Positions 1-56,205 of a stretch of DNA of 56,205 nucleotides are shown one piece after another. The stretch lies in NCBI RefSeq assembly GCF_001999325.1, contig NZ_MVAR01000027.1:9525-65729 (forward strand), read 5' to 3'. Both the position numbers and the translations under genes were made by a program. A model generated the notes under the pieces. The model was given only the letters and a program-made list of their open reading frames with translations, was not told the origin of the DNA and searched no databases. Each line of letters starts with the position of its first letter. Within the stretch, counting starts at the first letter, position 1. The stretch comes from Thioalkalivibrio versutus. GTDB lineage: Bacteria > Pseudomonadota > Gammaproteobacteria > Ectothiorhodospirales > Ectothiorhodospiraceae.

Positions 1-560
1 ATGCCGCCGGCCGCTTGTTGCGTGCCGTGTGGGTCGACTACGGCCAGCGCAATGCCGCGCGCGAATGGACCGCGGTGGAGCATCTGTCGGCGGTCTACGG
101 TTGTGCCCCCATCGCGCTGGATCTCCAGTCCCTGCGCACGGCCTTCACCCGCCGCAACGACTGGGTCGGGCACGTGCCGCTGCCCCAGCGCAATCTGCTG
201 GTGCTGGCCCTGGCGGTCAACTTGGCCGAGCACCACGGCGCGGCACGCATCCTGCTGGCGCTGAACCGCGAGGATCAGGGGCATGGTCCGGGTTCGCAAC
301 CGGGGTTTGTGCAGCAGGTCTCGGAGCTGGCCGCAGGTCTGGTGCCCGGCCTGCAGGTCGAGGCCCCGCTGATCGACCGGAGCAAAGCCGAGATCATTGC
401 CGCCACCGACCCGCTGGGGATCGATTGGCGTCACACCTGGAGCTGCCTTCTGGCACAATCGCGCCAGTGCGGGCGTTGCCCGCAGTGTCAGGCCCGGCGT
501 GCCGCGTTCGCCGCGGCCGGCATCCCCGACCCGACCGACTACCGCGAAGCCCCCCGATGA
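1..560 (+). CDS. queC: QueC-like 7-cyano-7-deazaguanine synthase, 3' part
   Basis: The gene runs off the left edge; the open frame is already coding at base 3. Members of this ATP-pyrophosphatase (ExsB/QueC) family convert 7-carboxy-7-deazaguanine to preQ0 in the queuosine pathway in the cytoplasm. Visible family marks are DYGQR near the left edge, the PQRN segment, a TWSC motif, and the C-terminal zinc cysteines arranged as C-x7-C-x2-C-x2-C followed by DPTDY. The SGGxDS nucleotide loop must lie upstream of the window, so activity cannot be judged here. The stop overlaps the next start (ATGA), so the two are probably translationally coupled. Family assignment is firm; a divergent QueC paralogue is possible because the conserved segments are looser than in typical QueC. 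Confidence 0.8.
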   Translation, partial: AAGRLLRAVWVDYGQRNAAREWTAVEHLSAVYGCAPIALDLQSLRTAFTRRNDWVGHVPLPQRNLLVLALAVNLAEHHGAARILLALNREDQGHGPGSQPGFVQQVSELAAGLVPGLQVEAPLIDRSKAEIIAATDPLGIDWRHTWSCLLAQSRQCGRCPQCQARRAAFAAAGIPDPTDYREAPR

Positions 561-796
561 CCGATCCCGCCATTCCCCGTCATGTCTCCGAGCGTCTGGA
601 GATCGCCATCCTTACCGGTGAGACCCTGCAGCTGAACTGGGTCGAGCCCAATTCTAGCCAGGCCTGGTGGGGCAAGGTGACCCCGCGCGAGGTGCGCGAG
701 GCGGACGGGTGCCATTGGCTCGACGGGGAATGCGAGGGCCGTACGGTGCAGATCCGACTGGACTTGATCCGCAACCTGCCGACACCGGTCAAGTAG
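557..796 (+). CDS. Small Rof-like (Rho-binding antiterminator family) protein
   Basis: A 79-residue cytoplasmic protein starting inside the stop of the QueC-like gene (ATGA overlap). Its layout resembles Rof/YaeO: a short LEIA helix near the N-terminus, a strand with LQLNW, and a closing IRLDLI strand, compatible with an Sm-like barrel. Rof binds the Rho RNA-binding face and inhibits termination in E. coli; that role is inferred only from pattern similarity. The last eight bases overlap the tail of the convergent yrfG gene. A generic small conserved protein is the alternative. Confidence 0.5.
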   Translation: MTDPAIPRHVSERLEIAILTGETLQLNWVEPNSSQAWWGKVTPREVREADGCHWLDGECEGRTVQIRLDLIRNLPTPVK

Positions 797-1523
797 CCGC
801 CACGCCTCCCGGGTCGCTCAGGCCGGGCAACAGGTCCGCGAGCGATTCCAGCAGTTCGAAGTCCTCCGAGTGCATGGGCTCGCCGCGCTCGTCCGGGTAG
901 CGCATCCCCCGCAGTTCGGCGATCCCTGCTCCGGCGGCGCTGGCCAGCGCCAGCAGGTTGTCGTCCACCAGCAGCGTCCGTTCCGGAGCGTACGGTGCGA
1001 CCCGCTGCAGGCGTTCCCAGAAGCTGCCGTCTTCCTTGGCGCAATCGAGGTCGTGGGCGGAGACAATGGTATCCAGGCGGTCGCCAATGCGGGTGAGCCG
1101 GTGCTTGAAGGCGTAGACCTGCGGGTGGGCGTTGGTGACCAGCACCCGCCGCCGCCCGGCCCTTTGCAGGGCACCCAGGACTTGATCGGCATGCGGTTTC
1201 AGGGCGATGTGGTGGGCCAGTTCGCGTTTCAGGCCGAGGATGTCGAGACCGGTAAAGCGGGTCCAGTGATCCACGCAGTACCACTCCAGCTTGCCGCGCA
1301 CCCGCTGCATCTCGTCCTCCAGGCGGCGGCGCGCGCATTCCGGGTCATCCGGTTGGCAGCGGATGTATTCCTGCGGGATCAGTTCACGCCAGAAGCGATT
1401 GTCGAAGTGCAGATCCAGTAGCGTCCCGTCCATGTCGAACAGCACAGTGTCGATGCGATCCCAGGCGATCGCCGCGCGGGCCGCGGGCGGGCGCGGATTT
1501 TTTTCGGGGTTTTGCAGGTCCAC
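789..1523 (-). CDS. yrfG: HAD-family GMP/IMP nucleotidase YrfG
   Basis: A 244-residue haloacid dehalogenase-type phosphatase. All four HAD motifs are visible: FDMDGT near residue 31 (nucleophile and acid/base aspartates), LVTNA (motif II), the lysine in CAKED (motif III) and LLVDDN (motif IV), with a helical cap between motifs I and II. The DLHFDNRFW stretch after motif I is characteristic of YrfG, which dephosphorylates purine monophosphates in E. coli. It sits near nudE and cysQ, the grouping seen in other gammaproteobacteria and suggesting nucleotide housekeeping. It converges on the Rof-like gene with an 8-base overlap. Confidence 0.85.
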   Translation of the reverse strand: MDLQNPEKNPRPPAARAAIAWDRIDTVLFDMDGTLLDLHFDNRFWRELIPQEYIRCQPDDPECARRRLEDEMQRVRGKLEWYCVDHWTRFTGLDILGLKRELAHHIALKPHADQVLGALQRAGRRRVLVTNAHPQVYAFKHRLTRIGDRLDTIVSAHDLDCAKEDGSFWERLQRVAPYAPERTLLVDDNLLALASAAGAGIAELRGMRYPDERGEPMHSEDFELLESLADLLPGLSDPGGVAAT

Positions 1524-1555
1524 AGCTAACGGCTACACGAAAGAGGGTGACGACG

Positions 1556-2269
1556 ATGGCCCCCATGGTACCCCAATCGCGGTTCCTTCCCGCGCCCCTG
1601 CTTCTTGCGCTGATGGCGCTGCCGTTGGCGGTGCAGGGGATGGACCCCGGCGACCCGGACTACGACCCGCTGGAGGACGACAGCCTGTGGGGCGAGACGG
1701 TCTCCCCGGACCAGACCCAGACCACCAGTCCGGAGCTGACCTTCCTGCTGGAGGAGCCGGACCGGACTCCGCATCACCACCAGAACCAGATCCGCATCAC
1801 GCAGTCCTCGCTGGAGGACGGCTGGGCCGATCTGCGCCAGTGTCACAATGATGTGGCGGCCATTCGGCGCATGGTCATTGTGTACAATGAAGCCAGAATC
1901 GACGAGCTCCAGGTCGAGTCCACCCGCAATATCGAATCCGCGCGTGCCGAGGGCGATCGCGTGGACCTGCGCGGGGTGCAGCGGGACGCCGAGGTCTGCG
2001 TGACCGCGCGCATGAAGATCGTCGAGGACGAGGGGGACGGCGTCTATCGCCTGGAGAACGGCCCGTTCGTGCGCCGCTTCCTGGATGGCTACTTCCCGAT
2101 GCGCGTCACCATGGCCGTGAGCTGGGGCGATCTTGACCTGCGTCTGGCGGAGACCGATCCGGCCGACCAGGACGGGTTCGAGGTGGTCACCTCCGATCAC
2201 GGCTTCATGTTCGACACCTTGTTCGAGGGCGAACTGCGTACCCTGGTGCGGCTACGCAACAGCCATTAG
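1556..2269 (+). CDS. Secreted acidic protein of unknown function
   Basis: A 237-residue protein with a clear signal peptide: a short basic N-region, a leucine/alanine-rich core to about residue 24, and a cleavage-like AVQG. I chose the ATG at 1556 because an AGAGGG ribosome site lies eight bases upstream; a GTG at 1547 overlaps that site. The mature part starts with a very acidic, low-complexity stretch (DPGDPDYDPLEDD) and contains two cysteines (QCHND and EVCVT) that could form a periplasmic disulfide. It is divergent from yrfG, with about 32 bases between starts. I do not recognise the family. Confidence 0.7.
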   Translation: MAPMVPQSRFLPAPLLLALMALPLAVQGMDPGDPDYDPLEDDSLWGETVSPDQTQTTSPELTFLLEEPDRTPHHHQNQIRITQSSLEDGWADLRQCHNDVAAIRRMVIVYNEARIDELQVESTRNIESARAEGDRVDLRGVQRDAEVCVTARMKIVEDEGDGVYRLENGPFVRRFLDGYFPMRVTMAVSWGDLDLRLAETDPADQDGFEVVTSDHGFMFDTLFEGELRTLVRLRNSH

Positions 2270-2459
2270 GGAAACGCTGACGCATTTACCGCTCGCGCTT
2301 GACGTGTTTGCGTGCGAACAAGGTGCGGCGCTGCCGTGCAGTCCCTGTGCGGCAGGTGAGCCGCAGCGCCGTGCGCGCGAAAAGGCGGCGGAGCCCGTAG
2401 GGTGCCAACGCGAGCGTGTACATTAAGCAGCGTTTTCCTACATGTATCCCGGAGGGCGC

Positions 2460-3005
2460 ATGAGCCGAGACAAGCCGGATGTCCAGGGGCGGCGTACGGT
2501 CGCCAGCAGCCGCCTGTTCGAGGTGGAGGAGCTGGATCTCGAATTCAGCAATGGCGCGCGCACCTGTTTCGAGCGTCTGGTCAGTCGCGGCCACGGGGCG
2601 GTGATCATCGCCCCGGTGCAGACCGACCGGACCGTCCTGTTGATCCGCGAGTACGCCGCCGGCACCCACCGCTACGAGCTGGGTCTGCCCAAGGGGCGGA
2701 TGGAGGCGGGCGAGGACATCCTGACTGCCGCCAACCGCGAGATCATGGAGGAGGTCGGCCACGCCGGGCATCGCCTGACCCACCTGGGCGCGCTGACCGT
2801 GGCACCCGGCTACATGGCCCACCAGACCCATCTGGTGCTGGCCGAGGACCTGTACCCGCAGGCCGCGGAAGGCGACGAGCCGGAGGCGCTCGAGGTAGTC
2901 CCCTGGTCGCTGGACCGGCTGACCGAGCTGGTCGCCCGGGAAGACCTGACCGAGGCGCGCTCCATCGCCGCGCTGTACATGGTGCGCGATTACCTCGACG
3001 CCTGA
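2460..3005 (+). CDS. nudE: Nudix hydrolase NudE (ADP-sugar/dinucleotide pyrophosphatase)
   Basis: A 181-residue Nudix enzyme, expected to hydrolyse ADP-ribose, Ap3A and NADH in the cytoplasm. The Nudix box is complete from the glycine of GRMEAGE through REIMEEVG, matching Gx5Ex7REUxEExG, and is followed by APGYMAHQ as in NudE. The start at 2460 is preceded by GGAGG with four bases between; an earlier in-frame ATG at 2442 lacks such a site. It precedes cysQ with a 51-base gap in the same direction, and the product preferences of the two (adenosine phosphates) fit a salvage unit. Confidence 0.88.
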   Translation: MSRDKPDVQGRRTVASSRLFEVEELDLEFSNGARTCFERLVSRGHGAVIIAPVQTDRTVLLIREYAAGTHRYELGLPKGRMEAGEDILTAANREIMEEVGHAGHRLTHLGALTVAPGYMAHQTHLVLAEDLYPQAAEGDEPEALEVVPWSLDRLTELVAREDLTEARSIAALYMVRDYLDA

Positions 3006-3056
3006 GCGCAACCCTGCCAAGCTAGGCGGAACGTTTCGGGAAAACGGGAGTTCCCC

Positions 3057-3890
3057 ATGCATGCTCCGCCGAAGGATTCGGCTCTTACTGCCCTGATGCA
3101 CGAGGTGGCTGCGCTGGCCGACCAGGCCGGCCACGCGATCCTCGAACTCTACGAGACGCGCTTTGCGGTCACCGAAAAGGCCGATCATTCGCCGCTCACC
3201 GAGGCCGATCTGGCTGCCCACCGGATCCTTGCCCATGGGCTGGCCGACATCGACCCCGACTGGCCCGTGTTGTCGGAGGAGGGGCAGGACGTGCCTTTCG
3301 AGCGCCGTCGCCAGTGGCAGACCTACTGGTTGATCGATCCCCTCGACGGCACCCGCGAGTTCGTCAAGCGCAGCGGCGAATTTACCGTGAACGTTGCCCT
3401 GATCCACGACCACGAGCCGGTGCTGGGCGTCGTCTGGTGCCCGGTGCTCAAGCGCCTGTACGCCGGTCATCGCGATGGCGTGGCCATTCGCCGTGACGAG
3501 GATCAGCCCCCGCGGGAAATCGCAGTGGCGCGCGACCGTATTGGCACCGATCACCCATTGGTGGCGGGCAGCCGTTCGCACGGGGCGGAGCGACTCAAGG
3601 TCGCGCTGGACCGTCTGGGTCCCCACGACCTGGTCAGCATGGGCAGCTCGATGAAGCTGTGCCTGGTGGCCGAGGGAGCCGCCGACATCTATCCGCGTCT
3701 GGGGCCCACCAGCGAGTGGGATACCGGCGCGGCGCACGCCGTGGTCCGGGCCGCAGGCGGACGGGTGACGGATCTCCACGGGCAGGAGCTGCGTTACAAC
3801 ATGCGCGAAAGCCTGCTGAACCCCGAATTCCTGGTGTGCGCGGGCAACCCCGACGGCTGGTTGCGCCGCCTGGGGCTTCCCGACGCCTGA
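3057..3890 (+). CDS. cysQ: 3'(2'),5'-bisphosphate nucleotidase CysQ
   Basis: A 277-residue inositol monophosphatase-superfamily enzyme that removes the 3' phosphate from PAP, the toxic by-product of sulfate activation. The metal-binding motif DPLDGTREF starts at Asp94, upstream carboxylates appear in SEEGQ, and the C-terminal WDTGAAHAV motif supplies the last metal ligand. The GTREF variant after DPLDG is typical of CysQ rather than SuhB, which has GTxNF. A GGGAG site precedes the ATG. Its end faces the end of glgP across only 15 bases, with no obvious terminator. Confidence 0.9.
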   Translation: MHAPPKDSALTALMHEVAALADQAGHAILELYETRFAVTEKADHSPLTEADLAAHRILAHGLADIDPDWPVLSEEGQDVPFERRRQWQTYWLIDPLDGTREFVKRSGEFTVNVALIHDHEPVLGVVWCPVLKRLYAGHRDGVAIRRDEDQPPREIAVARDRIGTDHPLVAGSRSHGAERLKVALDRLGPHDLVSMGSSMKLCLVAEGAADIYPRLGPTSEWDTGAAHAVVRAAGGRVTDLHGQELRYNMRESLLNPEFLVCAGNPDGWLRRLGLPDA

Positions 3891-3905
3891 GTCCCCCGCT
3901 CCGTG

Positions 3906-6392
3906 TCAGGCGGCGCCGTTGGTCCGCGACGGGGCCACCGGCTCCGGCGTGATATCCCAGATCTGGTCGGCGTAGTCGCGCACCGTGCGGTCGATGGAGA
4001 AGTACCCCATGCGCGCGACATTCAGGATGGCTGCCTCGGCCCATGCGGTACGGTCGGCGTACAGGGCATCCGCCCGGTCGCAGGCCGCGGCGTAGGCCGG
4101 ATAGTCGGCGATCACGAAGAACGGGTCCTCGTGGCGCAGGTAGCGCCCAAGGTCGCCATGGGTCCCCGGGTCGTCGCAGGTAAAGAACCCCGATTCGATC
4201 ATCTCCACCGCGGCGGCCAGGTTGGGCTGCTGCGCCAGGATGGCCTCGGGGCTCGGGCCGTTGCGGCGATGCTCGACCACCTCGTCGGCAGTCATGCCGA
4301 AGATGAAGATGGACTCCTCGCCCACCGCGTCGCGGATCTCGATGTTGGCGCCGTCCAGCGTGCCGATGGTCAGGGCCCCATTCAGCGCCAGCTTCATGTT
4401 GCCGGTGCCGGAGGCCTCGAAACCGGCGGTGGAAATCTGCTCGGAGACATCGGCCGCCGGGATGATGATGCTGGCGGAACTGACCTCGTAGTTGGGGAAG
4501 AACACGCACTTCAGGCGGTCGCCCACGACCGGATCGCGGTTCACGATGTCGGCCACCTCGTTGATCACCTGGATGATGCCCTTGGCGCGGGCATAGCCGG
4601 GTGCTGCCTTGCCGCCGAACAGGACCACGCGCGGCGGGACGTCCTCGCCGGCGCGAATGCGCTGGTAGAGATCCACCACGTGCAGGAGTTTCAGCAGCTG
4701 GCGCTTGTATTCGTGGATGCGCTTGATCTGCACGTCGAACATCACGTCCGGGTTCAACTCCACGCCGGTGCGCTCGCGGACCAGGTCGGTCAGGCGCTGC
4801 TTGTTGGCGCGCTTCACGTCCATGAACGCCTTTTGCAGGTCGGGATCCTGGGCGTAGGGCTCCAGCGCGCGCAGACGGTCAAGGTTGTACTGCCAGTCGT
4901 TGCCGATGCGCTGGCCCAGCAGTTCGGTGAGCGCGGGGTTGGACTGGATCATCCACAGGCGCGGGGTCACGCCGTTGGTGACATTGACGAAGCGCTCCGG
5001 CCACAGGGCGTAGAAGTCCTCGAAGAGGGTCTCCTGCAACAGCTGGGTATGCAGCGCGGCCACGCCGTTGACGTGGTGCGAGCCGACCACGGCCAGGTGG
5101 GCCATGCGCACGCGGCGGCCATGGTCCTCGTCGATGATGGACAGCCGGGTCAGTCGGTCGTTGTCCCCGGGATAGCGGTGACGGACCTCTTCCAGGAAAT
5201 CCTGGTTGATACGGTAGATGATCCCCATATGGCGTGGCAGAACGCGCTCCATCAACTCCACCTGCCAGGTCTCCAGGGCCTCGGGCATCAGGGTGTGGTT
5301 GGTGTAGGCGAAGGTGCGCCGGCTCAGGTCCCAGGCGTGGTCCCAGGGCTGTTCATGGTGGTCCACCAGCAGGCGCATCAGTTCCGCCACGGCGATCGCC
5401 GGGTGGGTATCGTTGAGCTGGATCGCAATCTTGTCGGGCACTTCATCGAGGCTGTAGCCGAGCGCCAGATGGCGCTCCAGGATGTCCTGCAGCGAAGCGG
5501 AGACGAAGAAATACTCCTGTTTCAGCCGCAGTTCCTTGCCGATCGCGGTGGCATCGTTCGGGTACAGGACCATCGAGATGGTCTCCGACTCGGCCTTGTC
5601 CGAGACGGCGCGGATGTAATCGCCCTCGTTGAAGTAGCGCAGGTCGAAGTCGCGGGTGGCCTTGGCCGCCCACAGCCGCAGATTGTTCACGTTGCGCCGG
5701 CCGTAGCCCGCCGTCGGGTAGTCGTAGGCCATGGCCAGGACTTCCTCGCCGTCCTCCCAGGTGTAACGGGTGGAGCCGTCGGGGTCATGATGCTCGACCA
5801 CGTAGCCGTAGAAGTGGATCGGGAATTTGCGATCCGAGCGCGGGAATTCCCAGGGGTTGCCGTAGCGCAGCCAGTTGTCCGGGTGCTCGACCTGTTGGTA
5901 GGGCTCGAACTCCTGCCGGAACATTCCGAATTCATAGCGGATGCCGTAGCCGTAGCCGGGGTAGCCCTGGGTCGCCAGCGACTCGAGGATGCAGGCGGCC
6001 AGGCGCCCGAGGCCGCCATTGCCGAGGGCGGCGTCGTCTTCCAGGTCGAGGATGGTATCCAGGTTCACGCCGAGGTCCGCCATCGCCTGGCGTGCCGGCT
6101 CGAGGATGCCCATGTTGCGCAGGTTGGCCTCGAGCATGCGCCCGATCAGGTATTCCAGCGACAGGTAGTAGACGCGCTTGACGTCCTCGTCGGCGAATTG
6201 CCGGCGGGTCAGCAGGCGCCGCTCCACCATGCGTTCACGGATGGCGAAGGTGAGTGCTTCCATCCAGTCGCGTTCGGTGGCTTCGCGCGGGTCTTCCCCC
6301 ACCACGCGGACCACGGCATCGCGGATCGATTGCCGCAGGCCCTCCGCGTCGTTGGGGAGGTTGGGCAGGTGCGTGACTTCGGGGGCGGCCAT
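3906..6392 (-). CDS. glgP: Glycogen/alpha-glucan phosphorylase
   Basis: An 828-residue enzyme, full length for the family, releasing glucose-1-phosphate from alpha-1,4-glucans using pyridoxal phosphate. The cofactor lysine is Lys667 in the GTGNMK motif, followed by the family signature LNGALTIGTLDG. The N-terminal part carries EYLIGRML and the GNGGLGRLAAC loop. It lies 43 bases downstream of purD on the same strand and may be read from the purH promoter. No other glycogen genes are in view, so the pathway context is missing. Confidence 0.95.
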   Translation of the reverse strand: MAAPEVTHLPNLPNDAEGLRQSIRDAVVRVVGEDPREATERDWMEALTFAIRERMVERRLLTRRQFADEDVKRVYYLSLEYLIGRMLEANLRNMGILEPARQAMADLGVNLDTILDLEDDAALGNGGLGRLAACILESLATQGYPGYGYGIRYEFGMFRQEFEPYQQVEHPDNWLRYGNPWEFPRSDRKFPIHFYGYVVEHHDPDGSTRYTWEDGEEVLAMAYDYPTAGYGRRNVNNLRLWAAKATRDFDLRYFNEGDYIRAVSDKAESETISMVLYPNDATAIGKELRLKQEYFFVSASLQDILERHLALGYSLDEVPDKIAIQLNDTHPAIAVAELMRLLVDHHEQPWDHAWDLSRRTFAYTNHTLMPEALETWQVELMERVLPRHMGIIYRINQDFLEEVRHRYPGDNDRLTRLSIIDEDHGRRVRMAHLAVVGSHHVNGVAALHTQLLQETLFEDFYALWPERFVNVTNGVTPRLWMIQSNPALTELLGQRIGNDWQYNLDRLRALEPYAQDPDLQKAFMDVKRANKQRLTDLVRERTGVELNPDVMFDVQIKRIHEYKRQLLKLLHVVDLYQRIRAGEDVPPRVVLFGGKAAPGYARAKGIIQVINEVADIVNRDPVVGDRLKCVFFPNYEVSSASIIIPAADVSEQISTAGFEASGTGNMKLALNGALTIGTLDGANIEIRDAVGEESIFIFGMTADEVVEHRRNGPSPEAILAQQPNLAAAVEMIESGFFTCDDPGTHGDLGRYLRHEDPFFVIADYPAYAAACDRADALYADRTAWAEAAILNVARMGYFSIDRTVRDYADQIWDITPEPVAPSRTNGAA

Positions 6393-6435
6393 CGGGTGGT
6401 TCTCCAGGAGGGGGTAGACGCGCTGTTGCCCGGGG

Positions 6436-7725
<1,290 letters not shown>

Positions 7726-7738
7726 GGGAGGCCCCGGA

Positions 7739-9304
7739 TCAGTGACGGAAGTGGCGCATGCCGGTGAACAGCATGGCGATGTCGTGCTCGTTGGCGGCGT
7801 CGATCACCTCCTGGTCGCGCATCGAACCGCCGGGCTGGATCACCGCGGTGATGCCGGCCTCGGCGGCGGCGTCGATGCCGTCGCGGAACGGGAAGAAGGC
7901 GTCCGAAGCCATCACCGAGCCGGCCACCTGCAGGCCCTCGTCGGCGGCCTTGATGCCGGCGATGCGCGCGGAATACACCCGGCTCATCTGCCCGGCACCG
8001 ACCCCGATGGTCTGTTCGTCGCGGGCGTAGACGATCGCGTTGGACTTTACGTACTTGCCCACCTGCCAGGCGAAGCAGAGGTCCTTCATTTCCTGTTCCG
8101 AGGGCGCGCGCGCGGTCACGGTCTTCAGCTCCACATCGGCCAGGCTGCCGCGATCGGCATCCTGTACCAGCAGCCCGCCGCCGATGCGCTTGTAGTCGAG
8201 GCCGGGACCGACACCCGCCGGCGGGATCTCCAGCACGCGAACATTCTTTTTGGTGGCCAGGGCGCGCAGTGCGCCCGGGGTGATCTCGGGGGCGATGACC
8301 ACCTCGACGAACTGGCGGCTGACGATCGCGTGGGCGGTGTCGCCGTCCAGCGGCCGGTTGAAGGCGATGATGCCGCCGAAGGCCGAGGTCGGGTCGGTCT
8401 GGAAGGCGCGTTCGTAGCCCATCAGCTGGGTCGGGGCGACGGCCACGCCGCAGGGGTTGGCGTGCTTGACGATCACGCAGGCCCCGGCCTCGAACTGGCG
8501 CACGCATTCCCAGGCGGCATCGGCGTCGGCGAGGTTGTTGTAAGACAGTGCCTTGCCCTGGTGCTGGCGGTAGCTGGCCAGGGTGCCGGGTGCAGGCTGT
8601 GGATCACGATAGAACGCGGCGCGCTGGTGCGGATTTTCGCCATAGCGCAGGGTCTCGACGCGTTCGAAGGTGGCGTTCAGCTGTCCTGGGAAGGGGGCCA
8701 TCTCCCCATCCTCGTCGAGGGCCGAGAGGTAGTTGCTGATTGCGGCATCGTAGCGCGCTACGTGATCGAAGGCCGCGACCGCCAGGCGGAAGCGCAGCGA
8801 CTGCGGCACCTCGCCATGGTCGCCGATGGCCGCGGCGATCTCGCTGTACTGGTCGGGGCTGGTGGCCACGGCCACGTCGCGGTAGTTCTTGGCCGCGGCG
8901 CGCAGCATCGCCGGGCCGCCGATGTCGATGTTCTCGATGGCGTCTTCCAAGCTGCAGCCGGGGCGGGCCACGGTCGCCTCGAAGGGATAGAGGTTCACCA
9001 CCAGCAGGTCGATCGGCGGGATGTCCTGCTCGGCCATCACCGCGGAGTCGATGTCGCGCCGGCCGAGCAGTCCGCCGTGGATGCGCGGGTGCAGGGTCTT
9101 GACTCGGCCATCCATGATCTCGGGGAAGCCCGTGTGCGCGGAAACCTCGATTACCGGAAGGTTGTTTTCGGCCAGCAGGCGGGCGGTCCCGCCGGTGGAC
9201 AGAAGCGCCACGCCGCGTTCATGCAGGGCGCGGGCGAGCTCCACGACGCCGGTCTTCTCGGAGACCGACAAAAGGGCGCGCTGGATAGGGCGGCTGGGGG
9301 TCAT
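7739..9304 (-). CDS. purH: Bifunctional AICAR formyltransferase/IMP cyclohydrolase
   Basis: A 521-residue enzyme performing the last two steps of IMP synthesis using 10-formyltetrahydrofolate. The N-terminal MGS-like cyclohydrolase domain begins with [10 protein letters not shown] and holds STGGTA and VVNLYPFE; the C-terminal transformylase domain has RYGENPHQ and the KHANPCG loop. The frame stays open upstream to about 9460, but 521 residues from the ATG at 9304 matches the usual length, so the upstream part is read as leader. First gene of purHD. Confidence 0.96.
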
Positions 9305-9334
9305 GCGGGGCCTCGGGATCGCTGCAAAACGACC

Positions 9335-9340
9335 ATTATA
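9335..9340 (-). promoter_or_regulatory. Probable -10 element of the purH promoter
   Basis: On the minus strand the hexamer is a perfect TATAAT, about 30 bases ahead of the purH ATG, giving a leader of roughly 24 bases. No good -35 hexamer lies 16-18 bases upstream (it reads ATCCAT), so this may be an activator-dependent promoter. Confidence 0.45.
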
Positions 9341-9501
9341 TCGAACGCGCGGCCCGGATGGATCGGCATTCGGCGTCGCGAAGCCAGGGTCGCCAGACGG
9401 GCCCTCAGCTTGTAATTTTTGCGCAAAACCTTCAGGGTATAAAAACGATTTCGGACACAACGCCCGCGTTCAGACGCATCGCGCGGCGCCGTAAACGATC
9501 C

Positions 9502-9661
9502 CCGAGCCAGGCGGGATGGGCCCGCCAGACCACGGCTCGGCATCCGGGTACCGATTGCCCTCCGGATGTGCAGGAAGAACCGGCCAGGCCGGTGTCGGGT
9601 GCTGCGAACAACGCACCTGGCGCATTGATACCCGAACACCGGGCGGCACCCGCCTGGCTCG
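9502..9661 (+). ncRNA. Candidate structured leader RNA with two alternative folds
   Basis: Seen directly: a perfect 13-bp inverted repeat joins 9503-9515 to 9649-9661. Between the arms lie a 7-bp hairpin (9541-9547 with 9562-9568) and a 10-bp stem with one bulged A (9591-9600 with 9630-9640) capped by TGCG-AACAA-CGCA (9603-9615). Both arms of the long helix can also fold locally: 9502-9508 pairs with 9534-9540 around a nested GGCGGG/CCCGCC hairpin, and 9639-9646 pairs with 9650-9657 around a CAC loop. The folds exclude each other, as in regulatory leaders. Whether it is transcribed, and what it would sense, is inference. High GC content raises the chance of fortuitous pairing. Confidence 0.35.
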
Positions 9662-9734
9662 ATCGGGCTGCTGGCGAGACCGCCGTGTGATGCGGAGGTC
9701 GCGGTTTACTGCGTTTGCGGGGTGTTGTGCCGAC

Positions 9735-9756
9735 GGATCGGCCCAGAGGCCGGTCC
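9735..9756 (+). promoter_or_regulatory. 9-bp hairpin ahead of the betaine operon
   Basis: GGATCGGCC and GGCCGGTCC pair with one G-U around a CAGA tetraloop, ending 40 bases before the first gene. No T-run follows, so it is not a standard terminator; it could shape the leader or be a pause or attenuation hairpin. Confidence 0.4.
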
Positions 9757-9796
9757 AGTCACGCTTACAACAGCAGCAAAGCCAAGAGGAACCAGC

Positions 9797-10615
9797 ATGG
9801 CAGCGAATATCAAGAATGATCAGGACTTCGGCGAGAAGCCGACCGAACGTCGCGATACCGAGAACTATCTCAACGAGTACACCACCGGCTTCGTCGACAA
9901 GTGGGATGACCTGATCGACTGGGACAACCGCGCCAAGAGCGAAGGCACCTTCTTCATCGAAGAACTGAAGAAGCGCGGCGCCAAGCGCGTGCTCGACGTC
10001 GCCGCCGGCACCGGCTTCCATTCCGTGCAGTTGCGCGAAGCGGGCTTTGACGTGGTGACCGCCGACGGCGCCCCCGAGATGCTCGTCAAGGCCTTCGAGA
10101 ATGGTCGCAAGCGGGGTCACATCCTGCGCACCGTGCAGGCCGACTGGCGCATGCTGAATCGCGATATCTACGGCCGCTACGACGCCGTCGTCTGCCTGGG
10201 CAACTCGTTTACCCACCTGTTCAATGAACACGACCGCCGCAAGGCCCTGGCCGAGTTCTACTCCGCCCTGAACCACGATGGCGTGCTGATCCTCGACCAG
10301 CGCAACTACGACACCATCATGGACCATGGTTACTCGTCCAAGCACACCTACTACTACTGCGGCGACAACGTCCAGGTGCAGCCGGCCCACGTTGACGAAG
10401 GCCTGGCGCGCTTCCAGTACAAGTTCCCGGATGGTTCCGAGTACTTCCTGAACATGTTCCCGCTGCGCAAGGCCTATGTCCGCCGCCTGATGCGCGAGGT
10501 CGGGTTCCAGAAGATCGAGACCTACGGGGACTTCCAGGAGACCTATCGCGAGAGTGATCCGGACTTCTTCATCCACGTGGCCGACAAGCGTTATATCGAG
10601 GGCGAGGAACGATGA
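9797..10615 (+). CDS. gsmt: Glycine/sarcosine N-methyltransferase
   Basis: A 272-residue cytoplasmic methyltransferase carrying out the first steps of betaine synthesis from glycine: glycine to sarcosine and on to dimethylglycine, with SAM as donor. SAM motif I is VLDVAAGTGFHS near residue 63, and CLGNSFTHLF follows as in halophile enzymes. The ATG at 9797 has AGAGGA seven bases before it; the frame is open further up but without a good site. The stop overlaps the next start (ATGA), tying production to the second enzyme. The sequence is strongly acidic, as expected for a salt-adapted cytoplasm. Confidence 0.93.
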   Translation: MAANIKNDQDFGEKPTERRDTENYLNEYTTGFVDKWDDLIDWDNRAKSEGTFFIEELKKRGAKRVLDVAAGTGFHSVQLREAGFDVVTADGAPEMLVKAFENGRKRGHILRTVQADWRMLNRDIYGRYDAVVCLGNSFTHLFNEHDRRKALAEFYSALNHDGVLILDQRNYDTIMDHGYSSKHTYYYCGDNVQVQPAHVDEGLARFQYKFPDGSEYFLNMFPLRKAYVRRLMREVGFQKIETYGDFQETYRESDPDFFIHVADKRYIEGEER

Positions 10616-11460
10616 GCGAGAACTACTCCGACGCAGTCGAAACCGCTCGCGACTACTACAACAGCGAGGACGCCGACACCTTCTACAAGATGGTGTGGGG
10701 CGGTGAAGACCTCCATATCGGGCTGTACGAGTACAAGGACGAGCCGATCGGCGACGCCAGCCGTCGCACGGTCGCGCACATGTCCGACCTCCTGGGCGAG
10801 CCGCAGCCGGAATGGCGCGTGCTCGACATGGGCGCCGGCTACGGCGGTGTCGCCCGCTACCTGGTGGAAAACTACGGTTGCGACGTCACCGCGCTGAACC
10901 TGTCCGAGAAGGAAAACGAGCGCGATCGCGAGATCAACAAGGCGCGCCACCTCGACGACAAGATCACCGTGGTCGATGGCTCCTTCGAGAAGGTCGACGA
11001 GCCGGACGAGTCCTATGATGTCGTGTGGTCCGAGGACTCCTTCCTGCACAGCCAGAACGAGGCAAAGAAAAAGGTGATCCAGGAGGCCGCGCGCGTCCTG
11101 AAGCCGGGTGGCTGGCTGATCTTCACCGATCCGATGCAGACCGACGATTGCCCGGATGGCGTGCTGGACCCGATTCTGGCCCGTATCCACCTGGATTCGC
11201 TGGCGAGCCCGGCGCTGTACCGCGAGGCGGCCAAGGCGGCCGGCCTGGAAGAGGTCAGCTTCGAGGAGCACTCCGGTCAGATCTCGACCCATTACGGTCG
11301 CGTGAAGCAGGAGCTCGAGTCCCGCGAGGACGAGTTGAAGAACTACATCTCGCAGGACTACATCGACCGCATGAAGCAGGGCCTGCAGCACTGGGTCGAT
11401 GGCGGCAACTCGGGCTACCTGACCTGGGGCATCTTCCGCTTCCGCAAGCCGGCCCGCTAG
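10612..11460 (+). CDS. sdmt: Sarcosine/dimethylglycine N-methyltransferase
   Basis: A 282-residue SAM-dependent methyltransferase that completes glycine betaine from sarcosine and dimethylglycine. Motif I is VLDMGAGYGGVARYL near residue 65; a VVWSEDSFLHS segment and the LKPGGWL turn complete the fold. The GAGYGG version with a following LNLSEKE is typical of this branch and of related phosphoethanolamine methyltransferases. Translationally coupled to the preceding gene by ATGA. Each betaine consumes three SAM and yields three SAH; no SAH hydrolase is in this window. A strong hairpin just downstream closes the operon. Confidence 0.93.
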   Translation: MSENYSDAVETARDYYNSEDADTFYKMVWGGEDLHIGLYEYKDEPIGDASRRTVAHMSDLLGEPQPEWRVLDMGAGYGGVARYLVENYGCDVTALNLSEKENERDREINKARHLDDKITVVDGSFEKVDEPDESYDVVWSEDSFLHSQNEAKKKVIQEAARVLKPGGWLIFTDPMQTDDCPDGVLDPILARIHLDSLASPALYREAAKAAGLEEVSFEEHSGQISTHYGRVKQELESREDELKNYISQDYIDRMKQGLQHWVDGGNSGYLTWGIFRFRKPAR

Positions 11461-11471
11461 GCCGCGCGCGA

Positions 11472-11509
11472 GGAGGCTGCTGGCCGCCGTCAGGCGGGCA
11501 GCAGCCTCC
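11472..11509. terminator. Bidirectional terminator between sdmt and bpt
   Basis: An 11-bp perfect stem (11472-11482 with 11499-11509) extended by five more pairs after a G-G mismatch around a GTCA loop. It begins 12 bases after the sdmt stop and its right arm lies inside the last codons of the convergent bpt gene. No long T-run on either side, but the stem is exceptionally stable. Confidence 0.7.
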
Positions 11510-12224
11510 AGACCCCGTCCACGCGGCCTTCGAGCGGCTGGAACCGGGTCTTGTATTCCATCTTCGGCGCCTGGTCGATCCAGTAGCCGAGGTAAACATG
11601 GGGCAGACCCAGGCGGTGCGCATGCGCCACCTGGGTCAGGATTGCGAGGGTGCCCAGGCCGCGGCGCGGCTGATCCGGATCGAAGAAGCTGTACATCGCC
11701 GACAACCCCTGTGGGGTGCGATCGGTGACGGCCACCGCGACCAGCGTGTCGGCCTGGCGGAATTCGATCAGATCCACTGGGCCGTTGCGGTGGGCGAGCA
11801 TTCCCGCGTATTCCTCGCGTCCCATCTGTTCCATGCCACCGCCCGTGTGACGGGCGGTCTGGTAGCGCGAGAACAGCGGCATGTGCTCGTCGAGATCGGC
11901 GGCGGGCGATGTTCCGGGCTGTTCCGGCGGCCGGCGGATCGTCACCGCGAGATCGCGATTGCGATCCAGGCAGCGGCGCTGGCTCCGGTTCGGGCGGAAG
12001 GCCGCAACCGGGATGCGTACGGGCACGCAGGCCGCGCACTCGGGGCAGTGATGCCGATAGACAAACTGACCGCTGCGGCGAAAGCCCTCGGCCAGTAGCT
12101 GGCCGAAGCGCGCGCCGCCCAGGCTGACCGCGGGGTCGACCAGCAAACTCTGCATCTCGCGGTCGTCCAGATAGGGGCAGGCCTGCGGGGCAGTAATGAA
12201 CCAGCGGATCGGATGTTCCTGCAT
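11490..12224 (-). CDS. bpt: Aspartate/glutamate leucyltransferase (bacterial Bpt/Ate)
   Basis: A 244-residue member of the R-transferase family that adds leucine from leucyl-tRNA to proteins with N-terminal Asp or Glu, marking them for ClpS/ClpAP in the N-end rule pathway. Family marks are the N-terminal PCPYL-like [11 protein letters not shown], the cysteine-rich [14 protein letters not shown] and the C-terminal YLGYWI plus [12 protein letters not shown] chose the ATG at 12224, which puts the conserved IRWFIT segment just after the start; the frame is open further up. The 3' end is part of the terminator hairpin shared with sdmt. Divergent from metH. Confidence 0.9.
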
Positions 12225-12342
12225 GGCGCTATCGTGACAGCTCTGCTCACGGGCGCAACCAGGCCGCATCCGGGGCTGCGACGCAATTTGAAAGAGCCTG
12301 CCACCAGGGTGGGCTCCACGCACGGGATGGAACCCCGGCGTG

Positions 12343-12373
12343 TACACTTATCCCATTCGAAACCAATGGTGTA
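12343..12373 (+). promoter_or_regulatory. Inverted repeat directly upstream of metH
   Basis: CCATT and AATGG (12353-12357, 12365-12369) flank a 7-base loop, with TACAC and GTGTA as outer arms, ending seven bases before the metH ATG. It covers the place where a ribosome site should be, and no clear Shine-Dalgarno is visible. Could be an operator or a translational hairpin. The rest of 12225-12379 holds another short hairpin at about 12295-12318 and no clear sigma70 promoter. Confidence 0.35.
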
Positions 12374-12379
12374 CGGCAC

Positions 12380-16171
<3,792 letters not shown>

Positions 16172-16224
16172 CTTCGCGATCCTGCCCCGGGCGGGCCGGC
16201 TGACCGGCCCTTACCCGGCAAACT

Positions 16225-16258
16225 GCGAGCCCCGCCCCGTGCGGGGCTCGCTTTGTTT
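16225..16258 (+). terminator. Rho-independent terminator of metH
   Basis: A perfect 11-bp stem (GCGAGCCCCGC, loop CCCGT, GCGGGGCTCGC) followed by TTTGTTT, 54 bases after the metH stop. Confidence 0.9.
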
Positions 16259-16326
16259 GGGACGGCGCGCCAAACTGGATGGGTCCGTGCTGTGCGGACG
16301 CGTCCGTCCCCAACCGGAGTCTGCGC

Positions 16327-16719
16327 ATGTCTGCCCGTGAACCTGCGATCGACGCCCGACCGGCGATGTTCCGCAATCACCCGGTCGGTTTCATACTCAG
16401 CCTGGTGCTGATCCCGGCCTTCGGCCTCGGCTTGCTGATCCTGTTGTGGTGGTACTTCCAGACGCGCTCGGTACGGTTGCGCATCGATGCCGATCAGGTG
16501 CATCTGGAGCGGGGTCTGTTGTCGAAGTCGCATGTGGACCTCGATATCGGCCAGATCCGCACGGTGAAGGTGGACCAGAGTTTCTTCGACCGCATCTTCC
16601 GTGTCGGCCAGATCGCGGTGTACACCACCGGGGACAACCCGGAATTCCGGGTTAGCGGCATCCCGGACCCCAACCGGGTGCGCGAGTACGTTCGGGAGCG
16701 CCGCGAGGCCGTGGCATGA
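16327..16719 (+). CDS. Membrane protein with bacterial PH domain (YdbS-like)
   Basis: A 130-residue inner-membrane protein. One long hydrophobic segment (about residues 21-42, ending WWYF) is followed by a soluble domain with the RLRIDADQVHLERGLL and IRTVKVDQSFFDRIF pattern of the bacterial PH/DUF304 family, which often ends, as here, with arginine-rich text after a GIPDP turn. The start at 16327 has CGGAG seven bases before. It overlaps the next membrane gene by ATGA. The molecular role of this family is not established. Confidence 0.7.
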   Translation: MSAREPAIDARPAMFRNHPVGFILSLVLIPAFGLGLLILLWWYFQTRSVRLRIDADQVHLERGLLSKSHVDLDIGQIRTVKVDQSFFDRIFRVGQIAVYTTGDNPEFRVSGIPDPNRVREYVRERREAVA

Positions 16720-17039
16720 GCCGCTCGGACCGCCGCGACAGCCGCCTGGCGCTGCGTATTCTGCTCGGTACCTCGACGCTCGTGGCCCTGCTCGTCGCCC
16801 TGCTGGTGCTGGCGGCAGCGGTGTCCCTGCCGGGGCTGTCGGACTGGGTCGCGCTCACCTTCGATGATGGTATGGGCCTGCAGAACGCGGCCCTGGTCGC
16901 GGCCATCGTCTCGGTGCTGGTGTCGATCGTGTTCGCCCTGGCCGCCGGCGAGGGTCTGATCGGGGAATTGCAGTTCATGATCCCCGGTTTCTTCCTGTTC
17001 TTTGTGTTCTTCTGGTTGATGCTGGCCTGGATCTTTTGA
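16716..17039 (+). CDS. Small three-segment inner-membrane protein
   Basis: A 107-residue protein with hydrophobic stretches at about 15-38, 55-76 and 85-106; the last is very aromatic (GFFLFFVFFW). The N-terminus is basic (SRSDRRDSR), so it probably faces the cytoplasm. The start overlaps the stop of the PH-domain gene (ATGA), suggesting a two-subunit membrane complex. I do not recognise a family. Confidence 0.65.
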   Translation: MSRSDRRDSRLALRILLGTSTLVALLVALLVLAAAVSLPGLSDWVALTFDDGMGLQNAALVAAIVSVLVSIVFALAAGEGLIGELQFMIPGFFLFFVFFWLMLAWIF

Positions 17040-17096
17040 TCCACGCCCATTCCCCGTGCATCCTGCCCCTCTGTCTCAATCCCGGAGCCCCCAAGC

Positions 17097-18650
17097 GTGA
17101 CCACTGACGCGGACAACGAGTCGAACCCCCAGCACCACCTGACCCTGCGTCCGACGCGGGTCGAGGACTACGAGGACATCCGCGAGATCATGGAGCGGGT
17201 CTATCACGACCTCGACGGTGCCTGGAGCGAGGCGCAGTTCCGGTCCCAGGTGATGCGCTTCCCCGAGGGCCAGATCTGCATCGAGGACAACGGCAAGGTG
17301 GTCGCCGCGGCCATCAGCCTGATCGTCGAATACAAGCGCTTCGGTGATCAGCACAATTACTGGCAGATCACCGGGAATGGCTTCCTGACCACTCACGACC
17401 CGGACGGCGACACGCTGTACGGCGTGGACATCTTCGTGCATCCGGACTATCGCGGGCTGCGCCTGGGCCGGCGCCTGTACGACGCGCGCAAGGAGCTGTG
17501 CGAGAAGCTGAACCTGCGGGCCATCGTCGCCGGTGGGCGCATCCCCGGCTACGAGCAGTACCGCGACGAGCTGACGCCGCAGCAGTACGTACGCAAGGTC
17601 AAGAACCACGAGATCATCGACCCGATCCTGACATTCCAGCTGGCGAACGACTTCCACGTCCGCAAGATCATCACCAACTACCTGCCGGACGACGAGAAGT
17701 CCGGGGCCTACGCGACCCTGATCGAGTGGCTGAACATCTACTACGAGGAGAAGGAAAAGCTGATCGGCGGCAGCCGTTCGGACGTGCGCATCGGCGTCGT
17801 CCAGTGGCAGATGCGCCCGACGGTGGACCTGGACTCCCTGTTCCAGCAGGTGGAGTATTTCGTCGATGCGGTTTCCGGCTATCGCTCGGACTGCGTGCTG
17901 TTCCCGGAATTCTTCAACGGCCCGTTGATGGGGGCCTTCAACCAAGACTACCCGGCCGAGGCCGTGCGCCGGCTGGCCGAGTACACCGAGGCGGTCCGCG
18001 AGGAGATGGTGCGCCTGGCGCTGGCCTACAATATCAACATCGTGGCCGGCTCGATGCCCGAGTACACGGACGATGTCCTGCGCAATGTCTCCTATCTGTG
18101 TCGTCGAGATGGCACCTGGGACCGCCAGTACAAGATCCACGTGACCCCGGACGAGGTCTCCTACTGGGGCCTGCAGGGCGGCGACGAGGTGCATGTCTTC
18201 GACACCGACTTCGGCAAGATCGGGATCCTGATCTGCTACGACGTGGAGTTCCCCGAACTGCCGCGAGTGATGGCGGACCACGGTCTGCAGATCCTGTTCG
18301 TGCCCTACTGGACCGACACCAAGAATGCCTATCTCCGGGTACGGCGTTGCGCCCAGGCCCGCGCGATCGAGAACGAGTGCTACGTGGTGATGTCCGGCTC
18401 GGTGGGCAACCTGCCCAAGGTCGAGAACATGGACATGCAATACTCCCAGGCGGCTGTGTTCACCCCGTCCGACTTTGCCTTCCCGCACGACGCGGTGGCC
18501 GCGGAGGCCACCCCGAACACCGAGATGACCCTGATCGTGGATCTCGACCTCGACAACCTGAAGGAGCTGCGCAATCACGGTTCGGTGCGCAACCTGCGTG
18601 ATCGTCGGCGCGACCTCTATTCGGTCAAGTGGAAGTCGAAGCCCGTGTAG
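17097..18650 (+). CDS. GNAT acetyltransferase-nitrilase fusion protein
   Basis: A 517-residue two-domain cytoplasmic protein. Residues about 15-200 are a GNAT fold, with the acetyl-CoA loop approximated by VHPDYRGLRLGRRLY. Residues about 230-505 are a carbon-nitrogen hydrolase with an intact catalytic triad: Glu271 (FPEFF), Lys346 (YKIHV) and Cys380 (LICYDVEFPE). Such fusions are a recognised nitrilase-superfamily branch, but the substrate is unknown; an amide or an N-acyl compound is plausible. The start is a GTG with GGAG upstream. It stands alone: about 58 bases behind the membrane pair and 213 before the next gene. Confidence 0.88.
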   Translation: MTTDADNESNPQHHLTLRPTRVEDYEDIREIMERVYHDLDGAWSEAQFRSQVMRFPEGQICIEDNGKVVAAAISLIVEYKRFGDQHNYWQITGNGFLTTHDPDGDTLYGVDIFVHPDYRGLRLGRRLYDARKELCEKLNLRAIVAGGRIPGYEQYRDELTPQQYVRKVKNHEIIDPILTFQLANDFHVRKIITNYLPDDEKSGAYATLIEWLNIYYEEKEKLIGGSRSDVRIGVVQWQMRPTVDLDSLFQQVEYFVDAVSGYRSDCVLFPEFFNGPLMGAFNQDYPAEAVRRLAEYTEAVREEMVRLALAYNINIVAGSMPEYTDDVLRNVSYLCRRDGTWDRQYKIHVTPDEVSYWGLQGGDEVHVFDTDFGKIGILICYDVEFPELPRVMADHGLQILFVPYWTDTKNAYLRVRRCAQARAIENECYVVMSGSVGNLPKVENMDMQYSQAAVFTPSDFAFPHDAVAAEATPNTEMTLIVDLDLDNLKELRNHGSVRNLRDRRRDLYSVKWKSKPV

Positions 18651-18863
18651 CAAACACGGAGCGGTGGTCGCGCACGACGCTCCGCGGGCCGATCGCCCGG
18701 AGCGAGAAAGTGTGAACCGGTTCCGGTTGCCCCGGCGACCCCACTGGCATCCGGACGCGGGGGCCCGTAGTCTTGCGAGTCTAGGGATGTTCGGCCACCG
18801 GGGGTACAGCGTGGTCGGCGGCCGTGCCGCTGTCAGGCGGCCGGATGTCAGTCAGGGGGAAGC

Positions 18864-20237
18864 ATGAGCGATCAGATACCGGACCCAAAACGCGCCGCGA
18901 TCCTCGTGGTGGATGACTCCAAGGTCATCCGGGTTGCGTTGCAACGTATTCTGCAGGGTCAGAACACCGTCTACGAGGCGGCCGACGGCGAACAGGCCCT
19001 GGAACTGCTGCAGCAGTATCCCGATATCGGGCTGGTGCTGACCGATCTCTCGATGCCGGGCATCGACGGGCAGGATCTCCTGCTGCGTATTCGTGATGGC
19101 GTCGATGACCTCCCCACGGACCTCCCGGTGGTGATCGTGACCGGTCAGGAGAGCGACGAGGCGGCCAGCGACGAATGGCGTTCACTGGGGGCCAATGCCG
19201 TCCTGATGAAGCCGTTTGTTCCCACCCGCGTGCGCGAGGTCGTGGCCGAACTCCTGCCACCGCCGCCGGTCCCCGAGCCGCCCCCCTCCGGAGCGGCCCC
19301 CGACTCCGCCGAGAACCAGGCGCTGCGCGACGAGGTCGAGCGCCTGCGCCGCGAGTTGATGCTGCGGCAGCAATCCTCCAATGAGCGCGAGGCGCAGAAA
19401 GAGCTGGAGCGTCTGCGCAACGCCCTGGGCGAGGCCCGCGACGAGTCCACGGCGGCGTTCCAGCGCGCGGAAGAGCGGGATCGCGAGATCGAGGCCCTGC
19501 AGGGTCGTCTGGAGGAGGCGGAGACGGCGCTGGCCGAGGCGCGGGCGCGGGACGAAGAGGTCGCGGCAGCAGCCGAACAGGCCGCGGCCCGCGAGGAGGA
19601 GCTTGCGGCCTTGCGTGTGCGTGTGGAAGAACTCGAGGCTGAGGGCGCCCCGGAGTCGACCGAGCCCGACCGCGAGACCGAACAACTGCGTAGCCGGGTG
19701 CGCGAGCTCGAGAGCGAGAATGTCCGTCTGGACCACGAGCTCGTCGACCTGGAGCGCCAGCGCGAGGAGGAGCAGACGGAGCTGAAGGTGGCGCGGGGCG
19801 AGGCCGAACGCCTGCGCCGCGAGCGCAACCAGCAGTGCGAGCGCGCCGCGGCGGCCGAGAAGGCCCAGGCCGAGGCCGAGCAGCGCTGTACGGATAGCCA
19901 GGATTCGGCTTCGGATCTGGGTGACCGCCTGGTGGCCCGCGAGCAGGAGCTGGCGGAGGCCCAGCAGCGCAACCAGGACCTGCGTGGCCGCATCCGTGAT
20001 CTGGAACATGCCCTGACCGGCCACAGCACCACCGCTGCGGCGGAGCCGGCGAGCGAGCCGAGTCGGGGCGAACCGGTCAAGGCGGAGCCGGAGGACAGCC
20101 TGCGAGCGTCCCTGTTCGATGCGCAACACGCGCGACCCGCGCGCCTGGGGCGTCGCCGCTGGTTCCGGCTGGCGTTTGTCGGGGTGCTGGCGGTGATCGT
20201 GGTCCTGGGGGTGGCGATCTACCTGCGCGGGATCTGA
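18864..20237 (+). CDS. Response-regulator receiver with long coiled coil and C-terminal membrane anchor
   Basis: A 457-residue protein with an unusual plan. Residues 12-135 form a receiver (REC) domain with all expected residues: Asp17, Asp18, phospho-acceptor Asp61, Thr93 and Lys116. A proline-rich linker (about 132-145) leads to a Glu/Arg/Ala-rich heptad region (about 155-405) predicted as one long coiled coil. After a short linker, a basic RLGRRRWFR patch precedes a single hydrophobic segment at about 435-453, with only a few residues beyond it, so the protein should be tail-anchored with REC in the cytoplasm. No output or kinase domain is present and no kinase gene is adjacent. A GGGGGAA site precedes the ATG. 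Confidence 0.85.
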   Translation: MSDQIPDPKRAAILVVDDSKVIRVALQRILQGQNTVYEAADGEQALELLQQYPDIGLVLTDLSMPGIDGQDLLLRIRDGVDDLPTDLPVVIVTGQESDEAASDEWRSLGANAVLMKPFVPTRVREVVAELLPPPPVPEPPPSGAAPDSAENQALRDEVERLRRELMLRQQSSNEREAQKELERLRNALGEARDESTAAFQRAEERDREIEALQGRLEEAETALAEARARDEEVAAAAEQAAAREEELAALRVRVEELEAEGAPESTEPDRETEQLRSRVRELESENVRLDHELVDLERQREEEQTELKVARGEAERLRRERNQQCERAAAAEKAQAEAEQRCTDSQDSASDLGDRLVAREQELAEAQQRNQDLRGRIRDLEHALTGHSTTAAAEPASEPSRGEPVKAEPEDSLRASLFDAQHARPARLGRRRWFRLAFVGVLAVIVVLGVAIYLRGI

Positions 20238-20253
20238 GGCGCCGCGTGAAAGG

Positions 20254-20277
20254 GGCGGGCACCTGGCAGTGCCCGCC
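20254..20277. terminator. Bidirectional hairpin between convergent genes
   Basis: A 9-bp perfect stem (GGCGGGCAC / GTGCCCGCC) with a 6-base loop, 17 bases after the REC gene stop and 12 before the end of the convergent hydrolase gene. T-runs are weak on both sides. Confidence 0.6.
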
Positions 20278-20288
20278 GTTCACCGGGT

Positions 20289-21083
20289 TTAGTGCCGATC
20301 GCGGAGGACACCCAGCAGGTGGTTCCAGGAGTCGTGGTCGGCGCGGGCGTCATAGCCGACCGGCATGCCGAACTCCTCGGCAATGGCATCGGCCCCCGGA
20401 TTGGTGAAGCTGTGCTTCACGCCGGAGAATTCCACCACGGTGTAGCGTACTTCGGCCTCCTGCATCTCCTTCTGGAAACCGGCGACCTGCTCCGGCGGGA
20501 TCATCGGGTCTGCGGTACCGGTGAAGGACAGCAGTTCGGCCGACACCTTGCCGACCTCGGCCGGGTGCTCGGTTGCCAGGCCGCCGTGGAAGCTCGCCGC
20601 CACGTTCAGGTCCATCCCTGCGCGCGCGGCCTCGAGGGCCACGGTGCCGCCGAAGCAGTAGCCGACCGCGGAGGGCGCCGCATCCGCGCTGGCATCATGC
20701 GCGCGCAGCCAGTCGTAGGCGGCCTGGAAGCGGCCCAGCATCAGGTCGCGATTCTCGCGGATTTCTCCGGCGAACTCGCCGGCGGTGGACGGGTGATCGG
20801 CCAGCTTGCCGCTGCCGTACATATCCAGGGCGAAGGCGGTGTAGCCCTCGCGGGCCAGCTGCTCGGCACGGTCGCGGGCGTAGTCGTTGTGGCCCCACCA
20901 TTCGTGAATGACCAGGACCGCCGGGTGTGGCCCGTCGCCTTCGGGATGGGCCAGATAGCCGGTCATCTCGTCGCCGTCATGGTCGTAGGCGATCTCTTCG
21001 GTCTGGATGCCGGCCAGGGCCATGCCGGGGAGCAGGCCGGCGAGCAAAACGGCCAGCGGCGCAAATGCGGACTTGCTAAACAT
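20289..21083 (-). CDS. Secreted dienelactone hydrolase-family protein
   Basis: A 264-residue alpha/beta hydrolase with a signal peptide (MFSKSAFAPLAVLLAG, cleavage near ALAG). The catalytic triad of the dienelactone hydrolase family is visible: Cys143 in GYCFGG, Asp192 in TADPMIP and His224 in KHSFTNP; the oxyanion-side VIHEWWGHN also fits. The start at 21083 has a perfect AAGGAGG seven bases upstream; a longer frame lacks this. Family members hydrolyse lactones or esters; periplasmic versions have no settled substrate. Confidence 0.88.
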   Translation of the reverse strand: MFSKSAFAPLAVLLAGLLPGMALAGIQTEEIAYDHDGDEMTGYLAHPEGDGPHPAVLVIHEWWGHNDYARDRAEQLAREGYTAFALDMYGSGKLADHPSTAGEFAGEIRENRDLMLGRFQAAYDWLRAHDASADAAPSAVGYCFGGTVALEAARAGMDLNVAASFHGGLATEHPAEVGKVSAELLSFTGTADPMIPPEQVAGFQKEMQEAEVRYTVVEFSGVKHSFTNPGADAIAEEFGMPVGYDARADHDSWNHLLGVLRDRH

Positions 21084-21277
21084 ATGGGCACCTCCTTGGT
21101 GGACGAAGCGTCGTATTTTCGACTCGGGCCTGCGAGTATGGTTCGGGCCCGGCCGGGTTACAACGAAGGGGACAGCGGCTACAGTAGAGAGGTCGGGGCC
21201 ACATGCGCGAGGTGGCCTCGAAACAGGACGAGTGAGGCGCAGCGATCCCCGTTCCGCCTCGGCAAGAGGATCCATCC

Positions 21278-22174
21278 ATGTCCGACCGATCCGCCAACGA
21301 TTCCCTTGAGGCCCGCGTCCAGTCGGCTGACAAGCTTCTGGCCATGCCACAGGTGGTGTTCGAGGTTGCGCGCCTGCTGGAGGACGACGATGCCACGGCT
21401 GCCAGGATCGCCAGCAGCCTGGGACGCGATCCCGGCCTGGTGGCCCTGGTCCTGCGCATCGCCAACAGCCCTGCCTATGCCCCGGCGCGTCCGGTTGACT
21501 CGGTGGACCGCGCGATTGCCCTGCTGGGTCGCGATGCCCTGCAGCGTCTGGTCGTGGCGAGCGCGATCACCCGCGCCACGGCCAGCATCCCCGATCAGGA
21601 ACGCCTGCCGTTGGAGGTGTTCTGGCGCCATTCGGCCTACTGTGCGGTGATCGCGCGGCAACTGGCGATGCGCGTGTCGCCGCGCCAGGCCAGCGGGATC
21701 TTCCTGGCTGGCCTGCTGCATGATCTTGGCAAACTGTTGTTGTTCTCGCAGTCGCCGGAATCGGCCCACCGGGCCTTCCTCTCCAGTCTGGATGTTGGCG
21801 ACGGCCTGAGCCCGCAGGGCGCGGAGCGCGCGCAACTGGGCTTCGATCATGCGGAGCTGGGTGGGGCCCTGGCCGCGCACTGGGGTCTGCCGGAACTCCT
21901 GGTCGACTGCCTCGCCGGTCACCATCACCCGCTGCAGGCGCCGGAGCGCAACCGCACCGCGGTGATGCTGGTGCACCTGGCCAACACCGGTGCCCATCTC
22001 GCCGAGATCGATTCGCGCGACTGGGCGGATGCACCCCCGGTAGATCCGGCGGTGTGGGACGCCCTGCATCTGGCCCCCGAGGTCCTGCTCGCCGCAGTGG
22101 AGGAGGCCCAGCACGAGGTGCTGGCGGTGCAGGATCTTTGCGATCCGGCGCACGATGGGGAGCCGCGGCCATGA
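21278..22174 (+). CDS. HDOD-domain signalling protein
   Basis: A 298-residue protein of the HDOD family. The helical core runs from about residue 18 (LLAMPQVVFEVARLL) through ALLGRDALQRLVV to GLLHDLGKLLL near residue 150. HDOD is an HD-like domain usually without phosphohydrolase activity, found in bacterial signalling and motility control. There is no second output domain. It is followed directly by the Slp lipoprotein genes; a possible start of the first overlaps its stop. Confidence 0.85.
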   Translation: MSDRSANDSLEARVQSADKLLAMPQVVFEVARLLEDDDATAARIASSLGRDPGLVALVLRIANSPAYAPARPVDSVDRAIALLGRDALQRLVVASAITRATASIPDQERLPLEVFWRHSAYCAVIARQLAMRVSPRQASGIFLAGLLHDLGKLLLFSQSPESAHRAFLSSLDVGDGLSPQGAERAQLGFDHAELGGALAAHWGLPELLVDCLAGHHHPLQAPERNRTAVMLVHLANTGAHLAEIDSRDWADAPPVDPAVWDALHLAPEVLLAAVEEAQHEVLAVQDLCDPAHDGEPRP

Positions 22175-22218
22175 GGGCGCGCCGTGAACTTGAGGGTGGC
22201 GCTCGAATCTCATCGACT

Positions 22219-22803
22219 ATGCAGAGTCGAGCATTCCAGCTTGTACGATTGCGCGCGCTGGTCCTGACGGGGCTGCTGCTCCTGGTGACGGGTTGTGCCG
22301 GGGTTCCGGCGGCCCTTTCCCCGTTGCCTGCTGCCGCCCCCGATCGCGACCAGGTGCTGGCGGATCCCGAGGCCGTGAAGGGCGAGACCGTGGTCTGGGG
22401 CGGGGTGATTGCGGGCATCGAGAACACCTCGGGCGGTACCCGGCTGGAGGTGGTGGCCCGCGAGCTTGATCGCCAGGGGCGACCGCAGGAGGCGGACCGC
22501 TCACCCGGGCGCTTCCGCGTGGTCAGCAGCGGTTTTCTCGACCCGCAGATCTACAAGGAAGGCCGCGAGGTGACCGTGCGGGGTGTCATCCACGGGATCG
22601 AGGAGGGCCGCATCGGCGACTACGCCTATACCTTCGTTACGCTGCAGGCGGATGCGGTCTACCTGTGGCCGCGGCGCCCGCCACCGACGGAGCGCGGCTA
22701 CCGCGATCCGTTCTACGACCCGTTTTATGACCCGTTCTATAGTCCCTGGGGCCCGCGCTACGGCCTCTATGGGCGCTATCACCCGCATCCCTGGTACTGG
22801 TGA
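22219..22803 (+). CDS. Slp-family outer-membrane lipoprotein, copy 1
   Basis: A 194-residue lipoprotein with lipobox VTGC (Cys26). The Slp core is seen as VVWGGVIAGIEN, a GRFRVVSSGFLDP segment and the REVTVRGVIHGIEEGRIGDYAY strand pair. Slp proteins are induced in stationary phase or acid in enterobacteria. The C-terminus is odd: three tandem FYDP-type repeats, from a 12-base DNA unit repeated at about 22711-22746, followed by a Tyr/Trp/His-rich end. A start at 22171 overlapping the HDOD stop (ATGA) would add 16 residues; I prefer 22219 because it gives a normal signal-peptide length. Confidence 0.8.
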   Translation: MQSRAFQLVRLRALVLTGLLLLVTGCAGVPAALSPLPAAAPDRDQVLADPEAVKGETVVWGGVIAGIENTSGGTRLEVVARELDRQGRPQEADRSPGRFRVVSSGFLDPQIYKEGREVTVRGVIHGIEEGRIGDYAYTFVTLQADAVYLWPRRPPPTERGYRDPFYDPFYDPFYSPWGPRYGLYGRYHPHPWYW

Positions 22804-22805
22804 GC

Positions 22806-23297
22806 ATGACCCGATTCCTGCGTCCTTTTCTGGCATTGCTGCTGCCCGTGTTCCTGGGCGCCTGCGCCTCCGGCCCGCTGGAGGCCCCGGATGACCCGGC
22901 CGTGCAGGTCGAGCCGCGTGCAGTCACCGCCGATAGCCTGCCGCCCGACGAGCAGGTATGGGGCGGGGTGATCGCGCGCGTGGACAATCGCGCCGAGGCG
23001 ACCTTCATTGAGGTGGTCGGTTACCCGCTCAGTCGTCAGGAGCCACAGACGCGGCAGTCCACCACGGGGCGTTTCCGCCTGCGTGTGGAGGGCTTCGCCG
23101 ACCCGGTGGACTATCGTGCCGGGCGCCGGATTACCGGTGTCGGGACGGTGACCGGGGTCGAGGACGGTCGGATCGGCGAGCTGGACTACGTCTTCCCGGT
23201 GCTGGAGGCCCACTCGGTGCACCTGTGGCCGGAGCCCGAGCCGCCACGATCTTCCGGCGGTGTGCGCTTTGGCATTGGCATCGGAATCGGCCTGTAG
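22806..23297 (+). CDS. Slp-family outer-membrane lipoprotein, copy 2
   Basis: A 163-residue lipoprotein with lipobox LGAC (Cys20). It repeats the plan of the preceding gene: VWGGVIARVDN, GRFRLRVEGFADPVDY, then ITGVGTVTGVEDGRIGELDY and a VHLWP end, so the two are tandem paralogues. Its tail differs: a short Gly/Ile repeat (GIGIGIGL) in place of the FYDP repeats. It starts two bases after the previous stop and is surely co-transcribed. GTG at 22800 is an alternative start. Confidence 0.8.
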   Translation: MTRFLRPFLALLLPVFLGACASGPLEAPDDPAVQVEPRAVTADSLPPDEQVWGGVIARVDNRAEATFIEVVGYPLSRQEPQTRQSTTGRFRLRVEGFADPVDYRAGRRITGVGTVTGVEDGRIGELDYVFPVLEAHSVHLWPEPEPPRSSGGVRFGIGIGIGL

Positions 23298-23356
23298 GCC
23301 GCACTCGGGGCGGCCGGCGCGCGTTTCCACGAATCCCCATGCAACGAGGAGTAGTC

Positions 23357-24355
23357 ATGCGAGCAGTCGTGTTCGACCAACCCGGAGCCGCCGAGGCCCT
23401 GCGTCTGGACGAAGTGGCGGAGCCGGCGCTCACGGCCCCCGACCAGGTCCGCATCCGGATGCTGGCGGCCGGTGTCAATCCGGTGGATACCAAGGTGCGC
23501 GCCGGGGGCATGATCGTCCCCGGTGCGCCGCGCAACACGCCGGGCTGCGATGGGGTAGGCATCATCGAGGAATGTGGCAGTGCCGTGCATCACGCGCGGC
23601 CGGGGCAGCGGGTTGCCTTCTGTTTTGGTGGGGTCGGGGCCGATCCGGGGACCTACGCCGAACAGGTCGTGGTGCCCGAGGCCGCGGTGGTCCCGGTGCC
23701 GGCGGCGGTATCCGATGCCCAGGCCGCCGCCCTGCCGCTTACCTGGCTGACCGCCTGGGAGGCCCTGTTCGAGCGGGCCGACCTGCAGCGCGGCCAGAGC
23801 GTGCTGGTCCACGCGGCGGCCGGCGGGGTCGGGCAGATGGCCGTACAGATCGCACGCGCCGCCGGCGGCCGGGTACTGGGGCTGGTGCGGCGCGACGAGG
23901 CGGGCACGATTGTCACCGCACTTGGGGGCGATGTCGTCGACCTGCGCAAGCCGGATGCCGCGGACGCGATCATGCAGTACACCGATGGGCGTGGCTTCGA
24001 CATCGTGCTGGACACTGTTGGTGGCGAGGTCTTCCGCGAGGGACTGACGCAGGTGGCCTATGGCGGGGATCTGGTGACCCTTCTGCCCCCCCCGGAGGAT
24101 ACCGACTGGAACCCGGCGCGGCTGCGCAACCCGAGCATCAGCCTGGAGCTGATGCTGACCCCGATGCTGGAGAATGATCGCCGCCGTCTGAAGCACCAGG
24201 CCACCCTGGTGGCCGAGGGTCTGGCCCGGCTGGCCAGCGGTCGCTTGCAGGTCAACGTCGAGGATACCCTCCCGCTGGCCGAGGCCGCCGAGGCCCACCG
24301 GCGCATCGAAGCCGGCGGCCGCCGCGGCAAGCTCGTGCTGCGCATCCCCGAATAA
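23357..24355 (+). CDS. Zinc-independent quinone oxidoreductase (MDR family)
   Basis: A 332-residue medium-chain dehydrogenase/reductase of the NADPH:quinone reductase type. The N-terminal GroES-like domain has GVNPVDTKVR; the Rossmann domain has VLVHAAAGGVGQMAVQIA near residue 145, a classic quinone reductase NADPH loop. The zinc cysteines of alcohol dehydrogenases are absent. GAGGAG precedes the ATG by five bases. It likely reduces quinones or reactive enals. Located downstream of the Slp pair and convergent with the TraB gene. Confidence 0.85.
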   Translation: MRAVVFDQPGAAEALRLDEVAEPALTAPDQVRIRMLAAGVNPVDTKVRAGGMIVPGAPRNTPGCDGVGIIEECGSAVHHARPGQRVAFCFGGVGADPGTYAEQVVVPEAAVVPVPAAVSDAQAAALPLTWLTAWEALFERADLQRGQSVLVHAAAGGVGQMAVQIARAAGGRVLGLVRRDEAGTIVTALGGDVVDLRKPDAADAIMQYTDGRGFDIVLDTVGGEVFREGLTQVAYGGDLVTLLPPPEDTDWNPARLRNPSISLELMLTPMLENDRRRLKHQATLVAEGLARLASGRLQVNVEDTLPLAEAAEAHRRIEAGGRRGKLVLRIPE

Positions 24356-24392
24356 GCGGGTCTTGCAACCACGAAGCGCGTGGGGGAGGAGA

Positions 24393-25607
24393 TTAGCTGC
24401 CGAAGAGGTGGCTGAAGACGCGGGCGCCGCCGATGTAGGTGCCGGCGGCCGAGCCCAGGGTGGTCAGCAGGAATACCAGCAACACGCGCGAGACGCGGTT
24501 GCGCCACCAGCCGCGTGGCGTGGTGGTGTCCTGACGCAGACTGGCAAAGTCGGAGACCCGCGGCTTGCGCAGGAACAGCTCGGCCGCGGCCGCCACAAAG
24601 CCGACCCCGATGGTGGGATTTAGCGAGGTCAGCGGGGCCGCCAGGGCAGCGGTGAGCACGGTCAGTGGATGGGCCAGGGCGATGATCGCGCCGAGGGCCG
24701 CCAGCCCGCCGTTGATCAGTACCCAGTCGATCACCATCTGCAGGCCGATATCCGGGTTGCGCGAGAACCCGATGGCAAAGCCGGCGAGGATGATCCCGAT
24801 CACCACCCACGGGACGACCTTGGGCCAGCGCGCCTTGGGCGGGGCCTGGTCCAGGGCGTCGAGGATCGCGTCCGGCGGGGTCAGGTGATCCTCGGCCTGT
24901 TCGGCAATCCCGGGCAGGTGGCCAGCCCCCACCACCGCCAGGATGCAGCGAGTCTCCGGGTTGGCCGCGAGGCGGCGCAGGTGGGCGGCCATGTAGTGGT
25001 CGCGCTCTTCGATCAGGGTGCGGTAGAGGTCCTCGGACTGCTCGGCGAACTCGCTGAAGGTGGACTCCAGCATGTCGCCTTCCTTCAGGCGCTCGATCTC
25101 GGATTCGTCGATCTTCTCGCGCGAGAGTACGGAGCTGAACAGTCCGCCGATCAGCCCCATGCGTTCCCACCAGCGCACTGCGCGGTAGGTGCGGCGCAGG
25201 GTCAGGCCGATATCCCGGTCGATCAGGGCCAGGGGGAGGCCATTGTCTAGGGCGCCGTCCATGGCCGCGCGCATCTCGGCGCCGGGTTCGATGCCGTACT
25301 GGTCGGCCAGGCGTTGCTGGTAGGCCCCGAGCGCCAGACTGGCGGCGATCATCGGGGCCTGGCCCTTGCGCATCACGCTGAACAGATCCATGCGCCCGAC
25401 TGCGTCGGGGTCCAGCATCGCGCGCTGACGGCTTTCGCACAGCTCGACCGCCACGCTGTCAAAGGCCCCCGTGTCGATCAGGGCACGGACCTTGTCGGCG
25501 CTGGCGCGCGACACGTGCGCGGTGCCCAGCACCACGACTTCGGTGTCGCCCAGTTGCAGGACGCGGTGGGGTTCGTCGGCGATCAGTTCCTGGACGGCGG
25601 GATTCAT
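24393..25607 (-). CDS. TraB/PrgY-family membrane protein
   Basis: A 404-residue protein. Residues 1-240 form the TraB domain with the two conserved motifs VVLGTAHVS near residue 25 and VVGAGHLPGI near residue 232. The C-terminal 160 residues hold about four hydrophobic segments (VVPWVVIGIILAGFAIGF, a second around WVLINGGLAALGAIIAL, a third around VGFVAAAAELFL and one near the end). The Enterococcus relative PrgY blocks pheromone signalling and a metalloprotease role has been proposed for the family; the bacterial housekeeping role is unknown. It lies 84 bases after the lipoprotein gene on the same strand. Confidence 0.82.
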   Translation of the reverse strand: MNPAVQELIADEPHRVLQLGDTEVVVLGTAHVSRASADKVRALIDTGAFDSVAVELCESRQRAMLDPDAVGRMDLFSVMRKGQAPMIAASLALGAYQQRLADQYGIEPGAEMRAAMDGALDNGLPLALIDRDIGLTLRRTYRAVRWWERMGLIGGLFSSVLSREKIDESEIERLKEGDMLESTFSEFAEQSEDLYRTLIEERDHYMAAHLRRLAANPETRCILAVVGAGHLPGIAEQAEDHLTPPDAILDALDQAPPKARWPKVVPWVVIGIILAGFAIGFSRNPDIGLQMVIDWVLINGGLAALGAIIALAHPLTVLTAALAAPLTSLNPTIGVGFVAAAAELFLRKPRVSDFASLRQDTTTPRGWWRNRVSRVLLVFLLTTLGSAAGTYIGGARVFSHLFGS

Positions 25608-25691
25608 GCGTGGCGGGCTCTTGCTCCGGTGGGCGGGCCGTATTCTACGGCGAATGCGCGCGGCCCGCAGCGCCGGGCGCCGGCTCGCGCG

Positions 25692-26813
25692 CTACGGGGC
25701 ATCGGGCTCGGCCTGTGGCACGTCGTCGGGCGGGCTGTCTGCCTCCGCTTCAGGGAGCGGTTCCGGCACGCGAAGGCTCTCCAGGCGTTCGACCACGCGC
25801 AGCGCGCGCTCGTGGGCCGAGAGGAGTCCGGCATGGTCGGGCGCCAGTTCGAGCCCCTCTTCCCAGTGTCTCAGGGCCTCTTCGATGTCACCGGCGGAGT
25901 AATGGCTGCGGCCCTCCTCCAGCAGCGTCTCGGCGCGCGCGTCTCGGCGCTCGCGCCATTCCTCGCACAGCGCGCGATGGGCTCGCTGGGCGGCCTGGTC
26001 CGGGCCGGAGGCGTCGGTGTCGGGGGTGATCTCGTTGCGACACCAGCGCGCCGCCGTGGCCAATTCGCCGGCCTCCAGGGCCTGACGCAGGCGTGCATTG
26101 ATGGTGGAACGCGGGACCTCTTCCTCGATCTCGGGGGCTTCGGCCTGGCGCAGTTCCCGCTCCAGGCGCGCGATGCGTTCTGCGCGTTCGGAGTCGGAGG
26201 CCAGGCCCTGGGCCAGGTGCAGTAGCTCCAGGCGTTCCTCGCCATCGGTGTCGGCGGCGTAGCCATCCAGCGCCCGCGCCAGGGGCTCGCGACGATTGGC
26301 AAGGCGGTCAGGATCGTCCGGCAGTCGTTCGCTGTGGCGCACCAACGGACGCATCACCTCGAGCAGGCGCAGCCGCTGGACCAGGGCGCGCGCCTCGAGG
26401 ATGTCGTGGCGTTGCTGCAGGGTCTGCAATCCAACCTGTCGCTGGCGCTCCAGTTGGCTGATGAATTCCCGACGTTCGCTGTCCGGCGGCAATTGTGCCT
26501 CGGCCGTCTCGAGGATCTCCAGGGCCTGAGCGACCGCGCCTTCGGCCGAGGCGGCGCGCGCCTCGTGCATCGCCTCGGCCGCGGCGGTCGCGGCCTCGTC
26601 CTCGATGGCTGCCCGGCGCTCGGCCCATCGGGCTCGCGGTTCCGGGTCGTGCTCGTCGATCAGCTCGAGGGCATGCTGGTAGTTACCCGTCTCCAGTGCG
26701 CGTTCGATGCGCTGCTCGGGCGGGGCGAAGGGGTCCAGAGCGGCGCAGCCCTGGACCAGCAGAAGGGCCAGCAGGATGCTCGCGAGCGGGAACAGGCCGC
26801 GGGCTGCAGTCAT
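25692..26813 (-). CDS. Helical-repeat lipoprotein coupled to the cyclase
   Basis: A 373-residue protein with a signal peptide ending in a lipobox-like VQGC (Cys23). The remainder is almost entirely helical and Glu/Arg/Ala-rich; a TPR-like pair is visible near residues 300-345 (LLEEGRSHYSAGDIEEALRH), and NYQHALELIDE near residue 44 looks like another repeat. The C-terminus is acidic and proline-rich. The start overlaps the stop of the cyclase gene (ATGA), so the two are made together; it may be a periplasmic partner of the cyclase sensor domain. Family unknown. Confidence 0.75.
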   Translation of the reverse strand: MTAARGLFPLASILLALLLVQGCAALDPFAPPEQRIERALETGNYQHALELIDEHDPEPRARWAERRAAIEDEAATAAAEAMHEARAASAEGAVAQALEILETAEAQLPPDSERREFISQLERQRQVGLQTLQQRHDILEARALVQRLRLLEVMRPLVRHSERLPDDPDRLANRREPLARALDGYAADTDGEERLELLHLAQGLASDSERAERIARLERELRQAEAPEIEEEVPRSTINARLRQALEAGELATAARWCRNEITPDTDASGPDQAAQRAHRALCEEWRERRDARAETLLEEGRSHYSAGDIEEALRHWEEGLELAPDHAGLLSAHERALRVVERLESLRVPEPLPEAEADSPPDDVPQAEPDAP

Positions 26814-28213
26814 GTGCGATCCGTAGCGTTCAGTACCCGGGTGGTGGGCACGGCTTCGCTGACCCCGTGCAGCTCGTGGGTGCCCCAGTCTTCGGTGCGG
26901 AACTGTCCCTTCACCTGCTCGTGCTCCATGAATGCGGCAGTCGTGACCAGCCCGCCGGCGGGCGCGACCGTGACCAGGCGGGCCGCGAGGTTGACGGTGT
27001 CGCCGACTACGGTGAACTGCATGCGGTCTTCGGCCCCCATGTTGCCGGCCAGCATCTCGCCGGCATTCAGGCCGATACGGAACTCCACCCGGGTATCGCC
27101 GCGGCGTTCACGCTCGGCGTTGATCGAGGCGACGGTGTCCAGCAGGGCCAGGCCGGTCTGCACAGCGGTCAGGCGATGGTTTCCGGCATCCGCCGCGAGG
27201 CCGAAGACCGCCATGGTACAGTCGCCCATGTACTTGTCCACCGTGCCGCCGTGACGGGCAATGCATTCCGACATCGGCCCGAAGAATTCGTTGAGCATGC
27301 GGCCCAGGGCCTCCGGGCTGCAGCGCTCCGAAAGCGCGGTGTAGCCCTGGATGTCGGCAAACAGTACCGATCCCTCCAGCGCGCGTCCGCCCAGCTCCAC
27401 CCGGTCCAGATTCTCCAGGATGTCCTGGGCGATGGCGTCCGACACATAGCGGCGCAGGGCGGCCTCGACCTGGTCCTTGCGCAGCAGGTCGCGCGCCATA
27501 TCGTTGAAGGCGTCGGTCAGCTGTGCGATCTCGTCCTGGCGCACCATCGGCAGCGTGTTGCCCTGGTCATCCATGGGGCGGGCGCGCGAACGCATGCTCT
27601 CGGCCAGGCGTTCCAGTGGGCGCACCAGGCGCTTGCTGATGTCGATTGCCAGGATCAGGCTCAGCAGAAACACCCCGACGGCCGTGGCGATCCCGGCGTT
27701 CAGGGTGTTGCGGATTAGCTCCTGCATTGGCGAGGTGTCGATGTAGGCCTCGATGTAGCCCACCTGTACGTCCTGAAAGCGCACGTTGCGTCGGTAGGGC
27801 TCCATCGTCGGTGCCAGCGGCCACACCCCGTCGGTGAGGGATTGCTCCGGGGGTGTCCCGGCGCGGGCAACCTGACCGCGGTCGATCGCGTAGGCGGCGA
27901 TGGACTCGACGCGCCCCTCCTCCACCAGTGAGTTCAGCAGGGTCTCCAGGGTCAGGTAGTCCTCGGCCAGCATCAGTTCCGCCGAGGTCCGCGCGACCGG
28001 CGCCACGGTGATCTCGGCCTGGGCGCGAATCTGGTTGTCCAGCACGTTGCTGACCTGGTTCAGGACCACAGCCGACAGGGTCACGATCCCGGCCAGTGTC
28101 AGCCCGGCGATCGCCGCGACGATCTTCCATGCGATCGGCAGGTAGCGTGGGGTGAAGTCGGCGCTGCCGACGCCCAGGCGTGATCCGCCGCCGGACTTGC
28201 GGCGGCGGATCAC
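26810..28213 (-). CDS. Membrane class III adenylate/guanylate cyclase with HAMP
   Basis: A 467-residue sensor enzyme. A first membrane helix (about 28-52), an extracytoplasmic domain of about 120 residues, a second membrane helix (about 176-196), a HAMP linker and a C-terminal class III cyclase domain (from about 280) follow in order. The metal aspartates Asp287 (LFADIQGYT) and Asp331 (YMGDCTM) are 44 residues apart as in active enzymes, and VVGDTVNLAARL supplies the transition-state Asn and Arg. The aspartate in GDTVN favours ATP as substrate, by family rules. I start at the GTG at 28213, which overlaps the stop of the phosphatase gene (GTGA). The extracytoplasmic ligand is unknown. Confidence 0.88.
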   Translation of the reverse strand: MIRRRKSGGGSRLGVGSADFTPRYLPIAWKIVAAIAGLTLAGIVTLSAVVLNQVSNVLDNQIRAQAEITVAPVARTSAELMLAEDYLTLETLLNSLVEEGRVESIAAYAIDRGQVARAGTPPEQSLTDGVWPLAPTMEPYRRNVRFQDVQVGYIEAYIDTSPMQELIRNTLNAGIATAVGVFLLSLILAIDISKRLVRPLERLAESMRSRARPMDDQGNTLPMVRQDEIAQLTDAFNDMARDLLRKDQVEAALRRYVSDAIAQDILENLDRVELGGRALEGSVLFADIQGYTALSERCSPEALGRMLNEFFGPMSECIARHGGTVDKYMGDCTMAVFGLAADAGNHRLTAVQTGLALLDTVASINAERERRGDTRVEFRIGLNAGEMLAGNMGAEDRMQFTVVGDTVNLAARLVTVAPAGGLVTTAAFMEHEQVKGQFRTEDWGTHELHGVSEAVPTTRVLNATDRT

Positions 28214-29040
28214 GAGGGGGACTCCGGGGCGGCAAGCCAAGGGGCCAGCCACGCCCGCCAGTCGGCGAGCAGGGTGTCGGAGCGCGCCGCCACCGCGGAG
28301 CGCTTGGTCAGCGATCGTCCGAATACGGGCTCGCCCGCGAGGTTGCACATGGCACCGCCGGCGCGGGCGAGCATCAGCCCACCGGCCGCGCTGTCCCATG
28401 GGGCCTGGCCACCGTGCAGGTACAGATCGGCGCGGCCGGCGGCCAGCCAGGCCCACTCCAGGGCGCAGGCGCCGAGGTTGCGTTGCGAGCGAAACGGTGC
28501 GTTGCAGGCCAGCTCACCCGCCAGGGGGGCATCCAGGCGCTTGTAGTCCACCAGGGCGATGGCGCGGCCCAGCTCCGTGACGGGAGGGCGAGTGGTCGCC
28601 GGCGGGGTGACCCCGTTGAGTTCCAGCGCGCTGTCTTCGGTGGCGGTAAAGAGTTCTTCGCGTACCGGATCGTAGGTCGCGCCATGGGTGACCCGGTCAC
28701 CCTCGATGCGGGCGATGGATATGGCGAAGAAGGGCATGCCACCGGCGAAATTGGAGGTGCCGTCCAGCGGGTCCACCAGCCAGAAGGCGGGGGCGGTCTC
28801 CAGTACGCGTGCCTGTTCGCCGCGTGCCTGTTCCTCGCTCAGTACCGGCGTGTTCTGTCCGTATGCGCCCAGCAGGGTGCGTACACGCGCATCCACCGCG
28901 TGGTCGGCCTCGGTGATCACGCTGCCGTCCGCCTTGTAATCAACGGCGATATCGGCCTCGAAGCGGGGCAGCAGTTCTTGCTGCCCGATCTCGCGCAGGC
29001 CCTGCGCGAGATCGGAGAAGGGGATGGCAGTGGTAGTCAT
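28210..29040 (-). CDS. Inositol monophosphatase-family phosphatase
   Basis: A 276-residue enzyme with the metal motifs of the family: SEEQ near residue 70, DPLDGTSNF and WDSAAGGLM. It is a paralogue of the cysQ gene in this window; the GTSNF form and an unusual central region (ALVDYKRLDAP) set it apart. Substrates could be inositol phosphates, histidinol phosphate or PAP; the sequence does not decide. It is the first gene of a coupled set with the cyclase and the lipoprotein. The upstream gap to the divergent DUF3301 gene is 96 bases. Confidence 0.82.
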   Translation of the reverse strand: MTTTAIPFSDLAQGLREIGQQELLPRFEADIAVDYKADGSVITEADHAVDARVRTLLGAYGQNTPVLSEEQARGEQARVLETAPAFWLVDPLDGTSNFAGGMPFFAISIARIEGDRVTHGATYDPVREELFTATEDSALELNGVTPPATTRPPVTELGRAIALVDYKRLDAPLAGELACNAPFRSQRNLGACALEWAWLAAGRADLYLHGGQAPWDSAAGGLMLARAGGAMCNLAGEPVFGRSLTKRSAVAARSDTLLADWRAWLAPWLAAPESPS

Positions 29041-29136
29041 GCAGACCCGGAAACGCTGGTGGCAAGGTAAACGAACCGGAGACGGCCGGGCATGCCCGGA
29101 AAAACTCGGGTTCGTTTGCGCTTATCATACCGGTCC

Positions 29137-29493
29137 ATGACAGGCTTGATCATAATCATTTCCATTGCCTTGATAGGGTTTTACGTTAATGACACCTGGC
29201 GTGCCAACGAACGTGCCCGTCGGGTGGGGCGGCAGGCCTGCGAGCGGGCAGGGGTGCAGTTGCTCGATGCCACCGTCGTGCGTACCGGCCAGCGCCTGGT
29301 CTGGGGCGACCGTGGTCTGGCCCTGCAACGCCGCTACCGCTTCGAGTTTTCCGCCGATGGGGCGGGGCGACATCCCGGCGAGATCTCGCTGGAAGGCCGG
29401 CAGTTGAAGCGCGTGACCCTGGACTGGCCGGACGGCGGCCGCGAGTTTCAGGGGCTGGACAGCGATGACAACAGCGGAGGGGCGCCCCGGTGA
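29137..29493 (+). CDS. DUF3301 membrane-anchored protein
   Basis: A 118-residue protein with one N-terminal membrane helix (about residues 3-17), then WRANERARRVGRQACER and the QLLDATVVRTG and RRYRFEFSADG strands that define DUF3301, a gammaproteobacterial family of unknown role. The conserved GRQACERAGVQLLD text is a good match. Its stop overlaps the OxyR start (GTGA), so it is probably co-translated with the regulator. Confidence 0.8.
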   Translation: MTGLIIIISIALIGFYVNDTWRANERARRVGRQACERAGVQLLDATVVRTGQRLVWGDRGLALQRRYRFEFSADGAGRHPGEISLEGRQLKRVTLDWPDGGREFQGLDSDDNSGGAPR

Positions 29494-30428
29494 CCCTGAG
29501 CGAGCTGCGGTATGTGGTCGCCGTCGCCGATGCCCGCCACTTTGGGCGGGCGGCCGCGGCCAGCCATGTCAGTCAGCCATCGCTGTCGGTGGCGGTGCGC
29601 AAATTCGAGGAAGAACTGGGCGTGACCCTGTTCGAGCGCGGCCGCGGCGAGGTCAACGTGACGCCGGCAGGTGAGCAGATCATCGCGCAGGCGCGGCGTG
29701 TGCTGGCCGAGGTCGAACAGCTGCGCTCGGTTGCCGTACAGAGTCAGGATCAACTCTCCGGCCCGCTACGCCTGGGTGCGATCTACACCATCGGTCCGTA
29801 CCTGCTTCCGGAGCTGATCCCCGCGCTGCACGAGCGCGCGCCGAACATGCCGCTGGTGATCGATGAGAACTACACCGGGCGGCTGCGCGAGCGGCTCAAG
29901 CAGGGTGAGCTCGACGCGATCCTCATTTCGTTGCCGTTCGAGGAGCCGGGCGTGGTCACGCTTCCCTTGTACGACGAACCATTCATGGCCGTGCTGCCGG
30001 CGGCGCACCCGCTGAAGGACAAGGAACCCCTGCGCCTGGAGGACATGGCCGATGCGACCCTGCTGATGCTGGGTGCCGGACACTGTTTCCGCGACCAGGT
30101 GCTGGAGCGCTGCCCGGACTGTCAGCGTACGGTAACTGCGGATGGCAGTACCCCACGCAACCTGGAGGGGTCGTCGCTGGAGACGATCCGCCACATGGTG
30201 GCCTCGGGGATGGGGGTAACGATCCTCCCGTGCACGGCGGTGGGGGCGGATCGTTATGCCCAGCGACTGCTGGCCGTGCGGCGGTTTCAGGATCCGGCGC
30301 CCAGCCGCCGTGTGGCCCTGGCGTGGCGGACCAGCTTCCCGCGTCCGGAGGCCATTGAGGCGCTGCGTCGCGCGGTGCTCTCGACCCCGCTGACCTGTGT
30401 CGATTTTATCCAGCCCGGCGCGGGGTAG
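29490..30428 (+). CDS. oxyR: Hydrogen peroxide sensor OxyR (LysR family)
   Basis: A 312-residue LysR regulator. An N-terminal winged helix (VVAVADARHFGRAAAASHVSQ) precedes an effector domain in which the redox cysteines fall exactly at 199 and 208, within GHCFRDQVLERC, as in E. coli OxyR; an extra Cys211 follows. Peroxide oxidises the pair to a disulfide and activates catalase and peroxiredoxin genes. No target gene lies next to it here. The GTG start overlaps the preceding stop. Confidence 0.93.
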   Translation: MTLSELRYVVAVADARHFGRAAAASHVSQPSLSVAVRKFEEELGVTLFERGRGEVNVTPAGEQIIAQARRVLAEVEQLRSVAVQSQDQLSGPLRLGAIYTIGPYLLPELIPALHERAPNMPLVIDENYTGRLRERLKQGELDAILISLPFEEPGVVTLPLYDEPFMAVLPAAHPLKDKEPLRLEDMADATLLMLGAGHCFRDQVLERCPDCQRTVTADGSTPRNLEGSSLETIRHMVASGMGVTILPCTAVGADRYAQRLLAVRRFQDPAPSRRVALAWRTSFPRPEAIEALRRAVLSTPLTCVDFIQPGAG

Positions 30429-30474
30429 GCGGCATCAAGGCAATGCGGATTAGCGCGGGATGGGCTGCCGCGGC

Positions 30475-31398
30475 TCAGTTGCCGGCGAGGACGCGGTTGC
30501 GCCCGGCCTGCTTGGCCGCATACAGGGCCTCGTCCGCCGCCTGGTAGGCGGACTGCAGGGTGGCGCCGCGCCCGACGCCGGCCACGCCAACGCTCGCGGT
30601 CACCTTGACCGCGCCGGCGCTCTCCAGCGCGGACTGGTCGGTGGCGGTGGCGCAGGCGCGCAGGGCGGCAATAGCCAGGCGGATACGCTCGCCGCATTCC
30701 ATGGCACGGCTGAGATCCGCGCCGGGCAGCACCGCCAGGAACTCCTCGCCGCCCATGCGCACACACAGGTCGGATTCGCGGGTGGTGCTGCGCAGGGTCT
30801 GCGCCACCAGGCGCAGGATGTCGTCGCCCACGCTGTGGCCGTATTCATCGTTGATCTGCTTGAAGTGATCGAGATCGATGGCCAGCACCGACATCGGGCG
30901 ATCCTGGCGGCGGCAGTCGGCCAGCCACTGGGCGCCCTGTTTCTCGAAGGCGCGGCGGTTGCCGAGACCGGTCAGTTCATCGGTCTCCAGGCTTTCGTTC
31001 AGGCGCTGGAAACGCAGGGCGTTGGCCAGTGCCGGGGCGGCCAGCCCCAGCAAAGCCTCGATCAACTGCTGTTCGTCGTCGCTGAAGCGGCGTCCGCGCA
31101 TCAGGATCAGCGAACCCATGGTCTCGTTGTTGAAGCTCATGCCGTACTCGATGCGATGGCGATCCTCGTCGCCGCCGGACCAGGTCTCGTCACTCTCCTG
31201 CAGGATGAAGAACCAGCCGCTGTGGTGGACCTGGGCGTGCAGGTGTTCCTGCAGGCGGGCGAGGACGGTCCCGAGCTCGAGGCTGGAGGACAGGGCCTGC
31301 ACGAAGGCAAGGGCATCAAAGGGCGTCCCGGCATCGCCAGTCGTCTTGCCCTTGGCGGATACCAGTCGCAGGTTGTGGGCGTTCCCGTCGCGGTTCAT
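30475..31398 (-). CDS. GAF-like/GGDEF diguanylate cyclase
   Basis: A 307-residue soluble protein. The first 140 residues look like a GAF-type sensor, and a GGDEF domain follows with ELTGLGNRRAF and the active-site loop GGEEF at 216-220. An RxxD inhibitory site (RESD, 207-210) lies exactly five residues ahead of the loop, so c-di-GMP should inhibit the enzyme. It should make c-di-GMP from two GTP. The upstream region has an AT-rich patch and an FNR-like palindrome about 80 bases before the ATG. Confidence 0.92.
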   Translation of the reverse strand: MNRDGNAHNLRLVSAKGKTTGDAGTPFDALAFVQALSSSLELGTVLARLQEHLHAQVHHSGWFFILQESDETWSGGDEDRHRIEYGMSFNNETMGSLILMRGRRFSDDEQQLIEALLGLAAPALANALRFQRLNESLETDELTGLGNRRAFEKQGAQWLADCRRQDRPMSVLAIDLDHFKQINDEYGHSVGDDILRLVAQTLRSTTRESDLCVRMGGEEFLAVLPGADLSRAMECGERIRLAIAALRACATATDQSALESAGAVKVTASVGVAGVGRGATLQSAYQAADEALYAAKQAGRNRVLAGN

Positions 31399-31476
31399 GG
31401 CCGTCTCGCTCGCATCGATCGTTGGGTCGAGAGTAAAGCCAGATCCATGCCACTTATCGTATATTTAGTTAAAACA

Positions 31477-31490
31477 GTGATTTGCATCAC
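31477..31490. promoter_or_regulatory. FNR/Crp-type palindrome between dgc and yheS
   Basis: GTGAT-TTGC-ATCAC: perfect 5-bp arms with a 4-base spacer, the geometry of FNR/Anr/Dnr sites (TTGAT-N4-ATCAA). It abuts an AT-rich stretch (31453-31475) that could hold the diguanylate cyclase -10 region, placing the site near -35 to -42 on the minus strand. Confidence 0.45.
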
Positions 31491-31663
31491 GGATAACGGA
31501 GGTCTTGACGGAAATTCGGCGATTTTTCGCCGCCCCCGGCAGGTCCTCACCGCCGCGGGCGGCAAGGTGCGGCAGGATTCTGACACCCTGCACCGGGGCG
31601 GCGTTTCCCGAGGAACGGCCGGCCTACATGAGCCGGGCGCGCGCTTGCCCTACACTGCGCCGC

Positions 31664-33577
31664 ATGATTCGAATACAAGATATCGAGCTGCGTCGCGGCC
31701 GCCAGATCCTGCTGCAGCACGCCAGCCTCACCGTGCATGCGGGCTGGCGCGTCGGCCTGACCGGCGCCAACGGGTCCGGCAAGTCCAGCCTGCTGGCGGC
31801 GTTGCAGGGCGAATTGAGCCTGGATGCCGGCGAGATCGACCAGCCCGCGGAATGGGTGGTGGCGCACCTTCCGCAGGAGGTCCCGGGGAGCGAGCGCTCG
31901 GCCGTGGACTACGTGCTGGATGGGGATACCGAACTGCGCGACCTGCAGCAGCGCCTGGAGCAGGTGTCCGATGGCGCCGAGCAGGCCCGCCTGTTCGGCG
32001 CGCTGGAGGCGATTGACGGCTGGACGGCCGATGCCCGTGCGCGCCGACTGCTGGCAGGCCTCGGATTCGCTGCGGCGGATGCGGATCGGCCCATGAGCGA
32101 TTTCTCCGGCGGCTGGCGCATGCGCCTGGGCCTGGCGCGCACGCTGATGACGCGCTCGGATCTCTTGTTGCTGGACGAGCCCACCAACCACCTGGATGTC
32201 GAGACCATCCTGTGGCTGGAGGACTGGCTGGCGCGTTATCCGGGGACGGTGATCGTGATTGCGCATGACCGGCGGTTTCTCGATTCGGTCTGCACCCATA
32301 TCGCGCACATCGAGCGCGGTGGTATCGCGTTGTACGCCGGCAGCTACACCCACGCCGAGGCCAAGCGCGCCGAGGCCATGGCCCAGAGCGAGGCGTCGGC
32401 CGCAAAGGTGGCGGCCGAGCGCGCCCACCTGGAGGACTTTGTGCGCCGCTTCCGTGCCAAGGCGAGCAAGGCACGCCAGGCCCAGAGCCGACTGAAGCGT
32501 CTGGAGAAGCTCGACGAGGTCGCGGTGATCCGCGCGGCCCGGCCGATTCATCTGGAGATCCCGACCCCGGAGCGTCTGCCCGACCCCCTGCTGGCGCTGG
32601 ATCATGCCGAGGTCCGATCCGGGGATCGCGTCCGCCTGCATCCGACGACTTTACGTCTGCGCCCCGAGGACCGGATCGGCGTGCTGGGCCCGAACGGTGC
32701 CGGGAAATCGACACTCTTGACGCTGCTGGCCGGCGAGCTGGCCCTGACCGCGGGCGAGCGCCGCGTGGAGCCGAACCTGAAGGTCGGCTATTTTGCCCAG
32801 CACCAGAGCGAGCAGCTGGACCTGAAGGCCTCGCCCCTGGTGCACCTGCAACGTCAGGACCCGCGCGCCGAGGAGCAGCGCCTGCGCAACTTTCTCGGTG
32901 GCATGGGTTTTCCCGGCGAGAAAGCGGACGCTCCGGTGGGTCAGTGTTCCGGCGGGGAGCGGGTGCGCCTGGTACTGGCGCTGCTGATCTGGCAGGCGCC
33001 CTCGTTACTGCTGCTGGATGAACCCACCAACCACCTGGATCTGGACATGCGCGAGGCGCTGGCCGAGGCGCTGGAGAACTATGCCGGTGGCCTGGTGGTG
33101 GTGGCGCATGACCGTGAACTGCTGGCTCGCGTCTGCGACCGTTTCTGGAAGGTGGAAGGCGGCCACCTGAGCGACTTCGAGGGGGACCTGGATGACTACG
33201 CCCGCGAGCTGAAGGCCCGCGAGCGGGAAAGTGTCGCCGCGAAAGACCCCGGAACGCCCGCCACGACGTCCCCGAGTGGTCCGGCACTGTCACAGAAGGA
33301 ACGGCGGCAGCAGGCGGCGCAGGCGCGTGCCGCACTCAAGCCACTGAAAAAGAGTGCGGACCGAGCCGAGCAGGAATGTGTCCGTGTTCAGGAACGACTG
33401 GATGCGCTGGAGACCGAGCTGGCCGATCCGGCGCTGTACGCCGATGAGGCGGCGGATCGTCTGGCCCAATTGACCCGCGAACAGGGCGATTTGCGCAGTC
33501 GGCTGGAGACGGCGGAGGCCGAGTGGATGGAGGCGCTGGAGGCGCTGGAATCCGCCCGGGGTGAGACTGCGGAGTGA
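31664..33577 (+). CDS. yheS: ABC-F family ATPase YheS
   Basis: A 637-residue duplicated ABC ATPase without membrane segments, the same length as E. coli YheS. Two complete cassettes are visible: Walker A GANGSGKSS and GPNGAGKST, signatures FSGGW and CSGGE, and two LLLLDEPTNHLD Walker B motifs, separated by a helical linker (about residues 245-290) rich in Ala/Lys/Arg that inserts toward the ribosome E site. The C-terminal 100 residues form a coiled coil. ABC-F proteins act on stalled ribosomes. TACACT at 31651-31656 is only eight bases before the ATG and no ribosome site is visible, so the start may be leaderless. Confidence 0.92.
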   Translation: MIRIQDIELRRGRQILLQHASLTVHAGWRVGLTGANGSGKSSLLAALQGELSLDAGEIDQPAEWVVAHLPQEVPGSERSAVDYVLDGDTELRDLQQRLEQVSDGAEQARLFGALEAIDGWTADARARRLLAGLGFAAADADRPMSDFSGGWRMRLGLARTLMTRSDLLLLDEPTNHLDVETILWLEDWLARYPGTVIVIAHDRRFLDSVCTHIAHIERGGIALYAGSYTHAEAKRAEAMAQSEASAAKVAAERAHLEDFVRRFRAKASKARQAQSRLKRLEKLDEVAVIRAARPIHLEIPTPERLPDPLLALDHAEVRSGDRVRLHPTTLRLRPEDRIGVLGPNGAGKSTLLTLLAGELALTAGERRVEPNLKVGYFAQHQSEQLDLKASPLVHLQRQDPRAEEQRLRNFLGGMGFPGEKADAPVGQCSGGERVRLVLALLIWQAPSLLLLDEPTNHLDLDMREALAEALENYAGGLVVVAHDRELLARVCDRFWKVEGGHLSDFEGDLDDYARELKARERESVAAKDPGTPATTSPSGPALSQKERRQQAAQARAALKPLKKSADRAEQECVRVQERLDALETELADPALYADEAADRLAQLTREQGDLRSRLETAEAEWMEALEALESARGETAE

Positions 33578-33599
33578 GGCCCTCTTCAAAGACCAACCC

Positions 33600-33628
33600 T
33601 TGAACTCGGGTATTTCGGGGTCTATACA
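33600..33628 (+). promoter_or_regulatory. Strong sigma70-type promoter of the 98-residue protein gene
   Basis: TTGAAC (33600-33605), a 17-base spacer, then TATACA (33623-33628): the best consensus promoter in the window. Transcription should start near 33635, about 30 bases before the ATG. Confidence 0.75.
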
Positions 33629-33663
33629 TCAGGGTGAATGCATTGGAGCGAGGAGTGATCCCC

Positions 33664-33960
33664 ATGAATGCACAGGAACTGAATCGTCGCTGTGTCGAGC
33701 TCTTTCACAACCCGGATGCGAAACTGCATTGCTGGCACCCGCGCATGTTCTGGAAAACCAACATGCTGGAGAACCCGAAGCCGGAAGACCTGCAGGAACC
33801 CAAGGTCGACCTGCGCGAGCTGGAGGTCATGCTATCGGAGGCCGCGCACGAGCCTTCGCAGTGCGCCGACGAGCTGGAGCAGGAAGAGCCCGGTCGGGCT
33901 GCATTGATCCGGCACATGATGGAGCGTGGCGAGATGCCGCTGCTGCATCGGCCGCACTGA
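33664..33960 (+). CDS. Small soluble protein of unknown function with its own promoter and terminator
   Basis: A 98-residue acidic protein with no signal peptide or membrane segment. The N-terminal third is rich in Cys, His, Trp and Met (a CVELFHN stretch, then HCWHPRMFWKTNM), followed by an acidic helical region (DLRELEVMLSEAAHE) and a C-terminal HMMERGEMPLLHRPH. Cys9, Cys22 and nearby histidines could bind metal, but spacing does not match a known finger. A CGAGGAG site precedes the ATG. Being a single gene under a near-consensus promoter and closed by a strong terminator, it is probably well expressed. I do not recognise the family. Confidence 0.75.
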   Translation: MNAQELNRRCVELFHNPDAKLHCWHPRMFWKTNMLENPKPEDLQEPKVDLRELEVMLSEAAHEPSQCADELEQEEPGRAALIRHMMERGEMPLLHRPH

Positions 33961-33995
33961 TCGTTCCATCAAGGAGCGATGATCGATTATGGAGT

Positions 33996-34013
33996 GAGCC
34001 CCCAGCGGGGCTC
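33996..34013 (+). other. 7-bp hairpin in the 3' region of the small gene
   Basis: GAGCCCC, loop CAGC, GGGGCTC. It has no T-run; it may stabilise the 3' end of the short transcript or be an early pause site before the main terminator. Confidence 0.45.
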
Positions 34014-34042
34014 GATCCCGTCATGTGCTGGCGGGAGCATCG

Positions 34043-34074
34043 GCCCCCGGTAGCCTGTGCTGCCGGGGGCTTTT
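34043..34074 (+). terminator. Rho-independent terminator of the small gene
   Basis: GCCCCCGG pairs with CCGGGGGC, an inner AGC/GCT stem closes on a CTGT loop, and TTTT follows at 34071-34074. Confidence 0.85.
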
Positions 34075-34093
34075 CCTTGCCGGCGAGTGAGGA

Positions 34094-34501
34094 TTACTGG
34101 CGGATGAAATCCGAGAAGTAGAGGGCTGCGATCCGGGGTGCCCCGGTAATCTCCTCGAGCAACTCGTTCAGCTCCTCCGTGGCCTCGTTGCGCAGGTCCT
34201 CGCGCGCGCCACCGCCGGTCAGGCTGTCCGGACTGCGCCCGCCAAGGATGCGGATCAGTCGGTCGCGCACTGCGGGAATATGCTCGCGGATCGCGCGGGC
34301 GTCTTCCAGATCGTTGCCTTCCAGCTGGATGGAGGCCTGCAGGTAGCGCCCGCGGTCGGAGGACGCCATGTTCACCACCACCGGCTCCAGGGTCACGTAA
34401 TGGCTGTCCAGGTCGTCCACGGCGAGCGCGAGGGGCGCGGCCAGCATCAGGACAATCCCCAGAAGAGCAAGGTGCAGGGAACGAAAGGGGCTGCGGATCA
34501 T
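34094..34501 (-). CDS. Exported FliL-like protein
   Basis: A 135-residue protein with an N-terminal export signal (core around LALLGIVLMLAAPLALA). The mature part follows the FliL pattern: YVTLEPVVVNMASS, then GRYLQASIQLEG, REHIPAVRDRLIRILGG and a final LYFSDFIRQ. FliL supports the flagellar stator, but no other flagellar genes are near, and the hydrophobic segment looks cleavable (ALA), unlike membrane-anchored FliL. Its start overlaps the mtfA stop (ATGA). Orphan FliL-like proteins have no firm function. Confidence 0.78.
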   Translation of the reverse strand: MIRSPFRSLHLALLGIVLMLAAPLALAVDDLDSHYVTLEPVVVNMASSDRGRYLQASIQLEGNDLEDARAIREHIPAVRDRLIRILGGRSPDSLTGGGAREDLRNEATEELNELLEEITGAPRIAALYFSDFIRQ

Positions 34502-35334
34502 GGTGTGTGCTCCGGGGCGGGTTGCGTGCTGGAGGCGATCAGGTCGCCGCGTCGATGGGGCTCCTGATCAAAGTATGCCACCAGATGCTCATAGATTTCG
34601 GGCATGGCCTCTCGCAGGCGCGCCGGCTCGAAGAAAAAGGACTCTGTCGCGACGGCCAGGAACTCCTCCGGGGCGGTGGCCGCATAGGGGTCCAGCGGCA
34701 GCTCGGCCTCGTCGATTTCGCCGGACTCCACGGCCTCCACGAAAGCCTCGAAGGCCCGCGAGAAATCCTCCGTCCAGGCACCGGCCGACTGCCCGCGGCG
34801 TAGTGGCGGAAACCCGTTCACCTCGCCGTTGCCGGCGTCCAGTACGTGGGTCATCTCGTGCACGACCACAGCGCCGTCGCGCTCGACATCGTTCCACGAC
34901 AGGATGACCGGGCCGCGCTCCCAGGCCTCGCCGGACTGGGGTATCGCCCCCTGGTGGACGACGCCAGACTCGTCCACCCACTCGTGCTCGGGCACGAAGG
35001 TGTCGGGATACAGGATCAGCGTGCGCCAGTCGCGATAAGGCTCGAGGCCCAGTTCCAGCACCGGCAGCGCGGCGTAGGCGGCGATCACCTGGCACTGCCA
35101 GGGTTCCGGTTCCGCGGCAATCCCGATGAATTCCTTTTGCGCCAGGATTTGGCCGACCAGTTCGCGCAGCCGGGAGCGCTCTTCCGGTGTGAGGCGGGCG
35201 ACGAACGGGGCCCGTCGACGCAGGGCCTCCCACTCGTCGTTGTCCAGCTGCACGGCCTCGGGCTCCAGGCCGGCAAACGGCCCCAGCAGGCGGCGGAACA
35301 GGCCACGCAGCGGAAAATGCGGTGTCGAGTGCAT
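34498..35334 (-). CDS. mtfA: Zinc peptidase of the MtfA family
   Basis: A 278-residue soluble metallopeptidase. The HEMTH zinc motif (His159, Glu160, His163) is followed by LDAGNGEVNGFPPL, and a downstream ATESFFFEPARL glutamate can serve as third ligand. MtfA in E. coli binds the glucose regulator Mlc and has aminopeptidase activity. I start at the ATG at 35334, after which the text matches the family; the frame is open further up. Coupled to the FliL-like gene downstream. Confidence 0.87.
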   Translation of the reverse strand: MHSTPHFPLRGLFRRLLGPFAGLEPEAVQLDNDEWEALRRRAPFVARLTPEERSRLRELVGQILAQKEFIGIAAEPEPWQCQVIAAYAALPVLELGLEPYRDWRTLILYPDTFVPEHEWVDESGVVHQGAIPQSGEAWERGPVILSWNDVERDGAVVVHEMTHVLDAGNGEVNGFPPLRRGQSAGAWTEDFSRAFEAFVEAVESGEIDEAELPLDPYAATAPEEFLAVATESFFFEPARLREAMPEIYEHLVAYFDQEPHRRGDLIASSTQPAPEHTP

Positions 35335-35531
35335 CGTCCAATCGTCGCATGTTTGCCCGCCGGGCGCCGTGCAGGACCGGAAAGCAGGGGGCACCCGCGC
35401 GAACCCCGAGCGCCTCCCTGGCCTGCGGGGCGTGGGCAGGAACCGCTACCATGGGGATCAATCCCAACGGTCGGTCGCCCGCGGGAGCACGATGGCACCG
35501 CGCGCCCCCCTCGCCAAACAGGTCGCTGCAC

Positions 35532-36629
35532 ATGCCGAACATCCAGGATGGTTTATTCGCGCGGTCCGCGAGCGCGACCCGCAGGGCTGGAGTCGCGCTC
35601 GCCTTTGCACTGGTGCTCTCGCTGACTGCCTGCGGGAATGGCAACGATGCCGGGGCCAATGACGAAGGCGGCGAGGCGGCCACCCCGGTCGCGGCGGTGG
35701 AGCTCCAGCCGCGGGATCTGTCGCGCGAGCTGATGGTGTCCGCGCGGGTCGAGCCGCGGGCGTGGGTGCGCCTGGCGGCGCGCACCGATGGTGTGGTCGA
35801 GGCGGTGCATGTCGAGGAAGGCGATCGCGTGGAGCAGGGCGACACCCTGATCGAACTGGACGTGGCCGAGGAGCGCGCGGAGCTGGCGCGCGCCGAGGCG
35901 CATGTGGAGGAGGCCCGGCTGGAATACGCGCGCAGTGCCGAGTTGCGTGACGAGGGGATTGCCAGCCGTGCCAGTTACGAGCGGGCGCGCGCCGTGCTGC
36001 GCTCGGCCGAGAGCGAGCGGTCGTTGTGGCAGGCGCGGGTGGACTACGGGACGCTCGCCGCCAGCCGTGACGGCGTGATCACCGAGCGCATGGTCGAGCC
36101 CGGCGAGGCGGTCGCCGCGCGCGATACATTGCTGGAACTGGTCGATACCACCACGCTGGTCCTGCGTCCCGGGGTGTCCGAGCTGGACGTGCGCGATCTG
36201 GTGGTGGGCCAGGATGTGCCCATTCGGCTGGATGCGTTTCCGGATGCCGATTATGTCGCGAAGATCCGGCGCATCTTTCCGGCGGCCTCGCCGGACTCGC
36301 AGCAGGTGACGGTGGAGGTTGCCCTGCCGGCCGAGGCGGCCGTCAACGGCGTGCGCCCGGGCAATCTGGCGCGCATCCGCATGACCGTCGACGAACGCCC
36401 GGATGCGCTGGCGGTCCCGGCCGCCGCCATCGGCGAGGACGGCGACCAGCGCTATGTCTATGTGGTGGTGGACGAGCAGCTGGAGCGCCGCAGCGTCGAG
36501 ACCGGCGTGACCCGCGGCCCATGGACCGAGATCACGGACGGCCTGGCGGACGGCGAGATCGTGCTGGCCACCAACCCGATCGACATGCGCGAGGGCCAGC
36601 GCGTGCGCATCGTTGGCTGGCGGGGCTAG
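35532..36629 (+). CDS. RND efflux periplasmic adaptor lipoprotein (pump 1)
   Basis: A 365-residue membrane-fusion protein. The signal peptide ends in lipobox LTAC (Cys34), so it is probably lipid-anchored in the inner membrane. The order is lipoyl half-motif (GVVEAVHVEEGDRVEQGDTL), a short helical hairpin, second lipoyl half (SRDGVITERMVEPGEAV), beta barrel and membrane-proximal domain. It links the RND permease directly downstream, three bases after its stop, to an outer-membrane channel not found in this window. The 197 bases upstream, shared with divergent mtfA, hold no clear promoter. Confidence 0.88.
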   Translation: MPNIQDGLFARSASATRRAGVALAFALVLSLTACGNGNDAGANDEGGEAATPVAAVELQPRDLSRELMVSARVEPRAWVRLAARTDGVVEAVHVEEGDRVEQGDTLIELDVAEERAELARAEAHVEEARLEYARSAELRDEGIASRASYERARAVLRSAESERSLWQARVDYGTLAASRDGVITERMVEPGEAVAARDTLLELVDTTTLVLRPGVSELDVRDLVVGQDVPIRLDAFPDADYVAKIRRIFPAASPDSQQVTVEVALPAEAAVNGVRPGNLARIRMTVDERPDALAVPAAAIGEDGDQRYVYVVVDEQLERRSVETGVTRGPWTEITDGLADGEIVLATNPIDMREGQRVRIVGWRG

Positions 36630-36632
36630 GGG

Positions 36633-39600
36633 GTGGCGGCCGAACCGGAGGACCGCCCGCGCGGGCGGGTGACCAGCTTCTCCATCCGCCGGCCGGTGGC
36701 GATCATGGCACTGGCCTCGGTAGTGATCGTGCTCGGCATGTTCTTTGTCGATCGTCTGCCGGTGGACCTGCTGCCGCACGTCGAGTATCCGCACATCCGC
36801 GTGACCGTGAACCATCCCGGCACCTCGCCCGAGGTGATGGAGGAACAGGTGACCCGCGTGCTGGAACGCAACCTCGCGGCCACCGAGAACCTCACCCGCA
36901 TCTACAGCCGCGCCTCCGAGGGCCGTACCAACGTCAATCTGTTGTTCGAGTACGGGACCAACCTGGATTTGGCGTTGCAAGATGCGGCGCGCCACCTGGA
37001 GCTGGCGCGCACCCAGCTGCCGGACGATTTCGAATCCCTGCGCCTGTACAAGTACGACCCCTCGCAGGACCCGATCTGGGAGGCGGGGTTTTCCTCTACC
37101 GTGCGCTCGGAGACCGCGGTGCGCGACTGGGTGGAACACCAGCTGGCGCCGCAGTTGATCGCGATCCACGGCATCTCCTCGGTGGAGGCCTCCGGTGGGC
37201 AGGAGCGCGAACTGGAGGTGATCCTCGACCAGGAGCGGGTGCGTGGCTATGGCCTTTCGCTGGCGGCGATCAGCACGACGCTGGAGGACGAGAACCGCGA
37301 GGTGGCCGGGGGCTGGGTGACCTCCGATACCTTTGACGTGATGGCCAAGACCGAGGGGTTGTTTGCCTCCGAGGCGGACGTGCGCAATGTGCTGATCCCG
37401 TTGCCGGGGCCGCAGTCCGCGCATGTGCGCCTCGGCGAGCTGGCCGAGGTGCGCGATGGCCACCGCGAGCAGCGCCTGTTCATCCGCCTGGACGGCACGC
37501 CGGCCGCGCGCGTGTCCGTGTTCAAGCTGCCGGACGCCAATACCGTCGAATCGGTGGACTCGGTACGCGCCACGCTCGAACGACTCGAGCGCTCGGGCTT
37601 CATCCCCGAGGACATCCAGTGGGAGGTCGTAAGCGATTCCGCCCCGTTCATCCGTGGCGCGGTCAGTTCGGTGGGTACCGCCGCGATCCTGGGCGGCGTG
37701 CTGGCGATGCTGGCGGTGTTCCTGTTTCTCGGCAGCCTGCGCAAGAGCTTCATTATCGGGTTGTCGATCCCGATCGCGTTGATGGCGACCTTCGCCATGA
37801 TGGGCCTGGGCGGGCTCACCCTGAACATCATCAGCCTCGGCGGGCTTGCGCTGGGGGTGGGGCTGTTGCTCGACAACGCCATCGTGATGCTGGAGAACAT
37901 CGTCCGCCATCGCGACAAGCTCGGGAAGTCGCCGGAGCAGGCGGCCCATGACGGGGCCGGCGAGGTGGTCTCGGCGGTCATCGCGGGCACCCTCACCAAT
38001 CTGGCCGCGGTGCTCCCGTTCCTGCTGATTACCGGGATCGGGGCACTGATCTTCCGCGAGCTGATCCTGACGCTTTCGTTTGCGATCATCGCGACCCTGG
38101 CCGCGGCGATTACGCTGGTGCCGATGCTCGCGGCCCTGCTGACACGCATCCGCTGGGAGAGCGGACTGGACCGGACCTGGCTGCTGCGCGGCTTCGATCG
38201 CGGGGTGCAGGGACTACGCCTACGTTACCGGCGCCTGTTGCCGAAGGTGCTGCGCCTGCGCTGGGCGGTGCTGGGGGCGGCCGTCGTTTTGCTGATCGGC
38301 GCGGTGCAGGTGGGCGGTGAGCTGGGCACCGAGTTCCTGCCGCAGGTCGACGATGGCCAGGTCAGCGTGCGCATGGTCCTGCCGCCGGGCACGCCCCCGC
38401 ACGAGACGGATGCGGCCGCACGCGATATCGAGGCCGCGCTGGAGGCGTTGCCGCATGTGGAGAGCGTGTTCGCGATGGTCGGCGGGCATCTCGGTGGCGG
38501 CGTGGTCAACGAGCGCCCCGGCACCTCCAATATCACCGTCCAGCTGACCCCGGCCGGACAGCGCGAGATGAGCGCGGGACAATGGGTGGCCGAGGCGCAG
38601 GAGGCAATGGATGCGCTGGAACTCCCCGGGGCACGGATTACCGTGCGACCGCCGAGTATCCAGGGGCTGCAGTTTAGTATCACCGGGGGTGACCTCTCGA
38701 TTGCGGTGGTCGGGGCGGATCTGACCGAGATGCGCCGCATTGCCCGCGAGATCGCCGGGCGCCTCGAAGGCATCCGGGGCCTGGAGGGCGTCGAGGTTGG
38801 GCGCGAGGACCAGAGCCCGATTTTGCGCGTCCATGTGGATCGCGAGCGGGCGGCTGCGCTGGGCCTGCAGGTGGGCCCGGTGGGGCAGGCGATCCGCGAC
38901 GCGGTGGAGGGATCAGTGCCCACGCAGTACGTCCGTGACGATCGCGAGTACGACCTGCGCGTGCGCCTGCCGCGCGAGGATGTGCAGGATACGGCCACCC
39001 TGGGGCGGATGATCCTGTTCCGCGACAACAGGGATCCCGTGCGCCTGGCGGACGTGGCCGAGTTCGAGATCGGCGAGGGACCTGCGCATATCGAGCGCGA
39101 GAACCAGAGCCGGGTGGTGCGCGTGAACGGCGACATCAACACCGAGGTGAACGATGTCGGCTCGGTGATGGCCGAGGTCGAGCAGCGCCTGTCCGAGGTG
39201 GATGTGCCCGAGCACTACAGTCTGCTGATCGGTGGCGAGTGGGAGGCCATCCAGGAGACCCAGCGCGAGATGGCCACGGTGGTGGCGCTCGCGATCTTCC
39301 TGGTGCTGGTGGTGCTGGCCGTTCAGTACGAGCGCCTGGCGAATCCGCTGGTGATCGTGGCGGCCGCGCCGTTGTCGCTGACCGGGGTAGTCGCGATCCT
39401 GTGGGCGACCGGCACACCGGTCTCCGCCCCGGTGATGATTGGCGCCATCCTGCTGATCGGGGTGGTGGTGAACAACGCAATCCTGCTGGTGGAGTACATC
39501 GAGCAGGGGCGTCGACTCCGTGGCCTGAGCCCGGCGCGGGCGGTCGTGGAGGCCGGGGCATTGCGCCTGCGCCCGATCCTGATGACCACGCTGACGACGG

Positions 39601-39809
39601 TGCTGGGCATGTTGCCGCTGGCGATCGGCCTCGGCGAAGGGGCGGAGATCATGCGCCCTCTGGCGCTGACCGTGGTCGGCGGCCTGATCGCGGGGATGAT
39701 CCTGACGCTGCTGGTGGTGCCCTGCCTGTACCTGGTGGTGAACCGCGCTGCGGAGGGACTGAAGCGGCGCCTGACCGGAGGCATGCGGGACGCTGCCCGC
39801 GCAGCCTGA
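36633..39809 (+). CDS. RND permease with atypical proton-relay residues (pump 1)
   Basis: A 1058-residue inner-membrane transporter with the duplicated RND plan: 12 membrane helices and two large periplasmic loops. In TM4 the usual Asp-Asp pair is Asp414-Asn415 (LLLDNAIVMLEN), and in TM10 the usual lysine position reads Asn-Asn (VVVNNAILLVEY, 947-948). This matches the SwrC/YerP-like RND group rather than AcrB/MexB. Starts at a GTG three bases after the adaptor. Substrate unknown; drugs, lipopeptides or lipids are plausible. A hairpin closes the region. Confidence 0.9.
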   Translation: MAAEPEDRPRGRVTSFSIRRPVAIMALASVVIVLGMFFVDRLPVDLLPHVEYPHIRVTVNHPGTSPEVMEEQVTRVLERNLAATENLTRIYSRASEGRTNVNLLFEYGTNLDLALQDAARHLELARTQLPDDFESLRLYKYDPSQDPIWEAGFSSTVRSETAVRDWVEHQLAPQLIAIHGISSVEASGGQERELEVILDQERVRGYGLSLAAISTTLEDENREVAGGWVTSDTFDVMAKTEGLFASEADVRNVLIPLPGPQSAHVRLGELAEVRDGHREQRLFIRLDGTPAARVSVFKLPDANTVESVDSVRATLERLERSGFIPEDIQWEVVSDSAPFIRGAVSSVGTAAILGGVLAMLAVFLFLGSLRKSFIIGLSIPIALMATFAMMGLGGLTLNIISLGGLALGVGLLLDNAIVMLENIVRHRDKLGKSPEQAAHDGAGEVVSAVIAGTLTNLAAVLPFLLITGIGALIFRELILTLSFAIIATLAAAITLVPMLAALLTRIRWESGLDRTWLLRGFDRGVQGLRLRYRRLLPKVLRLRWAVLGAAVVLLIGAVQVGGELGTEFLPQVDDGQVSVRMVLPPGTPPHETDAAARDIEAALEALPHVESVFAMVGGHLGGGVVNERPGTSNITVQLTPAGQREMSAGQWVAEAQEAMDALELPGARITVRPPSIQGLQFSITGGDLSIAVVGADLTEMRRIAREIAGRLEGIRGLEGVEVGREDQSPILRVHVDRERAAALGLQVGPVGQAIRDAVEGSVPTQYVRDDREYDLRVRLPREDVQDTATLGRMILFRDNRDPVRLADVAEFEIGEGPAHIERENQSRVVRVNGDINTEVNDVGSVMAEVEQRLSEVDVPEHYSLLIGGEWEAIQETQREMATVVALAIFLVLVVLAVQYERLANPLVIVAAAPLSLTGVVAILWATGTPVSAPVMIGAILLIGVVVNNAILLVEYIEQGRRLRGLSPARAVVEAGALRLRPILMTTLTTVLGMLPLAIGLGEGAEIMRPLALTVVGGLIAGMILTLLVVPCLYLVVNRAAEGLKRRLTGGMRDAARAA

Positions 39810-39839
39810 AAAGGCCCGCTGCCGAATGGCGGACGGGCC
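39809..39839 (-). terminator. Terminator of the outer-membrane protein gene
   Basis: A hairpin with a 6-bp outer stem (GGCCCG/CGGGCC), one bulge, a 5-bp inner stem and a GAAT loop. Read on the minus strand it is followed by TTTT, so it serves the leftward gene; it also abuts the RND stop. Confidence 0.65.
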
Positions 39840-39850
39840 GTGAAGGAATG

Positions 39851-40495
39851 CTAGAAGCGGTAGCCGAGACCGACCATGAAGCGCGAGGCATCGGGATCGA
39901 AGTGCAGGGTTTCGCCCTCGATGCGATAGCGCTCGCTTTCGAAGAGCGTGTACGAGTACTCGGCACGCATGAAAAGGCGGTTGTCCATCTGGTATTCGAC
40001 GCCTACACCGAGCCGGGCACCGTTGATACTGTCCTTGAAGCGAATGGATATGTCCTCTTCTGTATCGGTAAGGCGGTAGTCCAGGCGCGAGCGCTGGTAG
40101 CCGGCCAGGCCGTAGAACAGGACGTTGTCGTTTACCGTGGTGCCGAGCCGGCCGGTGATGCCGTAGCTGTACTTGCTATCCACCCCCAGTTCGCTCTCAT
40201 CAAGGGTGACCGTCAGGTCGGCGTCCTCGTTCTGCGCATTCAGTTCCAAGCCCAGGTACAGGCCGTTGTCCAGGACGGTACCCCAGCCCGTCATGACACC
40301 CCCGGTGAAGCCGGAGGCGCTAAGCCCGGAGATGCCGCCGTCACTGTCTTCGCGGTAGTCGATGTCATAACCGACCCAGCCGAGTTGGCCGCCGACGTAG
40401 GAACCGTGGAACGGGCTTGCCTGAACTGCTCCGGCCGAGCCCAGGAGGATGCAGGCGCCGGCCACGGCGGTGGCGAGGCGATAAGGGCTGGACAT
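39851..40495 (-). CDS. Outer-membrane beta-barrel protein
   Basis: A 214-residue protein with a signal peptide (LATAVAGACILLGSAGAVQA) and alternating-residue strands throughout: GSYVGGQLGWVGYDIDY, GLYLGLELNAQ, YSYGITGRLG, RLFMRAEYSYTL. It ends in GLGYRF, with the C-terminal phenylalanine needed for Bam-dependent insertion. Size suggests an eight-stranded OmpA/OmpX-like barrel. AAGGAAA precedes the ATG. Its ligand or role is unknown. Confidence 0.85.
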   Translation of the reverse strand: MSSPYRLATAVAGACILLGSAGAVQASPFHGSYVGGQLGWVGYDIDYREDSDGGISGLSASGFTGGVMTGWGTVLDNGLYLGLELNAQNEDADLTVTLDESELGVDSKYSYGITGRLGTTVNDNVLFYGLAGYQRSRLDYRLTDTEEDISIRFKDSINGARLGVGVEYQMDNRLFMRAEYSYTLFESERYRIEGETLHFDPDASRFMVGLGYRF

Positions 40496-40745
40496 GGTGG
40501 TTTCCTTTGCGGTGTGGTTGCGGCAGTGAACGGGTGCCCCGTCCGGGCGCATAGTGGCACAGGCGGTCAGACAGGGCGCCGGTCCTTGTGTGCCAGAATG
40601 GGACCGACCGGGCTTCCGGGCGCACGGCGACCCCTGCATCAATCGATGGCATGGGTTTGTGCGACCGCGGGATGATTCGCCCAGGGAGATGTTGTTCAGC
40701 GTTTCCCCAACGCCAACAAGCAAACAAGAGAACAGGAGTCGAGCA

Positions 40746-41108
40746 ATGCGCGGACAAGCGGGAATTCTGGCGGGACTATTGGTGGGGTTGCTCGGGTGGG
40801 GCGTGGCGAGCGCCGAACCGATGCATACGGTGGAGGAGCTGAATCAGGCCCCGGCCGAGCTGGATGGGGAAGAGGTCCGGCTCGAAGGCATTGTGGGCCG
40901 GGTGAACGAGGACATCATGGGGCGCAATTTCATCCACTTCGTCGACGGTACCGGCAGCGAGGGTGACTACATCACCGTCACCTCCACCGAGTTGCCCGAG
41001 GTGGGCGACCGCGTCTCGGTGACCGGAACGCTGATCCTGGATCGCGACTTCGGGGCGGGTTACAGCTATCCGGTGATCCTCGAAGGTGCCAAGTTCACCG
41101 AGCAGTAG
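40746..41108 (+). CDS. Small periplasmic OB-fold protein
   Basis: A 120-residue protein with a cleavable signal (core LAGLLVGLLGWGVASA). The mature part reads as an OB fold: EEVRLEGIVGRVNE, NFIHFVDGTG, DYITVTS, GDRVSVTGTLILDRDFG. Related small periplasmic proteins have been linked to metal or envelope stress and to haem proteins, but no partner is visible here. AGGAG lies eight bases before the ATG. It is divergent from the beta-barrel gene across 250 bases, where I see no clear promoter. Confidence 0.78.
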   Translation: MRGQAGILAGLLVGLLGWGVASAEPMHTVEELNQAPAELDGEEVRLEGIVGRVNEDIMGRNFIHFVDGTGSEGDYITVTSTELPEVGDRVSVTGTLILDRDFGAGYSYPVILEGAKFTEQ

Positions 41109-41124
41109 CCGCATGTCATGATCG

Positions 41125-41150
41125 TGCATGTCGGGGTACTCCGACATGCA
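41125..41150. promoter_or_regulatory. 10-bp perfect palindrome between two small genes
   Basis: TGCATGTCGG and CCGACATGCA flank a 6-base loop, 17 bases after one stop and 53 before the next ATG. No T-run follows. It may be an operator or a T-less terminator. Confidence 0.45.
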
Positions 41151-41202
41151 TCCAGGTCGCACAGGGTGGTGCGGCTTTCAGATATCCCAGGGAGGGGAGA
41201 CG

Positions 41203-41619
41203 ATGTCCATCAAGGGTCTGCTGTTTCGGTTTGTACTGCTTTATTTCTCGCTGTTGATCGCTGCCATGGTAGCGGGCGCCTATGTCGATCTGGATCAAGC
41301 CGGTACGGCGATCGGGATGGGCATTCTGGCGCTGGCGGTGGTGTGGCCCTGCGAGTCCTTCGGGCGCAGGAACGGGCGCTATCTGTCGCGCGCCGAGAAG
41401 TGGCGCGTGATCGCCGCCATGATCGCGGTGCTCCTCGGTACACAGATTCCGCTCACCCTGCTGGTGATGTGGGCCGAGGGGATTGCACTGGACGCCGTGA
41501 TGCTCGGGATCGTGGGGGGCGTCGCGTTGTTGTATGCCGGGACCGTGGTGGCAATGGTGAACTTCACGGGCCGCAACCTGCGCAAGCGAGGCCTGGTCGC
41601 CGGGGAAAGCGCGGGGTAG
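41203..41619 (+). CDS. Four-helix inner-membrane protein of unknown function
   Basis: A 138-residue protein with hydrophobic segments at about 6-28, 33-48, 66-86 and 93-117 and a basic C-terminus (RNLRKRG). A strong GGAGGGGAG site lies four bases before the ATG. It has the size and layout of small ABZJ_00895-like membrane proteins, but I cannot assign it firmly. Its end faces the hydrolase gene across 12 bases. Confidence 0.7.
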   Translation: MSIKGLLFRFVLLYFSLLIAAMVAGAYVDLDQAGTAIGMGILALAVVWPCESFGRRNGRYLSRAEKWRVIAAMIAVLLGTQIPLTLLVMWAEGIALDAVMLGIVGGVALLYAGTVVAMVNFTGRNLRKRGLVAGESAG

Positions 41620-41631
41620 GCACCCTGTCGG

Positions 41632-43356
41632 TCAGTCGGCCAGGTGGCGTTTGAGCCACTCGATCTCGTCCGCGGACCGGTCTGCGTTGGTCACTGCCTG
41701 CCAGGCATCGATGTAGTGCTCGGTGGCGTAGACGTGGCCGTAGCCGCGCGGGGCGGCATCGCCGATCGCTACGTCCACCGCCAGTTGCAGCATGGTGATG
41801 ACCGGGTACCAGGTCAGGTCCGGAGAGACGTCCGGGCCGCGCGGTGCCTGCATCCATTCTGGCTGGCGGTACAGCGCCTGGGGCTCGAAGAAGGTGACCG
41901 GGTCGCTCGCGTACTGCAGGTAGACGATGCGCATCGGGCCCCATTCGGCGCCGGGGATGTCCAGGTGGTTTCCCTGGTTCGTGAAGCGCACCACCGAACT
42001 GTCGCGAAAGCGCGGCAGCCAGGCGGGCGAGTCGGGTTGGCGCTGGCGTTTGATGTCGCGCCAGGTCTCGCTACGAAATGGCGGGCCCGCCCACAGCGCG
42101 CCGGAGAACGGGTCGCCGATCACGTCGTACAGGTCCGCGGCCCGCTCGGAGTTGAGCGCGCCCAGGCTGAGGCCGTAGAGGTACAGGTCCGGGCGGGCGT
42201 CCGGTGGTAGCTGTTTCCAGTAGCCGTAGATCTCCGCGAACACCGCCTGGGCGGTCTCATGGCCGTACTGCGATTCCGCCATGAGCGACAGCCAGCTCGG
42301 CAGGTAGGAGTACTGCACGGCCACCGTGGCCACATCGCCACCGTGCAGGTACTCGACCGGCTGGATTGCGCGATTGTCCACCCAGCCGCGTCCGGTGGGC
42401 GTGGCCAGCACCAGCACCGAGCGGTCGAAGGCATTGACCCGCAGCATCTCCTGCAGGGCCAGCCGGGCGCGTTCCGCGATGGTCTCGGCGGCGTTCAGCC
42501 CCACGTAGACCCGGATGGGATCCAGTGCGGTCTCGCCGGAGAAGTCGCTAATGGCGGCGGCGTCCGGGGCCTGGTGGATGAAGCGCTGGCCCTGGCGGCC
42601 CAGGCCCTCGTCCCAGCTGATCAGCGAGGCGGGGCTGCCGGTGCGGAAGGTCGCGCTCGGCTGCTGCGCCCCGGGGTGTTCGCGCACGTCGAACTGCTGG
42701 AAGCTGCGATCGGCGGCGCGCAGGCTGTATTCCAGGATCACCCCGTCGATCACCGCCCAGAATACCCCGGCCGCCACCAGTACGCCGATTACGTTGGACA
42801 GCCGCCGCGGGATAAAGCGGCGCAGATGCCGCGCGAGGAAGCGCACCAGCAACTGGAACAGCCGCGCCACGGCCAGCGTGGCGACGAACACCGCCGCCGC
42901 GATCAGCCCCAGGCGGATGGGGAAGCCGCCATCCACCGGCTCCTGCTCCATCAGCGCGCGGATGCTGTTCTGCCACTCGGTGGCCTGCCACAGGAAGATC
43001 AGCACGATCAGCATGGCCCCGCCGCCGGCGATCACGACCAGGGTGTTGTGGGTGCGCTCGCCGAGCTCCGGCAGTTCCAGGTATGACCACAGCCAGTGGA
43101 AGAACACGCCCAGGCCGTAGCCGGCCGCCAGCGATACCCCGGACAGGATGCCCTGGACGTCGTCGGTGCGCGGGATCAGGCTGGGGGTCAGCGAGGCGGC
43201 AAAGAACAGCGTGGCCAGGATCAGCCCCGGGATCGACAGCGTCCCGAGGATGCGGGTGGCCCAGGCCGGCCAGATGAAGGCTCGCAGGCGGGTTTGCAGG
43301 CGGCCGACGACGGACATCGCGTTCGCGCTTCCTTGGCGGGGTATGGAGGCGCTCAT
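41632..43356 (-). CDS. Membrane-anchored alpha/beta hydrolase (Abhydrolase_9 type)
   Basis: A 574-residue protein. The N-terminal part has about four hydrophobic segments (around residues 42-62, 72-92, 111-132 and 148-185). The C-terminal half is the large alpha/beta hydrolase domain with nucleophile motif YGLSLG, preceded by YLPSWLSLM, and a closing GYGHVY that may hold the catalytic histidine. Substrates of this family are unknown; lipids are likely given the membrane part. Two starts are possible: 43356 (chosen) or 43317, 13 residues shorter. Confidence 0.8.
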   Translation of the reverse strand: MSASIPRQGSANAMSVVGRLQTRLRAFIWPAWATRILGTLSIPGLILATLFFAASLTPSLIPRTDDVQGILSGVSLAAGYGLGVFFHWLWSYLELPELGERTHNTLVVIAGGGAMLIVLIFLWQATEWQNSIRALMEQEPVDGGFPIRLGLIAAAVFVATLAVARLFQLLVRFLARHLRRFIPRRLSNVIGVLVAAGVFWAVIDGVILEYSLRAADRSFQQFDVREHPGAQQPSATFRTGSPASLISWDEGLGRQGQRFIHQAPDAAAISDFSGETALDPIRVYVGLNAAETIAERARLALQEMLRVNAFDRSVLVLATPTGRGWVDNRAIQPVEYLHGGDVATVAVQYSYLPSWLSLMAESQYGHETAQAVFAEIYGYWKQLPPDARPDLYLYGLSLGALNSERAADLYDVIGDPFSGALWAGPPFRSETWRDIKRQRQPDSPAWLPRFRDSSVVRFTNQGNHLDIPGAEWGPMRIVYLQYASDPVTFFEPQALYRQPEWMQAPRGPDVSPDLTWYPVITMLQLAVDVAIGDAAPRGYGHVYATEHYIDAWQAVTNADRSADEIEWLKRHLAD

Positions 43357-43568
43357 CCTGTCCGCCCCGCCGGCTGGGTTCAAGTTTCCGCGCCCGCGGG
43401 CGGCCTGCCTAGCCGTCCCTGGGGGGTGCGTTCTGCTACTGGCGCGTCATTGCGTGGAGCGCGGCGACGAAGCGGTCGCTGTCCGGAGCCACCCGCGCTG
43501 GTTGGATCGTCTCAGCGCTTATTTGACGCGTCTCGTGCTTCGCTGCGGTGTCTCGCTGGCAGCACGGG

Positions 43569-43970
43569 CTACTCGGCGGTGACGGGGCGGCGGAAGCGGA
43601 AGGTGCCCTCGACCATGCGCAGGGCGACACCGAACAGCGCGACTTGCAGCAGGATTCCGCCGGTTGCCGCGCCCACCGCGAGGCCGGTGGCGAGCCCCAG
43701 TGCCATCAGCAGCATCAGCAGTGTGGCGGCGACCCGGCTGCGCAGCCAGCCGCCCACCAGTGCCAGCAGGGCGACCAGCGTGCCCTCGAGCATGGTGGGC
43801 GTGTGCTGCACCAGGACACCCAGCATCACCACCACAACCCCGGCGAACACCAGCACCCAGCCGGCCACGCGCGCCAGGCGCTGGGCCTGTTCGTGATTAG
43901 TGATGGATTGCAGCAGCAGGAGCAGGTCGGCGCCGGCTCCCGCCCAGTGACGCGATCGCGATTCGTTCAT
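43569..43970 (-). CDS. Small hydrophobic membrane protein
   Basis: A 133-residue protein with an N-terminal helical region (NESRSRHWAGAGADLLLLLQS) and about four tightly packed hydrophobic segments from residue 33 on. The C-terminus has a basic FRFRRPV. The start at 43970 leaves the conserved-looking NESRSR end; no strong ribosome site is visible. I recognise no family. The 212 bases between it and the hydrolase start hold nothing I can call. Confidence 0.6.
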   Translation of the reverse strand: MNESRSRHWAGAGADLLLLLQSITNHEQAQRLARVAGWVLVFAGVVVVMLGVLVQHTPTMLEGTLVALLALVGGWLRSRVAATLLMLLMALGLATGLAVGAATGGILLQVALFGVALRMVEGTFRFRRPVTAE

Positions 43971-44019
43971 TGTGGCCACGGTACTACAGGGCCATGACAG
44001 CCCGGTGACAGGCGCCCAC

Positions 44020-44239
44020 CTATCGTTTGGCGAGGAGCGAATCAAGATCGAGTGTATTGACTGCGGGGGTGCCCGTCTGCGCGTGTTGCACAGTGCCATG
44101 ATCGGGCCAGTGCAGCAGGCGGAGGTTGCCGGCGCGGTCCTCCACCAATGCGGTGCAGTGCTCGACCCAGTCTTTAGCATTCGCCGATGTCGCCCCGGTG
44201 CTGGCCGGCACCTGAACACCTGGCCGGGGTGGTGTGTCC
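44020..44239 (-). other. Possible gene remnant
   Basis: After the stop of the next upstream minus-strand gene, another minus frame reads for about 70 codons with codon use like real genes of this genome, including DWVEHCTALVEDRAGN and LLHWPDHG, and ends with a stop at 44020. There is no start codon with a ribosome site and no family match. It may be the tail of a decayed gene or a chance open frame in GC-rich DNA. Confidence 0.25.
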
Positions 44240-44638
44240 TTAGCGGTAGACCCGGACTTCCTGTTCCCAGCCTTCCACGCCGCGGTTGGCGCAGAACTCC
44301 TGTACCTGCCCGTCGGCGTAGCGGATTTCCATGTTGAAGCCGGCTGCGGGGACATGGTTCAGCGCCACCCGCCGGTGTTCCCCGGGCCGGAGCTGGCCCT
44401 CGCGGATGCTCGATTCCGACAGGTCGTGGCCGAAGTCGAAGTGGATCGCCTGGATCAGCACGTCGCTGTCATTGTGCACCGTGACCATCAACGCCCCCTC
44501 GGCCGGTGGGCGCTCGACGCCCCAGTGCACGGCGGCGGCACCGAGCACGAGCCCCAGCACGAACAGCCAGCTCGCGGGCGCGCGTAGCGCATCCACGATC
44601 CGGTCCTCCCAGCTACGGTGTTCTCCGGATGACTCCAC
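44240..44638 (-). CDS. Single-pass membrane protein with periplasmic domain
   Basis: A 132-residue protein: an acidic N-terminus, one membrane helix at about 22-40 (SWLFVLGLVLGAAAVHW), then a small beta-rich domain (MVTVHNDSDVLIQAIHFDFG) with one cysteine (EFCANRG). The start is a GTG with AAGGG seven bases before it. An inverted repeat overlaps that site. No family recognised. Confidence 0.65.
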   Translation of the reverse strand: MESSGEHRSWEDRIVDALRAPASWLFVLGLVLGAAAVHWGVERPPAEGALMVTVHNDSDVLIQAIHFDFGHDLSESSIREGQLRPGEHRRVALNHVPAAGFNMEIRYADGQVQEFCANRGVEGWEQEVRVYR

Positions 44639-44643
44639 GTCTC

Positions 44644-44663
44644 ATCCCTTGATTATTAGGGAT
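44644..44663. promoter_or_regulatory. Inverted repeat over the ribosome site of the single-pass protein gene
   Basis: ATCCCT and AGGGAT, perfect 6-bp arms with an AT-only-like 8-base spacer (TGATTATT). The near arm includes the AAGGG ribosome site of the leftward gene, so it could be an operator or a translation-blocking hairpin. Confidence 0.4.
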
Positions 44664-44764
44664 TGCTAATCTACAAGATCGGCCGGCATCGGGATACCGG
44701 GCGGCCGCGATATCCGGGAAGGCCGCCGCCCCGCAGAAAGCGCCATGGGCGCTGCAGCGGGCTG

Positions 44765-45289
44765 TCAGTCGAGCCCGAGCGCGCGCAGGCGCTCGAGGAG
44801 GCGCGGATGATCGAAGTCGCGGGCGCCGATGGCGCGGTAGGCGATGCGGCCCTCGGGATCGATGATGAACGTGGTGGGGATGCCGCGAACCGGCCAGCGG
44901 TCGATGGTGGCGGAATCCTGGTCCAGCAGCAGAGGGAAATCGACCGGGTAGTCGGCGGTAAAGAAGAAGATGCGATCGGCGTCTTCGCCCACGTTCACGC
45001 CCAGCACCGCCAGGCCCGCATCGCGCAACTGCTCCCAGAGCCGTTGCAACGACGGCAGCTCGTCGCGACAGGGTGGGCACCAGGTGGCCCAGAAGTTCAC
45101 CACCACCACACGTCCGCGATAGTCCTCCAGTCGATGGTGCTGCCCATCGATGTCCTCCAGTGCCAGGGGCGGGCCCTTGGGGCGTGGCTCCAGCGCGGTC
45201 AGGTGCGTGGCTTCCGCCCACACGGGCCGCAGCGAAAGGCCGAGCAGGCCACCGGGGATTGCAGTCAGGAAGCGGCGCCGGTTCATCAT
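44765..45289 (-). CDS. TlpA-type periplasmic thioredoxin
   Basis: A 174-residue thiol oxidoreductase. The N-terminus carries twin arginines in NRRRFLTA ahead of a hydrophobic stretch, suggesting Tat export, unusual for this family. The thioredoxin fold has the active site Cys71-Pro-Pro-Cys74 in FWATWCPPC and the cis-proline GIPTTF. It likely reduces disulfides in the periplasm, for example for cytochrome or copper-site assembly. The start overlaps the stop of the preceding secreted protein gene (ATGA), so that protein is a candidate client. Last gene of the probable AraC-controlled operon. Confidence 0.88.
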   Translation of the reverse strand: MMNRRRFLTAIPGGLLGLSLRPVWAEATHLTALEPRPKGPPLALEDIDGQHHRLEDYRGRVVVVNFWATWCPPCRDELPSLQRLWEQLRDAGLAVLGVNVGEDADRIFFFTADYPVDFPLLLDQDSATIDRWPVRGIPTTFIIDPEGRIAYRAIGARDFDHPRLLERLRALGLD

Positions 45290-45900
45290 GGTTCGGCCTC
45301 GTCCCGTTCCGGTTCCCCGGCGCAGCGTAGATCGGGCAGGGTGGACTGCCGCAGGGTCGTCTGCTGCCGCCAGTGCACGGTCAGATCAAATGTCGTGCTG
45401 GGCGGGTGCTTGAAGACGATCATGCCCATCAGCCAGTCGCCGGGCTGGAACCGGTGTTCGCCAGGGAACAAGGCCCAGCGAAAGGCGATACGGGCTACTT
45501 CCGGAACCTCCCGGCTCGTCCACTCGTCCTGCCAGTCGCGGTTGGGGAGCGGTCGCGCGGCCCCGTTTGGCGTTTGGCTGCGCCATTGGCGCAGGTCCAC
45601 GGTGGCCGATGCGCTGCGGTCGGTATTGCGCAGGACGCCCTGAAACACGCAGTGGCCGGCGATGAACGTCGCATCCTCGGTGTCGAACCCGCGGCCCAGG
45701 AAGAACGCGCGGGTCTGGTCCGGGAGCCGCTGTGCGAGTTCCAGCGAAAGCCCCTCGCCCTGCCAGTGCCAAGTGATCAGCCCACTGTCGGGGTCGGTAT
45801 GCACCTGCATCTCCTCCGCCGTCCCGGCGCCGCCCGGAAGGGCCGGCCCCGCCAGAGCCAGAAGCGTCCATGCGACGACCGTCAACCTTGGGCCGGGCAT
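45286..45900 (-). CDS. Secreted protein of unknown function, coupled to TlpA
   Basis: A 204-residue protein with a signal peptide (VVAWTLLALAGPALPGGAGTA). The mature part is beta-rich with many Trp and Arg residues (LITWHWQGEGLSLEL, WQDEWTSREV, FRWALFPGEHRFQPGDW) and two cysteines (GHCVFQG near residue 85 and LRCAGE near the end), which fits a role as substrate of the adjacent thioredoxin. I do not recognise the family. Confidence 0.7.
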   Translation of the reverse strand: MPGPRLTVVAWTLLALAGPALPGGAGTAEEMQVHTDPDSGLITWHWQGEGLSLELAQRLPDQTRAFFLGRGFDTEDATFIAGHCVFQGVLRNTDRSASATVDLRQWRSQTPNGAARPLPNRDWQDEWTSREVPEVARIAFRWALFPGEHRFQPGDWLMGMIVFKHPPSTTFDLTVHWRQQTTLRQSTLPDLRCAGEPERDEAEP

Positions 45901-45945
45901 TGGGCGCCTCGTGGCAAACCGGCGGGGTGGCTTGGCGCGGCGTCC

Positions 45946-46398
45946 CTACGACCCACCAAGGACATGATCCAGCAGCGCCTCGAAGGCGGGCTCGGCGTTT
46001 TCCACGGCACGTTCAAGGCTCGGGTGCGGCTGCAGCGTCGTCATGAACTTCGGGTGCAGCATGGACAGTTTCGTGCCCCCGTCCTCCTCGTACAGGCCGA
46101 TGTGGCCGCAGGGCATCATCGCCCCGACATGCAGCCCGGCATCCAGGATGTCCGGTCCCAGCGGCAGGTAGCAGACCTTGAGCGCGGTGATGTCACCGCC
46201 CGCCAGGTCGAACTCGGCCAGAAAGATCCAGTCCTCCTCGTTTTCGGCGTATTCGCGAATCGCCCCCGCCAGGTCCGCGCGCGACTGTTCGCAGTCGCGG
46301 ATGATGAAGTGGTCGTCTGGCTCGGTGGCTGCCAGCGGGGCGGACAGCGCCAGTGCAGTGGCCAGCGTGAAGGCGGCGATGGGTGTGAGTGTTTTCAT
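45946..46398 (-). CDS. Exported DUF302 protein
   Basis: A 150-residue protein with a signal peptide (ending APLAA) followed by a DUF302 domain: FDLAGGDITALKVCYLPLGPDILD, then MPCGHIGLYEEDGGTKLSMLHPKFM. DUF302 proteins form small alpha/beta dimers, often near redox or sulfur genes, with no settled activity. Cys residues at DCEQS, VCYLP and MPCGH could form disulfides handled by the TlpA protein of the same operon. Confidence 0.82.
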   Translation of the reverse strand: MKTLTPIAAFTLATALALSAPLAATEPDDHFIIRDCEQSRADLAGAIREYAENEEDWIFLAEFDLAGGDITALKVCYLPLGPDILDAGLHVGAMMPCGHIGLYEEDGGTKLSMLHPKFMTTLQPHPSLERAVENAEPAFEALLDHVLGGS

Positions 46399-46432
46399 GA
46401 TCGTGTCCTCCAGGTGGGTGGGTGAAGGCGCG

Positions 46433-46732
46433 TCAGACGCGAACGATCTCCGGTTTCAGAGACCCGGAGATCATCGGCAGCGCTTCCTTTTCGCGCTGCC
46501 CAATTCAGAGTTCTTCCAGGGTCTCGGCGAGGTCGTCGACCACGGCGACGAATGCCTCCTCGCGGATGTTCATGCCGCGATGGATGGTCAGCCTGTCGCG
46601 GTCCCTGCAGGCCTGCGGGCCGCCGGTGCCGTTGCAGATGCATCCGTGTTCCCCTCGTCGAAGATGCTGCCTGGCGAGCCCGCGGATCCGTGCCTTGCTG
46701 CCCAGGCGTTGGTAGAGATTGGCTTCGGTCAT
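46433..46732 (-). pseudogene. Decayed group-1 truncated haemoglobin
   Basis: The first 75 codons begin like a truncated haemoglobin (NLYQRLGSKARI), then jump directly to the middle of the family (CNGTGGPQ, then THRGMN-like TIHRGMNIREEAF with the haem-region histidine, and VVDDLAETLEEL). About 30-35 residues covering helices B-E are missing. A TGA at 46505-46507 then interrupts the frame, but the same frame continues with the expected family tail (REKEALPMISGSLKPEIVRV, 20 residues) to a second stop at 46433. Internal deletion plus nonsense codon mean no functional globin can be made. An ATG and normal spacing to the methyltransferase gene remain, so loss looks recent. Confidence 0.75.
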
Positions 46733-46756
46733 GGATGAGTCCTCCTCGCGCCGTCG

Positions 46757-47845
46757 TTAACGGGTGGCCACGTACCAGTTGTTCTGAGGGTCGTGGACCA
46801 GCTGGTGGACCCGGATGTCGTGAAAGCCGGCGCGCTCCAGGTAGTCACGTGCCATGGGCTCGCCCCACATCGCGCCCAGGCCGGGTCCGCCCCGGGCGAG
46901 CGATACCGGCATGCAGTGCATGCAGGAGATGGTGTAGAGAAAGGGTCCGAGCGGATGCTCGAGATCGCCATGAATCTGTCCGGAGCCGCGGATGTCCTGC
47001 ATCAGGTAGATGCCTTCGGACTTGAGCGCGCGGTGAATGCCCGTCAGTACGCCCAGCGGGTCGGCCTGGTCGTGGATGGCATCGAAGGTGGTGATCAGCG
47101 CGAACTGTTGCGCGGCGACATGCCGATCCAGTTCGGCCGCGTCGGCCTGGATGAATTCGACGTTCCCCAGCCCGGTGGCGTGTGTCTCGGCGCGGGCGCG
47201 CTCGATAGCCTCTGTGGACAGGTCCAGGCCGGTGAACCGGCTGTGCGGGTACAGCGCGGCCAACTGGTTGAGGATACGCCCGCTGCCGCAGCCGATATCC
47301 AGGACCTGAATGCCGCGCTCGAGGTGGTCGGTCAGGCCCGGAACCAATGGCAGGATGTCGCTTTCCAGTGACGACAGTACGGACTGGCCGCTGTCCTCGG
47401 CCATCACCTCGTGGAAGCGCGTGTAGTGCTCGTACCCCACGCCACCGCCGGTTCGGAATTCCGCAACGATCGTGTCCTCCACCCCACCCAGCAGGCCGAT
47501 GTACTGCGCAAACACGGCCAGGTTGTCGGCGGCTGCCGCGCGCGTCAGGCAGGCGGCGTGTTCCGCGGGCAGAGCAAATCGTGGGCCATCCGCATCCACC
47601 GTGACGATGCCGCTGGTCGCCATGACCCCGAGCCATTCCCGTACGTAGCGCTCGTTCAGGCCCACGGCGGCGGCGATCTCGCCGGAGGTGGCAGGCGGCC
47701 GGTCGCGCATGTGGTCGAACAGCCCGGTGCGGTGCCCGATCGACAGGGTCAGGCACAGCGCGCCGTGGTTGAGCACGCTGACCAGATGCTCGCCGAAGTC
47801 CTCGGCGGCAGATGGGGGTGACAGGCATTCCGGGGCTGACGACAT
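46757..47845 (-). CDS. SAM-dependent methyltransferase with N-terminal winged helix (Rv2258c-like)
   Basis: A 362-residue enzyme. Residues about 20-105 form a winged-helix dimerisation domain (EIAAAVGLNERYVREWLGVM), followed by a linker helix region and a Rossmann methyltransferase domain with SAM motif I VLDIGCGSGRILNQL near residue 182 and ITTFDAIHD. This is the layout of O-methyltransferase-like proteins related to Rv2258c, whose substrates are mostly unknown. GGAGG precedes the ATG. First gene after the operator-like repeats, presumably the head of the operon running left to TlpA. Confidence 0.85.
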   Translation of the reverse strand: MSSAPECLSPPSAAEDFGEHLVSVLNHGALCLTLSIGHRTGLFDHMRDRPPATSGEIAAAVGLNERYVREWLGVMATSGIVTVDADGPRFALPAEHAACLTRAAAADNLAVFAQYIGLLGGVEDTIVAEFRTGGGVGYEHYTRFHEVMAEDSGQSVLSSLESDILPLVPGLTDHLERGIQVLDIGCGSGRILNQLAALYPHSRFTGLDLSTEAIERARAETHATGLGNVEFIQADAAELDRHVAAQQFALITTFDAIHDQADPLGVLTGIHRALKSEGIYLMQDIRGSGQIHGDLEHPLGPFLYTISCMHCMPVSLARGGPGLGAMWGEPMARDYLERAGFHDIRVHQLVHDPQNNWYVATR

Positions 47846-47911
47846 GCAGTGGACCTCCGCCAGGACAAACCGGGCCGGGTGTCGGCGTTACTTCGAGCCT
47901 AGGCCGGGAAG

Positions 47912-47958
47912 CCCTTGCGGGCGGTCACGATCTTGCGGGGGTGGGGCGAATCTTGCGG
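47912..47958. promoter_or_regulatory. Three direct repeats, candidate AraC-type operator
   Basis: CCCTTGCGG (47912-47920), ATCTTGCGG (47930-47938) and ATCTTGCGG (47950-47958): repeats of CTTGCGG at 18- and 20-base steps, about two helical turns, the arrangement AraC-family proteins bind. They lie between the AraC-family gene and the methyltransferase gene, 67-113 bases upstream of the latter's start. A further CTTGCGG occurs at 48908-48914, near the regulator's own start. Confidence 0.55.
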
Positions 47959-47985
47959 TGATTTCCAGGGGCGCATGGATCCGTT

Positions 47986-48864
47986 TTAATGCTGGCGCCG
48001 GTATGCCGCGGGGGCCACACCCAGGGCCTGGCGGAAATGGCGGACCAGCTGTTGCGGGGAGTACCCGGTCGCGGCAGCGATCTCGGTGATGCTCAGTGAT
48101 GTTCGGGTCAGCAGGTCGCGGGCGTGCTCCACGCGCAGGCGGGTGAGATAGCGATGCGGTGGCAGGCCGTGCGTATCGCGAAAGGCGCGCGCGAAGTGCC
48201 AGGGCGAGAGTCCGGTCAGGGCCGCCAGATCGCGCAGGGTGATGCGCTGATCCAGATGGCATTGCATGTAGTCAATCACCCGTGCCGACTGGTGCGGTGC
48301 CAGGCCGCCCCGGCGCCTGTCCAGGTCCCGGTCGTGTTCGGCCATGCGGGCCAGGCGCACAACCAGAACGGCGAGCATGCTCTCGACGAACAGTTGCGCG
48401 GCCGGGTCGTCACGGTCCATCTCCTGCCACAGGGCATCCAGGGCCTGGGTGATCAGGGGGTCCCGGTGGTGTCGGGTATGCAGGTGGCCAAAGTCCAGCG
48501 GATCGCCGGGGTCGCGCTCCAGGCAGTCCCGGGCCAGCTCGGGCGGGATGCCGAAAAACCGCATGCGTGCCGGGTCCCGCATATGGCAGCGTCCCGCGAC
48601 CTGCGGGGCGATCACCACGAATTCGCGCGGGCCGGCGCAACCGGAGAACGGACCGGCCCCGATGTCACAGTGGTAGCGAAAGGGGGCGCCCACGGACTGG
48701 CTCAGCATCAGTTCGCGGACTGGCGGGGTGCTCAGGTGGCCGGCCGGGTGCGCGTTCTCGATCATCGGCACCGGGAGATCGGGGCGCGCACGGGCCTCCT
48801 CCAGGAACGGCGCGTCACGTCCCCGGGCGAAGAAGTCGAGCATGCTGGATGAACGTTGCAGCAT
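47986..48864 (-). CDS. AraC-family transcriptional regulator
   Basis: A 292-residue regulator. The C-terminal 100 residues hold the two AraC helix-turn-helix units (ITLRDLAALTGLSPWHFARAF and ITEIAAATGYSPQQLVRHFRQ) ending in GVAPAAYRRQ. The N-terminal 180 residues are a cupin-like ligand or dimerisation domain (REFVVIAPQVAGRCHM). It lies upstream of, and in the same direction as, the methyltransferase operon, separated from it by the repeats described at 47912-47958. The inducer is unknown. Confidence 0.88.
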   Translation of the reverse strand: MLQRSSSMLDFFARGRDAPFLEEARARPDLPVPMIENAHPAGHLSTPPVRELMLSQSVGAPFRYHCDIGAGPFSGCAGPREFVVIAPQVAGRCHMRDPARMRFFGIPPELARDCLERDPGDPLDFGHLHTRHHRDPLITQALDALWQEMDRDDPAAQLFVESMLAVLVVRLARMAEHDRDLDRRRGGLAPHQSARVIDYMQCHLDQRITLRDLAALTGLSPWHFARAFRDTHGLPPHRYLTRLRVEHARDLLTRTSLSITEIAAATGYSPQQLVRHFRQALGVAPAAYRRQH

Positions 48865-49019
48865 TCCGTGTACCCCGCAACTTTAGTTATAGGCCATTTG
48901 GGAACCGCTTGCGGTGCAGGCGTCGCACGAACCTCGCGGACCGCGTCGGGTCGTATGTGACCGTGGCGCTGCATTCGGGTATGTTCGCCGGGTTTCGATG
49001 ACCGCAGGGTTACCATCAC

Positions 49020-50606
49020 GTGAGTACGGACGAGCGCAAGCTGCAGGATCTGACGCACCAGCTGGCCGAGGCGCTGGCGGGTGTCGGGTTGCACGGGCAG
49101 ATCGGGCTGGAAAAGGAGACCCTGAGGGTCGGGCCGGAAGGCTCGCCGGCGCTTACGCCGCACCCGGCCGCGCTGGGATCCGCGCTGACGCATCCATACA
49201 TCACCACGGATTACTCCGAGGCGCTGCTGGAACTGGTGACGCCGCCGTTCGAGGATGTACGCGAGACCCTCGGCTTCCTGCACGACCTGCAGGCCTTCGC
49301 CGCCGCCAACGTCGGCGACGAGACCCTGTGGTCGACCTCCATGCCCTGTGTGACGGCTGATGACAATGCGATTCCGGTCGCGCAGTACGGTGCCTCCAAC
49401 GCCGGGCGCATGAAGACCGTCTACCGCATCGGTCTCGGGCATCGCTACGGACGCAAGATGCAGGTGATCGCCGGGGTCCACTTCAATTACTCCCCGCGCC
49501 CGGAATTCTGGCCGGCGCTGGCGGAGGTGCTCGGTGCGCCCGACGGCCGCGCCTTCCGCGACGAGCGCATGATGGGGATGATCCGCAACCTGCTGCGCTT
49601 TGGCTGGCTGGTGCCCTATCTGTTCGGGGCGTCGCCGGCCGTCTGCAACTCCTTTCTCGAAGGCCACGGCGCGGTGCTGGAGGACTTCGACGACGACACC
49701 TCCTATCTGCCGCATGCCACCAGCCTGCGCATGGGCGATATCGGCTATACCAACCGCAAGGAGGCGGACACCGGCATCAAGGCGGACTACAACTCGCTGG
49801 CCGGCTATGTCGACTCCCTGCGCTGTGCGATCAATACCCCCAGCCCCGAGTGGGAGAACATCGGGGTGAAGGTTGATGGCGAGTATCGCCAGCTGAATGC
49901 CAACATCCTGCAGATCGAGAACGAGTACTACTCCACCGTGCGGCCCAAGCAGCCGCTGGAGCGTTTCGAGAAGCCGACCGACGCCCTGGAGGCGCGTGGC
50001 ATCGAATACGTCGAACTGCGCTCGGTGGACATCAACGCCCAGCACCCGCTGGGGGTGGACGAGACCCAGCTGCGTTTTCTCGAGGTGTTCGCACTGGCCT
50101 GTCTGCTGCAGCCGAGCCCGCTGCTGGCCGACGGCGAGCTGGACGCGATCGACCGCAACCTGCTGGACGTCGCGCATTACGGGCGTCGCCCGGGCCTCGA
50201 GCTGCGCCGGGGGGGCGAGAGCGTTGCGCTCCAGGCCTGGGCGCGCGAGCTGCTGGCGCTGATGCGACCGGTGGCGGCCGTTCTGGATCAGGAATTGCCG
50301 GGTGACCCCTACCGCCGGGCGCTCAGTGAGCAGTGGGGCAAGGTCGAGCAGGCGGATCTGACCCCGTCCGCGCGCATGCTGGAAGACATGATGGCGCGCG
50401 AGGAGGGGTTCTACTCCTACGCGCGCCGCCTGTCGGCCCAGCACCGCGAGGCCTTTCGCTTCAACGGGCCGTTGCCGCGCGCCGAGACGCTGGAGGCCCT
50501 GGCCCGCGAGAGCCTGGCCGATCAGGCGGCCATCGAGCAGGCGGACGAGCTGGACTTCGATACCTTCCTGACGCGCTATTTCGACGGCACCCTGCGGGCC
50601 TCCTGA
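49020..50606 (+). CDS. gshA: Glutamate-cysteine ligase (class I)
   Basis: A 528-residue cytoplasmic enzyme for the first step of glutathione synthesis. Family marks: GLEKETLRV near residue 30, the TDYSEALLELVTP metal/substrate segment, GVHFNYS near residue 158 and the LQIENEYYSTVRPK stretch. Length matches the gammaproteobacterial class. The start is a GTG. The 155 bases upstream, shared with the divergent AraC gene, have no clear sigma70 promoter. The gene for hydroquinone reductase follows 149 bases later. Confidence 0.96.
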   Translation: MSTDERKLQDLTHQLAEALAGVGLHGQIGLEKETLRVGPEGSPALTPHPAALGSALTHPYITTDYSEALLELVTPPFEDVRETLGFLHDLQAFAAANVGDETLWSTSMPCVTADDNAIPVAQYGASNAGRMKTVYRIGLGHRYGRKMQVIAGVHFNYSPRPEFWPALAEVLGAPDGRAFRDERMMGMIRNLLRFGWLVPYLFGASPAVCNSFLEGHGAVLEDFDDDTSYLPHATSLRMGDIGYTNRKEADTGIKADYNSLAGYVDSLRCAINTPSPEWENIGVKVDGEYRQLNANILQIENEYYSTVRPKQPLERFEKPTDALEARGIEYVELRSVDINAQHPLGVDETQLRFLEVFALACLLQPSPLLADGELDAIDRNLLDVAHYGRRPGLELRRGGESVALQAWARELLALMRPVAAVLDQELPGDPYRRALSEQWGKVEQADLTPSARMLEDMMAREEGFYSYARRLSAQHREAFRFNGPLPRAETLEALARESLADQAAIEQADELDFDTFLTRYFDGTLRAS

Positions 50607-50631
50607 ACCGGATTCGTTCGATTTTGTAGAA

Positions 50632-50672
50632 CGGTCGACCGCATTTAACGCGATTTATCTTCGATAAAATCG
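50632..50672. promoter_or_regulatory. Palindromic AT-rich element between gshA and hydroquinone reductase
   Basis: A 10-bp palindrome CGGTCGACCG (50632-50641) and a near-palindrome CGATTTATC-TTC-GATAAAATCG (50651-50672, one unpaired base). The local AT content is far above the surroundings and TAAAAT at 50665-50670 could be a -10 of the downstream gene, with TTTAAC 15 bases upstream of it. Confidence 0.4.
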
Positions 50673-50755
50673 ATGGGATGATCGGGCTATCACATACATT
50701 CAGCCATTGAGGCGTGCGCGCATTCGGTGCCGGGCACAGACGGCAGGAGCATGGC

Positions 50756-51772
50756 ATGAGTCTTTTGATCAACGGTGAATTGCGCGAGGGCTGGCTGGAA
50801 GAAGAGTCGGACGAGAGCGGCGAGTTCGTGCGCCAGGACCAGCAGTACCGTAACTACGTCACCAGGGATGGTTCGCCGGGCCCGATGGGTGACGGCGGCT
50901 ATCCGGCCGAGTCAGGGCGCTATCACCTGTATGTCTCCTACGCCTGCCCCTGGGCACACCGCACGCTGATCCTGCGCAAACTGAAGGGTCTGGAGCCGCA
51001 TATCGGGGTTTCGGTGGTGCACCACTACATGGGTGACGCCGGCTGGTCGTTTGATGACTGCGACGGTTGCACCGGGGACCGGGTGCACGGCTCGCGCTAC
51101 ATGCACGAGCTCTACACCCGTACCGATCCGAATTACACCGGCATCATCACCGTGCCGGCGCTGTTCGACACCCAGGCCGACCGCATCGTGAACAACGAGT
51201 CGCTGGACATGGTGCGCATGTTCAACAGCGCGTTCGACGGCATTACCGGCAACACCCTGGATTTCTATCCGGAAGATCTGCGCGAGGAGATCCATGCGGT
51301 CAACGAGCGGGTCTACGAGAACGTGAACAACGGGGTGTATCGCAGCGGCTTCGCGACCAGCCAGAAGGCCTACGAGGCGGCCTTCGACCGTCTGTTCGAG
51401 ACCCTGGACTGGCTGGAGGAGCGCCTGGCACGCCAGCCGTTCCTGGTCGGCGAGCGACTGACCGAGGCCGACTGGCGGCTGTTCACCACGCTGCTGCGCT
51501 TCGATCCGGTGTACTACAGCCATTTCAAGTGCAATCGCCAGCGGCTGCTGGACTTCCCGAACCTCTCCGCCTATCTGCGCATGCTGTACCAGCGCCCGGG
51601 GGTGGCCGAGACGGTGCGCATGGATCACATCAAGGCGCATTACTACGGTAGTCACCCGATGCTGAATCCCAGCGGCATCGTGCCGAAGGGTCCAATGATT
51701 GACTACACCCGGCCGCATGGCCGACCCCTGGGCGACCTGCCGGCCGCGTTGCGGAACGTCGACGAAACGTGA
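50756..51772 (+). CDS. Glutathionyl-hydroquinone reductase (xi-class GST)
   Basis: A 338-residue enzyme of the YqjG/EcmB group that removes glutathione from glutathionyl-hydroquinones. The catalytic Cys64 lies in YACPWAHR, and the xi-class text DPNYTGIITVPALFD and YHLYVSY is present; the C-terminal helical domain ends at HYYGSHPMLNP. CAGGAG lies before the ATG at 50756. It works with glutathione, whose first synthesis gene is directly upstream, and with quinone detoxification generally. Confidence 0.93.
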   Translation: MSLLINGELREGWLEEESDESGEFVRQDQQYRNYVTRDGSPGPMGDGGYPAESGRYHLYVSYACPWAHRTLILRKLKGLEPHIGVSVVHHYMGDAGWSFDDCDGCTGDRVHGSRYMHELYTRTDPNYTGIITVPALFDTQADRIVNNESLDMVRMFNSAFDGITGNTLDFYPEDLREEIHAVNERVYENVNNGVYRSGFATSQKAYEAAFDRLFETLDWLEERLARQPFLVGERLTEADWRLFTTLLRFDPVYYSHFKCNRQRLLDFPNLSAYLRMLYQRPGVAETVRMDHIKAHYYGSHPMLNPSGIVPKGPMIDYTRPHGRPLGDLPAALRNVDET

Positions 51773-51848
51773 CGGTCGTTACACTGTTGGGACGTTCAAC
51801 CGTGGCCCGGCTAGATGCCGGGCCGCATTCGTGTCGGGGGAAAGGCAA

Positions 51849-52961
51849 GTGAAGGCGATAGGCGGGTTCCTGGGGCTGGTCCTGGTTGTGGCGATCGTGG
51901 CCGCGGCCTGGTTTGCGTTCGGCCCCGAGGATGGCGCCCGTGACGAGGGAGGCGATGCCCCCGCCGCGTCCCAACGCGACGAGCGCACGCCGGTGCGGGT
52001 CAGCGAGGTGGCTCCGCGCACCTTCGAGACCATGGTCGAATCCCTGGGCACGGTGGAGGCCAACGAGTCGGTCGTGGTGACCGCGAGCGTGACCGAGCGT
52101 GTGGTCGAAATCCTGTTCGATGATGGCGATGCGGTCGAGGCCGGAGACGTGCTGGTGCGCCTGGACGCCGACGAAGAACGCGCCGCCCTGCGCGAGATCC
52201 GCGTGCAGGTGGACGAGGCCCGGCGCGAACTGGACCGCGTGCGCGACCGGGTGGCCGACGGCGTGGTCACGCAGCAGCAGGTGGATCAGCAGCGATCGCG
52301 GCTGAACGAGGCCGAGGCCCGTCTGGCCGCCGCGGAGGCGCGGGTTGCGAACCGGGTGATCCGGGCCCCGTTCAGCGGCCGTTTGGGCTTGCGCCAGGTC
52401 AGCCCCGGCTCCCTGGTGAGTCCGGGTACCGCGATCGTGGAGCTGGATGATGTATCGGTGGTGAAAGTCGATTTCGCCGTGCCCGAGCGCCATGCCGCCG
52501 CCATCGGTCTGGGTATGGAAGTAGTGGGCCGCAGCGCGAGCGGAGAGTTCGCGGGGCAGGTGGCGGCGGTCAGCAATCGTCTGGACGTGGCTACCCGGAC
52601 CTTGACCGTGCGCGCCCTGGTCGAGAATCCCGATCTATTGCTGCGCCCCGGGATGCTGGTGAACATCCGTCTTCCGCTGGACCCGGTCGAACGCCCGGGG
52701 GTGCCGGAGGGTGCCATCCAGCAGGTCGCCGATCAGCACTTCGTGTTCCGGCTGCGCGACGACGGCACGGTGGAGCGCGTGCGCATCCGTATTGGCCGCC
52801 GCGACCCGGGCTACGCCGAGGTGCTGGATGGCCTGGAGCCGGGGGATACCGTGGTCTCCGAAGGGGTCTCGCGGGTCCGTGACGGGCGGGAAGTGCGTGT
52901 GCTCCCGCCGCGCGTACCGGATTCCGATAACGGCAACGGCGAGGCCGGGGCCGACACATGA
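51849..52961 (+). CDS. RND efflux periplasmic adaptor (pump 2)
   Basis: A 370-residue membrane-fusion protein anchored by one N-terminal helix (GFLGLVLVVAIVAAAWFAFG) rather than a lipid. Then follow the lipoyl half VTERVVEILFDDGDAVEAGDVL, a short coiled-coil hairpin, the second half VIRAPFSGRLGLRQV, the barrel and a C-terminal domain with PGVPEGAIQQV. The start is a GTG after GGGGGAAAGG. It overlaps the permease gene (ATGA). No outer-membrane channel gene is in the window. Confidence 0.9.
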   Translation: MKAIGGFLGLVLVVAIVAAAWFAFGPEDGARDEGGDAPAASQRDERTPVRVSEVAPRTFETMVESLGTVEANESVVVTASVTERVVEILFDDGDAVEAGDVLVRLDADEERAALREIRVQVDEARRELDRVRDRVADGVVTQQQVDQQRSRLNEAEARLAAAEARVANRVIRAPFSGRLGLRQVSPGSLVSPGTAIVELDDVSVVKVDFAVPERHAAAIGLGMEVVGRSASGEFAGQVAAVSNRLDVATRTLTVRALVENPDLLLRPGMLVNIRLPLDPVERPGVPEGAIQQVADQHFVFRLRDDGTVERVRIRIGRRDPGYAEVLDGLEPGDTVVSEGVSRVRDGREVRVLPPRVPDSDNGNGEAGADT

Positions 52962-55900
52962 TCATTTCGGACGTCGCCAATCGCCGGCCGGTGCTGGCGA
53001 TTGTCTTCAACCTGCTGCTGATCACCTTTGGCCTGATCGCCTACGACAGCCTGCCGCTGCGCGAGTATCCGGATGTCGATCCGCCGGTGGTGACGGTGGA
53101 CACCATCTATCCGGGCGCTAGTGGCGAGATCATCGAGCGCGAGGTGACCCAGCGGATCGAGGACCGCATCGCGGGGATCGAGGGGATCCGTTTCATGCAG
53201 TCCTCCAGCGAGGACGGGCGCTCGCGCATCACCATCGAGTTCAATCTGAGTCGCGACATCGACGCCGCCGCGAATGACGTGCGCGAGGCGGTCAGCCGGG
53301 TACTGGGCGATCTGCCCGACGAAGTCGACCCGCCCGAAGTGACCAAGGCGGATGCCGATTCCAACCCGATCCTGTGGCTGAACCTTGCCAGCACCACGAT
53401 GGATGCGCTGGAGCTTGCGGACTACGCCGAGCGCAACCTGATCGACCGCCTCTCGGTAGTGGATGGCGTGGGGCTGGTGCGCCGGGGCGGCGCCCGCAGT
53501 TACGCGATGCGCATCTGGGTCGACCGCGAGGCCCTCGCCGCGCGCGAGCTGACCGTGACCGACATCGCTGACGCCTTGCAGCAGGAAAACGTGGAACTGC
53601 CCGCCGGGCGCCTGGATTCGCTGGAGCGCGAGTTCACCGTACGCGTGGAACGCCAGTACCGCACGCCCGAGGATTTCTCCGGTCTGGTGCTGAAGCGAGG
53701 CGAGGGCGGACAACTGGTGCGCCTGGGCGATGTCGCCGAGGTGAACGTGGGCGCGGATACCGAGCGCAGCGAGTTCCGCGGCAATGGCGAGGACATGATC
53801 GGGCTGGGGATCATCCGCCAGTCCAACGCCAACGTGCTGGAGGTGGCCAATGGGGTGAAGGCCATGGCGGCCAGCCTGCAGGGCTCCCTGCCGGAGGGCA
53901 CCTCGCTGGTGACCACCTACGACGAATCGGTATTCATCGAGGGCGCGATCCGCGAGGTCTACATCACCCTGGCGGTGGCGACCGCCGCCGTGGTGTTCGT
54001 GATTTACCTGTTCCTGGGCAGCTGGCGCGCGACCCTGATCCCGGCGGTGACCGTCCCGGTGGCGATCACCGCGGCCTTCATTGGCATCAGCCTGTTCGGA
54101 TTCTCGGTCAACCTGCTCACCCTGCTGGCGTTGGTGCTGGCGGTCGGCCTGGTCGTGGATGACGCGATTGTGATGCTGGAGAACATCCACCGGCGTATCG
54201 AGCGCGGCGAGCCGGGACTGTTGGCGGCCTATCGCGGCGCCGGGCAGGTGGGCTTCGCGATCGTCGCGACGACCTCCGTGTTGATCGCGGTATTCGTGCC
54301 GCTGGCCTTCCTCGACGGCACGGTGGGCCAGCTGTTCACCGAGTTCGCCATCGCCATGGCCATTGCCGTGTTTTTCTCCAGCATCGTGGCACTGACCCTG
54401 GCCCCCGTGCTGGCCGGGCGCCTCATGCACAAGGGCGACGACGAGACCGGCGTGGCGCGTTATATCGGCCGCGGCTTTGCCGCGCTGGAGGCTGGCTACG
54501 GTCGGATACTGGCGAAGGGGCTCAAGGGCTCCTGGCTGGTCTTGCCGCTCCTCGCCGCCGTGTTGGCGGGCGGCTGGTACCTGTTCGCGGAACTGCCCGA
54601 AGAATTTGCCCCGCAGGAGGACCGCGGATCTTTCTTCGTGCTGGTGGATGGCCCCGAGGGTGCCAACTTCGAGTATATGAGCCGGCAGATGGCCGAGGTC
54701 GAGGCACGCATCCAGCCGTTGATCGAGGATGGCCCGATTCGCCGTGCACTGGTGCGCACGCCGCGCGGTTTTGGTGGTTCGGAGCTGATGAACAACGGCT
54801 TCGTGATCGCGATCCTGGAGCACTGGGATGACCGTGATGTCTCGGGTCAGGAGGTCATCAACCAGATCCGCGGCATCATCGACGAGATGCCGGGAGTCGA
54901 GGCGCGGGTGATCATGCGTCAGGGGCTCTCGAGTGGCCGTATCGGCCCGCCGGTGCAGTTTGTCATCTCCGGGCCGGACTACGATCAGCTCGAGGAATGG
55001 GGCGAGATCATGCGCGAGGCCGCCGAGGGCATCGACGGCCTGACCCGTGTGGACCTGGACTACGAACCCACCCAGCCGCAGCTCAACGTGCGTCTGGACC
55101 GCGACCGTGCGGGGGATCTGGGCGTGTCCATGCGCGATGTTGGGCGCACGCTGGATATCGTGCTGGGCGGCCGCGACGTGACCACCTTTGTCGACCGTGG
55201 CGAGGAATACGACGTCATCATCGAGGGTCTGGCCGACCAGCGCCGCACGCCCGGGGATATCGACAACCTCTACGTGCGCTCCAGCTCTGGCTCGATGGTG
55301 CCGTTGTCCAGCCTGGTGACCTACGAGGAGCAGGCCGGCCCATCGTCGCTGGAGCGCTACAACCGTTCGCGCGCGGTGACCCTGACCGCCGGGCTGCGTG
55401 ACGGCATGACCCTGGGCGAGGCCCTGGACGCCCTGGACGCGAAGGCGGCCGAGCTGCTGCCGGCCGAGGCGGGGATCGACTACAAGGGCGAGTCGCTCGA
55501 TTTGCGCAGTGGCTCCGAGGCCATCCTGTTCGTGTTCGCGCTGGCCCTGCTGGTGGTGTTCCTGGTCCTGGCGGCGCAGTTCGAGAGCTTCGTGCACCCG
55601 TTGGTGATTATGCTGACGGTGCCGCTGGCGGTGGTCGGGGCGCTGATCGGGCTGACGGTCACCGGTCAGACACTGAACATCTACAGCCAGATCGGCATGG
55701 TCATGCTGATCGGGCTGGCAGCGAAGAACGGCATCCTGATCGTGGAGTTTGCTAACCAGCTGCGCGATCGTGGGCGCGATTTCGATACCGCGATCCTCGA
55801 GGCCTCGCGCATGCGTCTGCGGCCGGTCCTGATGACCGCGCTGACCACTGTGGCCGGTTCGATCCCGCTGATCCTGGCTTCCGGTCCGGGCGAGGAGACG

Positions 55901-56098
55901 CGCTTCGTGATCGGGGTAGCGGTGTTCTCCGGCGTGCTGTTCGCCACGCTGTTCACGCTGTTCGTGATCCCGGCGGCCTATCGCCTGGTCGCCCGCGGAA
56001 CGACCTCGCCGCTGGCGACCACCCGCCGCCTGCACGACCTCGACGCCGAGGTCGAGGACGTCGATGGCGAGCGTAGGGGCGTCCGCGCCTCGCCCTGA
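52958..56098 (+). CDS. RND multidrug-type permease (pump 2)
   Basis: A 1046-residue HAE1-type RND transporter of full length. The proton-relay residues are intact: Asp401-Asp402 in TM4 (LVVDDAIVMLEN) and Lys923 in TM10 (LAAKNGILIVEF). This contrasts with pump 1 in the same window. Closest by pattern to the MexF/VmeD/AcrD-like group with short N-terminus (ISDVANRRPVLAIV). Translationally coupled to its adaptor. The 107 bases after its stop, to the window edge, show no terminator or gene. Confidence 0.93.
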   Translation: MIISDVANRRPVLAIVFNLLLITFGLIAYDSLPLREYPDVDPPVVTVDTIYPGASGEIIEREVTQRIEDRIAGIEGIRFMQSSSEDGRSRITIEFNLSRDIDAAANDVREAVSRVLGDLPDEVDPPEVTKADADSNPILWLNLASTTMDALELADYAERNLIDRLSVVDGVGLVRRGGARSYAMRIWVDREALAARELTVTDIADALQQENVELPAGRLDSLEREFTVRVERQYRTPEDFSGLVLKRGEGGQLVRLGDVAEVNVGADTERSEFRGNGEDMIGLGIIRQSNANVLEVANGVKAMAASLQGSLPEGTSLVTTYDESVFIEGAIREVYITLAVATAAVVFVIYLFLGSWRATLIPAVTVPVAITAAFIGISLFGFSVNLLTLLALVLAVGLVVDDAIVMLENIHRRIERGEPGLLAAYRGAGQVGFAIVATTSVLIAVFVPLAFLDGTVGQLFTEFAIAMAIAVFFSSIVALTLAPVLAGRLMHKGDDETGVARYIGRGFAALEAGYGRILAKGLKGSWLVLPLLAAVLAGGWYLFAELPEEFAPQEDRGSFFVLVDGPEGANFEYMSRQMAEVEARIQPLIEDGPIRRALVRTPRGFGGSELMNNGFVIAILEHWDDRDVSGQEVINQIRGIIDEMPGVEARVIMRQGLSSGRIGPPVQFVISGPDYDQLEEWGEIMREAAEGIDGLTRVDLDYEPTQPQLNVRLDRDRAGDLGVSMRDVGRTLDIVLGGRDVTTFVDRGEEYDVIIEGLADQRRTPGDIDNLYVRSSSGSMVPLSSLVTYEEQAGPSSLERYNRSRAVTLTAGLRDGMTLGEALDALDAKAAELLPAEAGIDYKGESLDLRSGSEAILFVFALALLVVFLVLAAQFESFVHPLVIMLTVPLAVVGALIGLTVTGQTLNIYSQIGMVMLIGLAAKNGILIVEFANQLRDRGRDFDTAILEASRMRLRPVLMTALTTVAGSIPLILASGPGEETRFVIGVAVFSGVLFATLFTLFVIPAAYRLVARGTTSPLATTRRLHDLDAEVEDVDGERRGVRASP

Positions 56099-56205
56099 TC
56101 GCTCAGGATTTCGGTAGGCGGCTGCGGACTGCTGCCGTCGAGGATTGTGGCTAGGCCTGGTTCGTCATCTGGTGTTTACGGTGGTTTCGTCTGGCCGCCT
56201 GCCAG

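Follow-up and report, generated by a model that had tools for sequence, protein, structure and literature searches.

The window, the whole stretch of 56,205 nucleotides of Thioalkalivibrio versutus DNA analysed here, contains a gap of 492 bases between the start of purH (9304) and the ATG (9797) of a divergently oriented operon for glycine betaine synthesis. The genes at this locus, together with the signals that delimit the leader of the operon, are the following:

7742..9304, minus strand: purH, the divergent neighbour (TIGR00355, 747 bits)
9410..9443, plus strand: promoter-like block, with TTGTAA at 9410-9415, a 17-nt spacer, and CAGGGT at 9433-9438 overlapping TATAAA at 9438-9443
9785..9790, plus strand: Shine-Dalgarno sequence AGAGGA, beginning 12 nt 5' of the ATG in all 15 leaders compared
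9797..10615, plus strand: GSMT, glycine/sarcosine N-methyltransferase (NF051855.1, 500.7 bits, cut-off 350)
10612..11460, plus strand: SDMT, sarcosine/dimethylglycine N-methyltransferase (top match NF041675.1, 414.8 bits, E 2.3e-124, below the curated cut-off of 550)

GSMT is also closely matched by the GSMT structures 5h02 and 5gwx in PDB (E 4.8e-125 and 8.6e-124). On the 3' side of SDMT lie a gene for an arginyltransferase (minus strand) and then metH (12380-16171). In the window, metH begins about 2.6 kb beyond the start of GSMT, with the same spacing in all 12 named Thioalkalivibrio records, so that methyl-group recycling is positionally linked to betaine synthesis.

A DNA search of 40 relatives detected the leader in 12 genomes, all from one genus and including that of the window, and the coding end only in four further genomes. 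In a protein search of 30 genomes of the genus, GSMT is 92-100% identical to that of the window in 15 genomes (clade 1) and 80-84% identical at 10 loci of nine others (clade 2); the remaining genomes, mostly incomplete assemblies, include one with a GSMT fragment, one with a weak match only and four with none. The genus is assigned on the basis of 12 records titled Thioalkalivibrio, in which GSMT is 92-99% identical to that of the window. The 15 clade-1 loci all have purH as the divergent neighbour, and their leaders, 353-364 nt in length, fall into groups A (nine sequences, window included), B (four) and C (two).

Conservation spans the region from 9410 to the ATG of GSMT. The promoter-like block itself is strongly conserved across the 15 leaders of clade 1, group C differing at some positions. 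Given that a sigma-70 scan yielded no site at this block, it is treated here as a putative promoter, from which transcription would start just after 9443; an RNA beginning at approximately 9446-9450 would extend over about 350 nt to the ATG. A transcript start downstream of 9661 had been named in the initial sequence-only reading as an argument against a leader RNA; the block lies upstream of this position and would place the start upstream of the structured element. At one locus (L010, around 1970-2015, reverse strand), the upstream portion of the block (CTTGTA..TTTTGCGCAAAAC) is tandemly duplicated, which suggests a regulator-binding site that overlaps or abuts the promoter. On the minus strand of the window, a perfect TATAAT hexamer at 9335-9340, kept as plus-strand CATTATA in the 12 sequences compared, probably belongs to the promoter of purH.

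The segment 9450-9800, which the sequence-only reading had proposed for a folding check, is indeed more stable than its shuffles (-171 versus -152.6 kcal/mol, z -3.2, none of 100 shuffles as stable), and z ranges from -1.4 to -3.6 across the 15 leaders of this kind. Fold stability is, however, weaker evidence than comparison among relatives. Compensatory base changes, which had been expected in relatives if the structure were real, were found among the 15 leaders, and the structured leader before the betaine operon is real and evolutionarily conserved. As read from this comparison, the following elements, all on the plus strand, can be distinguished:

9452-9460 with 9725-9732: P1, long-range closing helix (117 of 120 cells paired; 8 double-change cells in 2 pairs)
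9461..9488: P2 hairpin (147 of 150 cells paired; 10 double-change cells in 3 pairs)
9485..9621: conserved core, the basis of the covariance model R1
9498-9501 with 9573-9576: P3 helix, closing a junction that contains P4 and P5
9502..9540: P4 hairpin, whose AGACCAC internal loop hardly varies and which contains the 5' arm of a 13-bp inverted repeat
9541..9568: P5 hairpin (100% paired; U-A to C-G double change)
9579..9593: P6 hairpin (92.3% paired; A-U to G-C double change)
9596..9619: P7 hairpin (98.9% paired; double changes in 3 pairs)
9631-9635 with 9663-9667: P8, weak helix around P9, present in the predicted folds of several group-A sequences only
9639..9657: P9 hairpin (74 of 75 cells of the five outer pairs paired; 7 double-change cells in 2 pairs)
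9678..9700: hairpin in the predicted folds of the window and some group-A sequences
9735..9756: P12 hairpin, 28 nt 5' of the Shine-Dalgarno sequence

Helices P1-P7 and P9 are supported by covariation, and P8, the 9678-9700 hairpin and P12 by predicted folds; P12 is predicted in all 15 leaders despite strong sequence divergence. In P3, there is an A-U to U-A double change in group B, and the last pair is broken in three of the 13 distinct rows of the core alignment, including that of the window. The outer helix of P4 is 100% paired with a G-C to A-U double change, and its inner helix is 93.6% paired without any double change; the AGACCAC loop is among the most conserved spots of the leader (AAACCAC in one of the 13 distinct rows). 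When the P4 segment is folded alone, a different inner stem is predicted in two leaders (L022 and L025).

Model R1, which covers P3-P7 and was built from nine sequences of groups A and C, recovers the four group-B leaders, absent from the model, at 82-90 bits. The core alignment has 13 distinct rows; of 468 cells, 97.0% are paired, a value biased towards structure since the alignment was fitted to it. Double-change cells number 23 in the core compared to a shuffle mean of 8.3 (0 of 500 shuffles as high), and pairs with double changes number 7 compared to 4.5 (13 of 500 as high). By contrast, the core shows 19 further pair types, which does not exceed the shuffles (mean 20.1). When the core partners are slid by 1-3 columns, pairing drops to 29-46% and double-change cells to 0-2. 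For P1, P2 and P9, the strands of which were placed by hand and which, like the core helices, were chosen on the same sequences as those tested, the double-change cells listed above compare with shuffle means of 2.2 (0 of 500 as high), 2.8 (0 of 500) and 1.7 (1 of 500), respectively.

Searches at gathering score gave no match to Rfam 15 in the whole window and none to Rfam at 20 related loci, and a permissive search of 9250-9900 returned four sub-threshold matches (E 0.63 to 9.4). The c-di-GMP-II-GAG riboswitch (RF03169; 9609-9692, 19 bits, E 0.63, gathering score 40) was rejected as not conserved, the matching TGGCGAGACCG stretch being missing from groups B and C.

The sequence-only reading had suggested that the leader may be a riboswitch or attenuator, with SAM, SAH, glycine, betaine or salt as a plausible signal, in which a perfect 13-bp helix (9503-9515/9649-9661) gives way to local hairpins. 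The repeat is present as described, and so are the local hairpins at 9502-9540, 9639-9657 and 9735-9756. When 9300-9830 was dinucleotide-shuffled 200 times, no perfect repeat of at least 13 bp appeared within a span of 200 nt (the whole window contains five such pairs), and the enzymes encoded downstream perform SAM-dependent methylation of glycine, which would suit a sensor of this kind. However, the pairing is perfect in only two of the 15 leaders (L017 and L019, -31 kcal/mol) and decays elsewhere: the best downstream duplex of the 5' arm amounts to -21.1 to -15.4 kcal/mol in the other seven group-A leaders, -15.6 to -15.9 kcal/mol in group B and -10.0 to -13.0 kcal/mol in group C, and the local hairpin P4 holds -18.1 to -22.9 kcal/mol across the leaders. 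The group-A energies would still allow a shorter long-range pairing in that group, where the strands involved are also held by their own hairpins. The two arms fall in separately conserved hairpins, the 5' arm being the 5' strand of P4 and the 3' arm mostly the 3' strand of P9, and no expression platform with conserved mutually exclusive folds was found across the leaders. A terminator scan of the plus strand of the window, the sole leader scanned, identified none inside the leader, which, together with the lack of an Rfam match at gathering score, also speaks against the switch. Thus, of the original proposal, the structured leader is supported and the exchange between folds is not; the conserved fold, made up of local hairpins and a closing helix, differs from the proposed switch, which we consider improbable.

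Nor do the predicted folds of the leaders include a conserved helix that sequesters the Shine-Dalgarno sequence. The GG of this sequence mostly pairs with a nearby CC at short range, and a distant partner within the leader is predicted in group B only (GGA with UCC at -64 to -66, in a P1 strand), where the pairing probabilities shift with the length of coding sequence folded. In the start codon, U and G are frequently predicted to pair, with partners that vary with the leader and with the coding length folded. A translated leader peptide, acting by attenuation or as an upstream ORF, could be suggested by one start codon that aligns in all 15 leaders (ATG in 13, GTG in two); its frames, however, stop after 9 to 52 codons and run through in three leaders, and because these ends differ there is no conserved peptide, so that this explanation is highly improbable.

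In 15 of the 30 genomes of the genus, R1 detects a single strong copy (82-167 bits), which in each case precedes GSMT. Three weak extra matches (21.7-24.6 bits, E 0.16-0.57) come from two fragmented genomes (G019 and G003), where they are located away from any GSMT match found. In 47 genomes of the family, the same 15 are positive, all from one genus, with no strong copy in the 17 family genomes outside the genus. Of 369 genomes drawn from the class, two are positive, both from this genus, under stricter filters that may miss weak copies. At 39 other loci searched with default filters, no match exceeded 13.3 bits (E 1.7).

These features agree with those of the smtA motif, an orphan RNA also designated Soda Lake RNA (HRC-65-1). 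The text of its report (Narunsky et al., 2024; PMC11109978) describes an RNA of more than 350 nt with multiple covarying stems, confined to Thioalkalivibrio and located in the gap that separates smtA from the divergent purH. The window leader lies in such a gap in the same genus, would measure about 350 nt from the putative start to the ATG, has multiple stems with covariation and, in the R1 searches, is found only in Thioalkalivibrio; the orientation of the promoter-like block agrees with the reported transcription towards smtA, Northern blots (unpublished data of those authors) having placed the RNA upstream of smtA on the same side (PMC11109978). No difference is apparent in a comparison made with the published text rather than the consensus figure, and by this description and the gene arrangement the window leader is very probably a copy of the motif. 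Given this publication, the RNA is already known and not new; a literature search under its names found no report beyond PMC11109978. According to the text of that paper, smtA encodes a class I SAM methyltransferase that is hard to tie to a pathway. Here, this gene is GSMT, the first gene of the GSMT-SDMT betaine operon; this identity, the distribution of the RNA and the syntenic loci without a recognisable copy are what the present analysis adds. The orphan large RNA occupies the 5' leader of an operon for betaine synthesis, a main osmolyte route of these soda-lake bacteria, and post-transcriptional control of betaine synthesis can be put forward as a testable hypothesis for its role.

The discoverers consider the motif unusually long for a riboswitch and, for this reason, likely not involved in cis-regulation (PMC11109978). 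The main rival to a role in cis is an independent noncoding RNA of large size that acts in trans and only shares a transcript with GSMT or is released from the GSMT message by processing, an explanation in keeping with the size and complex closed architecture of the element as well as with the judgement expressed in that paper. Apart from the three weak matches mentioned above, no copy was found away from GSMT in the searched genomes, and in the window there is no terminator between the element and the Shine-Dalgarno sequence, both of which argue against a separate RNA; we regard action in trans as possible but doubtful.

We slightly favour a role in cis, in which the GSMT-SDMT mRNA of one Thioalkalivibrio clade would carry a structured 5' leader of about 350 nt that folds into hairpin P2, P3 around P4 and P5, and hairpins P6, P7 and P9, all within the closing helix P1, followed by the last hairpin P12 and the Shine-Dalgarno sequence. 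Such a leader may act on the translation of GSMT or on mRNA stability rather than through transcription attenuation or the 13-bp switch. This role is consistent with a single strong copy per genome that always precedes GSMT, with the preserved Shine-Dalgarno spacing and leader length, and with the absence of a terminator from the window leader. It is further favoured by expression reports. In T. versutus D301, which presumably carries this leader, the mRNA of the two betaine genes is reported not to differ significantly at 0.4 and 3.0 M Na+, which led the authors to suppose post-translational control (PMC9062515); in T. nitratis ALJ2, the two genes are reported to be slightly up at low temperature (PMC8092127). 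The flat mRNA level in D301, as reported, argues against salt-driven transcription attenuation, and hence also against the 13-bp switch, and is compatible with control of translation; an operon under no regulation would show such a flat level just as well. Against the role in cis stand the view of the discoverers, as worded in their report, and the failure to find a conserved expression platform.

At the clade-2 loci, purH is divergent in eight of 10 and at one fragmentary locus, the leaders are about 338-366 nt long (10 loci), and a related block, TTGAAAT...CTTCAGGGTA, is present in most of the 10, with variants in three. At eight loci, the gap between purH and GSMT, the promoter-like block and the length of the leader are all preserved. 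The leaders there, candidate diverged homologues, are not convincingly recognised by R1. With the filters off, R1 gave 46 matches with E of at most 10 at the 10 clade-2 loci. The top-scoring match (13.2 bits, E 0.33) falls outside the leader, and the next (11.4 bits, E 0.69) is a sense-strand match within the leader of one locus (L035); in all, six of the 46 are sense-strand matches in leaders, compared to about two expected by length. RNAalifold predicts 46 pairs in the clade-2 leaders, 22 with a double-changed sequence, many of them broken in two or three of the 10; the most consistent element is a single hairpin (columns 140-159), and the fold z-scores are weak (-0.2 to -2.2). A broader scenario, in which the Soda Lake RNA is a new kind of large cis-acting sensor that responds to ionic strength, to cold or to a metabolite of the methylation cycle and governs the translation of betaine synthesis, and in which the clade-2 leaders are homologues that diverged rapidly and the RNA is in use throughout the genus, appears unlikely.

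Among GSMT leaders of other genera, plain counts of common k-mers were not above those in shuffles; in post hoc z-scored counts, the 9-mer CGTACATCT reached 7.3 compared to null maxima of 5.0-6.2, and the 10-mer CCCGCGACGA reached 7.7 compared to 5.1-6.1. A CCRYACATC-like motif, with the z of 7.3 given above, occurs 120-205 nt before GSMT at six loci from several other genera of the class (L047, L048, L056, L057, L062 and L064), at two of which (L047 and L057) it faces, by eye, a complementary GATGT/GGTGT; this motif is possibly another leader element. At a further GSMT locus, from an AT-rich genome (L050), the leader (300 nt before GSMT) has a strong fold z-score of -4.4 and by eye forms several consecutive hairpins.
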